From assembly GCA_958295895.1 (NCBI GenBank), contig CATQHI010000020.1, positions 1-64,000 of the forward strand: a stretch of DNA of 64,000 bases, read 5' to 3'. Positions 1 through 64,000 of the stretch are shown one piece after another (positions within the stretch are counted from its first letter, which is position 1; every line of letters begins with the position of its first letter). Both the position numbers and the translations under genes were made by a program. The DNA is from Saprospiraceae bacterium. GTDB lineage: Bacteria; Bacteroidota; Bacteroidia; Chitinophagales; Saprospiraceae. The notes under the pieces were generated by a model. The model was not told the DNA's origin, did no database searches, and was given only the letters and a program-made list of their open reading frames with translations.

Positions 1-45
1 GAAAGTGTTCCGACCGATGGCACGTCGACCATTCGGACCGCTCAT
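1..45 (-). CDS. Possible start of a further gene of the SurA operon (partial)
   Basis: Immediately after the surA-like stop codon an ATG at 45 opens a frame that stays open to the window edge (15 codons, beginning MSGPNGRRAIG). The 1-bp spacing after the upstream stop would suit an operon member. Only 15 residues are visible and none is diagnostic, so neither function nor reality of the gene can be established here. Confidence 0.3.
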   Translation of the reverse strand, partial: MSGPNGRRAIGRNTF

Positions 46-46
46 A

Positions 47-1444
47 TTATTTACCGGTAACGATCGTGCCATTTTCCCCGCCCACCGTAATCTTGCGACT
101 GTCCTCCAACCAGATCTTGATCTGCGGGCAGGTGTGGTAACGGTCGTCGATCTCTACAAAAGTAGAGCCCACCCGCCGCTCGATCCAGTCACTGAGGTAC
201 TCCTGCTGCTTAGCGTTCTTGGTGGCGTCCTGGATCTTGGCGTAGTCCTGACTCAGGGTAGCCCGGTGGGGGGAGCTACGGCTACGGAGTTGGACGATAC
301 GGAGGAGGGGGTCGCCCGTAGGACCGCGAAATTCCATGACCTCACTCAGCGAGTCGATCTTAAGCTCATCGATGGCGAAGTATACGTCGGGGTCCAGATC
401 GCCGATCTCGAAGAAGGTGTTGCCGCTGGCCGGGTTGCTCATGCGCCCGTCGTTGTTGTAGCTCTGCACCTTATCGTAGCCGAAGCGCTTGACGGCGTAG
501 CTAAAACTGAAGGTGTCGACCCGGATCAGGTTGGTAATGCTGTCGAGATAGCGGCGCGACTTTTCCAGGTCGTTTTCCGTGATCTCGGGTTGGAGCAGGA
601 TGTGGCTCACGCGAATGGAGTTGCCCCGCCTGCCGTCGAGCCGGATGAGGTGGTAGCCGAACTCGGTTTCCACGACCTGACTAATCTCCCCCGGATCGAG
701 ATTATAGGCCGCAGCCTCAAACTCGGCGACGAACTTACCGCGCTTCGTCCAGCCCAGATCGCCCCCGCCCCGGGCGCTCCCGTCGGCGCTGTTCTGGCGG
801 GCGGCATCCTCAAAGGTGATCGCACCGGCCAGTATCTGCTCGCGTAGGGTATCGAGGCGGGCCACGACAGCCTGCTTAGTAGAATCGTTGGCTTCGGGCT
901 TGATGACCAACTCTCCCACCTCGACCTCGGAGTTGAAGTAGGGTAGGCTATCGTAGGGGATTTGGGCAAAGAAGGTTTTGACCTCCGCCGGGGTCACCTT
1001 TACCTCCTGCACTACGGAGGCCCGCATGCGGTCAACGGCGAGTTGCTCGCGCAGGTCCTCGCGGAACTGTTCCTTAGTGGCGGTGATGCTCTGTCCGTAG
1101 TAATCCTCAAACTGGTTCACGTCACCGCCCATGTAGCTCAGGATACGGTCGATGCGGGCGTTGAGCTGCTGCTCGACCTCGGCGTCGTTGACCTCGATAC
1201 TGTCGAGCTTCGATTGGTTATAGAGCAGTTTGCCCACTAAACTCTGGTCCAGGATGGCGCAGCGGATATCCGGGGGGAGGGAGTCGTTGGTCTGTGACTG
1301 CTCCAGGGCGTAGCGCTCCTCAAGCTCGGAGAGGAGGATGTACTCCCCCCCCACGCGGGCGATGACCTCGTCGATTACGGCACGCTTCTGACCGAAGGCG
1401 GAGCCGGCAGTGGCAAGAAGGAAAAGAAGAATGATCTTATTCAT
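47..1444 (-). CDS. SurA-like periplasmic peptidyl-prolyl isomerase/chaperone
   Basis: A 465-residue protein with a cleavable signal peptide (about residues 1-18, ending in SAFGQ). A SurA N-terminal-like region begins with VIDEVIARVGGEYIL. A parvulin (PPIC) domain follows at about 170-270, with the characteristic GGDLGW and EFGYHLIRLDGRRG segments, and a second, more divergent PPIC-like segment begins around SHILLQPE. The family chaperones outer-membrane proteins in the periplasm. It is the third gene of a tightly coupled operon: its ATG overlaps the stop of the upstream lipoprotein gene (ATGA). The C-terminal tail after residue 400 is family-typical and not assigned. Confidence is high for the family. 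Calling it the functional SurA rather than one of several redundant isomerases is inference. Confidence 0.9.
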   Translation of the reverse strand: MNKIILLFLLATAGSAFGQKRAVIDEVIARVGGEYILLSELEERYALEQSQTNDSLPPDIRCAILDQSLVGKLLYNQSKLDSIEVNDAEVEQQLNARIDRILSYMGGDVNQFEDYYGQSITATKEQFREDLREQLAVDRMRASVVQEVKVTPAEVKTFFAQIPYDSLPYFNSEVEVGELVIKPEANDSTKQAVVARLDTLREQILAGAITFEDAARQNSADGSARGGGDLGWTKRGKFVAEFEAAAYNLDPGEISQVVETEFGYHLIRLDGRRGNSIRVSHILLQPEITENDLEKSRRYLDSITNLIRVDTFSFSYAVKRFGYDKVQSYNNDGRMSNPASGNTFFEIGDLDPDVYFAIDELKIDSLSEVMEFRGPTGDPLLRIVQLRSRSSPHRATLSQDYAKIQDATKNAKQQEYLSDWIERRVGSTFVEIDDRYHTCPQIKIWLEDSRKITVGGENGTIVTGK

Positions 1445-2307
1445 GTGTCCCGGTTATTGGGGGGGTAAAACTCAATATTACTGCGGCGGGCCTCCCGCTC
1501 GAAAATTTCTTCCCGCGTACGTTCCAGTACTTCCCGCTTGCGGGTATGGAGGATGGCACGGCGGGCCTGCTCTACGACGTAGCTTAGGGGAGCAATCTCC
1601 TTACGCGGCTTCAGCTCGAAGAGCCGGAAGTAGTAGCGGTGCGTCCCGTCCTGCTGACTGAACTCCCGTTTGGAATTCACATTATCGGCCGTCAGCGTGC
1701 CCTCGGGTAGTTGTTGGGCGATCTCGTCCAGGCTGTACCAGGCCGAATCGTTGAGTAAAGCCACCTCGGCGTAGCTGCGGGTATAGTCGGCCAGGGCGGC
1801 GGTATCCTGGGGGTTACCGTTGTTCCACAGATCCTGTAGCGAGGCCTCCTCCGGGGTAGGGTAGGGTACCCGAACGAACAGACAACGCACGATGGGCACC
1901 TCCAGTTGGTATTGCTCCTTGGTGGCCTCGTAGTAGGCCTCGAGTTCTTCCTGACTGATGGTACTGTCGAGCTTGGCACTCACCAGTTGCTCCTCGTAGC
2001 TACTGCGGACCAGACTGGCCCGGTAATCGCGTACCAGCCGGTCAAGGTTCAGATCGCTCGGCGCGTGCTGTTCACTCTCCCACAGCAGCACCGCATCGCG
2101 GGCCCAGCGGTTGGCGAAGGCCTCGATGATGACGGTGCTATCGGCCGCCGTAGCACGCTCCGGGAACATACCCTCCATTTCGGAGAGCCGTAGTTCGCGC
2201 TGGTGCACCCGGGCCAGTACCGGATCATCGGTTGGCACCGGCTCTGGCTCGTTACATCCATAAAGACAAATCAGGGCAGCCGTTGCTACCCAGCAGGCTA
2301 GCTTCAA
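1441..2307 (-). CDS. Parvulin-like lipoprotein of the SurA operon
   Basis: The start chosen is a TTG at 2307 that overlaps the stop of the upstream gene (TTGA). From there the protein begins with a compact lipoprotein signal: MKLACWVATAAL, then a lipobox ending LYGC. Any ATG start lies inside the upstream gene and would put a charged, non-signal sequence in front. The mature part (about 288 residues in all) resembles the helical N-terminal region of PpiC/SurA proteins, including an EELEAYYEATKEQY segment. It lacks a clear catalytic parvulin core, so it may act as a chaperone without isomerase activity. It sits between two PPIC proteins and overlaps both neighbours, so translational coupling is likely. 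Confidence 0.8.
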   Translation of the reverse strand: MKLACWVATAALICLYGCNEPEPVPTDDPVLARVHQRELRLSEMEGMFPERATAADSTVIIEAFANRWARDAVLLWESEQHAPSDLNLDRLVRDYRASLVRSSYEEQLVSAKLDSTISQEELEAYYEATKEQYQLEVPIVRCLFVRVPYPTPEEASLQDLWNNGNPQDTAALADYTRSYAEVALLNDSAWYSLDEIAQQLPEGTLTADNVNSKREFSQQDGTHRYYFRLFELKPRKEIAPLSYVVEQARRAILHTRKREVLERTREEIFEREARRSNIEFYPPNNRDT

Positions 2308-4253
2308 GATGCGATGAGTTTGTTCAGCACCTTCTTGTTCACCTTTACCGCGTAGGTCTGCCGCAGTTGCTCGACCCACTCCCGCTCCAGTTGGTCCTGG
2401 TAGTCGGCAATGACGTAGCCGCGCGCCTCCTGCAGCTCCTTGGGCCGGGCGGGCTCCGTGGCCACCACGCGGTAGAGTTGCACCGTACCGCTGGGGTCTT
2501 CCTCCGCGGCCGTCTGACTGCCCACCTCCATCGCCAGCCCCTCGGGCAGGCGGTCGGCCTCGTAGAGCTCCTCCTCTACGGCCACGTCCTGGCGGCCGAA
2601 GTACTCCATGGTCTCCTCGGCGTCGTGGTCGGCGGCGTAGGTCAGCACATCCTCTACGGTGAGGGAATCGCTGGGCCGGATGCGGAAAAACTGCACCCGG
2701 GCCCGGGGAGCGTACTGGTACTGATCGCGGTGGGCGGTGAAGTACGCCTCCAGCCCCGTGGTATCGGTACCGGCCTTATCCCAGACCTCCAGCTTAGTCG
2801 CCTCGAAGAGGAGGATACCCTCCCGGTACTCACGCATCAGCGCACGGAAGTCGGGGAACTTCACCTCCAGTTGTTCCTCGGCGTAGGCCTGTACCTGCTG
2901 CTCGACCCAGGTATCGAAGAGGCTACGCGCGGCCTCGCCCACGTCCAGGCCGCGCTGCATACCGGCACGCTGACGGGCGTTGCGGGTCAGGTAGGCACTA
3001 AAGTCGCTCACCTTCAGGGTCTTATCGCCGATGCGCATCAGCGGCAGATCGTCCTCCACCGTGAAGGTTTTACGCACATCGAAGAAGCTCGAGTCCAGGG
3101 TGGCGGTATAGGTGGCGAAGTTTTGGTCCATGACGTCGGTGCCGTACTGGCGGCGTAGCTCCTGCAGCAGCGCCCGCTGGGCCTCGGCGAAGCGCGGGTC
3201 CTGCCGTACGGCGGCCTCCAAAAGAGGGCGTTGCTCCTCCAGGGGTTGTACCCCCGGGCGGGAAATCCGCTTGAGGATATGAAACCCTACGGGGCTTTCG
3301 ATCACTTCGCTGACCTGCCCGTCTTCCACCAGGGCAAAGGCCGCTTCCTCAAAGTCCTTATTGTAGCGGTTGATGCCGAAGAAGCCGATGTATCCCCCCT
3401 GATTTTTGGTCTTATCGTCTTCGCTGAACTCCGCGGCCACCTCCTCGAAGCTACGGCCGGACGCCAACGCGGCGGTAGCCTGCGCTGCCTTCGCTCGCGC
3501 CTGCTCCGCACCCGCGGCCCCGCCCTCCGGATCTTTGCGCACCAGGATGTGGGCGATCTCTACCTGCCCGTAGGCCGGGCGGCTACCGTGACGCACGAAG
3601 AGGTGGTAGCCGGCCGCCGTGCGTACCGGACCGTAGACCTTACCCTCCACGGCCGACCACAGCGCCTCCTCCAACCGGTGCATACCCGGGGGTAGGGGAG
3701 CGCTAACGTAGCCAATGCGGCCGCCCTGCTCCTTACTGTAGGTGTCTTCACTGAGCTGCTGCGCCTGCTGGGCGAAGTTGGCCACCGTGAGCTGGTCTTT
3801 GATCTGCTCGGCGCGCTGGTAGACGGCCAGGGTATCCTCGGGCCGGTCACTGGGTAGGGTGAAGAGGATGTGGCTGAAGTCGACGTCCTCCTGCTGGCGG
3901 GCGTAGAGCTCGTCCACGAGCGGGTCGGTGACCTCGCGGTCGATGAGGTAGTTGTCGGCTAGTTGCTTACGGTAGCCCTCGAGTTCGTTTTGGAGGGCGA
4001 CGACGGTATCTAGGCCCATGTCGTGGGCGCGGGCCACCTTGAGTTTGAAGCGCTCGTAGAGCTCGAGGTACTCCATGATGCTCTCGCGGCTGAAGGTGGC
4101 CTCCTCGCCGTTGGTCTTGGTGTAGATGTAGCGGAATTCCCCGACGGTGACGGGCGTATCGTCGACGGTGAAGAGGACCTCACTGTCCTCCTGGGCGGTG
4201 AGGGGTAGGGCACACAACAGGGTAAGCGCGAGCCCGAAAATACACTTGATCAT
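2304..4253 (-). CDS. Two-domain parvulin peptidyl-prolyl isomerase, first gene of the operon
   Basis: A 649-residue secreted protein. The start is set at the ATG at 4253, which gives the signal peptide MIKCIFGLALTLLCALPLTAQ; an upstream in-frame ATG at 4304 would overlap the promoter and spoil the signal. Two consecutive PPIC domains are visible, one at about 130-235 (FSHILF..., GGRIGY, GYHLFVRHG) and one at about 240-345 (IAHILVRKD, GGYIGFFG, GFHILKRI). A long helical C-terminal region is shared with Bacteroidota SurA-operon proteins. It probably assists folding of outer-membrane and secreted proteins in the periplasm. A perfect TAnnTTTG element lies about 50 bp upstream. Confidence 0.88.
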   Translation of the reverse strand: MIKCIFGLALTLLCALPLTAQEDSEVLFTVDDTPVTVGEFRYIYTKTNGEEATFSRESIMEYLELYERFKLKVARAHDMGLDTVVALQNELEGYRKQLADNYLIDREVTDPLVDELYARQQEDVDFSHILFTLPSDRPEDTLAVYQRAEQIKDQLTVANFAQQAQQLSEDTYSKEQGGRIGYVSAPLPPGMHRLEEALWSAVEGKVYGPVRTAAGYHLFVRHGSRPAYGQVEIAHILVRKDPEGGAAGAEQARAKAAQATAALASGRSFEEVAAEFSEDDKTKNQGGYIGFFGINRYNKDFEEAAFALVEDGQVSEVIESPVGFHILKRISRPGVQPLEEQRPLLEAAVRQDPRFAEAQRALLQELRRQYGTDVMDQNFATYTATLDSSFFDVRKTFTVEDDLPLMRIGDKTLKVSDFSAYLTRNARQRAGMQRGLDVGEAARSLFDTWVEQQVQAYAEEQLEVKFPDFRALMREYREGILLFEATKLEVWDKAGTDTTGLEAYFTAHRDQYQYAPRARVQFFRIRPSDSLTVEDVLTYAADHDAEETMEYFGRQDVAVEEELYEADRLPEGLAMEVGSQTAAEEDPSGTVQLYRVVATEPARPKELQEARGYVIADYQDQLEREWVEQLRQTYAVKVNKKVLNKLIAS

Positions 4254-4301
4254 ACCTTGGTTGGTTCGTACGCGTAGTGGAAAACGGTACCCGGTAGGGC
4301 G

Positions 4302-4309
4302 CAAAAGTA
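4302..4309 (-). promoter_or_regulatory. -7 promoter element for the SurA operon
   Basis: Reading the minus strand, TACTTTTG matches the Bacteroidota -7 consensus TAnnTTTG exactly and would start transcription about 40 nt before the ATG at 4253. No clear -33 TTG was found at the usual distance. It lies in the 97-bp divergent region shared with the flippase gene. Confidence 0.55.
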
Positions 4310-4350
4310 ACCATTTTGTGCGGCTCCTTATTGTAGCCCTACCTTGCGGT

Positions 4351-5823
4351 GTGTCTCTGCGAAAACTCAGCGGTGAAACCCTCGTCTACGGCCTGTCGAG
4401 CATCCTGGGGCGCCTGCTCAACTTCGCCCTGGTCACGCCCTTCATCACGCGGGTGCTTACCGACGGCGAGGTCGGCCAGGTCGGCAACCTCATGTTCTGG
4501 ACCGCCCTGCTCATTGCCCTGCTGGTGTTTCGTATGGACACGGCGGTATTCCGCTTCGCGAGTCGGGGGGATTACGCGCCGGCCCTGGTGTTTCGGCGGG
4601 CCCAGCGGTTGGTGTGGGTGCTGGTGGGTGGCCTGATCGTGCCGCTACTGCTGCTCTCGCCCTACATCGCGCAGCTACTCGATGTCCCCGCCGCCGCTAC
4701 CTACGTGCAGTTGGTACTGCTTACCGTAGCCTTCGACGCGCTCAGCGCCGTGCCCCTGGCCCGCCTACGCCTACAGCAGCGCGCCTGGTACTTCGTAACT
4801 GTCAATCTGATCAACGTAGCGCTTAACATCGTGCTGATCTACCTGCTGCTGTACGCATTACCTGCTTACCTTCCCGAGCGATTCGTCCCCGATTTTCGCG
4901 TGGGCTACTACCTGGTGGCCATTGCCGCCGCGGCCGGTCTCCGCTACGTGATTTTGCTGGGAGACGGTATACAGCAGCCCGCCGTACCCCTGTACGAGCA
5001 CGGCGAGTTGAGGGCACCTTCCTTCCGCCGCCTGCTGCGGTACAGCCTACCGCTCACGGTGGTTTCCGTCGCCGGTATTGCCAACGGACTGGTGGGTCCT
5101 AGCGTGCTCCTAGCCTACGATGCGGCGGCTTCCGGCTACTTCACCGCTGCCCTACGCATGGCCGTCTTTCTGAACCTTTTCGTCACCGCCTACCAGTACG
5201 CCGCCGAGCCCTTCTTCTTCCGCCAGTCGAGTAAGGACCTGGCCACGGCCGATCGCCGCATCTACGCCGATGCGATGCGGGCCTACGGGCTGGTGGGCAC
5301 CCTGGCCTGCGCCGGTATTCTACTGTCCCTGCCCTGGCTGCAGTTCTTCATCGGCCCTGATGTACGTCCGGGCCTTGTGGTCCTGCCCATTCTGCTGGCC
5401 GCCAATTTTCTCTTCGGCATCTACTCCAATCTCAGCATCGCCTACAAGCTTACCGATCAGACCTTTCTGGGGGGAGGCATTGCGCTGATAGGCTCGATCT
5501 TCGCGGTGGGTGGACCGCTGCTCTTTACCCATCAGTATGGCATCTACGCCCCCGCCCTGGGTATGCTGGCCTGCTTCCTGGTGATGTGCGTGCTGGCTTA
5601 CCGGGTTTCCCAGCGGTACTTTCCGGTCGACTATCCCTTTGGGCGGTTGCTGGTCTACACGGTACTTGCCGCCGGAGCTATTTGGCTTGGGGAGTTCTCG
5701 GCCGCCATGTGGTACCGCGCCGCATTGATCCTGACCCTGCTGCTTACCTTCGGCCTGCTGGAGCGTTCCTGGCTTCTCCGTACGTTTCGGGGGGGCGGGG
5801 CCGCCGGTGCATCGAAATCGTAA
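4351..5823 (+). CDS. Wzx/MATE-like polysaccharide flippase
   Basis: A polytopic membrane protein of about 490 residues. The start is taken as the GTG at 4351 (VSLRKLSGETLVYGLSSILG), because the GETLVYGLSS segment is the conserved N-terminus of polysaccharide-biosynthesis flippases and no ATG lies close by. Many hydrophobic segments are spread over the whole length, as expected for 12-14 helices. The family exports lipid-linked oligosaccharide units across the inner membrane. It is divergent from the SurA operon, and its stop lies 7 bp before the next gene. An imperfect -7 element (TACCTTGC, 4340-4347) with TTTG at 4315-4318 lies directly in front of the GTG, so the message may have almost no leader. 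The substrate is unknown. Confidence 0.85.
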   Translation: MSLRKLSGETLVYGLSSILGRLLNFALVTPFITRVLTDGEVGQVGNLMFWTALLIALLVFRMDTAVFRFASRGDYAPALVFRRAQRLVWVLVGGLIVPLLLLSPYIAQLLDVPAAATYVQLVLLTVAFDALSAVPLARLRLQQRAWYFVTVNLINVALNIVLIYLLLYALPAYLPERFVPDFRVGYYLVAIAAAAGLRYVILLGDGIQQPAVPLYEHGELRAPSFRRLLRYSLPLTVVSVAGIANGLVGPSVLLAYDAAASGYFTAALRMAVFLNLFVTAYQYAAEPFFFRQSSKDLATADRRIYADAMRAYGLVGTLACAGILLSLPWLQFFIGPDVRPGLVVLPILLAANFLFGIYSNLSIAYKLTDQTFLGGGIALIGSIFAVGGPLLFTHQYGIYAPALGMLACFLVMCVLAYRVSQRYFPVDYPFGRLLVYTVLAAGAIWLGEFSAAMWYRAALILTLLLTFGLLERSWLLRTFRGGGAAGASKS

Positions 5824-5830
5824 TGCCACT

Positions 5831-6502
5831 ATGCCGTTCCGTACCACCCTCCTGCTCCTGGTCGCGAGCCTACTGATGACCTGCACCACACCCCTCAAGA
5901 AGCGCAATATCCTAGTTATCGGCGATAGCAACGGTGCGGCCCGCGAGGGTTGGGTGGTGCAACTGCAGAACATCCGCGGCGGTGGCCCCCTGGTCAATAC
6001 CTCCCTGAGTGGCAATACCATTGGCTTTACCGACGACGGCGACATGGGCCGGAATACCCTGGAAAATCTCACGCCGTACCTGCGGCGGGGCTATGCGGAG
6101 CTGGGCGGTATCGACGAGATTCTCATCGCGCTGGGCACCAACGACTGTAAGCAGAAGTTCAGCGACCGCCACGATGAGATCATTACGAACCTGGAGACGC
6201 TACTCGGTCGTACACAGGCCTTCTTCACTGACCGAGGACAGGAAATGCCGCGCATCGTACTGCTCACCCCGCCACCGGCCGGGGCGGATGAGGTAGTGAG
6301 CGCAGAGTTCCAGGGGGTGAAGCAGTGCACGGCCGATTTCAGCGCCGAGCTCCGTGCCCTCGCCGCCCGCGAAGGCTACTGCCTGGTAGACCTACAGACC
6401 AAACCCGGGGATAAGGTACTGATCTACTCGCGGGATGGGATCCACTTTGATGCGGAGGGGTACCGATTGTTGGCACGGGCGGTGGTGAGTGCTTGTTATT
6501 AG
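5831..6502 (+). CDS. SGNH/GDSL-family hydrolase, lipoprotein
   Basis: A protein of about 223 residues starting at the ATG at 5831, giving a lipoprotein signal (MPFRTTLLLLVASLLMTC). SGNH hydrolase motifs are visible: block I (VIGDSNG) with the nucleophile Ser, the LGTND block with the conserved Asn, and the C-terminal DGIHFDAEGY block with catalytic Asp and His. Families of this kind remove acyl or acetyl groups from lipids or glycans. It lies 7 bp downstream of the flippase, so modification of a surface polysaccharide is plausible but inferred. Its stop nearly abuts the convergent ion-channel gene. Confidence 0.85.
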   Translation: MPFRTTLLLLVASLLMTCTTPLKKRNILVIGDSNGAAREGWVVQLQNIRGGGPLVNTSLSGNTIGFTDDGDMGRNTLENLTPYLRRGYAELGGIDEILIALGTNDCKQKFSDRHDEIITNLETLLGRTQAFFTDRGQEMPRIVLLTPPPAGADEVVSAEFQGVKQCTADFSAELRALAAREGYCLVDLQTKPGDKVLIYSRDGIHFDAEGYRLLARAVVSACY

Positions 6503-6504
6503 CA

Positions 6505-7326
6505 TCACTCATTCAGCCGCCCCCCACAGTACTTACAGAACACCGCGTCCGCCGAATGGCCCTCCCGGGAGCAGTAGCGGCAGGACTGGGTGGAGAGCTG
6601 ATGGCTTTTGTCCTTCCCCGCGACCATCTCACTGGTCACGATACCGGTAGGCACGGCGATAATGGCGTAACCGAGTATCATCACGACGGCGGAAAGAAAT
6701 TGCCCGATTTTGGTCTGCGGCGTAATATCTCCGTAGCCTACCGTAGTAATGGTAACGATGGCCCAGTACACCGCCCGCGGGATGGAGGAGAAGCCGTCGT
6801 TACTCCCCCCCTCGATCAGGTACATCACCGAGCCAATAATGATCACCAAAATGGTGACGGCAAAGAGAAATACCAGAATTTTGTTTCGGCTGGAGATGAT
6901 GGCCCGCCCCAGCTGATCGCCCTCGCTAAGGTACTGCCCGAGCTTAAAGATGCGAAAGATGCGCATCAGCCGTAGGATGCGGATGATCAGAAAATACTGG
7001 CTATTGGGCACCAGCAGACTGAGGTAGGAAGGCAAAATCGCCAGGATATCAACGATACCGTAAAAACTAAGCGCGTAGCTCCAGGGCCGGATCGTGACCC
7101 ACAGCCGCAAAACATACTCAACAGTAAAAATGATAGTGAGCAACCACTCGATGTAGTAAAAGGCCGTTCCGTAGGTCTGGTTCCAGTCCTCCGACGACTC
7201 CAGCATCACCACCAGGATCGAGAAGCAGATCAGCAGCAATAAACTGACGTCAAAGGCCTTTCCCTCCGGCGTATCTGCCTCGAAGATGATCTCGTGTACC
7301 CGGTCGCGGATCGATCGTTGCGCCAT
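6505..7326 (-). CDS. Voltage-gated potassium-type ion channel with C-terminal zinc ribbon
   Basis: A protein of about 273 residues with the layout of a six-helix voltage-gated cation channel. Four N-terminal hydrophobic segments include an S4-like helix with spaced arginines (RILRLMRIFRIFK). A pore region follows with the K+ selectivity filter TVGYGD (about 195-200) and a last inner helix. The C-terminus carries two CxxC pairs (CRYC and CKYC), a zinc-ribbon-like tail outside the usual channel fold. The start is the ATG at 7326. An ATG three codons upstream lies inside the promoter element and is less likely. The stop is 2 bp from the convergent SGNH gene. The zinc-ribbon role is unknown. Confidence 0.9.
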   Translation of the reverse strand: MAQRSIRDRVHEIIFEADTPEGKAFDVSLLLLICFSILVVMLESSEDWNQTYGTAFYYIEWLLTIIFTVEYVLRLWVTIRPWSYALSFYGIVDILAILPSYLSLLVPNSQYFLIIRILRLMRIFRIFKLGQYLSEGDQLGRAIISSRNKILVFLFAVTILVIIIGSVMYLIEGGSNDGFSSIPRAVYWAIVTITTVGYGDITPQTKIGQFLSAVVMILGYAIIAVPTGIVTSEMVAGKDKSHQLSTQSCRYCSREGHSADAVFCKYCGGRLNE

Positions 7327-7332
7327 GCCGGC

Positions 7333-7340
7333 CAAAGGTA
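7333..7340 (-). promoter_or_regulatory. -7 promoter element for the ion channel gene
   Basis: On the minus strand TACCTTTG matches TAnnTTTG perfectly and ends only 6 nt before the ATG at 7326. If used, the transcript would start at or next to the start codon. No TTG at -33 was found. Confidence 0.5.
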
Positions 7341-7362
7341 GCTTAGTCGGCGCAGAGTATAT

Positions 7363-9297
7363 CTACCGCTGCTGGTAGAGCCGTGGTGGCACGTCACTGA
7401 CCGGTATGCGCACCTCTACCCGCGTACCCGCCGCTGCTCCTGAGGGATGGTACAAATCGGTGATGGTGACCCACTTACCCTGGGCATCGGACAACAGCTG
7501 GAGGCGACTTTCGGTGATTTCCGTGCCACGACTTTGGTGCTGGCGACTGGGATCGAGCGCCTGCATCTCGCGTACCCGCACCCGGCCGATACCATCATCC
7601 GTGACGGTGGCCAGGAGGTAGTCATCGTCGGCAGTAGCAAAGGTAACCGCGATGTGGCCCCGGGCCTGCCCCCGCAGACCGTGCTCGATGGCGTTCTCTA
7701 CGTAGGGCTGCAGGATCATAGTCGGCACACCTATGATGTCTTCCTCTAGTTCTGGGCTTAGGGTGATGTCGTAGGTTAACTGCCCCTCGAAGCGCAGGTG
7801 GCGGTTGATCTCCAGGTAGTCGGTCAGAAATTGTCGCTCCTCCTCCAGGCTGATGGCCTCGTAGTTGCTGTACTCCAGGCTACGGCGCATCAGCATGGCA
7901 AATTTAGCCAGGTATTTGCTGGCAGTGGCCGCTTCATTGTCCGAGATGAAGGATTGTATGCTATTTAGGGCATTGTAGAGAAAGTGAGGATTCATCTGCG
8001 CCCGTAGTGCCCGTAGCTGCAGCTGGCTGGCCCGCAGTTTAAGCTGCCGATTCTCCTGCTCCCGCTCCTCGGCGCGGAACTGGGCGGCGAACTGCTGCTG
8101 CCGCAGCAGGTCGATCTGAGTGTGGTAGCGCTGGTTGTAGTGGTCGTAGGTGCGGTGGTGAGTATAGGCGGCGCGGTAATCGTCGGTCTCCTCGTACGCC
8201 ACGCTGAGGTAGAGGTACGCATCGGCCGTAAGGCTCAGGAGCTGAGGATCGCTGGTGGCATCGTCGACGGGCACCGCTTCGAGAATGTGCTGGAGCTGGT
8301 CGATGGCCTCGGTCCACCGGCTGCCGTCCATTAGCAGAGTAGCCCGCATGGAACCTACGATGGCGAGTTGCACCTGATCCGGGGAGTGCTCGCTACGGTA
8401 AAGTTCTTCGGCACGGGCCAGGTAGCGGCCGGCGCGTTCGGGCTGCTCCAGATGGTGGTAGCAGTAGCCCATGTTGGCATAGGTGGCGGCCAGGGCTTGG
8501 GTAGATCCGTTGGCGTTACTATCCACCACGGCACGGAAATAGGTAAGTGCTTGCTCGTAGGCCCCACTGGCCAGAAGTTCCTTGCCGAGGTTCAGTTGGT
8601 GCCAGGGCAGGCGGGCCCGGAGTCCGATGGCCTCGCAGCGCACGATAGCCTTTTGAAAGGCAGCAATGGCCCCCCCCCGCTCGCCGCTTCCCTGGTAGAC
8701 GGCCCCGAGACCGGCCTGGGTGAGGGCGTAGAAGTAGTGATCCTTCGGGGTGAGGGTAAAGGTTTGGCCCTCTAGTAGGGTTTCGGCCTCCATAAATTTG
8801 CGGGTGGCCTTGGGGTAACCAAAGTAGAGAAGGTATAGGTAGCCGTGGCGGCTGGCAGCGCGGGCGTGGAGCTGATCGCTAGGATACGCCTCCAGTAACC
8901 GGTAACAGGTGTCGAGGTAGTCACTGGCCGCCTCGGTTTGGCCTAGATTGGCGAGGTGACCGATGTAGTCCAGATAAATTTCGAGTTTATCGGCAATGTC
9001 GCCCCGGCTCTCGGCAATGGCAATGGCGGTCGCGAAGGGAGCTACTGCGGCTTCATGGCGGTATTCCTGACTCTCCAGACTGGCTAGGTAACGGGCGTGG
9101 TCGAACGTATAATCATACCCCGTACGATCTTCGAGACTGCTTACAGTGGCCCCCAGGGTAGTTAGGTGCTCGTGTAGTTCGTTAAGTAGTAGGCGGGCAC
9201 GAACGGGATCGGTATAGACACAGTCATGCAGGAGATCACGGATGATCTCGACACGGGTGAGGGCCGCCGTCGTCGCTTGCGGGGAGGCGGGCACCAT
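7363..9297 (-). CDS. Soluble TPR-containing LytS-type sensor histidine kinase
   Basis: A 644-residue protein with no signal peptide and no convincing transmembrane segment. Residues of about 30-390 form tandem TPR-like helical repeats (for example AVYQGSGERGGAIAAFQKAI and ANMGYCYHHLEQPERAGRYL). A short charged coiled coil (EEREQENRQLKLRAS) leads into a His_kinase domain with the H-box MNPHFLYNALNSIQ (His about 438). The C-terminal HATPase has the N-box (QPYVENAIEHGL) and G-box (DDGIG). The TPR kinases of this family known to me usually place a membrane helix between TPRs and kinase; here it is missing. The gene starts 9 bp after a small GG-leader peptide gene and lies downstream of a LytTR regulator, its probable partner. 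What the TPRs bind is unknown. Confidence 0.9.
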   Translation of the reverse strand: MVPASPQATTAALTRVEIIRDLLHDCVYTDPVRARLLLNELHEHLTTLGATVSSLEDRTGYDYTFDHARYLASLESQEYRHEAAVAPFATAIAIAESRGDIADKLEIYLDYIGHLANLGQTEAASDYLDTCYRLLEAYPSDQLHARAASRHGYLYLLYFGYPKATRKFMEAETLLEGQTFTLTPKDHYFYALTQAGLGAVYQGSGERGGAIAAFQKAIVRCEAIGLRARLPWHQLNLGKELLASGAYEQALTYFRAVVDSNANGSTQALAATYANMGYCYHHLEQPERAGRYLARAEELYRSEHSPDQVQLAIVGSMRATLLMDGSRWTEAIDQLQHILEAVPVDDATSDPQLLSLTADAYLYLSVAYEETDDYRAAYTHHRTYDHYNQRYHTQIDLLRQQQFAAQFRAEEREQENRQLKLRASQLQLRALRAQMNPHFLYNALNSIQSFISDNEAATASKYLAKFAMLMRRSLEYSNYEAISLEEERQFLTDYLEINRHLRFEGQLTYDITLSPELEEDIIGVPTMILQPYVENAIEHGLRGQARGHIAVTFATADDDYLLATVTDDGIGRVRVREMQALDPSRQHQSRGTEITESRLQLLSDAQGKWVTITDLYHPSGAAAGTRVEVRIPVSDVPPRLYQQR

Positions 9298-9306
9298 AGG
9301 GGAGGC

Positions 9307-9456
9307 TTACTGGGGCATGATGCCACCGCAGACCCGCCGGAACCAGTAGCCGCGGCGCTTGCCACCGGTGACCTGATCCATGGTGTCGCGGTCCAGCGGT
9401 TTGATCGTCTGGTCCTGTTTCAGCTCTTCGATTGTTTTTTTCCCGTTCTTAGCCAT
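9307..9456 (-). CDS. Small peptide with double-glycine leader, candidate signal or RiPP precursor
   Basis: A 49-codon gene read directly from the sequence. The N-terminal 32 residues form a charged helical leader ending LDRDTMDQVTGG, which resembles the GG-type leaders cleaved by C39 peptidases of bacteriocin and pheromone exporters. The remaining core would be KRRGYWFRRVCGGIMPQ: 17 residues, strongly basic and aromatic, with one cysteine and a second GG. The gene lies between a LytTR response regulator (106 bp upstream) and a TPR histidine kinase (9 bp downstream), an arrangement like peptide-pheromone operons. No exporter or modifying enzyme is in the window. It could instead be an unrelated small basic protein. 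The reading frame is certain; expression and processing are inferred. Confidence 0.6.
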   Translation of the reverse strand: MAKNGKKTIEELKQDQTIKPLDRDTMDQVTGGKRRGYWFRRVCGGIMPQ

Positions 9457-9535
9457 GAGTGGCGTAATGTAGTAGTTGGTGTTCAGTAAGTGGTGGGGGT
9501 ACGTTAACCGTCGGAACCGGTTACTACCCTAGCTT

Positions 9536-9543
9536 TAAAGGTA
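9536..9543 (-). promoter_or_regulatory. Possible -7 element for the peptide/kinase genes
   Basis: On the minus strand TACCTTTA differs from TAnnTTTG at one base and lies about 80 bp before the peptide ATG, within the 106-bp gap after the regulator gene. This would allow separate transcription of peptide and kinase. The same gap holds sequences loosely like LytTR half-sites (for example TACGTTAAC at 9500-9508), too weak to call. Confidence 0.3.
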
Positions 9544-9562
9544 GGTACTATCTAGGTAACGG

Positions 9563-10327
9563 TTAATTTAGCTCCTGTAGCGCCCGTAAACGTGTTAAAA
9601 AGGCGGGCCTGCGACGCCGACTTACGTCGATGCGCTTGCCATCCTCCATGATGAGGTACCCCCCTTCACCCTTTATAAAGCGTTTCATGTAGTTCATGTT
9701 GATGACGTGGCCCTTGTGCACGCGGTAAAAATTGCAGTGCGCCAGCAGGTCCTCGTAGTGCTTGATGGTGCGCGAGGCGGTGATGCGCTGTCCGTCCCGT
9801 AGGTGGATGTGGGTATAGTTATCGTCGGCCTCGAAGCGCACGATGTTGCTGATCTCCTCGAAGCGCATACCGTCGACGGCTCCGATGGGCAGTTTCTTAA
9901 AGGTGTTGGGATTACCCTGGTACTGCCGCATGGCGGCGATGCGCTCGTCGGTCCGGGCCTGCTGCCGGGGCTTGACGCGGCCCACGGCCTCCACGAGGCG
10001 ATCGGGATCGATGGGTTTAAGGATGTAGCCGATGCCCGAGTAATCAAAGGCCTTCATCGCGAACTGGTCGTAGGCCGTCACGAAGATGACGTCGAAGTCG
10101 ATGGGCCGTATCTCATCCAGCAGCCGAAAAACCTTCCCGTCACTCAGGTTGATGTCCATGAAGGCTACGTCAACGTGAAGGTCCGGCTGGGCAAACAAGG
10201 CCACGCCGGTGGCTACCCCGTCGGCTTCCCCCACTACCTCTAGGTCGGGGCAGTGGAGCTGGAGCATATTTTTGAGGTTGACGAGGCCTTTGCGTTCGTC
10301 TTCGATGATTACGGCGTTCAGGAGCAT
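9563..10327 (-). CDS. LytTR-family response regulator
   Basis: A 254-residue protein starting at the ATG at 10327 (MLLNAVIIEDERKG). The receiver domain (about 1-125) has the acidic pair after the first strand, the phosphorylatable Asp58 (FMDIN), the conserved Thr region (FVTAYDQ) and Lys (YILKPID). A C-terminal LytTR DNA-binding domain (about 150-254) contains the typical RFEADDNYTHIHL, FYRVHKGHVINM and RRRRPAFLTRL segments. It most likely accepts phosphate from the TPR kinase encoded two genes downstream and controls transcription. A perfect TAnnTTTG element stands about 28 bp upstream. Target genes cannot be told from the window. Confidence 0.93.
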   Translation of the reverse strand: MLLNAVIIEDERKGLVNLKNMLQLHCPDLEVVGEADGVATGVALFAQPDLHVDVAFMDINLSDGKVFRLLDEIRPIDFDVIFVTAYDQFAMKAFDYSGIGYILKPIDPDRLVEAVGRVKPRQQARTDERIAAMRQYQGNPNTFKKLPIGAVDGMRFEEISNIVRFEADDNYTHIHLRDGQRITASRTIKHYEDLLAHCNFYRVHKGHVINMNYMKRFIKGEGGYLIMEDGKRIDVSRRRRPAFLTRLRALQELN

Positions 10328-10354
10328 AGCGTGGATCGGTAAGGGGTACGTCAC

Positions 10355-10362
10355 CAAAACTA
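10355..10362 (-). promoter_or_regulatory. -7 promoter element for the LytTR regulator
   Basis: TAGTTTTG on the minus strand matches TAnnTTTG exactly, 27 nt before the ATG at 10327. No clear -33 TTG accompanies it. It lies between the lptC stop and the regulator, so the regulator need not be read from the lptC operon. Confidence 0.5.
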
Positions 10363-10376
10363 CGAAACCCCCGACT

Positions 10377-10934
10377 TTATTCCGCGGGCCGACTTACCGG
10401 GATGCGGCCGTCCACCTGTAGGACCCGTGCATTGGTAAACGACGGATCGCTCTCCAGGCCGTACCCCGTAATGATGTAGTCCGGCTGGGTAAGCACGACG
10501 AACTTATTCGTGTAGATCAACTCCCGTTGCTCGTCCCAGTTGAGCTCCTCGGTTTCGAGCCGCTGCCGGTCTACGGACTCCCACACCACGCTATCCCGCA
10601 CGGTGATCAGATTATTCCTGCGGCGGTAAATGCCCTGGTGGGCGACGAGGGTGCTGGTCGTATCCTGGTTCTCGTCGAGAAAGTAGGCAATGATCCCGTC
10701 CGGAAATTCCTGCCGGGGGTCGGCCGGGGTCAGGTAATTATACATCGTGGGGGCCCGGAGGATAAGGCGGATGCGGGCCGAGTCACTGTATAGAATCTGT
10801 ACTTCGCGGGCTATTTCGACCTGATCGTCCAAGCGCTCCTCCAGACGGGCCACATCGGCGGGGTCATTGACACAGGCGGTCAGCAGCGGGGGTAGCATTA
10901 GTGCCAGCATGGCAGCACCGGCCCGCCGGTACAT
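10377..10934 (-). CDS. lptC: LptC-like LPS-export protein
   Basis: A 185-residue protein with a lipoprotein-like N-terminus (lipobox LLTAC at about 17-21). The LptC/YrbK-type beta-jellyroll repeats follow: ARIRLILRAPTMYNY, FPDGIIAYFLDENQDTTSTLVAHQGIY, LITVRDSVVWES, LETEELNWDEQRELIYTNKFVVL and YIITGYGLESD. This strand pattern, ending in the ITGYGLESD signature, is typical of Bacteroidota LptC. The protein would bridge the inner-membrane LptBFG complex to LptA in lipopolysaccharide transport. Its ATG overlaps the stop of the small membrane-protein gene (TAATG), and ppiD lies further upstream. Confidence 0.88.
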   Translation of the reverse strand: MYRRAGAAMLALMLPPLLTACVNDPADVARLEERLDDQVEIAREVQILYSDSARIRLILRAPTMYNYLTPADPRQEFPDGIIAYFLDENQDTTSTLVAHQGIYRRRNNLITVRDSVVWESVDRQRLETEELNWDEQRELIYTNKFVVLTQPDYIITGYGLESDPSFTNARVLQVDGRIPVSRPAE

Positions 10935-11107
10935 TACGCCCAGGGGGTAAACTGGGGGAGTAGGAGGCCGTAGAGCTCCGGTTTTTCGGGCACGAAGGCC
11001 TGATTCGCTTTATAGATGTAGATACACAGCAGGACAAAAAGAAGGAAGGCGATTACGCCACCCATCAGTACGTAGCCCTTGATTCCGGCATTTCTTATTT
11101 CAGACAT
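10934..11107 (-). CDS. Small single-span membrane protein
   Basis: A 57-residue ORF, below the size of usual ORF calls. It begins MSEIRNAGIKGYVLMGG, followed by one strongly hydrophobic segment (about residues 12-32, VIAFLLFVLLCIYIY). A short tail after it (KANQAFVPEKPELYGLL) contains several prolines. The stop overlaps the lptC start by one base and the start is 39 bp after ppiD, so it is almost certainly co-expressed with both. The family is not recognised. The position suggests a role in LPS export or envelope maturation, but that is only context. Confidence 0.65.
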   Translation of the reverse strand: MSEIRNAGIKGYVLMGGVIAFLLFVLLCIYIYKANQAFVPEKPELYGLLLPQFTPWA

Positions 11108-11146
11108 CTTGCTTCGCTTTTGAGCGCTTGTCGCGTCCCTTTCTTT

Positions 11147-13291
11147 TTAACGCCGGTTACTGCATTCGGTGTTCATGCGCTGGTCCTCTACCTCCACCTC
11201 GGCACGCAGTCCGTTCAGTAGTTGCTGGGGTACCCGGGTGCGGCTGTTGAGGTTCATGGCCACGCGCGCACTGGGCAGGCTTCCGCTGCTACCGCTGGGT
11301 GCATCCGTCAGGGGCTTGATCAGGTACACACCGTTAGCTCCTACGATGGGGCCGGTGACCTGATTCGTGGCTCCGGTGGCCGCCGCGGCGACTACCCTGG
11401 GTTCGGCACCGATACCCTGGGGAAGGTTATTCTGCGTGAAACTAACGGAAGAAAGCGTATCGATCACCGCGTCGTACTGCTGGGCCGCCTGGGCCAGGTC
11501 CATGCCCCGGAGCGCGTCGGCCAGTTTGCGGCCCTTGAGGCGGTCGCGTACCGGACCCTCGATGCTGCTGCGGAGGGCTGCCACCGGCGCCTCGCCTACG
11601 GGTAGCGTGTTATCTACCCCCACTACTACGTACTTATCCTCGTAGAAAAAGTTAGGATCGGTAAAGGTGTACACGAAGCCACTGACATCCCCCTGTCCGG
11701 CTCCGAATGCCCAGCAGACCATATCCCGTACGTCCTGCCCGTTGCCGAGGTTTTCGATGTAGTAGGTGCCGATGTTGAGCGGCTGGGTCACCTCTACGGT
11801 AAGGCCTTCGGCCTCGGCGGCGGAGCGTAACTCGGCCAGATTATTCTTTCCGGTCAGGAATTCCTCAGCACGTACACGTACGGCGTCCTCGGTATCGCTG
11901 CTGGGGATCATCTGCTCGGTTACGTAGGCTACGTTTACCCGGGGGGTAGTACTGCTGCTGCGCCGGATGACCTCGATGAGCTGTACGCCGGTAGCCGTGC
12001 TGATCTTATACAGCCGGCCCGGCTCGGCGGTGATGAAGGCCAGGCGGTCTACGGCGGGATCAAGCTGACCGGGCTCGATGTTTTCTAGGAGGCCGTTGGT
12101 AGCAACGCTACGCGAGTCGCGGTTGAACTCACCGGCGAGCTCATCGAATTTACCGGGGTCGGCCTCAAGTACGGTCTGTAGGCTGTCGACCAGCCGATTG
12201 GCTTCCGTCAGTTGAGTGGGGATGTTGGCGTTGCGTACGATACGCCGTAGGGTGACGCTATCGGGCACCTCCCGCCGGTCGATGAGCTTGGCCAGGGCCA
12301 TGAGCTGACCTTCCACGAAGGGACCGTATATCTCACCTACCTCCACCTCATTCATCAGCGTGCTGGCGATGGAGGGAGCTATTTGGTCTTCGGCCACGTA
12401 GGAGCCGGTGTAGGAGCCGTCGTTGGTGATGGCAAAGAGGCTGTCCTCGCGCGCGGGGGTATCACGCCAGCGGGCGGCAAGGTCCTGCATCGTAGCACGT
12501 ACCGCGGCACTGTCCTCGGGGGTAGCCTCCACGGGGAAGTTCACGTAGGCCAGTTGGCGGGTCTCCTCCAGGTTGTCGTAGCGGCTACGGTACTCATTTA
12601 CGTACTCCTGTAGATCGGCGTCCGTGACTTCTACCTCATCATTATCGAGTTCGTCGAAGGGGATACGCACTACGGCCACGTCGCGGGTAGCGGTTTGGGC
12701 ATCGGCGTAGTCCTGGGCCATCCAGCTCGGGGCGTACATGGCCTTGGAGACCAGGGCGCTGAGTTTTTCCTGCAGCCGCTGGGTGCGTACCTGCCGGTTC
12801 TGGTAGGTCCAGATATCGGCAAAGTTGGGGTAGCGCTGCTGCAGGTCCGAGATGTCACCGGACTCGATTTGTCCGCGCACTTGGTTCAGAAAGGTAGGGT
12901 CCACCTGACCGGTCTGCCGGTCGCCGTAGGTCTGGCGAATCACCGGGCTGTAGCGGGGGCCGTAGGTGAGCTCGTCGAGCTCGTTTTTGGTTACGGCTAG
13001 GCCCAGTTTATCGGTTTCGTTGCGGATCAGGCCCTCGCTGAGGTAAAAGTTCCAGAGGTTGTCGCGGCTCTGGTAGGCATCGTTGCTGGTGCCGGCTACC
13101 TGGAGCGTGCGCTCGAACTCGTTGCGCTCGATCTCGACCTCGCCCACGCGGGCCAGCATGGCTTCGGCCGGGCCGATGGGGCCGCGGGTACCGCTGTTCA
13201 TGATGTCCGACAGAACGAACAGGGCGATGCCGCCGCCAATGAAGAGGAGGACCAGCAGGGGGTTTTTCCGAATCTTACCAATCAGTGCCAT
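11147..13291 (-). CDS. PpiD-like membrane-anchored peptidyl-prolyl isomerase
   Basis: A 714-residue protein whose N-terminus is that of PpiD (MALIGKIRKNPLLVLLFIGGGIALFVLSDI): a short cytoplasmic stretch and one membrane anchor, with the rest periplasmic. A SurA_N-like helical region follows (about 40-200). PPIC-related segments are seen in the middle (SVTLRRIVRNANIP..., about 345-450), and a long C-terminal region has a second fold-like repeat (about 580-680). The family assists folding of proteins leaving the Sec translocon. It heads the group ppiD, small membrane protein, lptC. Parvulin catalytic residues are poorly conserved by eye, as often in PpiD. Confidence 0.87.
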   Translation of the reverse strand: MALIGKIRKNPLLVLLFIGGGIALFVLSDIMNSGTRGPIGPAEAMLARVGEVEIERNEFERTLQVAGTSNDAYQSRDNLWNFYLSEGLIRNETDKLGLAVTKNELDELTYGPRYSPVIRQTYGDRQTGQVDPTFLNQVRGQIESGDISDLQQRYPNFADIWTYQNRQVRTQRLQEKLSALVSKAMYAPSWMAQDYADAQTATRDVAVVRIPFDELDNDEVEVTDADLQEYVNEYRSRYDNLEETRQLAYVNFPVEATPEDSAAVRATMQDLAARWRDTPAREDSLFAITNDGSYTGSYVAEDQIAPSIASTLMNEVEVGEIYGPFVEGQLMALAKLIDRREVPDSVTLRRIVRNANIPTQLTEANRLVDSLQTVLEADPGKFDELAGEFNRDSRSVATNGLLENIEPGQLDPAVDRLAFITAEPGRLYKISTATGVQLIEVIRRSSSTTPRVNVAYVTEQMIPSSDTEDAVRVRAEEFLTGKNNLAELRSAAEAEGLTVEVTQPLNIGTYYIENLGNGQDVRDMVCWAFGAGQGDVSGFVYTFTDPNFFYEDKYVVVGVDNTLPVGEAPVAALRSSIEGPVRDRLKGRKLADALRGMDLAQAAQQYDAVIDTLSSVSFTQNNLPQGIGAEPRVVAAAATGATNQVTGPIVGANGVYLIKPLTDAPSGSSGSLPSARVAMNLNSRTRVPQQLLNGLRAEVEVEDQRMNTECSNRR

Positions 13292-13343
13292 ACGCTATAC
13301 GTCTTATTTTGCCCCGCCCGGGGGGCTTGGGGGCGCGAAGATA

Positions 13344-13949
13344 CTACAACTTGGCCGCAGTGGGGTCCCTACCGAAGTGGATCAGTCGTTCGTATACCAA
13401 ATCTACCGGCAGGCCCATCACGGTGGGGTAGGTGCCCTCGATGCGCCGAATCTTGGCCAGCCCGATCCATTCCTGAATCGCGTAGGCACCCGCTTTGTCA
13501 AAGGGGCGGTAGGTATCGACGTACCAGGCGATCTCGTCTTCCTCCACCACGTTGAGTTGCACCTGCGCGCCGCCGCAAAAGACTTCTTCGCGGGTGTAGG
13601 ATTTAAGGCAGCAGCCGGTAATGACGGTATGGGTGCGTCCCGAAAGCCTACGCAGGGTGGTTATGGCATGTTCCCGATCACGGGGCTTTCCGAAGATCTC
13701 ATCGTCGAGAATGACGACACTGTCGGCGGTCAGTAGCACCTCATCGGCGGACTGTAAAAGCGGGGCGGCAGCCTGTGCCTTAAGGCGGGCCAGGTACGGA
13801 GCCACCTCCAGAGTGGGTAGCTCGGGGGGGTATATTTCCTCCACCTCCACCGTGCGGATGGTAAAGGGGATCCCAGCCTGCTCCAGGAGCTGACTGCGGC
13901 GGGGCGACTTGCTGGCCAGAATCAGGGAAAGCTGGGGCGGAATGCGCAT
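13344..13949 (-). CDS. Maf-like nucleoside triphosphate pyrophosphatase
   Basis: A protein of about 201 residues starting at the ATG at 13949, where the typical Maf N-terminus appears (LSLILASKSPRRSQLLEQAGIPF). Further Maf motifs are DSVVILDDEIFGKPRD and AGAYAIQEW. The family hydrolyses non-canonical or modified nucleotides (dTTP/UTP or m7GTP types) and is linked to septum control. The start is 2 bp after the stop of the sugar isomerase gene. The longer frame upstream of this ATG lies inside that gene and is rejected. Which substrate subtype applies was not determined. Confidence 0.93.
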   Translation of the reverse strand: MRIPPQLSLILASKSPRRSQLLEQAGIPFTIRTVEVEEIYPPELPTLEVAPYLARLKAQAAAPLLQSADEVLLTADSVVILDDEIFGKPRDREHAITTLRRLSGRTHTVITGCCLKSYTREEVFCGGAQVQLNVVEEDEIAWYVDTYRPFDKAGAYAIQEWIGLAKIRRIEGTYPTVMGLPVDLVYERLIHFGRDPTAAKL

Positions 13950-13951
13950 AG

Positions 13952-14527
13952 TTAGGAGGGGGTACCGAAGAGTTGTTGCTCGACGTCCTCGCACAGGATG
14001 TGGCCCAGGAGCATGTGGCCCTCCTGAATGCGCGGGGTGTCGGTGCTGGGGATGTTGATGAGGATGTCTACGAGGTGGCCGAGCTCGCCGCCGCTGCTAC
14101 CGGTCAGGGCGATCAGGGTACACCCGGCTTTCTTCCCGGCCACGGCGGCGGCCAGGATGTTGCGGCTGTTGCCGCTGGTGCTGAGCAGGAACAGGACATC
14201 TCCGGCCCGGGCCATGCCGGTAGTGAGCCGGCTGAAGGCGTGGTCGTAGCCATAGTCGTTGGCCACGGCGGTCAGGAAGCTGGTGTTGACGTGCATGGCC
14301 TCGGCGAAGAGCGGCGGGCGGTCGAGGTAGAAGCGCCCACTGAGCTCGGCCGCGAGGTGCTGGGCATCGGCCGCCGAACCGCCGTTGCCGCAGAACAGGG
14401 CCTTGCCGCCGGCCCGGAAGGTCTTTACGCAGGCGGTGGTAGCCTGGCTCAGCCGCTCCAGCAGGGCGGTATCGGCCAGGATGGCCTGCTTGACGGCGAT
14501 GGCAGCCCGGATACGGTCGTGCGGCAT
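13952..14527 (-). CDS. gmhA: GmhA-like phosphoheptose isomerase (SIS domain)
   Basis: A 191-residue single SIS-domain protein. Signature segments are FCGNGGSAADAQHLAAELSGRF (phosphosugar-binding loop), FLLSTSGNSRNIL, and the C-terminal HMLLGHILCEDVEQ helix with active-site-type Glu and His residues. Length and motifs fit sedoheptulose-7-phosphate isomerase, the first step of heptose synthesis for LPS or S-layer glycans. The gene is followed directly by maf. A strong hairpin (14544-14584) lies 17 bp before its ATG. A related SIS phosphosugar isomerase cannot be excluded. Confidence 0.88.
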   Translation of the reverse strand: MPHDRIRAAIAVKQAILADTALLERLSQATTACVKTFRAGGKALFCGNGGSAADAQHLAAELSGRFYLDRPPLFAEAMHVNTSFLTAVANDYGYDHAFSRLTTGMARAGDVLFLLSTSGNSRNILAAAVAGKKAGCTLIALTGSSGGELGHLVDILINIPSTDTPRIQEGHMLLGHILCEDVEQQLFGTPS

Positions 14528-14543
14528 AGCGGGGGTAGAATGA

Positions 14544-14584
14544 CCGTCGGGGCCAGCGCCGACTCAGTGGCGTGGCCCCGACGG
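14544..14584 (-). terminator. GGGGCC-stem hairpin downstream of cargo gene A
   Basis: Arms of about 16-17 bp (CCGTCGGGGCCA... and ...TGGCCCCGACGG) pair with one bulge and a short loop. It lies 32 bp after the stop of gene A. No T-run follows on the minus strand, so termination is less certain than for the D to F hairpins. It could also act in the gmhA leader. Confidence 0.55.
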
Positions 14585-14615
14585 TGGGGTAAAACTACGG
14601 CGTGAAGGCTTGACC

Positions 14616-17567
14616 CTACTGCTTGATGAAGGTCTGGGCGGTTTGCCGGTCGCCCTGGAGGATGGTCAGGTGGTACATGCCGGCGGGCAGTCTGTCTACC
14701 TGGATCTGCTGCCGCAGCTGCTCGCCCTGCTTCTGGTAGCGCAGGGTGCGGATGTTGCGCCCGGTGGCATCCGTGAGGATGACCCGTACGCGGCCCTCGT
14801 AGTCGTTGTGCAGGGTGAGGGTCACGGCGGCGGTGGCCGGGTTGGGGAAGATGCTAAGTTCCGGGGCCAGGGTACGGTCGAGCTCGTCTTCCGGCGCGGT
14901 AGTAGCAAAGCTCATCATGCCCATCTCGCGGGAGGTACCCGAGCCACAGTTGGTAGCCGCGCTACCGTAGCCGATAGGTCGGGTGCTGGAGGGGGAGAGA
15001 TACAGTTTGTCGATCCTCGTGCCGGCCTCGCGGTTGGCGATGGTGATGGTATGCTGACCGGCCGCGAGCTTGAAGCTTAGGTCCTTACCGTCGTGGTTGA
15101 CCTTGCGCCATTCGTGTCCCTTGGTGAGCAGCTCGGCACCACCGATCTCCTGCCAGAACTTAATCCAACTACCGTTGTCCACCTTCACCCACAACGAGTT
15201 GTGCCCGCGGTCGAAAGCATCCAGGCGCAGGAAGAGGTGATACGTGGAACTCTGCTCCAGGTATACCGGAAAACTGATCTGTCGGTCGGTCGCGGTGGGG
15301 GGCGTCATATTGCTTTGCCCAGCAAATGCTACCCCGAGGTTGCGGGAGGCGGCCGTGGTCTCGTAAGTGACCCAGTTGCCGGCCACGGTGGCGCATTCGG
15401 CTTCCATCCATATATCGGCCGGCGTACCACAGTTGGTACCGCTCTCACCGAGACCGCCGGGCGTGGTTCCGTTTTTGACCGGGCTGAGGAAGATTTTATC
15501 CAGGCGCGTGCCATCCTCCCGGTAGGCGAAGTCTACGGTATTAGCCCCGGCCCGTAGGGCGAGCTCACCGGGCAGGCGGTTCCAGCGGAAGCCCCCGCTT
15601 TGTTCGATACCATTTTTCCAGGGCCTCCAGTCGCCGTCGTTTAGACGCACGTAGTAGGAATCATCTAGATTGCTGGGTGCCCCGATGCGGGCAAACAGCC
15701 GGTACATGTTGGCCTGGGGCGAGGAGAGTACGAAGCGTACGTAGTTGGCCTCGATGTCGGCCGGCGCGGAATTATAGGAGTTTCCCTTGCGTACCACTAC
15801 GTACTTGCCGTTGGAGGCGGTGGAAGACAGGCTGGTGGTCCACTGATCCCCTACGGCGGCGCATTCGGCCTCCAGCCAGAACTCAGGACCGTTTTCGGCA
15901 CTCGGCGGCGGTGCGTCGACCTGGACGGCGATCACGTCGGTATCCGAGGCCCCCTTGGTGTCGGTCACCGTCAGGGTGACGTCGTAGTTTCCTACGCCTA
16001 GGTTGCGCTGGGCCACGATGCCTTCGGCCGAGCCGCCATTCCAGGCCCAATGGTAGGTATAGATATTGTCGTTCGGGTCAGTGGATCCCGAGGCGTCCAG
16101 GGTCACGGCCAGGGGAGCCACGCCGAGGTAGCTACTGGCGGCGGCTTTGGCTACGGGCGGTGCGTTGCGCTGGCACCCTACGATGGGTTCACCCTCACCG
16201 GTAGGCAGCTTATCCGAAAGAGAAATCAGTAGCTTATCCAGACGGGTATCGGGCTCCCGGTAGGCGAAGTCTACGGTATTATTGCCCTCCCGCAGCTGGA
16301 TCGGGGTCGGGTGGGCTACCCACTGAAAGCCGGCGTTGAGCTTAAACCCATTGTTCCACTTGATCCACGCCCCGCCGTTGATGCGCACCCAGTACGAGTC
16401 GTGCTCATTGGACCGTGCGGCCACCCGGGCCATGAGGTGGTAGGTAGCGCCCCCCCGTTCGGCAAAGGCGCTGAAGCGCACGTAATTTTCGGGCGCGTCC
16501 GCCGGTGCAGCCCGCATGGAAGTGAGCGAAGACATGACGTAGCTCCCCGCGGCGGCCGAGCGGCTTTCCCGGACGGTCCAGTTGTCACCTACCGTAGCGC
16601 ATTCGGCTTCGAGCCAGTAGTGCTCCACCAGGGGTACTTCCTCTACCTGTAGCACGATGCGGTCCGTAGATTTTGCCCCCTCGTTATCCATTACCGTAAG
16701 GATCACCTCGTGCTTGCCCTCCGGTAAGCGGATGGTGGGCGTAGGACCGGTAGCCCCGCCGCCGTTCCAGGACCAGCGGTAGGACAGCACGTCGCCATCG
16801 GCATCGGTAGACCCATCTGCGCGCAGGTGGATATTCTGGTTGGTTTTGTAGATGGTGCGATCGGTGATGATGTGTCCCTTCGGTAGCCGGTTATTCTCGA
16901 CTACACAGTTGTTATGGTGGTTGCGTACTTCGACGATGGAACGGCGCGGACAGTTGCTGCCGTCCCGGGTGGTAGTCGTGAGTTGGTAGAGTCCGGGTAC
17001 GTACACCGTTGGTTCCGCCTCACTGGACGTAAATCCGTTCGGTCCCGTCCAGCGGTAGGTGCCCGTCGAGGTATGGCCCCGCAGGGTAGCGGTACCGGTG
17101 GTGCAGTCAAGGATACGCCCCAGGCGGTCCGTATTAGCATCCAGATTACAAACGTAGCGGTTATAATCTACGAGTAGGTAAAAGCCGGTCTTGCTGCTAC
17201 GCTGCTGGGTATCCGTGCCGGTGACCGTAAGGTGGTGCAGTTGGCCGACCGCGGCAGCGGGGGGGGTGATGGTGAAGACTCCGGTAAGTGGGTCGAGTTT
17301 GATCCAGCTAGGTAGCGAGCTACCGTCGCTCGCACTGGCGGTATACGTCAGTAAGGTATTGGTAAAGGACCCATTGACGGCCATCTTATGGGTCCGCTCG
17401 GCCATTACGGTCTGTGGCGCGATGCGCCGGGCGGTAGGTCCTGCCACTGGCCCCTCCCCGTTGGCCAGTACCGGGGAATTGGGGATAAGGAACAACAGGA
17501 GAAGTAGGTACGATAAGACATACGCCGGAGTAGGCCGGGCGTAGCCGGGTGAGCATACAAATGCCAT
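14616..17567 (-). CDS. T9SS-secreted multidomain protein A (983 aa, three WLEAEC modules)
   Basis: A secreted protein with an N-terminal signal segment (YLLLLLFLIPNSPVLA). Order by eye: a cadherin-like (dystroglycan/He_PIG type) domain at about 45-150, an Ig-like segment (RWTGPNGFTSSEAEP) at about 150-220, PKD at about 225-310, WLEAEC module 1 at about 317-465, PKD at about 470-550, WLEAEC module 2 at about 563-710, WLEAEC module 3 at about 719-880, and a T9SS type A sorting domain at about 895-983 (LSIFPNPATAAVTL ... GDRQTAQTFIKQ). The WLEAEC module looks like a galactose-binding-like beta-sandwich of the CBM6/35 kind (DDSYYVRLNDGDW..., ANTVDFAYREDGTRLDKIFL). It is closest in layout to its neighbour B. 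Likely surface-exposed; ligand unknown. Confidence 0.88.
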   Translation of the reverse strand: MAFVCSPGYARPTPAYVLSYLLLLLFLIPNSPVLANGEGPVAGPTARRIAPQTVMAERTHKMAVNGSFTNTLLTYTASASDGSSLPSWIKLDPLTGVFTITPPAAAVGQLHHLTVTGTDTQQRSSKTGFYLLVDYNRYVCNLDANTDRLGRILDCTTGTATLRGHTSTGTYRWTGPNGFTSSEAEPTVYVPGLYQLTTTTRDGSNCPRRSIVEVRNHHNNCVVENNRLPKGHIITDRTIYKTNQNIHLRADGSTDADGDVLSYRWSWNGGGATGPTPTIRLPEGKHEVILTVMDNEGAKSTDRIVLQVEEVPLVEHYWLEAECATVGDNWTVRESRSAAAGSYVMSSLTSMRAAPADAPENYVRFSAFAERGGATYHLMARVAARSNEHDSYWVRINGGAWIKWNNGFKLNAGFQWVAHPTPIQLREGNNTVDFAYREPDTRLDKLLISLSDKLPTGEGEPIVGCQRNAPPVAKAAASSYLGVAPLAVTLDASGSTDPNDNIYTYHWAWNGGSAEGIVAQRNLGVGNYDVTLTVTDTKGASDTDVIAVQVDAPPPSAENGPEFWLEAECAAVGDQWTTSLSSTASNGKYVVVRKGNSYNSAPADIEANYVRFVLSSPQANMYRLFARIGAPSNLDDSYYVRLNDGDWRPWKNGIEQSGGFRWNRLPGELALRAGANTVDFAYREDGTRLDKIFLSPVKNGTTPGGLGESGTNCGTPADIWMEAECATVAGNWVTYETTAASRNLGVAFAGQSNMTPPTATDRQISFPVYLEQSSTYHLFLRLDAFDRGHNSLWVKVDNGSWIKFWQEIGGAELLTKGHEWRKVNHDGKDLSFKLAAGQHTITIANREAGTRIDKLYLSPSSTRPIGYGSAATNCGSGTSREMGMMSFATTAPEDELDRTLAPELSIFPNPATAAVTLTLHNDYEGRVRVILTDATGRNIRTLRYQKQGEQLRQQIQVDRLPAGMYHLTILQGDRQTAQTFIKQ

Positions 17568-17717
17568 GTTTAGTCAAGGTTTCTTTATGAGAGACGGTAA
17601 AACGCAGACAAAAATCCGGTACATAAAGTACCTGGATACACAAGTAACGGGGGCTCGGAATAAAATAGTGAGTAAGGTGTAATTATAACATTTAAGGAAT
17701 GCGACCCCCCCAATGCA

Positions 17718-17749
17718 CTCGGGGCCGTGCAGTACTGCACGGCCCCGAG
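17718..17749 (-). terminator. Perfect 32-bp palindromic hairpin downstream of cargo gene B
   Basis: Two 16-bp arms (CTCGGGGCCGTGCAGT and its exact complement) meet without a loop, 24 bp after the stop of gene B. There is no T-run. The GGGGCC stem matches the hairpins after the other cargo genes. Confidence 0.6.
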
Positions 17750-17772
17750 GCTCACTTATTCCATGCTCATCC

Positions 17773-20466
17773 TTACTGCTTGACGAAGGGCTTCATGGTC
17801 TGCCGGTCGCCCTCCAGCGTGCGCAGGTGGTACATACCGTTGGGTAAGTCACCTACGTCAATCTGCGTACGTAGCTGATCGCCCGCCTTATCGAAGTACA
17901 GCTGTCGGACCCGACGGCCGGTAACGTCGGTGACTACCACATCCACCCGACCAGCGTAGCCGCTGGTGAGCTCCACGGTTAGATCAGAGGACGTGGGGTT
18001 GGGGTAAAGACTCAGGGCAGTCTCCGCATCCTCTGCCAGCGGCGCGGCGTCGTCAGCCGGCGAAGTAGCCATGCCCATCATTTCCACCGAGGTGCCCGAG
18101 CTACAGTTCGTGGCACTACCGCCTACGCCGGAGGGTAGGGCGGTTGAGGTGGAGAGTAATAGACGATCCAGGCGAGTACCCGACTCGCGCAGAGAGATCG
18201 TGATCGTATGGGTGCCCGTGCTCAACTGAAAGGAAGCATCCTTACCATCGTGGCCGACTTTGCGCCACTGGGTGCCCTGAGTGAGGAGGTCACCCCCGCC
18301 GACGGCCTTCCAGAATTCCATCCAGCTGCCATCGTCTACGCGTACCCAGAAGGAATTCGAGTTGAGGTCCGGCGCGTCCATACGAAGGAAGAGGTGGTAG
18401 GTGCCGGCTTTGGTCACGGTCACGGGAATGTCGATGCGCTCCGAGGAAGTGCTGCTCGGGGCCGAGGCGCTGCTTTGCCCGTCTATGTAGAGGCCGGTAC
18501 CGTTGGACTGATACTTTGTCCAGGCGCTACCCACCCGACCGCATTCTGCTTCCATCCAGATGTTGGTGACTCCACTGCTAGGCGTATCGTCCGACGAGGT
18601 GTCATTGCCACAGTTGGTTGCCTGACTGCCCATACCACTGGGTGTAGTACTACTGCGCGTCAGGAACAGCTTATCGAGTCTGCTACCATCCTCACGGAAG
18701 GCGAAGTCGATCGTATTGTTGCCGTTGGCTAAGTCTACCGAGCGGGGTAGTTTATTCCAGTAGAAGCCTCGCCGCTGCTCGATCCCACTGGCCCATTTGT
18801 ACCAGCTACCGCCATTGATCCGTACCCAGAAAGAATCATCCGTATTGGAGGGAGCGTCGACACGGGCAAAAAGCTTGTAACTACCCCCCTTTACGGAGCT
18901 GAGGGAGAAGCGAATGCGGTTGTCGGGAATATCGGAGGGGGCCGAGTTCATCGCATTGCCGCTGCGCACAACGACGTACTCACCGCTCGAAGCGCCGGAG
19001 GCCGACTGGGTCGACCACCGCCGGCCTACGGAGGCACACTCTGCTTCCAGCCAAAAATCTTCCTGGGAGGCTGTCGTAGTTCCAGTACCGGAGTTCCCAC
19101 AGCTGGGATCGGCTTCTCCCTGCCCATCTGGTGCCTCACCACTGGTAGACAGTACAATCTTATCCAGTTTGGTGTTAGGCTCGCGGTAGGCAAAGTCGAT
19201 ACGATTGCTGCCGGCCTTTAGGGGGAGTGCGTTGGGCACGGCGTTCCACTGGAAGCCACGGCCGGTAGCAAAGCCACTGAACCATTTGATCCACGGACTG
19301 CCATTGATACGCACCCAGTAGGAGTCACTGCTTTCGTTGGGCGCGTCCACCCGCGCAAAAAGGTGATAGTCGTCAGCTTTGGCCACATCCACCGTAAAAC
19401 GCAGTTGGTTGTCGGCGTTGTCGGAAGGAGCGGACGACATTGCGGTGGACTGAGAAACGACGTAGGCGCCGCCGGCAGCCGATCCACTGCTAGCTTTCTT
19501 CCACTGGCTACCGTAGTCCGCACACTCGGCTTCCAACCAGTAAGAGACCGCGTCGGGAGCAGGCGCGGCCTTGCCGGCCGTGATGGTGATGCGGTCGGTA
19601 GACCGGGCACCCGTGTCGTCCGTAACTACCAGAATAACTTCGTGCGTGCCCTCGGGAAAGGTGACGTAGGGGTTAGAACCGACGGCATCGCCACCGTCCC
19701 AGTACCAACTGTAGGCGATCACCCTACCGTCCGCATCGCTGGAGCCGCTACCATCTAAACGCACGCGTAGGGGGGCGGAACCGCTGGTCCGGTTAGCCGC
19801 GATACGGCCGACGGGAATCTCGTTTTTAGCACTTTTTTCCGAGCAGCCGTAGTTGCTATTCATCACCTCCACGATGCTAATGCGAGAGCAGGCGCTTCCA
19901 CCATCCGCGCTGAGCTGGTAGAGCCCGGGCTCGCTGACCCGTGGATCACTTTCGGAGGAGGAAAATCCTCCCGGACCGGTCCACCGAAAGCGGCCGGTGG
20001 AGGACTTACCGTGTAGCCGCACGGTCCCCTTACTACAGTTGAGCAGCATCCCCCGCTGATCGGCGTTGGCCTCGACGGAGCAGCCCTCGCTATCATCGTC
20101 GACCAGTAGATAAAAGGAAGAGTCCGTATCGTCGGTGGCCCGCACGGTGATGCGGTACACCTTGCCCACCTCGGAGGAGGGCGGTCGGAGGGTAAATTCT
20201 CCCGTGCCGCTATCGAATCTGATCCACGAGGGCAGGGCCTTGCCGTCGTACTGGGTCGCTTCGTAAGCTAGGGATTCACTGCCGCCAAATGCACCGTTGA
20301 CCACAAAGGTCTGGGTGGTGTTGGCGAAGGCAGTGAAGGGAGCAATGGGCTGGCCGGCAGCCGCAGCGAGGGGGGTGGTGGTAAGCGTGGACGCTAACAG
20401 CATCGCACAGCAAACAGCACGGACCCATAGCGCCCGGGGGGCGCTAGTCGTAAATCCTATTACCAT
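17773..20466 (-). CDS. T9SS-secreted multidomain protein B (897 aa, three WLEAEC modules)
   Basis: Paralogue of protein A with the same order. A signal peptide (about 1-37) and a cadherin-like domain (about 45-130, LPSWIRFDSGTGEFTL) come first. An Ig-like segment (FRWTGPGGFSSSESDP) and one PKD domain (about 225-300, DGSGSSDADGRVIAYSWYWDGG) follow. Three WLEAEC modules start near 307, 471 and 635, and a T9SS sorting domain lies at about 820-897 (LSLYPNPTSSDLTV ... GDRQTMKPFVKQ). Unlike A it lacks the second PKD between modules 1 and 2, which are joined by a short Gly/Thr-rich linker. A 24-bp inverted repeat lies about 120 bp upstream of the start. It is expected to be exported by T9SS and to bind glycans or act in adhesion (inference). 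Confidence 0.88.
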   Translation of the reverse strand: MVIGFTTSAPRALWVRAVCCAMLLASTLTTTPLAAAAGQPIAPFTAFANTTQTFVVNGAFGGSESLAYEATQYDGKALPSWIRFDSGTGEFTLRPPSSEVGKVYRITVRATDDTDSSFYLLVDDDSEGCSVEANADQRGMLLNCSKGTVRLHGKSSTGRFRWTGPGGFSSSESDPRVSEPGLYQLSADGGSACSRISIVEVMNSNYGCSEKSAKNEIPVGRIAANRTSGSAPLRVRLDGSGSSDADGRVIAYSWYWDGGDAVGSNPYVTFPEGTHEVILVVTDDTGARSTDRITITAGKAAPAPDAVSYWLEAECADYGSQWKKASSGSAAGGAYVVSQSTAMSSAPSDNADNQLRFTVDVAKADDYHLFARVDAPNESSDSYWVRINGSPWIKWFSGFATGRGFQWNAVPNALPLKAGSNRIDFAYREPNTKLDKIVLSTSGEAPDGQGEADPSCGNSGTGTTTASQEDFWLEAECASVGRRWSTQSASGASSGEYVVVRSGNAMNSAPSDIPDNRIRFSLSSVKGGSYKLFARVDAPSNTDDSFWVRINGGSWYKWASGIEQRRGFYWNKLPRSVDLANGNNTIDFAFREDGSRLDKLFLTRSSTTPSGMGSQATNCGNDTSSDDTPSSGVTNIWMEAECGRVGSAWTKYQSNGTGLYIDGQSSASAPSSTSSERIDIPVTVTKAGTYHLFLRMDAPDLNSNSFWVRVDDGSWMEFWKAVGGGDLLTQGTQWRKVGHDGKDASFQLSTGTHTITISLRESGTRLDRLLLSTSTALPSGVGGSATNCSSGTSVEMMGMATSPADDAAPLAEDAETALSLYPNPTSSDLTVELTSGYAGRVDVVVTDVTGRRVRQLYFDKAGDQLRTQIDVGDLPNGMYHLRTLEGDRQTMKPFVKQ

Positions 20467-20930
20467 ACTCTAAATTCCTTTGTTGGTTATTCCAAAAAGC
20501 CTAAAACAAAAACGAACATCTACCCATAGAACCGGTGCAAGGGTCCTACGCGTGGTTGAGACAACGGCCCAAAGATCGGCAATATTGATTACTTAACCTA
20601 GTAATCAACCAATTATGCGCGGGATGACAAGATGCCCGGGCGGTGGAATACCCAGAAGTTTACGGTTTACTTAAATGAGAGAAGAATCAGGCCGCTACAC
20701 AAGCAGCAAAATAGGCTCATACTCCTCCCCGACCGGCCGAACGATGCAGCGGGGTGAGGTGGGAAAGCGGCGGTAGGGGATGGATGTAGGGGAGAGACAA
20801 AACGGAGATAGTGTAAAAGTGGCAGCATGTACAATTCTTTGGTAAAGCCAATGAAGTGATGCCTTCCGCAAGGCCAGGGCCGCGGAAAACGTTGATGCTT
20901 ATGTCGAACTCAGCGTGCTTATTATGGTAG
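20467..20930. other. Intergenic region between cargo genes B and C
   Basis: No credible gene. The 82-codon minus-strand frame at 20717-20965 has no recognisable features and runs through the C-gene hairpin. The region is AT-richer than its surroundings. It contains the inverted repeat at 20585-20608 and presumably the promoter of gene B; no exact TAnnTTTG match was found. Confidence 0.5.
20585..20608. repeat. Inverted repeat upstream of cargo gene B
   Basis: Perfect 9-bp arms TTGATTACT and AGTAATCAA are separated by 6 bp (TAACCT), about 120 bp before the B start codon. The AT-rich dyad looks like a dimeric regulator binding site rather than a terminator. No similar dyad was noticed upstream of the other cargo genes. 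Confidence 0.5.
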
Positions 20931-20952
20931 TCCACCCCATGCATGGGGTGGA
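20931..20952 (-). terminator. Palindromic hairpin downstream of cargo gene C
   Basis: A perfect 22-bp palindrome with arms TCCACCCCATG/CATGGGGTGGA, 34 bp after the stop of gene C. No T-run follows. It keeps a G4/C4 stem but lacks the GGCC of the other cargo-gene hairpins. Confidence 0.5.
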
Positions 20953-20986
20953 CGATGTGGTGCAAACTTACACGATCCCTGAAATA

Positions 20987-23764
20987 TTATAATCGCAAGA
21001 AGGGAATTATCCCAGCGCGCGCGCCCTCCACGACCTGTAACCGATAGGTGCCCCGCGGCAAATCAGCCACCGACAGCACCGTGTTGAAGCTACCAGCCGT
21101 TTTGACAAACCGCTCCTCACGCAGCCGCCTTCCGTGCATATCAATCACAAAAATGGTAAGGGTGCCGGTCCACGGGCTACTATAACCTACCGTAAGATCT
21201 ACCGTAACAGGATTGGGGAAAACCTGGAGTTCCAGCCCAGATTGGGGGTTGAATAGCGCGGTAGTGGTGGTATCCACCGGAGTAGTGGTCGTGTCCACCG
21301 GCATGGTGGTCGTATCAATCGGGGTGGTAGTGGTGTCCGTACTGATCGTATCTGCGCAATTTATGCCCAAAGCACCCAGCCCCGCAGGTAGTCGATCACT
21401 CTTGCTCACATAGATCTTATCCAGTTGCGTGTTGGCCTCCCGCAGGGCAAAATCGATGGTGTTGGTTCCCTCGAAGAAAAATTCCTCACCGGGGCGTAAA
21501 TTCCACTGAAAGTCACCACCCGGAGTGATTCCGTTACTCCACTTGTACCAACTTCCGTCGTTTACACGTACCCAGTACGAGTCACCCCCATCGGCGGGAA
21601 CGGCGATACGGCCGAAGATCCGGTAGAAGCCTTCCGCCATGTTCTTAGCCTCAAAACGAATCCGGTTTTCGGCTACGTCAGCCGGGGGCGTCTCGAACGG
21701 ACCGTCCACCTGCGGACTGCTGTAGGCTCCTCCGGATGCCGTAGTGCTGTCCGTTTCCGCTGTAGTCCACAGGGCACCGACCGTGGCACACTCAGCCTCT
21801 AGGAAGACACTATCTACCCGGGTAACGGCCGAGGCTCCGACCCGGATACAGACGGTATCCATTCCGGTAGCTCCCCGATCGTCGGTCACGGTAAGTACGA
21901 TGCAGTAGTCTCCCGCCGCAAAAACAGCCTCGGCATTCTGGCCGGAGGCAGCTCCTTCACTCCACCGCCAGCTGTAGGAGACGATCTGACCGTCTGGATC
22001 CACGGAGTTACCTCCCCGCAATTGTACCGTGAGCGGTGCCTGACCGGTGGAGGGATTGGCCCGTGCATCCGCGATGGGTGCCTGGTTAGCTCCGGCCCCG
22101 GTATCACAACCGGTGGCTGCGAACACCTCCACCGTACTACTGGCATCGCAGTCGGTTCCTCCCCGCAGTACATAGGTGCCCGCTACCCTCACCGTAGGAT
22201 TGGCCTGACTGGAGGTAAACCCATCGGGGCCGGTCCAGGAATAGGCACCCGTAGAGGTGCGACCATTCAGTTGTACGCTGCCACTGCTACAGTCCAGCAC
22301 CCGGGTGCTATCGCCCACGTTAGCGGTAACGGTGCAGGCACTCTGACCGTCGATGAGCAGCGTAAAAGTGGAACTGACGGTGAGCAGATTGTAGTCGGTA
22401 GCCGTGACGTCGATCTGGTACACCTGCCCGAGTGCCGCTGCCGGGGCGTCGATAAGGAACGTACCGGTAAGGGAGTCCAGCGTGATCCAGTCCGGCAACT
22501 GCTGTCCGTTGCTTCCGCTTGCCGAATAAGTCAGACGATTTCCGGGGTACCCCTTATCAAAGGAGCCGTTTATGGCGTACGATAGGGGCTGTCCTACACT
22601 AGCCGTAACGTTCTCGATCCGGCGTGCGGAGGGCTCGGCCAGGGGCCGGGCGTTGATGATGTAGGAGGTATTGTCGTTCCAGTCACAGTTGGCCGAACCC
22701 TCCTGGCCACAGCCCTTGTTGCCAATGTAATCCTGGTTGAGGATGTACTCGTTGGGAATGACGCGGCCGTTGCGATCCTTGGCCAGGTAGACGCGCACCC
22801 CCAGCAGGCGACTCTTATTCTGATTGTCCAGCCCCCCGCCCGAAGTACGGTAGCCGGCGATGAGCACCTGGAATGGCTGCTCGATACGGTCGGTGAAATC
22901 ACCCGCTACCTGGGCCGAGGTGTTCGTTTCCCGCGGCAGCAGCGTCTGGTGGTAGAGCTCTCCGTGGTTGTAGAGCATCTCTCCCACTACCCGGCCGCTA
23001 AAGGTATCCCGCAGTTCGGTGGGTGCGCCACTCGGTGCGTGTAGGGCCGACATCTGAATCATCTGGATGGGCCGCGTCGGATCGGCCTGTACGAAGAAGC
23101 GCGACAGGATCATATCGCCCTCCCGGCCGGCGTCCACATCCTGGGCGCTGGGATAGTCGGAACTAGGGCGCGTCACCAACTGACCGTTCTCGTCCCGCCC
23201 AAACATGGTGGTAAACCCAAAGGATTCGAAGACCTGCTGGGCGCTTACTTCATTGTTGCCCTCCGTTTTGGTGTGGTAAGCACCGCGGAAGGTTGCCGCT
23301 GCGCCGGCAGGATTACTAGCGTTACTTTCCAACACCAGCGAGGCGGTAACTACTCGCTTAGCTTCTCCATCGTCCGTGACGAAATTAACCTGTACGTCCA
23401 CGGAGCCCCCGGGGGCTACCGTTAGACCGGCCTCCGGCACACTGACTCCCGTGATCGTGAAGTCGGTAGTATCGGTAGTAGTCAGGCGGGTGATTACCAA
23501 CGGCGACCGGCCGTCGTTGTGGATGCGCATGCCGGTCTGCTCCGTATGCAGCGTAACCTGATTGATACTATTTACCGGATCGAGGGTACGCTGAAGGGTA
23601 AAGAAGTCCTCCGCCGGAAAGCCCCGGTCGGAACCGGGCACCTTGGTGAGGTTCTCAATCCGTACGACGGCCTGAGCGTTCAGAGAGGTTGCGGCCGAGA
23701 AGGCGAACGAAAGTAAAACTAAGGTGAGCGACAAGTGCGCGCGAAGGGTAGAAGTACAGCGCAT
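20987..23764 (-). CDS. T9SS-secreted multidomain protein C (925 aa, one WLEAEC module)
   Basis: The start is the ATG at 23764, giving a clean signal peptide (MRCTSTLRAHLSLTLVLLSF ... LNAQA). The in-frame ATG at 23851 lies within the terminator of gene D and is rejected. Order: a long module beginning IENLTKVPGSDRGFP (about 35-370), partly like ASPM/SPD-2/Hydin domains; a cadherin-like domain (about 375-470); an Ig-like segment (YSWTGPDGFTSSQ); PKD (about 560-640); one WLEAEC-type module (about 650-800, here FLEAEC); a Thr-rich repeat linker (about 807-834); and a T9SS sorting domain (about 845-925, LQVFPNPVTVDLTV). The IENL module ends with a conserved GSANCDWNDNTSYIINARPL segment shared with D, E and F. 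Closest in layout to E. Confidence 0.87.
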   Translation of the reverse strand: MRCTSTLRAHLSLTLVLLSFAFSAATSLNAQAVVRIENLTKVPGSDRGFPAEDFFTLQRTLDPVNSINQVTLHTEQTGMRIHNDGRSPLVITRLTTTDTTDFTITGVSVPEAGLTVAPGGSVDVQVNFVTDDGEAKRVVTASLVLESNASNPAGAAATFRGAYHTKTEGNNEVSAQQVFESFGFTTMFGRDENGQLVTRPSSDYPSAQDVDAGREGDMILSRFFVQADPTRPIQMIQMSALHAPSGAPTELRDTFSGRVVGEMLYNHGELYHQTLLPRETNTSAQVAGDFTDRIEQPFQVLIAGYRTSGGGLDNQNKSRLLGVRVYLAKDRNGRVIPNEYILNQDYIGNKGCGQEGSANCDWNDNTSYIINARPLAEPSARRIENVTASVGQPLSYAINGSFDKGYPGNRLTYSASGSNGQQLPDWITLDSLTGTFLIDAPAAALGQVYQIDVTATDYNLLTVSSTFTLLIDGQSACTVTANVGDSTRVLDCSSGSVQLNGRTSTGAYSWTGPDGFTSSQANPTVRVAGTYVLRGGTDCDASSTVEVFAATGCDTGAGANQAPIADARANPSTGQAPLTVQLRGGNSVDPDGQIVSYSWRWSEGAASGQNAEAVFAAGDYCIVLTVTDDRGATGMDTVCIRVGASAVTRVDSVFLEAECATVGALWTTAETDSTTASGGAYSSPQVDGPFETPPADVAENRIRFEAKNMAEGFYRIFGRIAVPADGGDSYWVRVNDGSWYKWSNGITPGGDFQWNLRPGEEFFFEGTNTIDFALREANTQLDKIYVSKSDRLPAGLGALGINCADTISTDTTTTPIDTTTMPVDTTTTPVDTTTTALFNPQSGLELQVFPNPVTVDLTVGYSSPWTGTLTIFVIDMHGRRLREERFVKTAGSFNTVLSVADLPRGTYRLQVVEGARAGIIPFLRL
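21261..21344 (-). repeat. Four 21-bp tandem repeats encoding a Thr-rich linker in protein C
   Basis: Four imperfect 21-bp units encode roughly DTTTTPV heptads between the WLEAEC module and the sorting domain. Unit number could vary by slippage without changing frame. Confidence 0.75.
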
Positions 23765-23837
23765 AGAAGGTAATTCAGTTGTGGGGTTCAGCACTGCTAG
23801 TGGATACAAGCTGCTAAGTGAAAGGATGTTCAAAAAA

Positions 23838-23863
23838 AGGGGCCGCACCATGGTGCGGCCCCT
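23838..23863 (-). terminator. Rho-independent terminator of cargo gene D
   Basis: A perfect 26-bp palindrome (arms AGGGGCCGCACCA/TGGTGCGGCCCCT) is followed on the minus strand by seven Ts, 21 bp after the D stop. A textbook intrinsic terminator. Confidence 0.88.
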
Positions 23864-23884
23864 GTCAGTATACGGTTAGTCCGC

Positions 23885-26800
23885 CTACATTTTCACGAAG
23901 GAACGTACGGTCTGGCGATCACCCTCGATCACGCGCAGGCGGTATACACCGGCGGGTAGGCTAGCTACTTCGATGTCTGTCCGTAGCTCAGTGAACGATT
24001 TGTCGTACGTCTGCTCACTCACGGTCCTGCCGTTCATATCGGTAAGGAGGACCCGTACCTGGCCCAGGTGGTTGCTGCGTAGCTCCAGGGTAGCTCGTAG
24101 CTGTGCGGGGTTGGGGAACACCTCCAGCTCCGTCTCCACACCTGCTGCTTCTCGTTTGGTGAAGACGAACTGGCTCATCTCACGACTCGTAGTCGTACCG
24201 CAGTTGCTGGCCGTTGTACCGAAGCCGGTTGGCAGGGTAGTGGAGGGTTTCAGCAGCAGCTTATCGAGTCTCGTGCCTGCCTCCCGATTAGCCACGGTAA
24301 CGGTATGCACACCCGCCGTAAGGTTAAAGCTGGTTGCCTTGCCATCATCGGTGAGTTCGCGCCATTCAAAGCCGGTGGTGAGCAGCTGCGCACCGCCGAG
24401 CTCCTGCCAAAACTTGATCCACGCTCCGTTGTCGATCCGCACCCAGAGGGAGTTACGCGCCACGTCCGGTGCGTCAATTCGGGTAAACAGGTGGTACAGA
24501 CCGGCAGTGGTCACGTTTACGCTGAACTTCACCTCCTGACTGGGTTCGTCCGTAGTTGGTACCGCGGTCCGGCTGGCACCGTTGAAGACCAGGTAAGTCC
24601 CAGCTGAGGCGGTCGTGCTATTCTGCCGCGCCCAGCCACTACCGGTCAGAGCACATTCTGCTTCCAGCGCAAGATCGGTGGAGGCCGGCGGCGTTGGCGG
24701 TGTCGGCGTACCACCGCAGTTAGTTCCCGGCTCTCCGTTGCCCACTGGGCTTGCGCCGGTCCGGTTCAGGTGCAGCTTGTCGAGCTTGGCCCCGGCTTCC
24801 CGGTAGGCAAAGTCAATGGTATTACTACCCGCCGTAAGAATAAGACCTACGGGAAGCTTATTCCACTGGAAGGTGCCGTCGTGACGGATTCCGCTGCTCC
24901 ACTTGTACCAATCACCGTTGTTGACGCGCACCCAGTACGAATCATCTAGGTTGGAAGCCGCACTGATACGTGCAAAGAGCGTGTAGTTGCCGTTTACCGC
25001 ATTCTCCAGCGTGAACCGGACCCGGTTGGCGGGCAGGTCAGCAGGTGCAGCACTGGTGGAACTGGCGGTGCGAACTACTACATAGGAGCCGTGGGTCGCA
25101 GCGGGATCGGATTCCGTTTTCCAAGTACCGCCCACCAGGCCGCACTCAGCTTCCAGCCAGAAGGTCGCGGAGGCGTCGGCTACCGGCGGTTCTGTGGGCG
25201 GGGTGTCACCACCACAGTTTTCGCCGGCAGTACCCGTGCCCGTGGGCACACCGGCCACCTGGCTTAGGTACACCTTATCCAACTTGGTACCGTCCTCGCG
25301 GAAGGCAAAGTCGATGGTGTTTGTCCCCTGAGTTAGTACCGGGCGGTCACCGGTGATCTCGTTCCAGGAGAAGCCTACCCCCTGGCGGATGCTTCCGTTC
25401 CACTGGTACCAGCCTCCGTTGTTGATGCGTACCCAGAAGGAATCGTCCCCTCCGTTCGCAGCGTCCACACGGGCGTACAGATGGTAAAGGCCGGCCTTAG
25501 CATCCTCTAGCGTGAACCGGATCCGATTAGCGGCGACGTCAGCGGGAGCCACATCCGTGGAGTTGCCATTCAGCACTACGGCGTAGCGACTATTACTGGC
25601 GTTGGCACTGGTGAGGGTAGTCCACTGGCTGCCGACTACGGCACACTCTGCTTCGAGGGAGAACGAGGTTTTGGTGCCGGCCACGGGGGGCTCGGGGTCG
25701 GTTCCACCAGTGTCGCACCCTGCGTCCGCGGCACCTACGCCGCTGGGAGGGGTGGTAGACTGGGTGAGGTGTAGCTTATCGAGCTTCGCTCCGTCTTCGC
25801 GGTAGGCTATGTCGATGGTGTTGACACCTTTCGTGAGATTGAGGGCCACGGGAAGCCGGTTCCACGTGAAGGTGCCGCCCTGGGTGATTCCACTGCTCCA
25901 CTTGTACCATGCCCCTGCGTTGACCCGGACCCAGAAGGAATCGTCCCCTCCACCGAGGGCACTTATGCGGGCGAACAACCGGTAGCTACCGCCGGCCACG
26001 GTGGCCGTAAAGCGGATGCGGTTGGCGGGATTGTCTCCCGGGGAGACGTCGTAGGAGTTTCCGGACTGCACGACGGCATACTTGCCGTTAGCCGCCGCCG
26101 GATCGCTGATCACCGACCAGCTAGCTCCTACCGCCGCGCACTCCGCCTCCAGCCAGGCGGTAGTAGGTAGGTCTCCACCACCGGTAGGGGGCGGATCGAC
26201 GGGGGCCGGCTCGGTGGCCCGGATGCTGATGACATCGCTGTCGGTAGCACCACGATCGTCGGTTACGGTAAGGGTAACGGCGTAACTGCCCTGCGGGAAA
26301 ACTACGCTGGGTGTCGACCCCGTAGCAGTTCCACCGGGCCAGGCCCAGGCGTAGGTTACGATGCTACCGTCGAAGTCCTGGGAGGCCGTACCGTCTAACT
26401 GAACGGCGAGGGGAGCGGTGCCGGAAGTCGGACTAGCCGAGGCTACCGCTATCGGAGCTTCGTTTTCCACTGGCGTACCGCTCACGATCACCCGGAAGGT
26501 GGAGCTGGCGGTCAGACCGTTGTAGTCCGTGCCGGTTACCTGCACGTTCACTATGGTACCGCTAGACCCGGCGGGGGCCGTTATGCGGAAGGTGCCCGCG
26601 TATTCGTTGAGGACGATCCAGTTTGGTAGAGTCCCCCCGGTTGCCGTCTTGGCCGTGTACCGTAGTACGTTGCCGGGGTAGCCGGGCGCAAAATAGCCGG
26701 TCACCTTGTAGTCAGTGCCCTGCTGTACCGCTACCGTCACGTCGGGAACCTTGTTAGCGGAGGGTACACCAAGGGGGCGGGCATTGATGATGTAGCTGGT

Positions 26801-29800
26801 ATTGTCGTTCCAATCGCAGTTAGCGGTACCGACGCCACAACCATTTTCCACAAAATCCTGGTTGATGATGTACTCGTTCGGGATCACCCGGCCGTTGCGG
26901 TCGATGGCCCGGTACACCCGTACGCCCAGGACGGGGGCCTGTAGATTGGTCTTGCTGCCCCCGTAGGTGCTGTAGCCGCCTACCATGATCTGGAAGGGAA
27001 CATTGATATTGGCAATTGACTTACCGGCCACGGCATTAGAGCCCGCCACGTCCGTGGGGGGGAGTAGCGTTTGGAAGTAGTAACCGTCGTGGTTGAAGCG
27101 GAAGTTGTCCACCACGCGGTAGCTCTGGTCACGAAGCTCCGTGGGCGAGCCGCCCTCACCGTGCAGGGCGGATAGAGAAAGCATCCGTAGGGGCTTACTG
27201 GGGTCGGCCTGCACGAAGAACTGACTCAGGATCATATCGCCCTCCTTACCACTGCTTACCTGCTCCGCCCGGGGGTAGTCGGAGGAGGGGCGCACGATGA
27301 CGTTGCCCTGGGCGTCGCGGCCCATACGGGTATTGAAGTCGAATGCATTCATCACCTGCTGGGCGTCAATCTCGGCGTTGCCACCAATGAGTGACATATA
27401 CCCACCGCGGAAGGTGGCCAGCGGCAGCATGCCGTTGTCGGCATTGGAGGTCATCTTCAGGGTCTCGGTGATGAGGCGGCCGTTCTGCCCACCCGAGGTC
27501 ACGAAGCGCACCGTAGCGTCGACGTAGGCACCGGGCTCGACGATGAGTCCGCCGGCGGGGATGGTCACTCCCTCGATCACGAAGTCGCGCGTGTCCGTGG
27601 TCGTCAACTCGGTAATCACCAGCGGCGAGGTTCCCTCATTGTGGATGCGCATCACGCTATTGTCGCGCACCTTGATGGGGTACCCCTTGCTGGTTACCAG
27701 CTCGTCGTTGCGGTGGAAGGTAAAGAAGTCCTCGTAGGGGAAGCCCCGGTTGGTACCCGGCACCTTCAGCATATTCTCGATACGTACTAGGGCACCACTG
27801 GGCGCGGGCCGCTCCACGCTGTTCACCTTGATGTAGGTGATCTTGGTGTTGCTCTTGCCAAAGGCACCCCCATCGTCGATGGTCAGCTTGCCGTCCTTTA
27901 CCTCTACCACGCCAGACTGGGTATCGTAGAAGCGGCTGGCGGGGTTGAAGTTGTCGATAATGGTCACGCCCTCCGCCCGCAGCGTGTGCGAGCTGTTGGT
28001 GTTGTCGGGGTCTCCTACGCCGAGCTCTACACGGTACAGACCGTTAGGTACGGCGATTTCCCAGTCGGCTTGCTGACCGTAAAGGGGGTCGAGGGCGTTA
28101 CCCGAGCGGCGCAGTTTGTCCTGGTCGCTGGTCGCGTTACTCACACCACGGGTGGCACCAAAGGCTAGCGCCTCACGGTTCAAGGGTTGCCGGGAGTAGG
28201 CATCGATCCAGCCATAAATCATCCCATCACTGTGGGCGCCGAATGGCTTGCCCATATCGGCTACGTAGCCACTAGGGGGGGTGAAGCTACCGTCCTGGAA
28301 GTTAATCTGGGTATTGAAGGCAACGGTCTGTTCCGCAGCAGCGGTGTAGGGCTTGACATTGTTTACTACAAAGACGTAGTCCTGGTAGTCTCCGTTGCTA
28401 GCATCTTCGAAAGCGACCAGGTAGCTATCTTCCAGGGGGCGGCTTGCGCGGTCCCGCAGGGGGTACACCCGCACCCGGTGGGGCACATCGGTATTCAACC
28501 CATCCTGGGTGTAGCTCTTCCGCCCGAAGTATTCGGACTGAATGAAGAGTCCGAAGCCACCTTCCGGAGCTTGAAACTCAGTGCCGCCGCTAGCTAGCGG
28601 GGGGTAGAGACGTTGGGCGTTCTCCAGACCGGTTGCGGCGGTACCGATCGTGCGGTGATTCAGCGTCGTACCCGCCCGAGTGTAGAAACCAAAGGGCAGG
28701 GCCTCGGTGGGGGAGTAGCGTGCGACTGGTGTCATGGTCACGGGACCGGGTCCTGCTGCCGTGAAGTAGCTCACTGCTACCTCATCACCCTTTAGGATCG
28801 CGGAAACACCATCTGCCAGATTTTTCCAGCCCACGTTAATGTCGTAGCCCAGGGTGGTGACGACGGCCTGTAACGGAGGCTCGCTACTACCTCCATAACC
28901 GGCTGACTTCAGCGCATGGATGTTCACGCGGTAGGGTGCTCCCTGGTTACCGTCACTCTCAAACACCAACTCGGCGTGCTGGTAGCCTAGTGCGTTTTCG
29001 TCCAGTACGGGCGCATACGTTATAGTATAGGTTTGCGCGGCCGCAGGTGCAAGGGTTAGGCGAGAGGGACCACTTACGCGGAACTGGCTGGCGTACGGGC
29101 CCGTGAAGTACCGTGCGTTAATGTGTAGGTCTACGGCACCCTCATTGGTAATCGTGAAGGTCTTGGTGTCCGTAGTAGCATTGGCACTATGTACCGTAGC
29201 CTGTAGGACAGTTTCCTGCGGAGTAGCTACGATCCGGGGCGTAGGTATGGTGGCATCGCTTACCCGTAGCAGCAAGATCTTTTGCTTACCACCGCCGTCA
29301 CGGTCGTACTGGGCCACGTAGAGGTTGCCATTGTTTTCGTCCTCTACAAGTTCCAGGGGGTCATCGAGGCTCTGAAGACCGGGCACGTCGGGGAAGGCGT
29401 GGATGATGTCACCGGAATTATTGCCTGGCTGTAGGACAATGATGTCGTCTTGACCGCTAAAGCGGGCAACCAGGAGCATACCCTTCAATTTACCGTTGAA
29501 GGCATCGGATTTGTATTCGACCACACCGTTAGGCGACTTATTCATACCGAAGTCATAGGCCACTTCCAGGTAGTTTGCGTCGGGACCTAGATCCTCGGGG
29601 TATTTAGCCACGTCGCGGTAGCTGCTCTCCAGTTGACCGGGTAGCCCCCGGTAGGCCAGGCCACCGTGATTTAGGACAAACTCTCCCCGGTAGGGATTTG
29701 GATGTCCGTGGTAGCTGCCGCCCTTGGTCTTAAACAGCCAGTCTTTCTGCGTTTCTCCACCCACCATGGTCGGAATAGTAGGATCGGTAAAAAAGGTACC

Positions 29801-31651
29801 GTTGGGTCGGCGTACCCCGGGGTTGGCCGTATCCTGAGCCAGGTAGGCGATGGATGCCGGAGTGATGGGAGAAGTGCTGTTATTACCCGCCGTGCCGTTA
29901 GTGGGTACGTAGGTCCACCCATTGGAGTGGAAGACCATATCGTAGGCGTTGCGGATGCCCGTAGCATAGAGCGTAAGGGGGGAATTCTGGGCGTACGGGT
30001 TGTACGTGCCATCGCTCATGGTGATGCTGTTCGTCGGTGCGGTATTGATCACTGTGATGTCCTCCGTCGTAAATACGCTCAGCGGGAGTTGGGTGGGTAG
30101 CTTGGCCAGATTGAGACGGAGTACCGCGGCTGCCAGCAGACTTTCCTTCCGCATCCCCCAGGAGGGGTCGGGCTCCCCACCGGCGGTGTTGCTACCCTGG
30201 AGAAAGAATAGGTCACCACCCGGGCCAAAGACAATGCTATTGGTCAGGTGATCCTTCTTGGAGCGGGGTAGGTGGATCAGCACGTCCTGTACCGTCTGTA
30301 GGTTAGGGCCGCTGAGGCGGGTCAGTTTACCATCCCACTCCGGTCCGTCGGTAAGGGTGACGGCGCTATGGGTGACGTAAGCAACAAGGTTGTCGGCGGT
30401 AGATTCCGGTGCAAACGCCAGTCCGATGATGAAACGCACGTCAGAATTGTGCACACTGGGGTTGAGGGGATGATCGCTACCCGTCAGGTCTATGGTAAGC
30501 TCTTCGAGGTCGCTGAGGGTGCCGTCGGGGCGGATAGTCCACCGCTTGATTGTCTCACCCAGGGTAGAAGCATATAGCTTGCCGTCGGGGCCGATGGTCA
30601 GGGTGGTGAAGCGGTCTGCCGTACCCGCGCCCAGGTTAGTTCCACTGATCTGCGTGAAGCTTACCCCTTCCAGGTCGGCCGGACGGTTGGTATCGTCCTC
30701 GGCGGCAGTAGTAAACTGAGAGGTGAAGGTGCGAAAGGTAATCCGATCGTTCAGGTGTCCGATGCGGTTAGCCTGTACGCCCTCGATATTAAAGACGTAG
30801 GTGGTGGCCGGTTTTAGGCCATCCCGCGTAGTTAGGGTGACGGCATCGCCACCCCCGGTATCGTTGGTGTTGGAGGGTACTTCGAAGAGTCCGGCATCCG
30901 TCTGCTCGAACAGGCGGATACGCCCCACGATACTGGCCTTGTCGAGCTCGTAATTTGGGGGGGTGTTCACCGACACTGTCATCTGGAACGAGTGGGGAGA
31001 GACATCTACGGCACCGTTGGCAGGCACTACGTCGGCAAAGAAGGCCACCGGCTCGGGAGCTGCCGCGGCGATAGTGACGTGACAGATCTTTGTGTTGTAT
31101 CCCCCGTTGGCATCCAGGGTGAGGCGACCGTCGTTCACCCGCACTACCGCGCTACCCGTAAACTGGTTGACTTCTCCGTATACCGTGGGTTGATAGACGA
31201 GGTTGTAGCCTTCGGCGTTGATCACATGATTGGTGCCGGGCCGCCCCTCGGGAAAGAGGTCTCCGGCCATCACCGTCACCCGGTAGGTACCATTGGGTAC
31301 TTCGATCTCCCAGGCACCGGGAGCAGTGGGGCCCCGGTCCCCCCCCGCATCGCCGTACTGCATATGCATTAGGGTTTCGATCAGTACATCCTGGTCCGGA
31401 TCAGGCCTACGGTTACGGCCGTTGCCGTCCAGGCTGAGGGGGGTAGACGTGCCGGGAGTCACCCAGCCGTAGGTGCGACCATTCTGGGCCTGAAAGGGTA
31501 GGCCATGATCGCGGAGATAGGTAGCGGGAGCGGGGGTAGCTGCATCCGAGAAATTGACCCGTACGGTATCACCGGTCAACTGACCGAATAAACCAAGGGG
31601 GCAACAGAATGCAAGAATCAGCGCTACTGCTGTAGGGGTAAAGTAGTTCAT
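23885..31651 (-). CDS. T9SS-secreted giant protein D (2588 aa) with sugar-dehydrogenase-like propeller and four WLEAEC modules
   Basis: Signal peptide about 1-23 (MNYFTPTAVALILAFCCPLG...). Order by eye: a malectin-like domain (about 27-190); a Big_5-type Ig domain (about 195-320); a glucose/sorbosone-dehydrogenase-like beta-propeller (about 329-800; IGPDGKLYAST, HLPRSKKDHLTNSIVFGPGGDLFF, KGGSYHGHPNPYRGE); an ASH-like domain (about 805-905); an EPPLQAVVTTLG module (about 925-1070); a second malectin-like domain (about 1114-1284); the IENL module (about 1287-1624); a cadherin-like domain; PKD (about 1735-1810); four WLEAEC modules starting near 1832, 1994, 2164 and 2327; and a sorting domain (about 2507-2588). 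The order matches the second half of protein F. Whether the propeller is catalytic is not clear. Confidence 0.88.
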   Translation of the reverse strand: MNYFTPTAVALILAFCCPLGLFGQLTGDTVRVNFSDAATPAPATYLRDHGLPFQAQNGRTYGWVTPGTSTPLSLDGNGRNRRPDPDQDVLIETLMHMQYGDAGGDRGPTAPGAWEIEVPNGTYRVTVMAGDLFPEGRPGTNHVINAEGYNLVYQPTVYGEVNQFTGSAVVRVNDGRLTLDANGGYNTKICHVTIAAAAPEPVAFFADVVPANGAVDVSPHSFQMTVSVNTPPNYELDKASIVGRIRLFEQTDAGLFEVPSNTNDTGGGDAVTLTTRDGLKPATTYVFNIEGVQANRIGHLNDRITFRTFTSQFTTAAEDDTNRPADLEGVSFTQISGTNLGAGTADRFTTLTIGPDGKLYASTLGETIKRWTIRPDGTLSDLEELTIDLTGSDHPLNPSVHNSDVRFIIGLAFAPESTADNLVAYVTHSAVTLTDGPEWDGKLTRLSGPNLQTVQDVLIHLPRSKKDHLTNSIVFGPGGDLFFLQGSNTAGGEPDPSWGMRKESLLAAAVLRLNLAKLPTQLPLSVFTTEDITVINTAPTNSITMSDGTYNPYAQNSPLTLYATGIRNAYDMVFHSNGWTYVPTNGTAGNNSTSPITPASIAYLAQDTANPGVRRPNGTFFTDPTIPTMVGGETQKDWLFKTKGGSYHGHPNPYRGEFVLNHGGLAYRGLPGQLESSYRDVAKYPEDLGPDANYLEVAYDFGMNKSPNGVVEYKSDAFNGKLKGMLLVARFSGQDDIIVLQPGNNSGDIIHAFPDVPGLQSLDDPLELVEDENNGNLYVAQYDRDGGGKQKILLLRVSDATIPTPRIVATPQETVLQATVHSANATTDTKTFTITNEGAVDLHINARYFTGPYASQFRVSGPSRLTLAPAAAQTYTITYAPVLDENALGYQHAELVFESDGNQGAPYRVNIHALKSAGYGGSSEPPLQAVVTTLGYDINVGWKNLADGVSAILKGDEVAVSYFTAAGPGPVTMTPVARYSPTEALPFGFYTRAGTTLNHRTIGTAATGLENAQRLYPPLASGGTEFQAPEGGFGLFIQSEYFGRKSYTQDGLNTDVPHRVRVYPLRDRASRPLEDSYLVAFEDASNGDYQDYVFVVNNVKPYTAAAEQTVAFNTQINFQDGSFTPPSGYVADMGKPFGAHSDGMIYGWIDAYSRQPLNREALAFGATRGVSNATSDQDKLRRSGNALDPLYGQQADWEIAVPNGLYRVELGVGDPDNTNSSHTLRAEGVTIIDNFNPASRFYDTQSGVVEVKDGKLTIDDGGAFGKSNTKITYIKVNSVERPAPSGALVRIENMLKVPGTNRGFPYEDFFTFHRNDELVTSKGYPIKVRDNSVMRIHNEGTSPLVITELTTTDTRDFVIEGVTIPAGGLIVEPGAYVDATVRFVTSGGQNGRLITETLKMTSNADNGMLPLATFRGGYMSLIGGNAEIDAQQVMNAFDFNTRMGRDAQGNVIVRPSSDYPRAEQVSSGKEGDMILSQFFVQADPSKPLRMLSLSALHGEGGSPTELRDQSYRVVDNFRFNHDGYYFQTLLPPTDVAGSNAVAGKSIANINVPFQIMVGGYSTYGGSKTNLQAPVLGVRVYRAIDRNGRVIPNEYIINQDFVENGCGVGTANCDWNDNTSYIINARPLGVPSANKVPDVTVAVQQGTDYKVTGYFAPGYPGNVLRYTAKTATGGTLPNWIVLNEYAGTFRITAPAGSSGTIVNVQVTGTDYNGLTASSTFRVIVSGTPVENEAPIAVASASPTSGTAPLAVQLDGTASQDFDGSIVTYAWAWPGGTATGSTPSVVFPQGSYAVTLTVTDDRGATDSDVISIRATEPAPVDPPPTGGGDLPTTAWLEAECAAVGASWSVISDPAAANGKYAVVQSGNSYDVSPGDNPANRIRFTATVAGGSYRLFARISALGGGDDSFWVRVNAGAWYKWSSGITQGGTFTWNRLPVALNLTKGVNTIDIAYREDGAKLDKLHLTQSTTPPSGVGAADAGCDTGGTDPEPPVAGTKTSFSLEAECAVVGSQWTTLTSANASNSRYAVVLNGNSTDVAPADVAANRIRFTLEDAKAGLYHLYARVDAANGGDDSFWVRINNGGWYQWNGSIRQGVGFSWNEITGDRPVLTQGTNTIDFAFREDGTKLDKVYLSQVAGVPTGTGTAGENCGGDTPPTEPPVADASATFWLEAECGLVGGTWKTESDPAATHGSYVVVRTASSTSAAPADLPANRVRFTLENAVNGNYTLFARISAASNLDDSYWVRVNNGDWYKWSSGIRHDGTFQWNKLPVGLILTAGSNTIDFAYREAGAKLDKLHLNRTGASPVGNGEPGTNCGGTPTPPTPPASTDLALEAECALTGSGWARQNSTTASAGTYLVFNGASRTAVPTTDEPSQEVKFSVNVTTAGLYHLFTRIDAPDVARNSLWVRIDNGAWIKFWQELGGAQLLTTGFEWRELTDDGKATSFNLTAGVHTVTVANREAGTRLDKLLLKPSTTLPTGFGTTASNCGTTTSREMSQFVFTKREAAGVETELEVFPNPAQLRATLELRSNHLGQVRVLLTDMNGRTVSEQTYDKSFTELRTDIEVASLPAGVYRLRVIEGDRQTVRSFVKM

Positions 31652-31990
31652 TTGTGTTGTTCAAGTGTAAGGGTGCCCGGGGATTAGGGGACACTACCGG
31701 TACATACGGGCGAACCGCGGGCCGGGGTCTTAAATCAGGTCTGATATTCTTCACTAAAAGAGTGAAAGCAAAACACTTGTTCTGCTAACGGAATGGAGGT
31801 GGACAGCTAATCCAGCCTTTCCGTAACGCTTCCAAGCTTTGCGTAAGCCAGTGTACAAAGCTAATCCATCCGGCCCAGCACCCATTGGTGACTGACTCCG
31901 GTAGCTCTACTGGCGTGTTGCTCGTATATGACTTCAGCCCGTAAGTTGGTTACTCGTCGCAGCGAGTTTTTAGAAAAATTTAACAAAAAA
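31652..31990. other. Intergenic region upstream of cargo gene D
   Basis: No gene seen. The 11 bases directly before the D start (minus strand GAACAACACAA) recur exactly near the F start. A small dyad, TTCACT-N5-AGTGAA, lies at 31750-31766. No exact TAnnTTTG match was found. Confidence 0.4.
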
Positions 31991-32019
31991 GGGGCCACAC
32001 ACGCTAGTGTGTGACCCCC
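31991..32019 (-). terminator. Rho-independent terminator of cargo gene E
   Basis: Stem GGGG-C-CACACAC pairing with GTGTGTG-A-CCCC, with a 4-bp loop and a single mismatch. Six Ts follow on the minus strand, 21 bp after the E stop. Confidence 0.85.
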
Positions 32020-32040
32020 TCTTTGCGTGGAGCAAGCTAC

Positions 32041-34755
32041 TTACTGCTTGACGAAAGACCGCAGCTCGCGGGTGCCGCCCATGAACACTTGGAGGTGATA
32101 AAGTCCGGCCGGAAGCTCCGCTACGTCCAGTTCCAATTGTAAGGAATTGGCGGGCTTAGCATAAGTCCGCTGGCTTACCCGACGGCCGTGCAGATCGGTT
32201 ATAATCACTTCGGTCTCACCCAGATACTCAGCGCGGAGGCGTAGCTGAAGGTGGGTGCTAACTGGATTCGGAAACAGGCTCAGCTCGGTAGGGGTAGTCG
32301 CTAGGTCAAGCTGGTCTACCGGTGCCTTACTGTTTACGGAAGCGGTCTGCGTGGCCGCGGAGCCACAGTTGCCGGCCGGTTCACCCAGCCCACCCGGTCG
32401 GGTACTGCCCTTGGTGAGAAACAGCTTGTCGAGCTTCGTGCCGTCCTCCCGGTAGGCAAAGTCAATAGTATTGTTCCCCTCGCGTAGGTTAAGAGCTTGT
32501 GGCAGGCGGTTCCAGTCGAACCCGACGCCCTGATTGATGCCCATGAACCACTTGTACCAGGGTCCGCCGTTGGCCCGTACCCAGAACGAGTCATCTAGGC
32601 CATTTTTTGCGTCGATCCGTGCAAACAGCTTATAGCTCCCGCCGGAGGTGCCGCGGAGGGTGAACCGGATGCGATTGGCGGCCTCGTCACTCGGTGGAGC
32701 ATCCATGGCGTTGCGGCCTGCCATCACTACGTAGGTACTGTTAGAGGCCGATCCGGTGGAGACCTTCTGCCAGCGTGATCCTACTTCGGCGCACTCGGCT
32801 TCTAGCCAGTATACCGCGCTGCTGGGTGTAGTGGCGCAATTCGATCCGGGGCTGCCCGAGCCGGAGGGGGTGCTGCCCGAAGCGCTCACGTAAATTTTGT
32901 CGAGTTCTGCGAGCGGTTCGCGGTAGGCGAAGTCGACCGTATTGGTGCCGGCACTTAGGTTGAGGGAGCTAGGGAGGCGGTTCCATTTGAAATCTCCGCT
33001 CTGCTCGATGCCCGAGGACCACCTATACCAGCTGCCGCCATTCGTACGCACCCAGTAAGAATCGCTGTCCCCGTTACGGGCCCGGATGCGGGCGAAGAGA
33101 TTATAGCTGCCGGATTTACTGACGTTGAAGATAAAGCGGATTCGATTACCGGAACCTTCGCTGGGGGAGGACATGGAGCGTTTTTCGGCAATTACCGAGC
33201 TACCACTCAACTTGAAGCTACTACCTACCTGTGCGCATTCGGCTTCGAGCCAGTAGGAGCCTGCTCCCGTGGGGGGGGTAGGATTAGTAGGGGGCGGGGG
33301 TGGAGGCGTGCTGGTCCCCTGTACGCTCAGGGTGAGGGTGGAGGTGACGTTAATGCGATTAAGGTCGGTGGCCGTCACGTCGATCCGGTAGCTCTGGCCG
33401 CCGGCTGAACTAGGTGCTTTGATGAGTAGCGTGCCGGTACTGCTGTTGATGGTGATCCAGCTGGGCAGGCTGCCGCCTCCGGAGATACGCGCCGAATAGC
33501 TAAACTGGTTGCCGGCGTAGCCCCGGTCGAAGGAGGTGCTGAGATTCACGGTTTTGGTTTCCCCCGTCTTGGTTGTGATACTGGCAATTGCTTTTGCCGT
33601 GGGCTTGGCCCGGGGCCGTACGTTGGTGATGTAGGCTACGTTATCGTTCCAGTCACAGTTGTTGTTTCCGGCACCGCAACCGTTCCCTACGTAGTCCATG
33701 GCTACGATGTACTCGTTCGGTACGACCCTTCCAGTGCGATCAATGACTTTATAGGTGCGCACGGCCAGTAGCTCATTCTTACGCTCATTAGCGTAACCTC
33801 CTCCGGTGCTCCGGTAGCCGGCCAGTAGAATCTGAAAGGGCTGTCCGGTTCTACTGGTGAAGTCACCGGCCGGTTTATCGGAGCTGTCGGTCAGGCGCGG
33901 CAGCAGCGTCTGGTGGTACTGATTGCCGTGGTTGTACTTTATATCACCCACAATGCTCGTGCTGGCCTCATTACGGAGCTCGCTGGGCGATCCACCAGGA
34001 CCGTGAAAGGCGGCTAGCTGAACCATTTGTACCGGCTTGCTACCGTCTGCCTGCTCGAAGAGGCCGGCAAGAATTAGGTCGCCCTCCAGGCCACTGTTCA
34101 CCCGGCTTGCGCTAGGGTAATAGGAACTTGGACGCACCTGCAAATTGCCCTTGTCATCTACTCCCAGTCTGGTCTTGAGTCCGAACGCCTCGATGACCTG
34201 TTGCACATTGATTTCACTACCGCCCTCGACATCCTTCATGTAGGCACCCCGAAAGGTGGCCCGCACGTTGGAGGCATTGTCGGCGTTGCTTTCCATGATG
34301 AGTGATTCGGTGACGAGGCGGCGGGTTTCGCCACCGGTGGTCACGAAAAGCACTTCCACGTCGCGGTACGATTTCGGAGCGATCTCGAAGGTACCCGAGG
34401 GAGCCCCGTTGATGCGAAAGTTGCTGGTGTTCGTGGTGGTGAGCCGGGTGATCACCAGTTTATTCGTGCCGTCGTTGTGGATACGCATTTTACTGCGATC
34501 GGTGTACTTGATGGGCTGTTTGGAATTGTTGAAGGTCCGGTCCGAGCGGTGCAGCGTAAAGTAGTCGTTGGCGGGGAAGGCCCGGCTACTACCCGGTAGC
34601 TTAGTTAGGTTCTCAATACGTGCGATGGCCCCGCTAGCCTCTACCGAGGGGGAAGATTCCGCAAAGAGGTCGGGGGTGAAGAGAAAGAGGAGCAGACCGA
34701 TCAGCCCGTGCAAGGGAGTAGCGGCCAACGGATTGGAGGTAAAGGTTGGTTGCAT
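32041..34755 (-). CDS. T9SS-secreted multidomain protein E (904 aa, two WLEAEC modules)
   Basis: The start is the ATG at 34755, which gives a signal peptide (MQPTFTSNPLAATPLHGLIG..., cleavage near LFAES). The longer open frame upstream runs through the F terminator and encodes no signal peptide. Order: the IENL module (about 42-372, IENLTKLPGSSRAFP ... NNNCDWNDNVAYITNVRPR); a cadherin-like domain (about 375-480); a proline-rich linker (PPPPPPTNPTPP); two WLEAEC modules (about 501-640 and 649-800); and a T9SS sorting domain (about 824-904, LSLFPNPVSTHLQL ... GGTRELRSFVKQ). It is like C without the PKD and Ig-like segments and with one more WLEAEC module. Surface glycan-binding or adhesin role inferred. 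Confidence 0.88.
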   Translation of the reverse strand: MQPTFTSNPLAATPLHGLIGLLLFLFTPDLFAESSPSVEASGAIARIENLTKLPGSSRAFPANDYFTLHRSDRTFNNSKQPIKYTDRSKMRIHNDGTNKLVITRLTTTNTSNFRINGAPSGTFEIAPKSYRDVEVLFVTTGGETRRLVTESLIMESNADNASNVRATFRGAYMKDVEGGSEINVQQVIEAFGLKTRLGVDDKGNLQVRPSSYYPSASRVNSGLEGDLILAGLFEQADGSKPVQMVQLAAFHGPGGSPSELRNEASTSIVGDIKYNHGNQYHQTLLPRLTDSSDKPAGDFTSRTGQPFQILLAGYRSTGGGYANERKNELLAVRTYKVIDRTGRVVPNEYIVAMDYVGNGCGAGNNNCDWNDNVAYITNVRPRAKPTAKAIASITTKTGETKTVNLSTSFDRGYAGNQFSYSARISGGGSLPSWITINSSTGTLLIKAPSSAGGQSYRIDVTATDLNRINVTSTLTLSVQGTSTPPPPPPTNPTPPTGAGSYWLEAECAQVGSSFKLSGSSVIAEKRSMSSPSEGSGNRIRFIFNVSKSGSYNLFARIRARNGDSDSYWVRTNGGSWYRWSSGIEQSGDFKWNRLPSSLNLSAGTNTVDFAYREPLAELDKIYVSASGSTPSGSGSPGSNCATTPSSAVYWLEAECAEVGSRWQKVSTGSASNSTYVVMAGRNAMDAPPSDEAANRIRFTLRGTSGGSYKLFARIDAKNGLDDSFWVRANGGPWYKWFMGINQGVGFDWNRLPQALNLREGNNTIDFAYREDGTKLDKLFLTKGSTRPGGLGEPAGNCGSAATQTASVNSKAPVDQLDLATTPTELSLFPNPVSTHLQLRLRAEYLGETEVIITDLHGRRVSQRTYAKPANSLQLELDVAELPAGLYHLQVFMGGTRELRSFVKQ

Positions 34756-34880
34756 AAAAAAGCGTGTGTTGGGGGGCCTAGCCTCTATAGCGAAAGTCCT
34801 AAAGTTACCATATGTGCGAGGAATGGAGGCCTCGCCCCTTTTCCAGTCTGGCACCCGCGGCCCCGCCCGCAAATAAAAAA

Positions 34881-34909
34881 TGGGGCCACTACCTCTCGGC
34901 GTGACCCCA
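34881..34909 (-). terminator. Rho-independent terminator of giant gene F
   Basis: Stem TGGGG-C-CAC with GTG-A-CCCCA around a loop of about 11 nt, followed on the minus strand by six Ts, 31 bp after the F stop. Confidence 0.82.
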
Positions 34910-34939
34910 TCGCAACAAAGATTCCGGTTAAGGAAATTG

Positions 34940-37900
34940 TTACAGCTTAACGAAGGGTGCGACGGTCTGTCGGTCCTCCTCAATGGTCCGTAAGCGGTAC
35001 ACACCGGGCGGTAGCGTACCCACCTCCAGTTCATACTGTAACTGGCCAGCGGCTTTGTCCAGGCGCAGATTGCGTACCGTACGTCCGGTAGCATCGGTGA
35101 TCAGTACGTCGACCGAGCCGGTGAAGTCACTGGTCAGCAGCAGGTTGAGTTGATCGGCCACGGGGTTCGGGAACAGCTCCAGGGTAGGGACTGCTGCCAC
35201 TTCCGGGGCCTGCTCAACGAAGCCGAAGCCACTCATTTCGCGGCTGGTCGTGCTGCCACAGTTGGTAGCTGCCTGACCCGTTCCGGTCGGTGCCGTAGCC
35301 GTGGGGCTCAGGTACACCTTATCGAGAATGGTACCGGCCTCGCGGTTCGCGACCGTGATCGTGTGGCTACCGGCGCTGAGTTGGAAGCTGCGGTCGACGG
35401 CATCGTCGTTGACCTTGCGCCACTCCAGTCCGCTGGTGAGCAGATCGGCACCGCCTACCTCTTTCCAGAACTTCAGCCAGGGACCCTGGTCGACGCGTAC
35501 CCAGAAGGAGTTGCGACCCAGGTCAGGAGCATTCATACGGAAGTATAGATGGTAGGTAGCAGCCGTAGTCAGCGATACGTTGAAGCGTACCTCCTGGCTA
35601 GGCTCATTGGTCGGCGGGGCAGCCGTACGGCTGGCTCCGGAGAAGACCGTCTGTAGGCCGCGTGAGGCATTGGAGTTGGAAGTGATACTCCAACCACTGC
35701 CTACGGTGGCACATTCGGCTTCGAGCCAGCGAGCGGTCGGTCCTGTAGGCGGCGGTGTGCTACCACAATTGGTAGCGGCCTGTCCGTTGCCGGTGGGCTG
35801 GGTGCCCGTCTGGTTCAGGTGCAGCTTATCGAGCCTAGTGCCGTCCTCACGGTAGGCAAAGTCGATCGTGTTGGTGCCTGAGGTCAGGCTTACCTGGGGA
35901 CCGGGGTAGCGGTTCCAGGCAAAGCCGGAAGTGCGGGTGATGCCACTGAACCACTGGTACCATGCTCCGCCGTTGACGCGTACCCAGTAGGAGTCGTCGT
36001 TACCGGAAGGGGCCCCGATGCGCGCGAAGAGCGAGTAGTTACCGGCCGTAGCGTTGCTGACCGTGAAACGCACACGGTTAGCGGGTACATCGGCGGGTGG
36101 GTTAGCAATACTGTTGCCGCTGCGTACGACTACATACTGGCCGTTGGTCGCCGCGGCATCCGCCACGGTGCTCCAGAAGCTTCCTACCGTTGCACACTCT
36201 GCCTCGAGCCAGAAGCTGTTAGCAGTAGTGGGCGCTGCGGTGGCGGTCACGTTGACGACATCCGTAGCGCGGGCGCCGCGGTTGTCGGTTACCGTCAGTG
36301 TCACGGCGTAGGTGCCGGCGGCGAAGGTGGCGCGGGGACGGACACCGGTGGCAGTACCACCGTTCCAGGCCCAGGCGTAGCTGGCGATCGTGCCATCAGG
36401 GTCGGAGGAGCCGCTGCCGTCGAGCTGTACGCTCAGGGGAGCGGTACCGCTATTAGGCGTAGCGCGAGCTACGGCTACCGGAGCCTGGTTGGCCGGTACG
36501 CCACCGCAGTTCGAGGCCATGCTTCCTGTACCACTGGGCTGGGTGTTGCCCTTGGTTAGGTACAGCTTATCGAGTCGGGTGCCGTCTTCGCGGTAGGCGA
36601 AGTCTACGGTGTTGGTACCGGTGGTTAGGTTCACCTGCGGTCCGGGGTAGGCATTCCACTGGAAGCCCGTACCGGTGTTGAGGTTACCATTCCAGGTGTA
36701 CCAGGCTCCGCCGTTGACACGTACGTAGTAGGAGTCATCGAGGCCGCTTGGGGCATCCACGCGGGCAAAGAGCTTGTAGGCTCCGGGCTCGGCATTGGTT
36801 ACGGTGAAGCGGACGCGGTTGGCCGGTACATCAGCCGGTGGGTTGCCGTAGGAGTTACCCTGCGGGAAGACCACATAGCTACCGTTGGCGGCACTGCTGC
36901 TAGCTACCGTATTCCAGCCACTGCCGACCGTTGCACACTCGGCTTCCAGCCAGAAGGTGGAGGCGGTCACGTCGACAGGCGTACAGTTGCTGGCGGCCTG
37001 ACCCTGACCCGAGGGTAGGGTAGCGCCCTTAGCAATGTACAACTTGTCGAGCAGGGTACCGTCCTCGCGGTAAGCGAAGTCGACCGTACTGGCTCCCGCG
37101 GGCAGCGTGATTTGCGGTCCGGGGTAGCGCGTCCAGGCAAATTCGGTACCGGTCGTGCGGGTGATGCCACTGTTCCATTCGTACCACTGCCCGCCATTGA
37201 CGCGTACCCAGAAGGAGTCATCAGCGCTGGAGGGCGCACCGGCGCGGGCGAACAGGGTGTAGTTACCCGCCTCGGCGTTCGGTACGGTGAAGCGGATGCG
37301 GTTGGCGGGTACGTCAGCGGGCGGGGTGCCGTAGGCATTCCCCGCGGGGAAGACCACGTAGCTGCCGTTCGAGGCGTTACTACTGGTTACGGTACGCCAG
37401 CCACTGCCTACGGTCGCACACTCTGCTTCGAGCCAGAAGGCTGTCTGCTGGGTGTTGCCGATCGGACCCTGGTAGATGATCTCCAGGGCGGAGAGTTTCG
37501 GCTGGTCAGAACCGCCGACCTCCGGAGAAGAATCGAAGAACAGGTTGACCTGACCATCAGTAACACTTACGGTGTATTCCCGTACGGTCACCGTCTCGGC
37601 ACCCACTTCGGCGAAGATGTCGAAGTTGTCGAGGACCAGTCGGTCTTCCAGCGTCACGTCGAAGATGCGTGAGCCCACGCCACCGGCACCGCCGCCCTGT
37701 GCACCCTGGTAGATTTCGGCGAAGTGCAGTCGCACCCGGTAGTTGCCGTCCGCTACGGGAACATTGTAGGCAAAGGTGAAGGGTGATCCGGCGCTGCGCT
37801 CACTGCGGTACAGCTGCGGTACCCGGGCCTGGCCATTGGTGTAGGACTTTCCACCCGTGAACGAAGCATCGGCGCTGAAGGTGTTGCCCTGGTAGGTCAT

Positions 37901-40900
37901 GGTGGGTCCACCGGCGTTGATCCGGATGGCCGTTTCGCTACCACAGTTAAGTCCTTCGTCGACGCGGCCGTCGCAGTTATTGTCGATGCCGTCACAGACT
38001 TCCGTTGCGTTAGGGTTGACCGCGGCATTGGCGTCGTTACAGTCGGCTGCATTGGTCACGAAGCCAGCTGCGGGGGCACAGAGTTGGGTGCTGGAGCTGG
38101 GATCGCCGAAGCCATCACCATCCGCATCGGCGTAGTAGGTCTGGGCGCGTCCGACGCTGGGGTCGAGCGGATCACAATCTTCTACATCGGGTACGTTGTC
38201 TCCATCGTCATCGGTATCGCAGGCATCGCCCTGGCCGTCACCATCGGTGTCGGTCTGATCGGCGTTGGCTACCGTGGGGCAGTTGTCGTCGTCGTTGGCG
38301 ACGAAGCCCTCGGGAGCCTCACAGGCCTCCACGCTGTTGCTTGCGTCTCCGAGTTCATCTCCGTCCTGATCGGCGTAGAAAGTGCTCAGGTTCTGCTCGG
38401 GGTTGAAGATGGTGGGACAGTTGTCCTCATCATCGGCTACGCCGTCGCCGTCGCTATCGGGAGCAAGCTCGCTATCGAATAGTACCTCGATGGCCGAGAG
38501 CTTAGGCTGGTTAGCACCTCCTACCTCCGGGGAGGAATCGAAGAATACGTTGACCTCACCGTCGGTAACCCGTATCACGTACTCGCGGATGATTGGCGTC
38601 TCGGCACCGACCTCAGCGAAGATGTCGAAGTTGTCGAGTACCAGGTCATCCTCTAGGGTCACGTCGAAGATGCGCGAGCCTACGCCACCGGCACCGCCAC
38701 CCTGTGCACCCTGGAAGATTTCGGCAAAGTGCAACCGCACGCGGTAGTTGCCGTCCTCTACGGGAACATCGTAGGAGAAGGTGAAAGGAGGTCCGGCGCT
38801 ACGCTCGGAGCGGTACAGTTGGGGTACCCGGGCACGGCCATTGGTGTACGTCTTACCACCGGTGAAGGCAGCGTCGGCAGCAAAGAAGTCACCGTTGAAG
38901 GTGATGGCAGGGCCACCGGCGTTGATCCGTACGGCCAGCGGGTCGCTGCCGCAGTTCAATCCTTCGTCGATCTCACCGTCACAGTCGTTGTCGATGCCGT
39001 CGCAGACTTCCGTCGCTCCGGGGTTGACTGCCGCATTGGTGTCGTCACAGTCGGTGTTGTCGGTCACAAAGCCATCCTGCGCAGCACACAGTTGGGTGCT
39101 GGAGGCGGGATTGCCGAAACCGTCACCGTCACTGTCGGCGTAGTAGGTCTGGGCGGCTCCGATCGAAGCATCGAGCGGGGCACAGTCGTCAGCATCGGCT
39201 ACGCCGTCGCCGTCGTCATCGGTGTCGCAGGCATCTCCCTCCCCATCACCGTTGGTATCGGTCTGGTCGGGGTTAGCTACCGTGGGACAGTTATCGTCGT
39301 CATTGGCGACAAAGCCATCCGGCTGCTCGCAGGCCTGTACCGATTCGTTGGGGTCACCAAGGTTGTCCCCATCAGCGTCGGCGTAGTAGGTCTGCGTCGC
39401 GTCAGCTTCGGTTACGGTCACCTCATCGGTTAGCGGGCACTCACTTGTACCAGCAGCCAGGGTGTAGGTACCGGCCACGGTTACGGTGGGGTTCTGCTGC
39501 GAAGAGGTGAAGCCCTCCGGTCCGGTCCAGCTGTAGGTAGCCGTAGAGGTCATTCCACTCAGGGTTACGTTACCCGTGGTACAGTCGATTGTCTTCGGTG
39601 CATCGTCGGCATTGGCATCGACCGTACAGTCAATATTGTCACCGGAGACCGTTAGTTCGAAGGTAGACGATGTGGTCAGCAGATTGTAGTCTGTGGCCGT
39701 CACCGTGATGTCGTACTCCTCGTCGAAGGCCTCGAAGGGCGCGTTGATCGTGAAGGTAGCGGTGAGGTCATCCAGCGCGATCCAGTTCGGCAGGGCCGAA
39801 CCATCGGCCAGCGTAGCGGAGTAGAGCAGGCGGTTACCGGGGTAGCCCTGGTTGAAGGCCGTATCCACGCGGTAGGTCTCGGTCTCCTCAATCTGCACCA
39901 CCAGGTCGCTGATGGCCGTGGAGGTCGGAACCGCAAGTGGCCGGGCGTTGATGATGTAGGAGGTATTGTCATTCCAGTCACAGTTGGCCGAGCCTTCGCC
40001 ACAGCCGTTGGCGATATAATCCTGGTTGAGGATGTACTCATTCGGGATCACGTTTCCATCGCGGTCGATGGCCCGGTACACCCGCACACCGAGGACTTCA
40101 TCCTTGCGCTGATTCTGGCTAGTTCCACCGGAGGTCCGGTAACCGGCGATCATGATCTCGAAGGGCACTTCGATGCGGGCTACGCTACGACCGGCCTGCA
40201 CGGTGGTCGAGTTAGGCGCAGTCGGTAGGAGCGACTGGTGGTACAGCTCGTTGTGGTTGTACTTCATACCAGCTACGACCTGGCCGTTGGTGCCGCGCAG
40301 TTCGGTGGGTGCACCACCCGGTCCGTGAAGGGCCGACATCTGAATCATCCGCAACGGTTGGCCTGGATCGGCCTGCACGAAGAGGTCAGACAGGATCATA
40401 TCACCTTCCTGGCCGCTATTCACCCGCTCTTCCGAGGGGTAATCAGAGCTGGGGCGGGTCACGATGTTTCCGTTGGCATCGCGTCCCATTTCAGTAGTGA
40501 AACCGAAGGCATTGAAGACCTGCTGAGCCGTAACCTCGTTGTTGCCCTCGGGCCGGGTCATGTAGGCACCACGTAGGGTAGCCGTTATGGCATTATCCGC
40601 ATTACTGGTCAGCACGAGCGACTCAGTCACCAGGCGCTTACCGGCACCGCCGGAAGTTACGAAGGTGATCGTAGCCACTACGGACTCACCCGGAGCTACC
40701 GACAGCCCCTCTGCGGGGATGTCCAGCCCACTGACGGTGAAGTTGGCCGTGTTGGTGGTCGTCAGGTTATTAATCACCAACGGTTCGCTACCATCGTTGA
40801 AGATGCGCACGCGGTTCTGCTCGTGGGCGAGTGCCGTCTGACCTGCGCTGTTGGTCGGATTGTTGTTCCGGTGGAAGGTGAAGTAGTCCGTCGCAGGGAA

Positions 40901-43900
40901 GCTGCGCTGGCTACCGGGCACCTTAGTCAGGTTCTCCAGGCGGGCGATCGCGTTGCTGGCTTCCACCAGGCGGAAGGCCACTGAGGTAGTACCTACCGTG
41001 CCGTTGCCGTCCGTAGCCCGGGCCCGTACGTTGTAGTCAAACACCGTGAACATGGGCGGTAGCGACAACTGCACCGGCTCGGTGTAGTCGAAGTACTCCC
41101 GGCCGTCCAGGCTGTACTCCAGCGACTCAATGCCGCCACTGTTAGCTACGTCGGTAGCGCTGAGCGTCACGCTCACCGTTCCGCGGTAGTTGCCATTACC
41201 ATCCTGGGTTCCGTCTACGGTGGCTACCACGGTCGGGGCAGGATCCTGCGTCCGGATCGGAGTGATGGTCACGTAGATGATCTTCGAGTTGCTGGCGCCG
41301 CTGGCACCTACGTCGTCGAGGGTCAGTTTACCGTCCAGTACTTCTACCTCGGCACTGCCGGTGCGGAAGTAATCGGAGGCGCTGGGCACGAATCCATCGA
41401 TGATGGTCACGCCCTCGGCCCGGATCGTATGCCGGCTGTCGTAGAACTGTGGGTCACCGGCCGCCAACTCCACCCGGTAGGTGCCATTGGGTACGGCAAT
41501 CTCCCAGTCACGGGGCACGGGCGGGTCACTGTTCGTTTTATCGAACATGTTGAGCGAACGCAGCAGCTTGTCCGAGTCGGAGCTACTGTCGTTAATGCCA
41601 CGGGCGGCCCCACGGGCCTGGTCGACGTTGCTCTGCGGAGCCTTCGTGCCGGGGTTGATCCAGCCGTAGACCAGTCCGTTACCCCGGTTGCCGTAGCCCA
41701 GACCTACATCGGCGATGTAGTCAGTAGGAGGTGTGAAACTGTCGTCCTGGAAGTTGATCCGCGTCACGGTAGTAGCCTCATCGGTCACCGTGGCGGTGAT
41801 CGTAAGGGTAGCCGGTGCGAAACCGGGAGCCGTAGCGGTCACGGTAGCCTCGTAGGTACCGTTGCGCAGTTGGGCGGCATCGACGGCGAAATCCAGGGGC
41901 GTGTTAAAGGCCACCTGCTCGGGCAGTACTACCCAGGTCTCACTTGCGGTGAGGCTTACCTGGTTCGCACTCAGCGCCGAACTCGTCGACAGTACGCTGG
42001 TCATCGTCATGGACGTGTTACCGGTCTGTACCGAAAAGTCCAGGGCGTCGGGGCTAAAGCTCAGCACCTGCGACCCCGCCTCGTAGGGCTTGACGTTGGT
42101 AAGTACGTACACGTAATCCTGGTAGTCACCATTGGTAGCATCCTCGTAGGTGACCAGGTAGCTATCGGCTACTAGGTTGCCCTGACGGTCCCGTACGGGA
42201 TAGATACGAGTACGGTGAGCTACGCCTCCGGTGTTCAGATCGTCTTCCGTGTAGTTGACACGGCCGAAGGTCTGGGAGGATACGTAGATGCCGAAGAAGG
42301 CACCCTGGGGATCGAAGGAAGTTGCGCCACTTTCCAGTGTCGGGAACAGGGTCTGCGCCTGGTCTAGACTGGCCGACTGTACGCCGACCTGGTTGAGCTC
42401 GACCTGGCCACCTACATTGGTGTACCAACCGAAGGGCAGGCGCTCCGCAGGGGAGTAGCGCGCTACGGGTTGGATACCTATGTTACCGGGGCCGGCGGCC
42501 TCGAACAGGGGTACACCCACTTCCTCACCCTTAGGCTCGGGGCTGGTGGAACTGGTCAGCGTCGTCCAGCCTACGTCGATACCGATACCGAGCGTATTGA
42601 CTACATCCTGTAGGGGAGGCTCGCTGCCACCCTCGTAGCCGCGTTTCTTCAGACCGTGCAGGCCGACGGAGAAGTCTTCTCCCTCATTGCCATTGCTGGT
42701 GAAGGTCAGCGCTGCTTGCTGGTAGCCCAGGTCAGTGTTGTTGGTAACCGGGGCAAAGGTCACGGTATAGGTTTGCGCGGCCGCAGGTGCCAGGCTAGTC
42801 GAAGTGGGACCGGTGAAGCGGTACGACCCCGCAAACGGACCGGTCACGGACACCGCGGAGATGTCAAGTGCCGTCGTGCCTTCGTTGGTAATAGTCACGG
42901 TCTTAGTGTCCGTTTGCTCACCGTCGTTGTTGGCAGTCACCTCGAAGATCAGCTCTTCGGGCTCGGCGGTGATAGAAGCTACTACCTGAGCCGGATCGTC
43001 GGCCCGCATCAGGATCAGTTGCTGGTTGACGTTACCGTCGCGGTCGTACTGCGAGAGGTACATGTTACCGGTGCGGGTGTCCTCGATGATATCGAGGGGG
43101 TCGTCGAGTTCCTGTAAGCCGGGAACGTCCTGGTATACCTGTACGATGTCTCCGCTGGTGTTGCTGGGCTGCATGACCATGATGTCATCCTGGCCACTGA
43201 AGCGCACTACCATCAGTAGGCCCTTGAGCTTACCTCCGAATGCATTCGAGCGGTACTCGATGGCTCCGTTGGGCGATTTATTCAGGCCATAGTCGTAGGC
43301 TACTTCGAGGTAGTTGGCATCGGGACCGAGATTGTCGGGGTACTTACGTACATCCGTGTAGGAGCCATCCGCCTGACCGGGTAGGCCGGAATAGGGCCGG
43401 CCACCGTGGTTGAGTACGAACTCACCGCGGTATGGGTTGGGGTGACCGTGGTAGCTTCCGCCCTTCGACTTGAAGAGCCAGTCCTTCTGGGTCTCACCAC
43501 CCATCACCTGGGGGATGGAGGGGTCGACGAAGAAGGTGCCGTTGGGACGGCGTACACCCTTACCACTAGGATCCCGGTTTACGTAGTCAGCCGAGGCTGG
43601 CGTGACGGGGGAGGTCCGGTTGTTGCCGGCCGTACCGTTGGTAGGTGTGTACATCCAGCCGTTGGTGTGGAATACCATGTCGTAGGCATTCCGAATACCG
43701 GTAGCGTAGAGCGTCACCGGTGAGTCGGCCGAGTAGGGGTTGTAGGTACCGTTGGACATCGTCAGTCCGGTAGCCGGGGCGTTGTTGATCACCGAGATAT
43801 CGTCGGTGGTAAACAGGTCCAGCGGAAGCTGGGCGGGCAGTTTGTCAACCTCTACGCGTAGTACGGCGGCGGCCAGCAGACGCTCGGGACGGAAGCCCCA

Positions 43901-46900
43901 GGAAGCATCGGGATCACCACCGGCGGAGTTGGAGCCCTGCACGATGAACAGGTCGTTGTCACGGCCCACCACGACGCTGTTGGTCAGGTGGTCCTTCTTC
44001 GAACGGGGCAGGTGGATTAGTACATCCTCTACAGTCTGCAGGTTGGGGCCACTGAGACGGGTAAGTACACCGTCCCATTCGGGGCCGTCGGAGAGGGTCA
44101 GTGCGCTGTGGGTGATATAGGCTACCAGGTTGTCGGCCGTTGCCTCGGGGGCAAAGGTGAATCCGATAATCAGGCGGTCATCGCCCAGGGGCTCGCCGGT
44201 CACAGGGTGGTCGGCACCCTCAAGGTCGACCGTCAGTTCTTCCAGGTCGGTCAGGGTACCATTGGGCTGGATGGTCCAGCGCTTGATGATCTCACCCGTA
44301 GTGGAACCGTAGAGCTTACCGTCGGGTCCGATGACCAGACTGGTGAAGCGGTCGGCTACACCCTCACCTAGGGCTGCACCCCTTACCTGGGTGAAGCTTA
44401 CACCCGTCAGGTCGGCCGGTTCGGTAGAATCCTCTTCTGAGGCTGTAGTGAACGTCGAAGTAAAGGTTTGGAACGTGATGCGGTCGCTGCGGTCACCAAT
44501 CCGATTAGCTACGACGCCAGTAAGCTGGAAGCGGTAGTCAGCGCTGAATTTGAGCTCGTTGATCGGAGTCAGGATGACTGCATCGCCACCACCGGTATCG
44601 TTGAAGTTAGCATCGACCTCTACCGGGCCCTGGGCCGTTAGCTCGAAGAGCTTTACATTACCCGTCAGCGTGGTATTATCGAGTTCGAAGCCGGATGGCG
44701 TATTGACGGCCACGGCAATCTGAAAGCCGTTGACGGCTACGTTGGTAGCACCGTTCTCAGGGTTGACGTCGGAGAAGAAGGCTTCGGGATCGGCCTCGGT
44801 GGGCGTGATCGTTACCGTAGCAATCTTGGTATTGAATCCGCCCTCGGCATCGAGGGTAAGCTTACCATCGGCTACCGTTACGACGGTAGTGCCGGTAAAG
44901 GTGCCGCTGGCATCCTCTGCGACTGGCTGATCGACTACCGTGACGCCCTCGGCGTTTACCACGTGGCGGGTACCGATGATGCCTTCCGCGTCGGGATCGC
45001 CGGCCTGTACCGTAACCCGATAGGTGCCGTTGGCAATAGCGATTTCCCAGGCACCTTCGTTCGCGATGCCATTGGTGCCCTCAGCATCACCGTACTGCAT
45101 GTGCATGATCGTCTCCGTCAGTGTATTCACATCGGGGTTAGGCCTGCGGTTACGACCGTTTCCTACCAAGCTAAGGGGAGTATTGGTACCGGGTACTACC
45201 CAACCATAAGTCCGCTCGCCGCGGCTGCCGTACGACTGGCCGAAGTCTTTCAGGTAACCATCCGGGGCGGTGGTTTCCTGGTCGGAGAAGTTGATCCGCA
45301 GGGTCGCCGCGATGGGCTCATCGGGGGCGAGTACGACGTTTCGTACGATCACTACTACGTCCTGGTAGTCGAAGCCACTGGTGTGCTCCTCGGTAGCCAC
45401 CACGTAGGCGTTCTCTTCACCCGGCAGTTCGTAGACCCGCACGTGGTGAGGGATGGCACCGCTGAAGGTGTTCAGGGCGTCCTCACTGTACAACACGCGG
45501 TTGTTGAAGAACGGCCAGCGGCTGTAGAAGCCAAAGCTGCCCGCACCGGGGTCGAAAGAGAGATTACCCGAAAAGCGGGGATTCAGCGTCTGACCGTTAC
45601 CGGCCGTTGTGTTGCGTACGGTGAAGACCTCGGTAGCCGAAGCTTTATCACCACTGGCGTAGTACCCAAAGGCTACGATGGGATCGTTGGCCTCAGGTCC
45701 GTAGACGGAAAGGATCTCAAGTTCCACCTGAGCATCGGCCGTGGCCCGCCGGAAGCGCTGAGCAGCGATCTCATCTCCTAGCAGATCATTGTAGCTAGTG
45801 CCACTGGGCAGGTTGATCAGATTGGTCGTTGCATCCTGGTCGCCCACGTTGATGGGTAGGCCATAAGTATCGAAGATGTACTGCAGGGAGGGCTCGCGCT
45901 CGGCACCCAGCCCATCCTTACCGAGTCCACGTAGAGCTACGGTAGCGGAGGTAGCGTTATCGCCACTCACCGTCAGGGTAGCGGTGTGTACGCCCTCCCG
46001 CTCGGGGTCGAAGCGCACGATGACCGAGGAAGAACCGTTAGCCGGGATGCTAGCGGGTAGCATTGAGGCATCGACTTCGAAGAAGTCGGCATCGGGGCCG
46101 CTCAGGGTAGCGGTAGGATTAGTCAGGGCAACGTTACCGGTATTGGCCACCAGTACGGTCGTGTCCCGACCGGGTCCCCCTCCGGCTACATCGTCGAGGA
46201 TGAGTCTGGTAGGGTTAAGCGAAATAATCGGCTCATCGGAGTTGATGGTCACCGTAATGTCGAGCTGAGCGCTGGTGTACCCCTCGGCACTAGCAAAGAC
46301 AGAGGTTGAGTAAACGCCCTCGGCCAGGCCTTCCTGGATGCCGAAGACCAACTGGCCTGTCTCGGGGTCCGTAGGCAGAATCAACCACTCACTGGCATCG
46401 GGGTCTTCCGACAGCGTCACGGCGAAGGTCTCATCGTCGCTGCTGCTCAGCGTGACGGTTTGGTCGGCAACGGCGACCCCCTCACGGGCGGTCACGTCGA
46501 TGCGCTCGGGGGAGAACGAAAGCATGGGCGTAACCTCATCTAGTTCGATGGAGAAGTTGTCGAAAGCAAAGTCGATCGACTGGTTCTCGGCGGCCCGGCG
46601 GTGGCTGGTGAACACACCGGCGTACGTCAGCGCGGCGGTGCCGGGTTGACCGTCATGGTCTGCTCCCTCGAAGAAAGACTCGGGCAGGGTAAGCTCGGTA
46701 TCACCATCTTCGGCTACCTGAATCTCAGCACCCCCGTCGACCCGGTAGAATCCACTGGCGCGGCCGGTACTTGGGTTGATCTCCATGCGCAGGCTGATGG
46801 TACCGGCAGACTGTGGGAAGCTGCCTCCATTGAGTTCGGTGACCAGTAGTTTAGTCTCACCCGTAGGATTGGGATGCTCTACGGCAAGCTGAATCTTCTG

Positions 46901-49900
46901 CTGGTTACCGCCCTGTTTGACTAGTGCCAGTTTAAGGAAGTTATCCTCGTTGAGCCCGAAGTAAAGGCTTGCCTGCTGCGAATTAGCCCCAGTGCTGCCC
47001 GAGAAGTTGGGCTGGTCCAAGTCTACTGAGACATTGAATACATTGGTAGGCGGTACCACGAATCCTACACCGAGGGCGTTGACCTGTGTGTTGGTCTCGC
47101 TGCTGGCGTTAGGCTCCTGGAAGTTGATTCCTTTAGTACTGGTGATCACCAATTGCCCATCGGTAAGCTGAATCAGCGATTCTTCCAGTCCGGGTACGTC
47201 GGGGTTAGAGGGCGTAGCGGGGAACAGATTGTTCGAGGGTGGGTCCACCATCGTAAATCCGGTGCTCGCCACACCACCCGCCGGCCCGTTGAAGGAAAGC
47301 GAGAAGGGAAGCTCAACACCAATACGGTCGCAGGTTAGGGTAGAGAGCGGCGAGCAAGCCATCTCCGGCTCCCCTACTTCGGTCACCGTGATGGTCACGG
47401 AGGCCGTGTCGGCCAGCTCTCCATCACTTACAGCTACGTCAAGTAGGTATTCCGACTGCTGGTCGAAATCAAGGTCACCGGTCACGGTGATCAGTCCATT
47501 ATCGTCCACGGCAAAGGCACCGGCCTCGTTACCAGTTACGAAGGTGAAGGTGAGGGGATCACTCTCGTCGTCCGTAGTTACCACGGTACCTACCTCGGCA
47601 CCGATCTCAGCATCCTCGGGTACGTCAAAGGCCTGGTCGGCCACCGCAGGGGCGGTGTTTGGCTGCGTAGTCACACTGAAGTAGTCGAAGGTGGCATCGA
47701 AGGTGCTACCGTTGCGGTAGGTCGTGAAGGCACCGGCAAAACTCATAGGAGCCTCCGCACCCAGAACGCGACCGTCGAGGTATACCTGTGGCAGGTCCAG
47801 GGTCGTGGTGTTGTCGGCTCGATCGACCAAGCGCACCTCCGCACCACCGTCGATGGCGTAGAAGGCATAGACGGTACCCGCTACCGGATCGACCACCATG
47901 CGAAGCATAATGTCACTACCGGCGGTAGAAACGTTGGCCTGAAGTTCGTCTGGATTGTTGGTCTGGTCGGTAGAACTTACTCCGCCGATCTCCCGGCGCA
48001 GCTCAATCTGACCGTCGTTGTTTACATCGAGTTTCACGAAGTTATCTTCGTCGATGCCGAACCAGATACCGGCCTGGGCAGAACCACTTCCGGTAGTAAG
48101 ATTAAGCAGCTTGGTTTCGATGGTAAATACCTCAGTCAGCCCACGCAATCCTACCCCTAGGGTGTTGATTTGATTGTTGTTGCGGCTACTAGTCGGCGGG
48201 TCCAGGAAGGCAATTCCTTTGTTTGCGGCAATGACCAGATTACCTCCAGTTACATTGAGTCGGCTGGGCTCATAACCATTCACACTGGGGAAGGTAGCAG
48301 GGCCATCTTCCGCCAGGCGGGCCTCACTGTGGTTATCCACCATGGTGAAACCGGTCAGTTCGCCGTCAGCATCTTCCAGTCCGCGCTCCGTACCGGTGAA
48401 GTTTAGCACATAAGGAATGGCTACGGGGATCTCCTCACATTCCAGCAGGCTCACGGGGGTACAGGGCTCAGCGGGAGCAGCTTCTACCGTCAGGGTGAAG
48501 GCCTCCGTGTCGTCCTGCTGGCCGTCGGATACCGTAATGGTAATATCGGCGTAGGTGCCCGCATCACCGGCTAGGGGACTGATCGACACGGATGCCGTGC
48601 CGTCACCATTGTCATTAAGGACGGCAAAAGAAGGCAGGTCGGTCGCGCTGAAGGTCAGTGTATCATCCTCATCGTCCGTAGCCGAAAGACTTACCGTAGT
48701 GGTCTCTTCCTCCGTCACGGTCTGATCGCCGATAGCGGCCAGGGTGGGGGCACCGTTGGGTACGGTGACCGTGATGGTTGTCTCTACGGACTCACTGCTC
48801 TGGCCCTGGTCATCGGTGACCACAAGGCTAGCCGTAAAGGTTCCGGCCTCCGTGTATTCGTGGGTCGTGACCGCTTCGGTAGCCGTGCTACCGTCGCCGA
48901 AGTCGTACACATAGGTAAGCTCTCCGTCCTCCGGGTCCGATGAGGCCGAACCGTCAAAGCTCACGGTCAGCGGTGCGGTACCACTTTCAGGGGTTGCGGT
49001 GAAGCTAGCCGTGGGTGCCTCGTTGGCGGGCGGAGCGGCCGGCGTGATGGTGAAGTTGTCATAAACGGCGTTGAAGCTGCTGGCAGCACCTCGATAGCTG
49101 GCGAATACGCCGGCAAAGGTCAGGGGAGCCTCCGTGCTACTTAGGCTACGTCCGGCGAGGTAGCCAGCGGGTAGGGCCAGGGAGCTGACTCCGCTGGTGG
49201 CGTCCATCACCTGGATTTCTGCACCGCTGTCGACACGGTAAAAGGCCTCCATCGTTGTTTCATTGACGGGATCGATTCGCAGGCGCAGCGTGATATTGCT
49301 ACCCCGCAGACTGTTGGCACCCGAATTTGCGAGTACGAAATCGGTGGTGTTGGGGCTCTGCCCGTCGATCTCGCGGCGAATCTCTAGTTGCCGGTTGGTA
49401 TTCATATCGAGCTTAACGAAGTTGTCTTCGTCGATGCCGAACCAAATACCGGCCTGGGCCGAGCTGCCTCCGGTGTTGATGCTTAGCAGCGTCGTTTCGA
49501 TATCAAAGGGCTCGCTCAGGTTGCGCAGGCCCACCCCGAGGGTGTTGATCTGGTTGTTGTTGTTACTACTTCCGTCCTCCAGGTTGGGGTTACGGAAGGC
49601 AATGCCCTTGCTTGCGGTAAGCACGAGGTTACCCCCGGTGACGTTCAGCAGGCCGGGCTCGTAGCCATTTACTTCGGGGAAGGTGGCCGGGCCGTCCTCC
49701 GCCATACGGGCCTCACTGTGGTTGTCGACCAGGGTAAAGCCAGTTAGCTCGCCGTCGGCATCCTCCAGTCCCCGTTCGGTGCCGGTGAAATCCAGGCCGA
49801 AGGGCAGGGCCACTTCGAGTTCGTCACAGGGAAGGAAGCTCACAGGATTACAGGCCGGGGACGTACCGGCTTCTACTACGATACTTACGCTCTCCTCGTC

Positions 49901-52060
49901 CATCAGGCTACCGTCCGTCACGGTAAAGGTGATACCGGCGTAGGTTCCGGCGGTGCCGGCAGCGGGGGCAAGGGTCAGCGTCGCGGTACGGTCACCATTG
50001 TCTGTGAGTGTAGCAAAATCGGGAAGCTCACTGGCCGAAAAGCTCAGTGCATCCCCCTCATTCTCATCCGTGGCCGTCAGCGTAAAGGTGGTCGTTTCCC
50101 CTTCTGTAGCACTCAGATCACCAATTGCCGCGAGCGTAGGTGCAACGTTGACCGTGCCAACTGCAATGTCGGTCGCTACCGGTTCGCTACTTAGGCCACC
50201 CGTATCGGTCACGGTAAGGGTAGCGGTGAAGGTACCCGAGGTGGTGTACTCGTGGTCAACGGTCTGGCCCTCGCCCGTGGTTCCGTCGCCGAAGTCCCAG
50301 GCGTAGCTCAGTTCGCCCGACTCGGGGTCGGTTGATTCGCTACCGTCAAAGGCAACAAGTAAGGGAGCATCGCCCGAAGTGGGGGTAGCGCTGAAGTTGG
50401 CCGTGGGCGCCTCGTTGACGTCCGTAACGTTGACAGTAATGGTAGCCTCATTAGTGGCCCCGCCGTCGCTGACCACTACGGTAAGGGTGTAGGTAGCTAC
50501 GTCTTCAAAATCAAATGATCCGGTCGCGGTAAGCGCGCCGGTGGCTTCATCAAGGGCAAACTGATTTTCGTCGTTGCCCGCAGTAATGGTGAAGGTCAGT
50601 GTGTCGGAGTCCTCGTCGCTGGCCGTTACGGTACCGACCGTTGCACCTGCCTCCCTGCCCTCGTCTGTGTCGAAGCTCTGGTCAGCAATAGCCGGGGGCG
50701 CGTTGGGTGCGTCGGGCGCGTCGGTAGGGGTTACGGTGGCAAAATTGATCTTGGTGTTGTTGGCGGCTGGATCGTCGGCGTTGATGGTAAGCTGACCGTC
50801 GAGGACCTCCACGGTTACTGTGCCGGTCATGAAGCGGCCGGGGTCGCCGTCGGGCAAGGTGTTATCGACGTCGAAGACCGGAATAGCGGTGACTCCCTCC
50901 ACCTGGATGAAGTGATCGGGAGTTTCCGAAAGGGTACCGTCCTGTTGGGGGTCACCCACACTGACGGATACTTCGTACCAGCCATTGGGAACCGCTACCT
51001 CCCACTGACCTTCGATAGCCCGGTTGCCGTCCCAGGCGGATACGTCATTGCCCTGCATGTGTACGAGGGTCTGCTGGAGCAGGCTGAGTCCCGAATATGA
51101 ACCACGGTTGCGCCCCGTACCGGTACTTGGCGTGGTGAGGTCGATGGGGGTGCCGTCGGAAAGCTTCGTCCAGCCGTAGGTGATCTCTCCCTCTTTGGGG
51201 CCGTATGGCAGACCGTAGTCTTTGAGGTAACCGTCGGGAGGCGTGGTGCCCTCGTCCTGGAAATTGATCAGGTAGGGGAAGGAGACCGGGGGGGCGGGGG
51301 GATTGGCCAGTTCGGTGACTACTTCCCTATAGTCCGTGCTGAGGCGGATGGGGCCGACGCTGCCGTCGTGGGTTCCGCCGTTGGCGCTACTGATGAATAG
51401 CCGGCCAATTGTAGGAGTACCCTGTATGCCGGTATGGGTGCCGGCTAAGGTCCAGTTGGTCTCGGCCTCGTCGAGCGCCGGATCAATCGTCCAACTGTAA
51501 GTGATGGTACCGTTGCCATCATACTCGCCCCGGACAACGAACTGGAGCGTCTTGTCCGCTTCGATGGGCGCTACACCGTTGTCAGATGCACTACCACCCA
51601 GTCCGATGCGAGCGATCAGGTTGCTACCATCTTTGGCAATTTGTTGACGCACCCACTGGTCGCCGGCTACATCATCATCGATGCGGATCGCTACACGAAT
51701 TCGACCGGCCGCAGTGCCTCCTAGTGCATTAACCCGGTAGTAGGTGCCGAAATAGAAGGGTACGCCAGCGGATAATTGAGCGGGGGAATTCGTCAGTACG
51801 AGGTAGTCGTGCGCGTGATTTCCCTGATCGAATCTGAGCGAATGGGTGGTATTCGCCGTAAGTCCCTGATCGACCACTGGAACAACGGCATCCGTACTCT
51901 TCTCCCGTAACCACGTCTGTGGAGCAATCTCGTGGAGATTACCCGTACCGTAGGTATCGAAATTTTCAATGTAGGAGAAGTTCTGTCCAGAAAGGGTGGT
52001 AATGGACAAAAAGAGGGTCATAAACAGCCAGGAGGCTGCCTTTGGGTAAAGACTCTTCAT
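34940..52060 (-). CDS. T9SS-secreted giant adhesin-like protein F (5706 aa)
   Basis: One open frame of 17.1 kb. A signal peptide (about 1-25) is followed by a LamG-like domain (to about 260), malectin-like (264-447), cadherin (454-548), PKD (551-635) and cadherin-like (637-725) domains. Further LamG-like blocks lie at about 734-1010, 1204-1470 and 1567-1845, interleaved with PKD, cadherin-like and cadherin domains. Then come BACON-like and ASH-like domains (1844-2040), an EPSLQ module, malectin-like, Big_5, a sugar-dehydrogenase-like propeller (about 2551-3020), ASH-like, an EPPLQ module, BACON-like and malectin-like domains. The IENL module (about 3704-4045), cadherin-like and Ig-like domains follow. 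Two copies of a unit of thrombospondin-3/MopE-type calcium repeats plus malectin span about 4221-4865. WLEAEC modules start near 4874, 5038, 5283 and 5445, with PKD near 5194. The sorting domain is about 5628-5706 (LELFPNPVADQL). Likely an extended surface fibre. Confidence 0.88.
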   Translation of the reverse strand: MKSLYPKAASWLFMTLFLSITTLSGQNFSYIENFDTYGTGNLHEIAPQTWLREKSTDAVVPVVDQGLTANTTHSLRFDQGNHAHDYLVLTNSPAQLSAGVPFYFGTYYRVNALGGTAAGRIRVAIRIDDDVAGDQWVRQQIAKDGSNLIARIGLGGSASDNGVAPIEADKTLQFVVRGEYDGNGTITYSWTIDPALDEAETNWTLAGTHTGIQGTPTIGRLFISSANGGTHDGSVGPIRLSTDYREVVTELANPPAPPVSFPYLINFQDEGTTPPDGYLKDYGLPYGPKEGEITYGWTKLSDGTPIDLTTPSTGTGRNRGSYSGLSLLQQTLVHMQGNDVSAWDGNRAIEGQWEVAVPNGWYEVSVSVGDPQQDGTLSETPDHFIQVEGVTAIPVFDVDNTLPDGDPGRFMTGTVTVEVLDGQLTINADDPAANNTKINFATVTPTDAPDAPNAPPAIADQSFDTDEGREAGATVGTVTASDEDSDTLTFTITAGNDENQFALDEATGALTATGSFDFEDVATYTLTVVVSDGGATNEATITVNVTDVNEAPTANFSATPTSGDAPLLVAFDGSESTDPESGELSYAWDFGDGTTGEGQTVDHEYTTSGTFTATLTVTDTGGLSSEPVATDIAVGTVNVAPTLAAIGDLSATEGETTTFTLTATDENEGDALSFSASELPDFATLTDNGDRTATLTLAPAAGTAGTYAGITFTVTDGSLMDEESVSIVVEAGTSPACNPVSFLPCDELEVALPFGLDFTGTERGLEDADGELTGFTLVDNHSEARMAEDGPATFPEVNGYEPGLLNVTGGNLVLTASKGIAFRNPNLEDGSSNNNNQINTLGVGLRNLSEPFDIETTLLSINTGGSSAQAGIWFGIDEDNFVKLDMNTNRQLEIRREIDGQSPNTTDFVLANSGANSLRGSNITLRLRIDPVNETTMEAFYRVDSGAEIQVMDATSGVSSLALPAGYLAGRSLSSTEAPLTFAGVFASYRGAASSFNAVYDNFTITPAAPPANEAPTASFTATPESGTAPLTVSFDGSASSDPEDGELTYVYDFGDGSTATEAVTTHEYTEAGTFTASLVVTDDQGQSSESVETTITVTVPNGAPTLAAIGDQTVTEEETTTVSLSATDDEDDTLTFSATDLPSFAVLNDNGDGTASVSISPLAGDAGTYADITITVSDGQQDDTEAFTLTVEAAPAEPCTPVSLLECEEIPVAIPYVLNFTGTERGLEDADGELTGFTMVDNHSEARLAEDGPATFPSVNGYEPSRLNVTGGNLVIAANKGIAFLDPPTSSRNNNQINTLGVGLRGLTEVFTIETKLLNLTTGSGSAQAGIWFGIDEDNFVKLDVNNDGQIELRREIGGVSSTDQTNNPDELQANVSTAGSDIMLRMVVDPVAGTVYAFYAIDGGAEVRLVDRADNTTTLDLPQVYLDGRVLGAEAPMSFAGAFTTYRNGSTFDATFDYFSVTTQPNTAPAVADQAFDVPEDAEIGAEVGTVVTTDDESDPLTFTFVTGNEAGAFAVDDNGLITVTGDLDFDQQSEYLLDVAVSDGELADTASVTITVTEVGEPEMACSPLSTLTCDRIGVELPFSLSFNGPAGGVASTGFTMVDPPSNNLFPATPSNPDVPGLEESLIQLTDGQLVITSTKGINFQEPNASSETNTQVNALGVGFVVPPTNVFNVSVDLDQPNFSGSTGANSQQASLYFGLNEDNFLKLALVKQGGNQQKIQLAVEHPNPTGETKLLVTELNGGSFPQSAGTISLRMEINPSTGRASGFYRVDGGAEIQVAEDGDTELTLPESFFEGADHDGQPGTAALTYAGVFTSHRRAAENQSIDFAFDNFSIELDEVTPMLSFSPERIDVTAREGVAVADQTVTLSSSDDETFAVTLSEDPDASEWLILPTDPETGQLVFGIQEGLAEGVYSTSVFASAEGYTSAQLDITVTINSDEPIISLNPTRLILDDVAGGGPGRDTTVLVANTGNVALTNPTATLSGPDADFFEVDASMLPASIPANGSSSVIVRFDPEREGVHTATLTVSGDNATSATVALRGLGKDGLGAEREPSLQYIFDTYGLPINVGDQDATTNLINLPSGTSYNDLLGDEIAAQRFRRATADAQVELEILSVYGPEANDPIVAFGYYASGDKASATEVFTVRNTTAGNGQTLNPRFSGNLSFDPGAGSFGFYSRWPFFNNRVLYSEDALNTFSGAIPHHVRVYELPGEENAYVVATEEHTSGFDYQDVVVIVRNVVLAPDEPIAATLRINFSDQETTAPDGYLKDFGQSYGSRGERTYGWVVPGTNTPLSLVGNGRNRRPNPDVNTLTETIMHMQYGDAEGTNGIANEGAWEIAIANGTYRVTVQAGDPDAEGIIGTRHVVNAEGVTVVDQPVAEDASGTFTGTTVVTVADGKLTLDAEGGFNTKIATVTITPTEADPEAFFSDVNPENGATNVAVNGFQIAVAVNTPSGFELDNTTLTGNVKLFELTAQGPVEVDANFNDTGGGDAVILTPINELKFSADYRFQLTGVVANRIGDRSDRITFQTFTSTFTTASEEDSTEPADLTGVSFTQVRGAALGEGVADRFTSLVIGPDGKLYGSTTGEIIKRWTIQPNGTLTDLEELTVDLEGADHPVTGEPLGDDRLIIGFTFAPEATADNLVAYITHSALTLSDGPEWDGVLTRLSGPNLQTVEDVLIHLPRSKKDHLTNSVVVGRDNDLFIVQGSNSAGGDPDASWGFRPERLLAAAVLRVEVDKLPAQLPLDLFTTDDISVINNAPATGLTMSNGTYNPYSADSPVTLYATGIRNAYDMVFHTNGWMYTPTNGTAGNNRTSPVTPASADYVNRDPSGKGVRRPNGTFFVDPSIPQVMGGETQKDWLFKSKGGSYHGHPNPYRGEFVLNHGGRPYSGLPGQADGSYTDVRKYPDNLGPDANYLEVAYDYGLNKSPNGAIEYRSNAFGGKLKGLLMVVRFSGQDDIMVMQPSNTSGDIVQVYQDVPGLQELDDPLDIIEDTRTGNMYLSQYDRDGNVNQQLILMRADDPAQVVASITAEPEELIFEVTANNDGEQTDTKTVTITNEGTTALDISAVSVTGPFAGSYRFTGPTSTSLAPAAAQTYTVTFAPVTNNTDLGYQQAALTFTSNGNEGEDFSVGLHGLKKRGYEGGSEPPLQDVVNTLGIGIDVGWTTLTSSTSPEPKGEEVGVPLFEAAGPGNIGIQPVARYSPAERLPFGWYTNVGGQVELNQVGVQSASLDQAQTLFPTLESGATSFDPQGAFFGIYVSSQTFGRVNYTEDDLNTGGVAHRTRIYPVRDRQGNLVADSYLVTYEDATNGDYQDYVYVLTNVKPYEAGSQVLSFSPDALDFSVQTGNTSMTMTSVLSTSSALSANQVSLTASETWVVLPEQVAFNTPLDFAVDAAQLRNGTYEATVTATAPGFAPATLTITATVTDEATTVTRINFQDDSFTPPTDYIADVGLGYGNRGNGLVYGWINPGTKAPQSNVDQARGAARGINDSSSDSDKLLRSLNMFDKTNSDPPVPRDWEIAVPNGTYRVELAAGDPQFYDSRHTIRAEGVTIIDGFVPSASDYFRTGSAEVEVLDGKLTLDDVGASGASNSKIIYVTITPIRTQDPAPTVVATVDGTQDGNGNYRGTVSVTLSATDVANSGGIESLEYSLDGREYFDYTEPVQLSLPPMFTVFDYNVRARATDGNGTVGTTSVAFRLVEASNAIARLENLTKVPGSQRSFPATDYFTFHRNNNPTNSAGQTALAHEQNRVRIFNDGSEPLVINNLTTTNTANFTVSGLDIPAEGLSVAPGESVVATITFVTSGGAGKRLVTESLVLTSNADNAITATLRGAYMTRPEGNNEVTAQQVFNAFGFTTEMGRDANGNIVTRPSSDYPSEERVNSGQEGDMILSDLFVQADPGQPLRMIQMSALHGPGGAPTELRGTNGQVVAGMKYNHNELYHQSLLPTAPNSTTVQAGRSVARIEVPFEIMIAGYRTSGGTSQNQRKDEVLGVRVYRAIDRDGNVIPNEYILNQDYIANGCGEGSANCDWNDNTSYIINARPLAVPTSTAISDLVVQIEETETYRVDTAFNQGYPGNRLLYSATLADGSALPNWIALDDLTATFTINAPFEAFDEEYDITVTATDYNLLTTSSTFELTVSGDNIDCTVDANADDAPKTIDCTTGNVTLSGMTSTATYSWTGPEGFTSSQQNPTVTVAGTYTLAAGTSECPLTDEVTVTEADATQTYYADADGDNLGDPNESVQACEQPDGFVANDDDNCPTVANPDQTDTNGDGEGDACDTDDDGDGVADADDCAPLDASIGAAQTYYADSDGDGFGNPASSTQLCAAQDGFVTDNTDCDDTNAAVNPGATEVCDGIDNDCDGEIDEGLNCGSDPLAVRINAGGPAITFNGDFFAADAAFTGGKTYTNGRARVPQLYRSERSAGPPFTFSYDVPVEDGNYRVRLHFAEIFQGAQGGGAGGVGSRIFDVTLEDDLVLDNFDIFAEVGAETPIIREYVIRVTDGEVNVFFDSSPEVGGANQPKLSAIEVLFDSELAPDSDGDGVADDEDNCPTIFNPEQNLSTFYADQDGDELGDASNSVEACEAPEGFVANDDDNCPTVANADQTDTDGDGQGDACDTDDDGDNVPDVEDCDPLDPSVGRAQTYYADADGDGFGDPSSSTQLCAPAAGFVTNAADCNDANAAVNPNATEVCDGIDNNCDGRVDEGLNCGSETAIRINAGGPTMTYQGNTFSADASFTGGKSYTNGQARVPQLYRSERSAGSPFTFAYNVPVADGNYRVRLHFAEIYQGAQGGGAGGVGSRIFDVTLEDRLVLDNFDIFAEVGAETVTVREYTVSVTDGQVNLFFDSSPEVGGSDQPKLSALEIIYQGPIGNTQQTAFWLEAECATVGSGWRTVTSSNASNGSYVVFPAGNAYGTPPADVPANRIRFTVPNAEAGNYTLFARAGAPSSADDSFWVRVNGGQWYEWNSGITRTTGTEFAWTRYPGPQITLPAGASTVDFAYREDGTLLDKLYIAKGATLPSGQGQAASNCTPVDVTASTFWLEAECATVGSGWNTVASSSAANGSYVVFPQGNSYGNPPADVPANRVRFTVTNAEPGAYKLFARVDAPSGLDDSYYVRVNGGAWYTWNGNLNTGTGFQWNAYPGPQVNLTTGTNTVDFAYREDGTRLDKLYLTKGNTQPSGTGSMASNCGGVPANQAPVAVARATPNSGTAPLSVQLDGSGSSDPDGTIASYAWAWNGGTATGVRPRATFAAGTYAVTLTVTDNRGARATDVVNVTATAAPTTANSFWLEAECATVGSFWSTVADAAATNGQYVVVRSGNSIANPPADVPANRVRFTVSNATAGNYSLFARIGAPSGNDDSYWVRVNGGAWYQWFSGITRTSGFAWNRYPGPQVSLTSGTNTIDFAYREDGTRLDKLHLNQTGTQPTGNGQAATNCGSTPPPTGPTARWLEAECATVGSGWSITSNSNASRGLQTVFSGASRTAAPPTNEPSQEVRFNVSLTTAATYHLYFRMNAPDLGRNSFWVRVDQGPWLKFWKEVGGADLLTSGLEWRKVNDDAVDRSFQLSAGSHTITVANREAGTILDKVYLSPTATAPTGTGQAATNCGSTTSREMSGFGFVEQAPEVAAVPTLELFPNPVADQLNLLLTSDFTGSVDVLITDATGRTVRNLRLDKAAGQLQYELEVGTLPPGVYRLRTIEEDRQTVAPFVKL
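37480..39402 (-). repeat. Tandem duplication inside giant gene F (thrombospondin-3 plus malectin unit, two copies)
   Basis: Two units of roughly 0.95 kb (about 39402-38466 and 38465-37480) each encode a calcium-type DxDGD repeat block, a CDGIDNDCDGEIDEG-like metal-binding motif and a malectin domain (RINAGGP ... HFAEI ... FDIFAEVGAET). The copies are highly similar in protein sequence, which points to a fairly recent duplication. Confidence 0.8.
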
Positions 52061-52608
52061 ATAAATCAGAATTGTGTTGTTCGGGCAGGAGCCCCTAGTG
52101 TTTAAGCTTGATAGTGTCTAAAAGGAATAGCCGTTTAAGGTCTTAATTGTGCTGGATATGCGGTAAATACGAAACACACCAATAGCCAAGCCTACCGGTT
52201 TCCCGGTGCGCATGGCAGATGGAATGATTAATCGGGTTGATAGCCTCGAAGATTACGCGGGCCGTCGTTCGCCGGTGAGCGGCGAAGAAGGATCACTGTG
52301 TTTAGTTCATAGTCAAAATAAGCGGGAGAGCTGGAGGACCGGCGCACCCGTAGTACCACGTACGACGATAACCATCGCTTTGGTTTTATAAAAGTACGCA
52401 TAAAACCATACCCGACCAAACATTAGTTGTAACATTCTCTTTGTGAGTAGTGCTAACAAGACAGGCATTCTTCTTCTATTGCATTTGGACACCTATAATA
52501 GGCACTTAATAAGTGTGATATATGACGTAATCCCCAGGGACACTAAACTGTCAGGTTTCTTACATTTTATCGCTTGCAAAAAAGGTTACCTCATTTCGTG
52601 ATTAAAAC
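52061..52608. other. Intergenic region upstream of giant gene F
   Basis: A 548-bp stretch without a credible gene. Short frames on both strands at about 52206-52419 look like chance. It is AT-richer towards 52400-52600. GAACAACACAA (minus strand, 52072-52082) lies 11 bp before the F start, as before gene D. No convincing promoter consensus was identified. Confidence 0.45.
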
Positions 52609-52637
52609 GGGGCCACCCGGTTTGACCGCGTGCCCCC
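52609..52637 (-). terminator. Terminator hairpin downstream of pseudogene G
   Basis: Stem GGGG-G-CACGCGGT pairing with ACCGGGTG-G-CCCC around a CAA loop, followed by GTTTTAA on the minus strand, 27 bp after the last G stop. Same family as the D, E and F terminators. Confidence 0.75.
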
Positions 52638-52664
52638 ACCAGTATAAGCTGTTTCAAACTTACT

Positions 52665-54508
52665 CTACCGCAGTTTCACGAATTGCTCAATCACCTGCCG
52701 GTCCTCCTCGATGACCTGTAACTGGTAGGTCCCACTAGCAAGTTCGCTAACGTCCAGACGCATCCGGTGCAGGTTGCTGGCCTTATCTACCAACAGTTCC
52801 CTGACCCGTCGACCGGTAGCATCGGTGATGCTGACGTTGATCCGGCCGGTGAAGCCGCTACGCACATCCACCATGAGGTAGGTACGGGCGGGATTGGGAA
52901 AGAGTGCTACGTGTAGGGCATCTGCGGCGACTTCCACTTGCTGCATAGTACCCATCTGTGCGAACACCTTGGCAGTTCCACAATTACTGGCAGCCGGTCC
53001 GGTACCTGCAGGAAGGGCATCCAGGTTAGAGAGCAGCACCTTATCCACCAGGGTACCCGGTTCGCGGTTGGCTACGGTGATAGTGTGTGCACCAGCGGTA
53101 AGCGCGAAACTGACCGGCCGGGCGTCATCGCTGACCGTCGGCGGGGTCGGTCGTCTCCACCATCAGTTGCATGCGCTGTAATCCGCTGCCGGACTTGATG
53201 GCCACCAGTTTGATGTAGTCATCCTCCCCGAGGCCGTACCAGAGTCCCCCCTGCTGGGAGTTGTTACCGGCACTTGCATCGAAGGCGGGCTGGTCCAGAT
53301 CAACCGAAAGAGCAAAGGACGTAGCGGGTGCCGCGATGCCTAACCCCCAGCGCATTGACCTGGGAGTTATTCTCACTACTTGCCGGCGGCTTCTGGTAGT
53401 GGATGCCCTTCGTACTATGTACGACGAGCTTACCACCCACTACGGTCAGTAGCTCGGGCTGCATGCCGGGCACATTGTGGTTGGCGGGCGTGGCCGGAAA
53501 GAGGTTGTTGGACGGGGCATCCACCATCGTGAAGCCAATGCCCTGTCCGTTACGGTCGTAGATGCCGTTCTCATCGCCGTTAAAACTGAATTTTACGGGT
53601 AGGGGCAAGCTAATCTCCTCACAGGGAAGGATGCTGATGGGCACGCAGCCCACTACGACGGGGGCGGCCACCGAAAGGGTAAGGGTCTCGCTGCTACTGA
53701 GCTCCCCGTCGGATACCGTGACGAGGATTCCCGCGTAAGCACCCGCGTCCCCCGCCCCAGACGCGATACGCAGGCTAGCGGTGCGGTCACCATTGTCGGT
53801 TAGCGTAGCAAATGCGGGCAACTCGGCACTGGCGCTAAAGGTCAACTCGTCCTCGGCAGCATCATCCGTAGCGCGTAGGATGATTATGGTTACCTCGCCC
53901 TCCGTAGCCGTCAGCTCACCGATCTGTGCTAGCACGGGGGCTTGATTGGGTGCCGCTTGCGGTACGGCAGGAGCGATCTCGGCGTAGTCCAGTGTCACCT
54001 CTACAGCACCGAGGGTACCGGTGACGTTAGGGTCATCGACCGTATTGCGGTAGAGGTAGCTCAGCGTAGGTTGACCCCAGACGAAGTGGTAACCGATATC
54101 GGTCCACTCAGTAGCGGCCGCTTCGGGCTGCGGGGCCAGCGTCCAACTGTAGGTGACTCCGAAAAAGCCGTCCCAGATACCGCGTACCACCACTTGCTGC
54201 GGTTGGCCCAGAGTCACTCTGCGTTCTACGCCGTTGTCGGCTACGTCCGTTGCACGCACCTGCACGTACACCTGTTCAGATCGCTCGATGAGCTGGGGAT
54301 ACACCCACTGGTCACCGGCGATCTGATCGTCCATGCGCACGGCCGAGAGGATGCGGTCAGTCCAGGAGGGTTCGATATCGTCTACCTGGAATGACGTACT
54401 GAAGTAGTACGGCTGCTCAGCCTGAAGGGTAATGGATTGGGCGGTGCCGGAAAGTGACGTTAACAATAAGGTCACCAGCAGCCCGAGGGCGAGGTAAAAA
54501 TCTTTCAT
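52665..54508 (-). pseudogene. Broken T9SS cargo gene G, relative of the N-terminal part of F
   Basis: Three reading frames together make one protein. Frame 1 (54508 to about 53345) has a signal peptide (MKDFYLALGLLVTLLLTSLSG), a LamG-like domain like that of F, a cadherin-like domain, and the start of a second LamG-like block to NNSQVNALG. A run of five Gs (53344-53348) then shifts the frame. Removing one G restores NALGLGIAAP and continues the LamG block in frame 2 to VETTDPA (about 53130). There the frame shifts again and jumps to the last third of a WLEAEC module (VSDDARPVSFALTAG, frame 3) and a complete T9SS sorting domain ending at 52665. The join skips the rest of LamG and most of the WLEAEC module, so a deletion occurred. 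The first shift alone could be a sequencing error; the second could not. Confidence 0.8.
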
Positions 54509-54902
54509 CAGGTGTCGTTATAGTGTCTTACCGGCTGGGGACCGGCAGGGATAAGCGTAGGTTCCAGGCTAATGTCCAAATTGCGGGCAGCCTAAGGGCG
54601 GGGAAGCGAGTAGGACGACTGACGGAGACAGACTAGCTGGTCAGAAAAAAGGTGTGTGCTAGGCAGAAATAGCTACCGGCCAGGGCAGCTCGCCGTTTTA
54701 TAACTGTAGGCCAGGGCCTTATTCAAAGCTGAAAAGGTGGAATAACGGCCGGATAAAGCTTCAAAATCAGTCGTAAGATAGGTGGAACTATACGATGTGT
54801 TCAACAATACCCCCAAAAATGAAGGCTATTTTGTCAATTCGACCACAAAGCCGGATGCTCATCTAACGTGCTCACATACGATGTAGGTACACCCATCGGT
54901 TT
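54509..54902. other. Intergenic region between tyrS and pseudogene G
   Basis: No gene, RNA gene or strong hairpin was recognised in these 394 bp. A short plus-strand frame near 54454-54636 has no features. The region should hold the former promoter of G; no exact TAnnTTTG match was seen. Confidence 0.4.
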
Positions 54903-56204
54903 TCATAACACTTCGAAAAGGTAGCGTTTCTTTTTCCCGTTTTCCAGCAGCAAGTAGCGGTCGTGTAGCAGGTCAGCGGCATCTACCTGCCGCTCCACAT
55001 TGGTCACTTTCTCCTTATTGATCGCGATCGCATTGCCCTGCACCGCCCGTCTAGCCTCGCTCTTGCTGCTCACCACCTCGCTGTGCTCGCTCAGTAACTC
55101 CACGAGCCCCATTGGTAGCAGCCCCCGTTCCACCCCAAAGGTGGGAATGTTCCCGCTCAACGCCCGAAACGCCCTGGCATCCAGCGCCCGTAGGTCCTCA
55201 GCCGTGGCCCCGCGCCCCCACAGCAGATTGGTCACCCGCTCGGCCGTCTGCAGGGCCTCCGCCCCGTGGATTCGCTCGGTCAGCTCCGCCGCCAGCCCCG
55301 TTTTGATCTCCGTCACCTCCCGGTAGCGGTCTTCTCCCCCCAGGTGGGCCTCCACGGTAGCGCAGTCAGCCAGGATTGCCTCTTTGTCCCGCAGCGAAAA
55401 GTACTTCAGGTAGGTCGCCACGTCCGCATCATCGGCCCGCAGCCAAAACTGGTAGAAGTCGTACGGACTGGTCAGTTCCTCGTCCAGCCACACGTTACCC
55501 TCGGCACTTTTGCCAAATTTGCTTCCGTCGGCCTTCGTCAGCAGCGGTGTGGTCACCGCATAGGCTTTCCCCTCCAGGTTGCGCCGCACGAACTCCGAGC
55601 CGCTGGTAATATTTCCCCACTGGTCCGAGCCCCCCATTTGCACCGTCACCCCGTAGTCCGCATACAGCCGCTGAAAGTCGTAGCCCTGCAGCAGTTGGTA
55701 GCTGAACTCCGTGAATGACAGCCCAGTTTCCAGCCGGTTCTGCACGCTATCCTTGCTCATCATGTAGCTGACGGTCAGGGTCTTACCCACATCGCGCAGG
55801 AAGTCCAGCACGTTCATCTCCCGGTAGAAGTCATGGTTATTCACCACACGCACCTTTGCACCCGCGCGCGCGCCCCCCTGTTGCAGCAGCCGTTCCATTT
55901 GCGCTTGCTGGTGGGCTAGGTTACCGTCCAGTTCCTCATACGTTTTGAGTTCCCTTTCCTGGTCCTTGCCGCTGGGGTCACCGATGCGTCCCGTCGCGCC
56001 GCCAAAGAGTACCACCGCCTCGTGTCCCGCCCGCAGCCAGTGCAGCAGCAGCATCACCTGCACGTAGTTTCCGAGTGTGAGCGAGGGGGCCGTGGGGTCA
56101 AAGCCGATGTAGGCCTTCCGCGGCCGTTCACTCAGGTGCTCGCGGATACCGGGGGTGAGTTGGTGGAGCATGCCGCGCCATTCCAGCTCTTCTAGAAAGT
56201 CCAT
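54903..56204 (-). CDS. tyrS: Tyrosyl-tRNA synthetase
   Basis: A 433-residue class I synthetase starting at the ATG at 56204 (MDFLEELEWRGML). The upstream in-frame extension is Pro/Arg-rich and not part of the family. The Rossmann core shows AYIGFDPTAPSLTLGNYV, GGATGRIGDPSGK, YDFQRLYADYGVTVQMGGSDQWGNITSG (tyrosine and ATP pocket) and the KMSKS equivalent KFGKS. A C-terminal S4-like RNA-binding domain follows (SKSEARRAVQGNAIAINKEKV). The enzyme charges tRNA-Tyr. In the HIGH motif the first His appears as Thr43 and the last as Asn46 (TLGN). Asn is common there; Thr at the first position is less usual. Divergent from the permease gene. Confidence 0.96.
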   Translation of the reverse strand: MDFLEELEWRGMLHQLTPGIREHLSERPRKAYIGFDPTAPSLTLGNYVQVMLLLHWLRAGHEAVVLFGGATGRIGDPSGKDQERELKTYEELDGNLAHQQAQMERLLQQGGARAGAKVRVVNNHDFYREMNVLDFLRDVGKTLTVSYMMSKDSVQNRLETGLSFTEFSYQLLQGYDFQRLYADYGVTVQMGGSDQWGNITSGSEFVRRNLEGKAYAVTTPLLTKADGSKFGKSAEGNVWLDEELTSPYDFYQFWLRADDADVATYLKYFSLRDKEAILADCATVEAHLGGEDRYREVTEIKTGLAAELTERIHGAEALQTAERVTNLLWGRGATAEDLRALDARAFRALSGNIPTFGVERGLLPMGLVELLSEHSEVVSSKSEARRAVQGNAIAINKEKVTNVERQVDAADLLHDRYLLLENGKKKRYLFEVL

Positions 56205-56330
56205 GGGGGTGGGTTGTGGGGTTTTTGGGTTATTGCGTGGCCGTCGTCGTAGGCGTGACGCGCGTGACAGTGGGGGCGGGGCCGCAGGTGCAAAGAAACT
56301 CGAAAAAGGCAAACTCCGGCCCCATCCCAT

Positions 56331-56399
56331 CTAATGAGCAAAGCGATCTAACCAGCCGAAGGCGCCTAACCAGCGTAGCGTCTAACGAGGGAAGCGATC
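56331..56399 (+). repeat. Degenerate CTAACCAGC-type tandem repeats upstream of the permease gene
   Basis: About four units of 16-18 bp, each starting CTAA(C/T)(C/G)AG and ending near GCG(A/T/C)T or GCGC, lie directly before the permease start. The same motif recurs in both orientations just after the gene (57735-57798). Confidence 0.6.
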
Positions 56400-56407
56400 T
56401 ATCTTTA
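56400..56407 (+). promoter_or_regulatory. Possible -7 element for the permease gene
   Basis: TATCTTTA matches TAnnTTTG at seven of eight positions and ends 4 nt before the ATG at 56412. Transcription from it would give a leaderless or nearly leaderless mRNA. Confidence 0.4.
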
Positions 56408-56411
56408 CTCC

Positions 56412-57734
56412 ATGAACCTTCCGCTCTTCCTCGCCCGCGGCGTCGCCAAGGGGGGCTCGCAGTCCATCAGCCGTACGATCATCGCGATCGCGGTGGTGGC
56501 CGTGGCGATCTCCATGGCGACGATGGTGCTGGCCAGCGCGCTGATCTCGGGCTTCAAGACGGAAATTTCGGTCAAGATATTCGGCTTCTGGGGACACGTA
56601 CACATCACGGACGAGAACGCGGCCAACGACATCATGCTGACCACGGACTACCCCATCAGCACCCAGCAGTCGTTCTATCCCAGCCTGGAGGAAACCGGCC
56701 GCATTACCTACCGCGACTTCGAAGACCCCTTCGGTAGTAATAGCACCAAGGAACGCACTACGGCGGGCGGTATTCGCCACATCCAGCCATTCATCCTGCT
56801 GCCGGGCATCATCTCGGTGTTCCAGGAGGGTGAACGACTGGCGGATACCGAGCCGCTGATCCTGAAGGGGATCGACCAGGACTTTGGTTGGGAGGATTTT
56901 GCCCAGTACATGGTCGAGGGCGAGCAGCTGCGCGTCACGCCCGATTCTACGTCGCGGGGCATCCTGATCTCCAACAGTACGGCCCGCCGGCTCAAGATCG
57001 GGGTGGGGGACCGAGTGGATTTCGTGTACTTCAGCGGACTGCGGGAAGAGAAGTCACGCGCCTTCAGTGTACAGGGCATCTACAAGACCGGCCTGGAAGA
57101 ATACGACAGTAAGTTTGCCATCGTCGACATCAAGCAGTTGCGCCGCCTGCTCAACTGGCGCGACGACGAGGTCGGCGGCTTCGAGGTGGTGCTCGACGAC
57201 ATCGACGACCTGGAGGCCTTCGCCAACTACATCCACTACGACGTGCTGCCGCAGCACCTCTACGCCGATAGCATCCGCAACAAGCTGCGTGAGCTCTTCA
57301 ACTGGCTCGATATTCAGGATTACAACGGCATCATCATTCTGATCCTCGTGGTGCTGGTCGCCGTGATCAATATGATGACCGCCCTGCTCATCCTCATCCT
57401 CGAGCGTACTAACATGATCGGTACCCTCAAGGCCTTGGGGCAGGACAACTGGAGCATCCGCCAGATTTTCCTCTACTACGCCGGCTTCATCGTCATCGTT
57501 GGCCTGCTGCTTGGCAACGTGATTGGTCTTGGCCTCGCCTATCTCCAGAAGACCTTCGGCATTGTCAAGCTCGACGAGGAGAGTTACTACCTGGACGTGG
57601 CCCCGATCAAGCTGGAGTGGCTTACGATTTTGGGCCTCAACGTGGGGACCTTCGTAGTGACGCTGGCGTTTTTGGTGCTGCCTTCCTACTTGGTGACTAA
57701 GATTGACCCGGTGAAGGCAATTAGGTTTAAGTAG
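56412..57734 (+). CDS. LolC/FtsX-type ABC transporter permease
   Basis: A 440-residue membrane protein with the MacB/LolC fold. The first membrane helix (about 25-47, TIIAIAVVAVAISMATMVLA) is followed by a large periplasmic domain (about 50-310) and three C-terminal helices (about 315-345, 360-390 and 405-430; FtsX domain). The short stretch ERTNMIGTLKALGQDNWSIRQIF before helix 3 is typical of lipoprotein-releasing permeases that couple to an LolD-type ATPase. It probably extracts lipoproteins from the inner membrane toward the outer membrane. No ATPase gene is adjacent, so the partner is encoded elsewhere. Both flanks carry the same short degenerate repeats. Confidence 0.9.
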   Translation: MNLPLFLARGVAKGGSQSISRTIIAIAVVAVAISMATMVLASALISGFKTEISVKIFGFWGHVHITDENAANDIMLTTDYPISTQQSFYPSLEETGRITYRDFEDPFGSNSTKERTTAGGIRHIQPFILLPGIISVFQEGERLADTEPLILKGIDQDFGWEDFAQYMVEGEQLRVTPDSTSRGILISNSTARRLKIGVGDRVDFVYFSGLREEKSRAFSVQGIYKTGLEEYDSKFAIVDIKQLRRLLNWRDDEVGGFEVVLDDIDDLEAFANYIHYDVLPQHLYADSIRNKLRELFNWLDIQDYNGIIILILVVLVAVINMMTALLILILERTNMIGTLKALGQDNWSIRQIFLYYAGFIVIVGLLLGNVIGLGLAYLQKTFGIVKLDEESYYLDVAPIKLEWLTILGLNVGTFVVTLAFLVLPSYLVTKIDPVKAIRFK

Positions 57735-57798
57735 ATCGCCTTCGGCTTGTTAGACGCTGCGCTGGTTAGACGGCCTAACCAGCCGGCAGGCGTCTAAC
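57735..57798. repeat. CTAACCAGC-type repeats downstream of the permease gene
   Basis: Units related to those at 56331-56399 occur here in both orientations: TTGTTAGACGC and GGTTAGACGG on the plus strand (inverted), then CCTAACCAGCC and GTCTAACCTGG (direct). They can fold into hairpins and lie between the permease stop and the end of the convergent DUF1015-like gene. Confidence 0.55.
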
Positions 57799-58831
57799 CT
57801 GGTATCCAGACTAATAACCCACTAGGCAGCCGCGGCCGAAAATATGTACTCTTCGGCGGCAGCAACCGACCTGCCTCGACCTCGGCGAAGAAGCGCTGCT
57901 TCGTAATGGGCTTGCCCAGTAGTAGGACCTGCTCATGTAGTCCTTCTGGCAACTGATAGACGCCTTCCACGATGGGAGGTGGGATCAGGAAACTGATGCG
58001 CGCGTCGGTCCGCACGTCCGTAATGCCGAAGAGGGAGGGAAGGACGGTGTCGTTGAGCCAGGCGGGGTCGGTGTCGGTCACCGTGGCGTCGCGGCGCGTG
58101 AGGTGATAATGCCTCCCCCGGTAGCTATAGAGCCACGTCCCGGCCTGACGCACCGGCCGGGGGGCGGGGATAGACTGCACGTGGAAGACATCGCGCAGGC
58201 GAGCGAGCAGGGTGGCCGGCTGCTGGGTAGTGCGAATGCTCCGCATAAAGGCATGAATACTTAGGTCCTCTCCGCCGATGAGCACTACGGGGAGGTAGGC
58301 GAAGTCCGGCACTCCCTCGGCGGCCAGGGCGGCGTGGGTGTAGGCACGGTGGTGGCCGTCGGCGATTACTAGGGGGCCGAGGCCATCTAGGCGCAGGGGG
58401 GAAGTACTGCCATAGCCGGGATAGAGGCGGTAGCGGAAGTCGGGTGTATCGTAAACGATCGGTGTGCCTGCGGGCAGCGGCAGACTATCGCGCAGGGGTG
58501 CAAGCGAGGGGAGGGTAAGCAGGACCGGCTTACCGAGCGCACCGCGGTCGGCTAGGACCAGCTCCCGCTGACGTTGCAGGCGAGGTAGCAGGGTAGCCTC
58601 GTGGGGGCGCACCAGACCGTCGGTAAAGTCACTTGCCGGCAGCAAGCCGCCAATACCCCAGCGCGGTAGACCGGCATCAGTGTCGATGCGGAGTGCCGGA
58701 AAGTGTGGTTCCTTATGGGCCACGAAGGGGAAGGGAGTAAGACTACGGATGCCGTAGCGCGTGACGGGCAGCGTGGCCACGGGGCCGGCGGCGGGCTGGT
58801 AGGAACGGGGGAAGGGAAGCAGGCTGGGCAT
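57794..58831 (-). CDS. DUF1015-like protein
   Basis: About 345 residues from the ATG at 58831 (MPSLLPFPRSYQPAAG). Earlier in-frame ATGs at 58888 and 58969 are possible but add sequence unlike the family. Recognisable DUF1015 features are the ADGHHRAYTHAA motif at about 145-160, DPAWLNDTVLPSLFGI, and the C-terminal PPKSTYFRPRLPSGLLV. Bacteroidota members often sit near serine-metabolism genes, but none is seen here. The biochemical role of the family is not well established. The copy is shorter than the roughly 400-residue members I know, mostly at the N-terminus. A -7-like element (TACCTTTC, 58848-58855) precedes the chosen start. Confidence 0.75.
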   Translation of the reverse strand: MPSLLPFPRSYQPAAGPVATLPVTRYGIRSLTPFPFVAHKEPHFPALRIDTDAGLPRWGIGGLLPASDFTDGLVRPHEATLLPRLQRQRELVLADRGALGKPVLLTLPSLAPLRDSLPLPAGTPIVYDTPDFRYRLYPGYGSTSPLRLDGLGPLVIADGHHRAYTHAALAAEGVPDFAYLPVVLIGGEDLSIHAFMRSIRTTQQPATLLARLRDVFHVQSIPAPRPVRQAGTWLYSYRGRHYHLTRRDATVTDTDPAWLNDTVLPSLFGITDVRTDARISFLIPPPIVEGVYQLPEGLHEQVLLLGKPITKQRFFAEVEAGRLLPPKSTYFRPRLPSGLLVWIPG

Positions 58832-59076
58832 GGACCGGGGGGTGGCCGAAAGGTAGCGGCTACCGGCCGGAAAAAAGAAAGGCATGACACAAGTGCCACA
58901 CCTTTCCTGAACTAAACCCCAGTTATAAAAAATCTTAGGCGGCACAACTGCGCCGCTTGTCTGCTGCAATATACGGGCAGTCTAGGGGATATATTGCACC
59001 GACTGTGAAAAATCTTTTCTACGCAACCCCATGATTCACCCCCCTGCACCCCATGGGGTAAGGTTTAAACTACCTT

Positions 59077-60282
59077 TTACTGGGTATCGGTCTGTCCGAA
59101 ATCGAAGAGTAGACTGAAGCGCAGGGTATTGTCGAGGGGGTTACGCTGGTTGCTGGTGGGGACTAAGTAGCTCAAATTGATGCCGAAGATGTTGTACTTC
59201 AGCCCCAGGCCGGCGGTGAGGTACTTGCGGTTGCCCTTGGTTTGATCCTCGAAAAAGTAGCCGGCGCGCACGGCGAATTGCTGGGCGTACCAGTATTCGA
59301 CCCCGGCGCTGAAGGTGAGCTCGCGCAGCTCCTCGCCGAAACCGTCGGGGGCATCGCTGAAGCTGGTGAGCACTCCGCTTAGCGGGCTAAGGTCGTCGAT
59401 CTCATTCTGAGTGCGCTTGCAATCAGTACTACCATCACAGGGCGTAGGTACCAATAGCTTGTTAACATCCCCGGTGATGGTAATCTGGTTATACTGGTCG
59501 AGGTTGAAGGTGTAGGCAGCACCGATTCCGAGGTTGGCGGGTAGGAAGTCGCGGATGGTATCCTGGGTGTAGCTGATCTTGTTGCCGATGTTGGTGATCG
59601 CACCGCCGATGGCCAGGATGTTGCCGCTCGGGCCCAGGGGCTGACTGCGGTAGCTAGCACCGATATCAGCGGCAAAGGCGCTTCCGGCCTTTAGCGTGGT
59701 GCCCTGTACCTGTTGTCCGGCCGCGAGGTTGGAGTTGAGGTACTTCGCGGTGATCGAAAGACCGAACGTCTCGGTGAGCTTCCGGCTGTAGGCCAGGGCC
59801 ACCTCAAACTCATTGGGCTTGCCTGTACCTAGTTGATTGTTATTGTCATCGGTGTACTGAATATCCCCCAGACTAAAGTAACGCAGGCTGGCGCTCACTA
59901 CCTGATTCTCGTCCAGCTTTTTGAAGCCACCAAGGTAGGCCAGGTAGACGTCGTTAAGCCCCAGAGCCTGTAGCCAGGGGGTGTAGGTGGCACCGAGGGC
60001 TAGGTCCTCATCGGTAAACGCTAAACGACTAGCATTATAATGCATGGCATTGGCATCCGGGCTGAGCGCGATACCGGCATCTCCCATGGCTCCGCCGCGG
60101 GCGTCGGGATTTATGCGGAGGAAGGGTACGGCGGAAACGACGGTATTAACGCAGGGAGCTCCCGTGCCGGGCTGGGTGTTCTGACCGGGTCCTCCTTGAC
60201 ATGCTTTAATTTGGGCGGCGGCGGGTATACTGAGGCTGCCCACCAACGTTAGGGCCAGTACGATGCGGAATAGTTGTTGCAT
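59077..60282 (-). CDS. porV: Type IX secretion outer-membrane protein PorV
   Basis: A 401-residue outer-membrane barrel protein with a signal peptide (about 1-23, ending IPAAAQ). Diagnostic PorV/LptO segments are VPFLRINPDARGGAMGDAGIAL near the N-terminus, NASRLAF, TPWLQALGLNDVYLAYL and a terminal barrel strand (LRFSLLFDFGQ). PorV is the shuttle that takes T9SS cargo from the translocon to the PorU sortase complex. PorU, usually its neighbour, is not in this window. It lies about 5 kb from a 40-kb group of T9SS cargo genes, which it would serve together with every other cargo in the cell. Confidence 0.93.
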   Translation of the reverse strand: MQQLFRIVLALTLVGSLSIPAAAQIKACQGGPGQNTQPGTGAPCVNTVVSAVPFLRINPDARGGAMGDAGIALSPDANAMHYNASRLAFTDEDLALGATYTPWLQALGLNDVYLAYLGGFKKLDENQVVSASLRYFSLGDIQYTDDNNNQLGTGKPNEFEVALAYSRKLTETFGLSITAKYLNSNLAAGQQVQGTTLKAGSAFAADIGASYRSQPLGPSGNILAIGGAITNIGNKISYTQDTIRDFLPANLGIGAAYTFNLDQYNQITITGDVNKLLVPTPCDGSTDCKRTQNEIDDLSPLSGVLTSFSDAPDGFGEELRELTFSAGVEYWYAQQFAVRAGYFFEDQTKGNRKYLTAGLGLKYNIFGINLSYLVPTSNQRNPLDNTLRFSLLFDFGQTDTQ

Positions 60283-60369
60283 AGTTGATTAGTCTCGAAC
60301 ATAAACAATTTGCCCTCGCTCCACTGCGGGCAGGGTTACAGATGAATCTAACGGCCGTACCGCTGCGCT

Positions 60370-60377
60370 TATTTTTG
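60370..60377 (+). promoter_or_regulatory. -7 promoter element for the 60410 gene
   Basis: TATTTTTG matches TAnnTTTG exactly, 32 nt before the ATG at 60410, in the divergent region shared with porV. No TTG was found at -33. Confidence 0.5.
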
Positions 60378-60409
60378 GTCCCCCTACACCAAGCGGTAAA
60401 ATTATCACC

Positions 60410-60967
60410 ATGAGGCAGTTTTTACTTACCTACCTATTTATCGTATTCGCTACGGCTACCGGCTCCGCCCAGGTGGAGCTGAATCCATATGTAGGTCTGA
60501 TTACCGGCGACAGAACTATCGACTTGGTACAGCCGACCGATGACATATTCACCTACGAAGGCGATCGCTGGCAGCTCGGCATCGATGCCCTCTTCGGTGC
60601 CGGACAGCTGGCCCCACTGGTCGGGCTCAGCTACCGGATGAGCAGCTACGAGAGCAAGCAGGCAGCCTCCTTCGATTACGGACGGCTCCGTCTGCCTCTG
60701 GGACTGGCTTACCGGGTGCTGGCGGCGGACTTTGATATCAACTTGGTGTTATCCGTGGCCATCGCGCCCGGGCTGGCATTAGGTGACGATCGTACCGAGA
60801 CGGTGATCCTATTCGAAAACAACATTGACTGGCGCGGCCGCGCTGCTGCCACCTTCTACCTAGGCAGCGTGACCCTGGGGCTACAGTACGGACAGAACGT
60901 CTCCAGTCCAGAAAACTCATTCGGTCCTAACGGCGATTTCACCCTCACCCTGGGCGCCCGCTTCTAG
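60410..60967 (+). CDS. Small outer-membrane beta-barrel candidate
   Basis: A 185-residue protein with a signal peptide (about 1-20, MRQFLLTYLFIVFATATGSAQ). Alternating amphipathic strands follow to a terminal aromatic residue (GDFTLTLGARF), the usual signature of a small outer-membrane barrel. Segments such as LNPYVGLITGDRTIDL, APLVGLSYRMSSYESKQ and VTLGLQYGQNVSS are barrel-like. No family is recognised by eye. It is divergent from porV and about 140 bp upstream of acpP, with its own -7 element, so a functional link to either is not implied. Confidence 0.75.
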   Translation: MRQFLLTYLFIVFATATGSAQVELNPYVGLITGDRTIDLVQPTDDIFTYEGDRWQLGIDALFGAGQLAPLVGLSYRMSSYESKQAASFDYGRLRLPLGLAYRVLAADFDINLVLSVAIAPGLALGDDRTETVILFENNIDWRGRAAATFYLGSVTLGLQYGQNVSSPENSFGPNGDFTLTLGARF

Positions 60968-61046
60968 GCATTCTACTGCCCCCTTGCGCCTGCGTTCCCC
61001 ATTCCGGTGTTACCTTGCCGCCCGGCGCCCTCAAATGTCGGTTAAC

Positions 61047-61077
61047 TTGCGCAAGTGAATCGTTGGGGCTTACTTTG
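61047..61077 (+). promoter_or_regulatory. Promoter of acpP (-33 TTG and -7 TTACTTTG)
   Basis: TTG at 61047-61049 and TTACTTTG at 61070-61077 (seven of eight matches to TAnnTTTG) are 20 bp apart, the spacing expected of Bacteroidota housekeeping promoters. The ATG follows at 61112. Confidence 0.6.
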
Positions 61078-61111
61078 CGCCCGCATTTAATCACTAAAGC
61101 CACCTCAGAAC

Positions 61112-61351
61112 ATGGCCAGCATTGAAGAAAAAGTAAAGCAGATCATCGTCGACAAACTCGGCGTCGACGAAAGTGAGGTAACGGCCGACGCCAGCTTCCA
61201 GAACGACCTGGGGGCCGACTCGCTCGATACCGTAGAGCTCATCATGGAGTTCGAAAAGGAGTTCGACATCAGCATCCCCGACGAGCAGGCCGAAAACATC
61301 CAGACCGTCGGCCAGGCCGTCACCTACCTGGAAAGTAGCGTGGAGAAGTAA
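61112..61351 (+). CDS. acpP: Acyl carrier protein
   Basis: A 79-residue acidic helical protein with the phosphopantetheine attachment motif [10 protein letters not shown] (Ser37). Length and sequence are standard for the fatty-acid-synthesis carrier. It is followed by its own terminator and then fabF, the usual order. Confidence 0.98.
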
Positions 61352-61383
61352 GCCCAAACTCCACTTTCTACCCTTTCCGTATC

Positions 61384-61431
61384 GCCGCCCGGTTACCCCT
61401 TCAAAAGGGTAGCGGGCGGCGGTTTTTTTTT
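61384..61431 (+). terminator. Rho-independent terminator after acpP
   Basis: Stem GCCGCCCG...TACCC pairs with GGGTA...CGGGCGGC around a short CTTCAAAA loop and is followed by a run of nine Ts. It separates acpP from fabF transcription. Confidence 0.88.
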
Positions 61432-61438
61432 ATCTTGC
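61431..61438 (+). promoter_or_regulatory. Possible -7 element for fabF
   Basis: TATCTTGC, six of eight matches to TAnnTTTG, directly after the acpP terminator T-run and 8 nt before the fabF ATG. Weak alone, but the terminator requires a promoter here or read-through. Confidence 0.3.
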
Positions 61439-61446
61439 ACCCCACG

Positions 61447-62715
61447 ATGAACAGAGTAGTAATCACCGGCATCGGCGCCCTGACCGCCATCGGCAACTCC
61501 GTCCCCGACTATTTAGAGGGCCTACAGCAGGGCCGTAGCGGCGCCGGGCCCATCACCCAGTTCGACGCCGCTCAGTTTAAAACCCACTTCGCCTGCGAGG
61601 TCAAGGACTGGGATCCCGGTACCCGCCTCGATAAGCGGGAAGTCCGCCGCCAGGACCGCTACACCCTCATGGCCCTCTACACCGCCGACGAGGCCATGCG
61701 GATGGCCGGCCTGGTCGACGCTGAGGGTAACGTCGATCCCGCCGCCGTCGACCCCGACCGCGCCGGTTGCATCTGGGCCAGCGGTATCGGCGGACTGCGC
61801 TCCCTGGAGGAGCAAATCGAGGAATTCGAGGGCGGCGACGGTACCCCGCGCTACAATCCCTTCATGATCCCCCGCATGATCGCCAACATGGGGGCCGGCC
61901 ACATCAGCATGCGCTACAACCTACGGGGACCAAGCTACGCTACCGTCAGTGCCTGCGCCTCCGGGGGCCACGCCCTGGCCGCCGCCGCCGACGACATCCG
62001 CCTGGGCCGTGCCGACGTTATGGTCACCGGTGGCTCCGAAGCCGTCATCACCAAGGTCGCCATCGGTGGCTTCAATTCCATGAAGGCTCTAAGTACCCGT
62101 AACGACGATCCCGCTACCGCCTCACGCCCCTACGACGCGGACCGTGACGGCTTCGTGCTCGGCGAGGGAGCCGGTGCGATCGTCCTGGAAAGTCTCGACC
62201 ACGCCCGCGCCCGCGGCGCCACCATCCTGGCCGAAGTGGCCGGCTACGCCGCCAGCTCCGATGCCTACCACATCTCCGCCCCCCACCCCGAGGGGGCCGG
62301 TGCTAAGCTCGCCATGCTCAACGCCATGCAGTACGCCGACGTGACCCCCGCGCAGATCGATTACATCAACACCCACGGCACCTCCACCCCCCTGGGCGAC
62401 ACCGCCGAGCTAAAGGCCATTCAGCTCGCCTTCGGCGAGGCCGCCTACGACCTGCACATTAGCTCCACTAAGTCCATGACCGGCCACCTACTCGGTGCGG
62501 CAGCGGCCATCGAGAGCATTGCCTGCATCCTGGCCATCCAGCACGGATTCATCCCCCCCACCATCAATCACTTCACGGACGACCCCGGTATCGACCCCCG
62601 TCTACAACTAACTTACAACGAAGCGGTGCACCGGCCCGTTACTATTGCGCTGAGCAACACCTTCGGCTTCGGGGGGCACAACTCCGCCACCATCTTCAAG
62701 CGCTTTACCGACTAG
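61447..62715 (+). CDS. fabF: 3-oxoacyl-[acyl-carrier-protein] synthase II
   Basis: A 422-residue condensing enzyme; the start is the ATG at 61447 (MNRVVITGIGALTAIG). The catalytic triad is visible: Cys170 in TVSACASGGHAL, His310 in NTHGTSTPLGD and His347 in KSMTGHLLGAAAAIES, with the C-terminal SNTFGFGGHNS loop. It elongates acyl-ACP in fatty-acid synthesis. It lies downstream of acpP beyond a terminator and 9 bp before rnc, with which it is probably co-transcribed. Confidence 0.97.
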   Translation: MNRVVITGIGALTAIGNSVPDYLEGLQQGRSGAGPITQFDAAQFKTHFACEVKDWDPGTRLDKREVRRQDRYTLMALYTADEAMRMAGLVDAEGNVDPAAVDPDRAGCIWASGIGGLRSLEEQIEEFEGGDGTPRYNPFMIPRMIANMGAGHISMRYNLRGPSYATVSACASGGHALAAAADDIRLGRADVMVTGGSEAVITKVAIGGFNSMKALSTRNDDPATASRPYDADRDGFVLGEGAGAIVLESLDHARARGATILAEVAGYAASSDAYHISAPHPEGAGAKLAMLNAMQYADVTPAQIDYINTHGTSTPLGDTAELKAIQLAFGEAAYDLHISSTKSMTGHLLGAAAAIESIACILAIQHGFIPPTINHFTDDPGIDPRLQLTYNEAVHRPVTIALSNTFGFGGHNSATIFKRFTD

Positions 62716-62724
62716 TACCCCGCA

Positions 62725-63468
62725 GTGATCAAGCTCGTCCGCCGCATCTACAACCGCTATTTTTCTTCGGAACGGGAGTTCGTCCTGCGCCTGCGTCGAC
62801 TACTGGGTTTCACCCCCGCTTACCTCAACGTTTTCAAACTCGCTTTCTCCCACAAGAGTAGCAACGAGGCCAACCGCTCCAAGCCCTACGGTGGGCAGAA
62901 CAACGAACGCCTGGAATACCTGGGCGACGCCGTACTGGGCACCATCGTCGCCGAGTACCTCTACAAAAAGTACCCCACGGCCGATGAGGGCTTCCTCACC
63001 AAAATGCGCTCCAAAATCGTCAAGCGCAAGAGCCTCAACGCCATTGGCAACGACATGGGGCTCGACGAGCTGCTCAGTACCTACAATAACACCCGTATCG
63101 CCCGCTCCATGCTCGGTAACGCCGTCGAAGCCCTGGTCGGAGCCGTCTACGTGGAGCAGGGCTACTCCGGCACTACCCACTTCGTCGTCCAGCGCATGCT
63201 GCGCGACTACGTCGACATCGAGACCCTCGAGACCTACGACGATAACTACAAAAGCCAGCTGCTGGAGCACTGCCAGAAGAACGGCCAGAAGGTCGATTAC
63301 GAAATTCTCAAGCGCTTCAAGCAGGACAAGCGCGACCGCTTCCGCGTCGCCGTCATGATCAACGGCCGCCGCATGGCCGTCGGTGAAGACTACAATAAAA
63401 AAAGCGCCGAACAGCAGGCCAGCCGTCGCGCCCTCCAGGACCTGGGGCTGAGCGTGGAGCTGCCGTAG
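62725..63468 (+). CDS. rnc: Ribonuclease III
   Basis: A 247-residue protein starting with GTG at 62725 (IKLVRRIYNRYF). The RNase III signature NNERLEYLGDAVLGTIVAEYL carries the metal-binding Glu and Asp. A second acidic helix (GNAVEALVGAVYVEQGY) completes the catalytic domain. A double-stranded-RNA-binding domain lies at about 170-245 (KSQLLEHCQKNGQKVDYEIL ... KKSAEQQASRRALQDL). It processes rRNA and other double-stranded RNA. The order acpP-fabF-rnc is common in bacteria. Confidence 0.97.
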   Translation: MIKLVRRIYNRYFSSEREFVLRLRRLLGFTPAYLNVFKLAFSHKSSNEANRSKPYGGQNNERLEYLGDAVLGTIVAEYLYKKYPTADEGFLTKMRSKIVKRKSLNAIGNDMGLDELLSTYNNTRIARSMLGNAVEALVGAVYVEQGYSGTTHFVVQRMLRDYVDIETLETYDDNYKSQLLEHCQKNGQKVDYEILKRFKQDKRDRFRVAVMINGRRMAVGEDYNKKSAEQQASRRALQDLGLSVELP

Positions 63469-63483
63469 CTACCTTAGGCCCCC

Positions 63484-64000
63484 ATGCGCAGCCTGCTCTC
63501 CTCCCGCTGGCCCCTGTACCTGGCCGCCACCGGCCTGATCATCGTGATCGCCTCGGTCTGGTACACCAACCGCCTGGCCAACCAGCTCTCGGTGATCGAG
63601 GAGAACTACGTGCGCTATTACGAAGCCTCCATCCGCGATCTCAACAACGTGGGCGACGACGTCGGCACCTTCGACCTGGAGGCCCTCAACCGCGACGTGG
63701 CCATCCAGCAGGAGATCGTCCAGAGTAACACCACCATTCCCGCCATCTGGGCCCTGCCCGGCGGCGGCGGCTACGTCGATGCCATCAACTGGGACGGCCG
63801 CGAGGGCGATACCGCCTACATCCTCCAGCAGCTCGAGGAGCTGAAGGCAAACGGTAAGCCCCCGGTAGTCATGCCCGTGGGCGGACTCATGTACTTCGGC
63901 ACCAGCAACCTTATCCGTAAGCTGCGGCTCTTTCCCTACATCCAGTTTGCCCTCATCGGTACCTTCCTCATCTTCGGCATCTTCGGCATCAACCAGGCCC
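63484..64000 (+). CDS. Sensor histidine kinase, N-terminal part (runs off the window)
   Basis: An open frame from the ATG at 63484 continues to the window edge (172 codons visible). It starts with a membrane helix (about 9-28, WPLYLAATGLIIVIASVWYT), then an extracytoplasmic sensor region containing ILQQLEELKANGKPPVVMPVGGLMYFGTSNLIRKLRLFPYIQ. A second membrane helix follows at about residue 152. This sensor layout is typical of the Bacteroidota kinases with HisKA and HATPase domains further on. The kinase part lies outside the window, so the class is inferred. It is 15 bp after rnc. Confidence 0.7.
   Translation, partial: MRSLLSSRWPLYLAATGLIIVIASVWYTNRLANQLSVIEENYVRYYEASIRDLNNVGDDVGTFDLEALNRDVAIQQEIVQSNTTIPAIWALPGGGGYVDAINWDGREGDTAYILQQLEELKANGKPPVVMPVGGLMYFGTSNLIRKLRLFPYIQFALIGTFLIFGIFGINQA

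Follow-up and report, generated by a model that had tools for sequence, protein, structure and literature searches.

A candidate peptide signalling module in Bacteroidota that pairs a GG-leader peptide with a soluble TPR histidine kinase

Our analysis of a 64,000-nucleotide stretch of a Saprospiraceae genome (the window) points to a cassette that is probably, in our judgement, a peptide signalling module that couples ComC-like peptide production to a histidine kinase serving as its own cytosolic TPR receptor. The data show a conserved peptide whose gene is under selection and linked to those of a kinase and a regulator; these three parts co-occur with an exporter, and the kinase is free of transmembrane (TM) segments and has a conserved polar face on its TPR part. 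Export, ligand binding, re-entry, phosphotransfer and the control of target genes are steps that we infer.

The cassette lies in the genome of a marine Bacteroidota bacterium. The sequence-only reading had described three consecutive minus-strand genes, for a LytTR regulator, a 49-codon peptide and a TPR histidine kinase, with 9 bp between the peptide stop and the kinase start, and the ORF coordinates confirm both this arrangement and the spacing:

9563–10327, minus strand: LytTR-type response regulator, 254 aa (Pfam Response_reg and LytTR)
9457–9562, minus strand: intergenic region with a probable peptide-gene promoter (TAnnTTTG box)
9307–9456, minus strand: putative GG-leader signal peptide precursor, 49 aa (ORF; conserved family A1/A3; purifying selection)
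9361–9456, minus strand: leader segment ending in GG, residues 1–32 (L, M and V at −12, −7 and −4)
9331–9360, minus strand: variable basic linker KRRGYWFRRV, residues 33–42 (pairwise identity over 54 peptides)
9310–9330, minus strand: conserved C-terminal heptapeptide CGGIMPQ, residues 43–49, the proposed active signal
7363–9297, minus strand: soluble TPR histidine kinase, 644 aa (Pfam, AlphaFold2 model, no TM segment)

Across 36 pairs of nine equal-length sequences (the window peptide and eight same-genus relatives) the dN of the peptide gene is 0.02–0.28 against a dS of at least 0.75, which is undefined through saturation in 16 of the 36 pairs. This low dN against dS argues that the frame is more than a chance ORF, and the substitution pattern indicates strong purifying selection on the peptide gene. 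GG-leader precursors carry hydrophobic residues at −12, −7 and −4, a pattern that the window leader follows with L, M and V, and over a set of 54 peptides position −7 is M in 43 and position −4 is V or I in 46. The GG itself is invariant across the 32 rows of alignment A3, in part through the selection of these rows, since GG helped to recognise the candidates. The 54 peptides, 50 extracted and four typed in, do not stand for one genome each: two genomes contribute two apiece, some genomes lie outside the 298 order genomes considered below, and G003, G004, G006, G016 and G017 are not represented. L089 and L095 were removed before residues were counted. The peptide start was taken as the last Met compatible with the GG spacing, which leaves the N-terminal ends of longer precursors uncertain.

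A conserved leader followed by a variable core had been anticipated for this family. The leader is of the GG type and the basic linker behind it varies, but the core as a whole is not simply variable because the last seven residues, mostly CGGI[MVLI]PQ, are better conserved than any other part, with a mean pairwise identity over the 54 peptides of 0.63 as opposed to 0.23 for the linker. P is present in 54/54 heptapeptides, G at the second residue in 48, G at the third in 46, Q in 41 and C in 37. The variants are G[GS]TIP[QL] or GGNTPS in genus g62, PC.G..P[QH] in G220, G242 and G248, an FRDIMPS end in G034 and YNGIMPQ in G002. A variable linker ahead of a conserved C-terminal heptapeptide points to one common recognition element.

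Among 298 genomes of the order the peptide profile matches 47, the TPR part of the kinase 52 and the regulator ortholog 49, the line for the latter (225 bits) having been set after seeing the gap between the lowest accepted match (227.5, G300) and the best match in a rejected genome (214.2, G049). The peptide profile is positive in 46/52 kinase-bearing genomes versus 1/246 others. Each of the 49 genomes with the regulator ortholog also has the kinase ortholog and a GG-peptide candidate. The candidate came from the profile in 45 and from inspection of the surroundings of the regulator or kinase in four (G034, G220, G242 and G248). These counts are not independent events because the genomes are related. 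In G034 the profile match (L095), one of the 46, was not accepted as the genuine peptide and was swapped for the peptide behind the regulator. The kinase is present in G060, G151 and G298, where the regulator ortholog is absent and the peptide has no match, and G013, of the same genus as the window, has none of the four parts (peptide, kinase, regulator and C39) and is the only within-genus loss identifiable. Selection and the 49/49 co-occurrence bear out the proposed tie of a conserved peptide to regulator and kinase, and at genome level the peptide was not found in relatives apart from these two, the sole match without a kinase (G087) being weak (E 0.006), located inside a 453-aa frame and set aside. 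The expectation that relatives would keep the three genes in the same order fits the 34/49 genomes in which they lie side by side and fails in the 15/49 in which they are unlinked, where only the regulator–peptide pair (6/49), only the peptide–kinase pair (1/49) or no pair (8/49, fully dispersed) adjoins; the LytTR regulator adjoins the peptide in 40/49. In 395 genomes of the phylum the A3 profile matches G000, G017 and, weakly and by profile match alone, two genomes of other families (G496, E 2e-5; G610, E 6e-4).

The peptide gene probably has its own promoter, as a TAnnTTTG box lies between −150 and −30 at 20/40 loci (shuffle mean 4.0, maximum 11 in 200 shuffles); the window's own upstream region has a near match only, TACCTTTA. 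Among the 40 upstream regions listed, CGGT or CGGY boxes at 21-bp steps precede the peptide start at L106, L107, L108, L109 and L081 and also in G003, and the window's own upstream copy has no such boxes. A claim of a LytTR binding site or regulon was dropped, as the 21-bp self-match count of 22 over the 40 regions (mono-nucleotide shuffle mean 7.6) is exceeded by the largest of 200 shuffles (25) and the three-box pattern seen in 7 genomes does not clearly exceed the reversed control.

A C39 exporter is missing from the window but present in the genome, which has four C39 domains on other contigs. A C39 peptidase domain occurs in 49/49 genomes with the full set versus 5/31 family genomes without it (G060, G298, G214, G263 and G267, despite their incomplete sets), in a comparison that covered 27 kinase-negative family genomes, most of them picked from among those listed, as a sample of the family's kinase-negative members. 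Exactly one C39 domain is found in 14 of the 49. The best-matching exporter has C39, ABC membrane and ATPase domains, and an HlyD-like gene follows it in the window's own genome and at 15/19 other exporter loci from genomes with the set; none was found behind the exporter at L242 (a contig end), L243, L244 and L245. Exporter matches reach at least 637 bits in 45/49 genomes and 573, 583, 585 and 510 bits in G216, G242, G248 and G220, the match in G193 containing one internal stop. Second copies elsewhere score up to 667 bits, and genomes lacking the set have copies of up to 611. Given these scores, the 49/49 figure rests on the C39 domain rather than on a single group of orthologs. The GG filter also flagged, close to the exporter at L235, an ORF of 29 aa whose leader is not convincing. 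A peptide that looks made for export and sensing, found together with a kinase, a regulator and an exporter, suggests that these parts form a peptide signalling system.

A GG leader and a cationic core would also suit a bacteriocin or modified RiPP, the peptide then being a secreted antimicrobial or modified product whose production is controlled by the kinase and regulator, and a few of the 22 A1 members have weak NCBIfam matches (TIGR04149 in three, best E 0.00098; bactofencin_A in three, 0.0086; bacteriocin_sig in three, 0.019; ComC in one, 0.03). We consider this improbable, as neither Pfam nor NCBIfam has a match for the window peptide, the peptide is single copy in 44/47 profile-positive genomes, and its C-terminal end is conserved across genera and not diversified. 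Moreover, the nine neighbour families that recur most often include, by Pfam, no modifying enzyme or exporter (ion channel, DoxX, FAD-dependent protein, penicillin-binding protein, DAHP synthase, LptC and MerR, and two without a Pfam match). TIGR04149 precursors, described in the model as rSAM-modified RiPPs and spread in Bacteroidota, share the GG leader; they differ in their core and in that only 3/22 A1 members (cut-offs not shown), and not the window peptide, match the model, and the recurrent neighbours examined include no modifying enzyme. Alternatively, export of the peptide might serve some other function, for instance in biofilms or surface behaviour, with the kinase and regulator controlling that trait without sensing the peptide. 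One report offers a precedent, a reported role of small GG-motif proteins of Synechococcus in biofilm development (PMC4997328). A product that is short, ends in a strict motif and has a one-to-one relation to a TPR kinase better fits a ligand, and we regard this alternative as very improbable.

The kinase is composed of a TPR solenoid (residues 6–370), a coiled coil (374–452) and the catalytic part thereafter (AlphaFold2 model, mean pLDDT 88.4), and its Pfam domains are TPR repeats, PF06580 and HATPase_c, the last slightly under its curated cut-off. No TM segment was found in 49 kinase sequences (no 19-mer above 1.6), which suggests a cytosolic location. Conserved polar or aromatic residues number 14 on the A helices of the TPRs versus 2 on the B helices. 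The fold neighbours include phage Rap with its pheromone, RapF with peptide, and NprR and LGN complexes; the TPR similarity is generic, since APC/C, OGT and designed TPR proteins appear in the same list. The TPR region also matches NCBIfam FimS weakly (E 1.4e-05, 23.6 bits, cut-off 600). Like FimS of Porphyromonas, one of the Bacteroidota TPR histidine kinases, our kinase has its TPR part within a histidine kinase; FimS is membrane-located, whereas the kinase here lacks a TM segment and has a peptide gene as its partner.

The oligopeptide permease family PF00496 is found in 80/80 genomes and is thus present but not specific to the set, and PF03169 occurs in 22/49 genomes with the set and 11/31 without. 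As neither importer family tracks the set across these 80 genomes, re-entry of the peptide is unsupported. This result, the kinase without a TM segment and the fact that the conserved heptapeptide is already a free C terminus in the precursor all favour a version in which the kinase reads the unexported precursor through that C terminus, so that the system would gauge how peptide synthesis balances against secretion and would not report on neighbours. Little speaks against it so far, and the kept GG leader and exporter are compatible with both versions because export would here be the off signal; overall, we judge precursor sensing to be rather unlikely.

In the peptide signalling module that we favour, a C39-peptidase ABC exporter encoded elsewhere would act with an HlyD partner to cleave the precursor after GG and export the remainder, whose C-terminal heptapeptide CGGI[MVLI]PQ would carry the information, the basic linker serving as a spacer. 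The soluble histidine kinase would sense the signal in the cytoplasm, with the groove of its TPR solenoid binding the re-entered peptide, its C-terminal fragment or the unexported precursor. Binding would alter autophosphorylation of the kinase and the phosphate would be passed to the neighbouring LytTR regulator, which may feed back on the peptide gene. More tentatively, the module could serve Bacteroidota quorum sensing, in which the GG peptide leaves via the unlinked C39 exporter, returns and binds the TPR groove of the soluble kinase, with CGGIxPQ as a cross-genus pheromone. Read in this way, which we hold to be possible rather than probable, it would naturally combine intracellular sensing of the RRNPP kind with the output of a two-component system.

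Peptide signalling systems of such a kind are best known from Gram-positive bacteria. The streptococcal ComC/ComD/ComE- and Blp-type systems combine a GG precursor, a C39 ABC exporter, a histidine kinase and a LytTR regulator, with adjoining genes, and their ComC/ComDE-type receptor is a polytopic membrane kinase. The sequence-only reading had drawn the parallel to ComC/ComD/ComE, which holds for the GG-leader precursor, the C39-peptidase exporter, the LytTR regulator and, likewise, for the presence of a histidine kinase and adjoining genes. It breaks down at the sensor, as the kinase here bears a TPR solenoid and lacks a membrane domain. Further differences are the core, in which the C terminus is conserved and the linker varies, the unlinked exporter and the Bacteroidota host. 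In RRNPP systems (Rap-Phr, NprR, PlcR and Rgg-SHP) a cytosolic TPR receptor is encoded beside a small propeptide gene, and the informative part of the propeptide is at its C terminus. Our cassette shares with these a candidate TPR receptor without a TM segment, with Rap and NprR among its fold neighbours, and an adjoining small propeptide gene with a conserved C terminus that would have the signal role; the sensing part of the kinase is nearer to RRNPP receptors than to a ComD-type membrane sensor. The cassette differs in that the candidate receptor is itself a histidine kinase that would act through a LytTR regulator and in that the leader is of the GG type. The tool RRNPP_detector takes receptors to be proteins of 250–500 aa and has been applied to Firmicutes and viruses (PMC10075063). 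Against that size range, the kinase here has 644 aa and includes a PF06580 part.

Our search of the open literature found no peptide pheromone system in Bacteroidota and nothing like the present one, and to our knowledge none has been described for this phylum. The system offers a seven-residue candidate signal, a candidate receptor, a regulator and an exporter together. If our reading is true, cytosolic TPR peptide receptors would exist outside Firmicutes and could be directly wired to a histidine kinase.

The sequence-only reading had placed three genes in a row on the minus strand of the window (G000, contig C20, 1-64000), and gene calling and domain searches returned all three:

9563-10327, minus strand: LytTR response regulator (Pfam Response_reg and LytTR)
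9307-9456, minus strand: 49-codon peptide open reading frame (ORF), no family match
7363-9297, minus strand: 644-residue kinase (Pfam TPR repeats and PF06580, with HATPase_c just under the cut-off)

The small ORF is a real gene. The encoded peptide has no Pfam match at E up to 1 and no NCBIfam match at E up to 10, and a comparable small ORF sits between regulator and kinase in relatives of the kinase, the nearest named ones being Neolewinella and Lewinella (class Saprospiria). Across nine equal-length peptide sequences (36 pairs) dN is 0.022-0.277 and dS is at least 0.749, with saturation in 16 pairs, and residues 40-42 and 45-49 are invariant though most of their codons differ. The sequence TAnnTTTG, which we take to be the Bacteroidota-type promoter box, occurs between -150 and -30 from the peptide start at 20 of 40 loci as opposed to a mean of 4.0 (maximum 11) in 200 dinucleotide shuffles, so that transcription of the peptide gene probably starts from a promoter of its own; the copy in the window shows just a near match. 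At five of the loci read (L106, L107, L108, L109 and L081) CGGT or CGGY boxes follow the promoter box upstream of the peptide in 21-bp steps, a spacing typical of LytTR sites, and this pattern has no clear genome-wide enrichment. Downstream of the kinase (6505-7323, minus strand) lies an ion channel gene (Pfam Ion_trans) whose family is found at 23 of 55 loci, on either side and either strand, and also beside a regulator-kinase pair without a peptide (L114); a functional tie to the signalling set is possible.

To follow the set through the order we searched 298 genomes, counting related genomes as separate, and found the peptide profile in 47, the TPR part of the kinase in 52 (E up to 1e-12) and the regulator ortholog in 49, its threshold having been chosen once the gap had been viewed. 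Peptide-profile and kinase matches coincide in 46 genomes, and the sole peptide match without a kinase (G087) is weak and lies within a long frame. Six kinase genomes have no peptide-profile match. In three (G220, G242 and G248) a divergent double-glycine (GG) peptide lies between regulator and kinase, and in a further genome, G034, a GG peptide lies 339 bp behind the regulator; therefore each of the 49 genomes that have both kinase and regulator holds a peptide candidate, recognised in part by its GG. The other three (G060, G151 and G298; loci L214, L216 and L215) carry kinase relatives at 31-35% identity with no regulator ortholog or recognisable peptide, and these kinases may use another partner. 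The three genes adjoin in 34 of the 49 genomes (in G008 a contig end interrupts the kinase). Only regulator and peptide adjoin in G212, G222, G255, G287, G307 and G034, only peptide and kinase in G145, and all three are dispersed in G233, G240, G276, G283, G289, G293, G300 and G305. The flanking genes vary from genus to genus, and neither a modifying enzyme nor an exporter is among the nine neighbour families that recur most.

The peptide has L, M, V, G and G at -12, -7, -4, -2 and -1, a spacing that we take to be that of double-glycine leaders. A conserved leader with a variable core would have counted as support; the 54 peptides reveal the opposite, as mean pairwise identity is 0.63 over the last seven residues, versus 0.31 over the 15 residues ahead of the GG and 0.23 in the linker of 9 to 21 residues. 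The predominant end is CGGI[MVLI]PQ, with P in 54/54, G in 48/54 and 46/54, I and Q each in 41/54 and C in 37/54. Variant ends are G[GS]TIP[QL] or GGNTPS in one genus (g62), PC.G..P[QH] in G220, G242 and G248, and FRDIMPS in G034. In this the peptide resembles Phr and PapR, propeptides whose signal is their last few residues. Second peptide genes without adjoining regulator and kinase (L083, G222 contig C9; L092, G167 contig C25) have a different linker and the same kind of end (CGGIIPQ and CGGIMPS).

The parallel drawn with ComC/ComD/ComE holds for the GG leader, C39 exporter, kinase and LytTR regulator, but not for a membrane receptor, as no 19-residue stretch exceeds 1.6 on the Kyte-Doolittle scale (highest 1.58) in 49 kinase sequences, which come from loci of both samples and differ from the 49 set-bearing genomes. 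An AlphaFold2 model built with 43 sequences (mean pLDDT 88.4, pTM 0.71) predicts a TPR solenoid of helix pairs (residues 6-370), followed by a long helix (374-452) and the catalytic part. In 43 sequences NPHF around H438 never varies, nor do N535, D567, G569 and G571. Polar or aromatic residues conserved at 0.8 or above occupy 14 of 138 positions in the A helices, assigned from helix order, compared with 2 of 131 in the B helices; among the 14 are N76, Q77, N117, R150, D186, N236, N275 and R318. It is the A helices that form the inner face of TPR proteins. Among solved structures LGN complexes make up most of the top fold matches; next come a phage Rap bound to pheromone, RapF bound to peptide, NprR and a Rap protein bound to CSF, and the matches also include TPR proteins without a small-peptide ligand. 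The predicted fold and the conserved A-helix residues are consistent with peptide binding. A cytosolic TPR protein as candidate receptor, with an adjoining propeptide, is shared with RRNPP systems, from which this set differs in that the candidate receptor is a histidine kinase and the leader is of GG type; the matches listed from the open PMC literature, outside which most subscription papers lie, include no such system in Bacteroidota.

The C39 ABC exporter expected elsewhere in the genome is present, as our genome (G000) encodes four C39-peptidase ABC proteins. Of 80 family genomes, all 49 with the set have a C39 domain (14 of them a single one), as do 5 of the 31 in which the set is absent or incomplete (G060, G298, G214, G263 and G267; Fisher p 2e-16, assuming an independence that these genomes do not have). 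G013, of the same genus and with an estimated completeness of 100%, gave no match to any of the four parts (peptide, kinase, regulator and C39 domain). One exporter was followed between genomes, its orthology being uneven:

G000, contig C3, 182780-184972: exporter with C39, ABC membrane and ATPase domains, followed by an HlyD-family gene

In our genome, G009, G004 and G001 it is flanked by an mnmA-like gene (Pfam tRNA_Me_trans) and a radA-like gene (Pfam AAA and Lon_C-type domains), and its surroundings differ elsewhere. Of 19 further exporter loci in set-bearing genomes, 15 hold a match to this HlyD gene. In G300 some 5 kb separate the exporter from the peptide gene. Another of the four C39 genes (L118, G000 contig C25, 1-20000), which shares a short contig with IS66 transposase pieces and is followed by a 148-residue ORF without a Pfam match, may be a recent mobile arrival. 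Neither of two importer families tracks the set, PF00496 occurring in 80/80 family genomes and PF03169 in 22/49 with the set versus 11/31 without.

In the mechanism that we propose the precursor would be cleaved behind the GG and then exported, and its heptapeptide end would be the part recognised, in the cytoplasm since the kinase is located there. Output would go via the LytTR regulator. Were the unexported precursor read, the set would gauge export; were the exported peptide to return, the cells would be signalling to one another. We modestly prefer return, since the linker has drifted and the end has not, a pattern that would suit a signal undergoing further processing.
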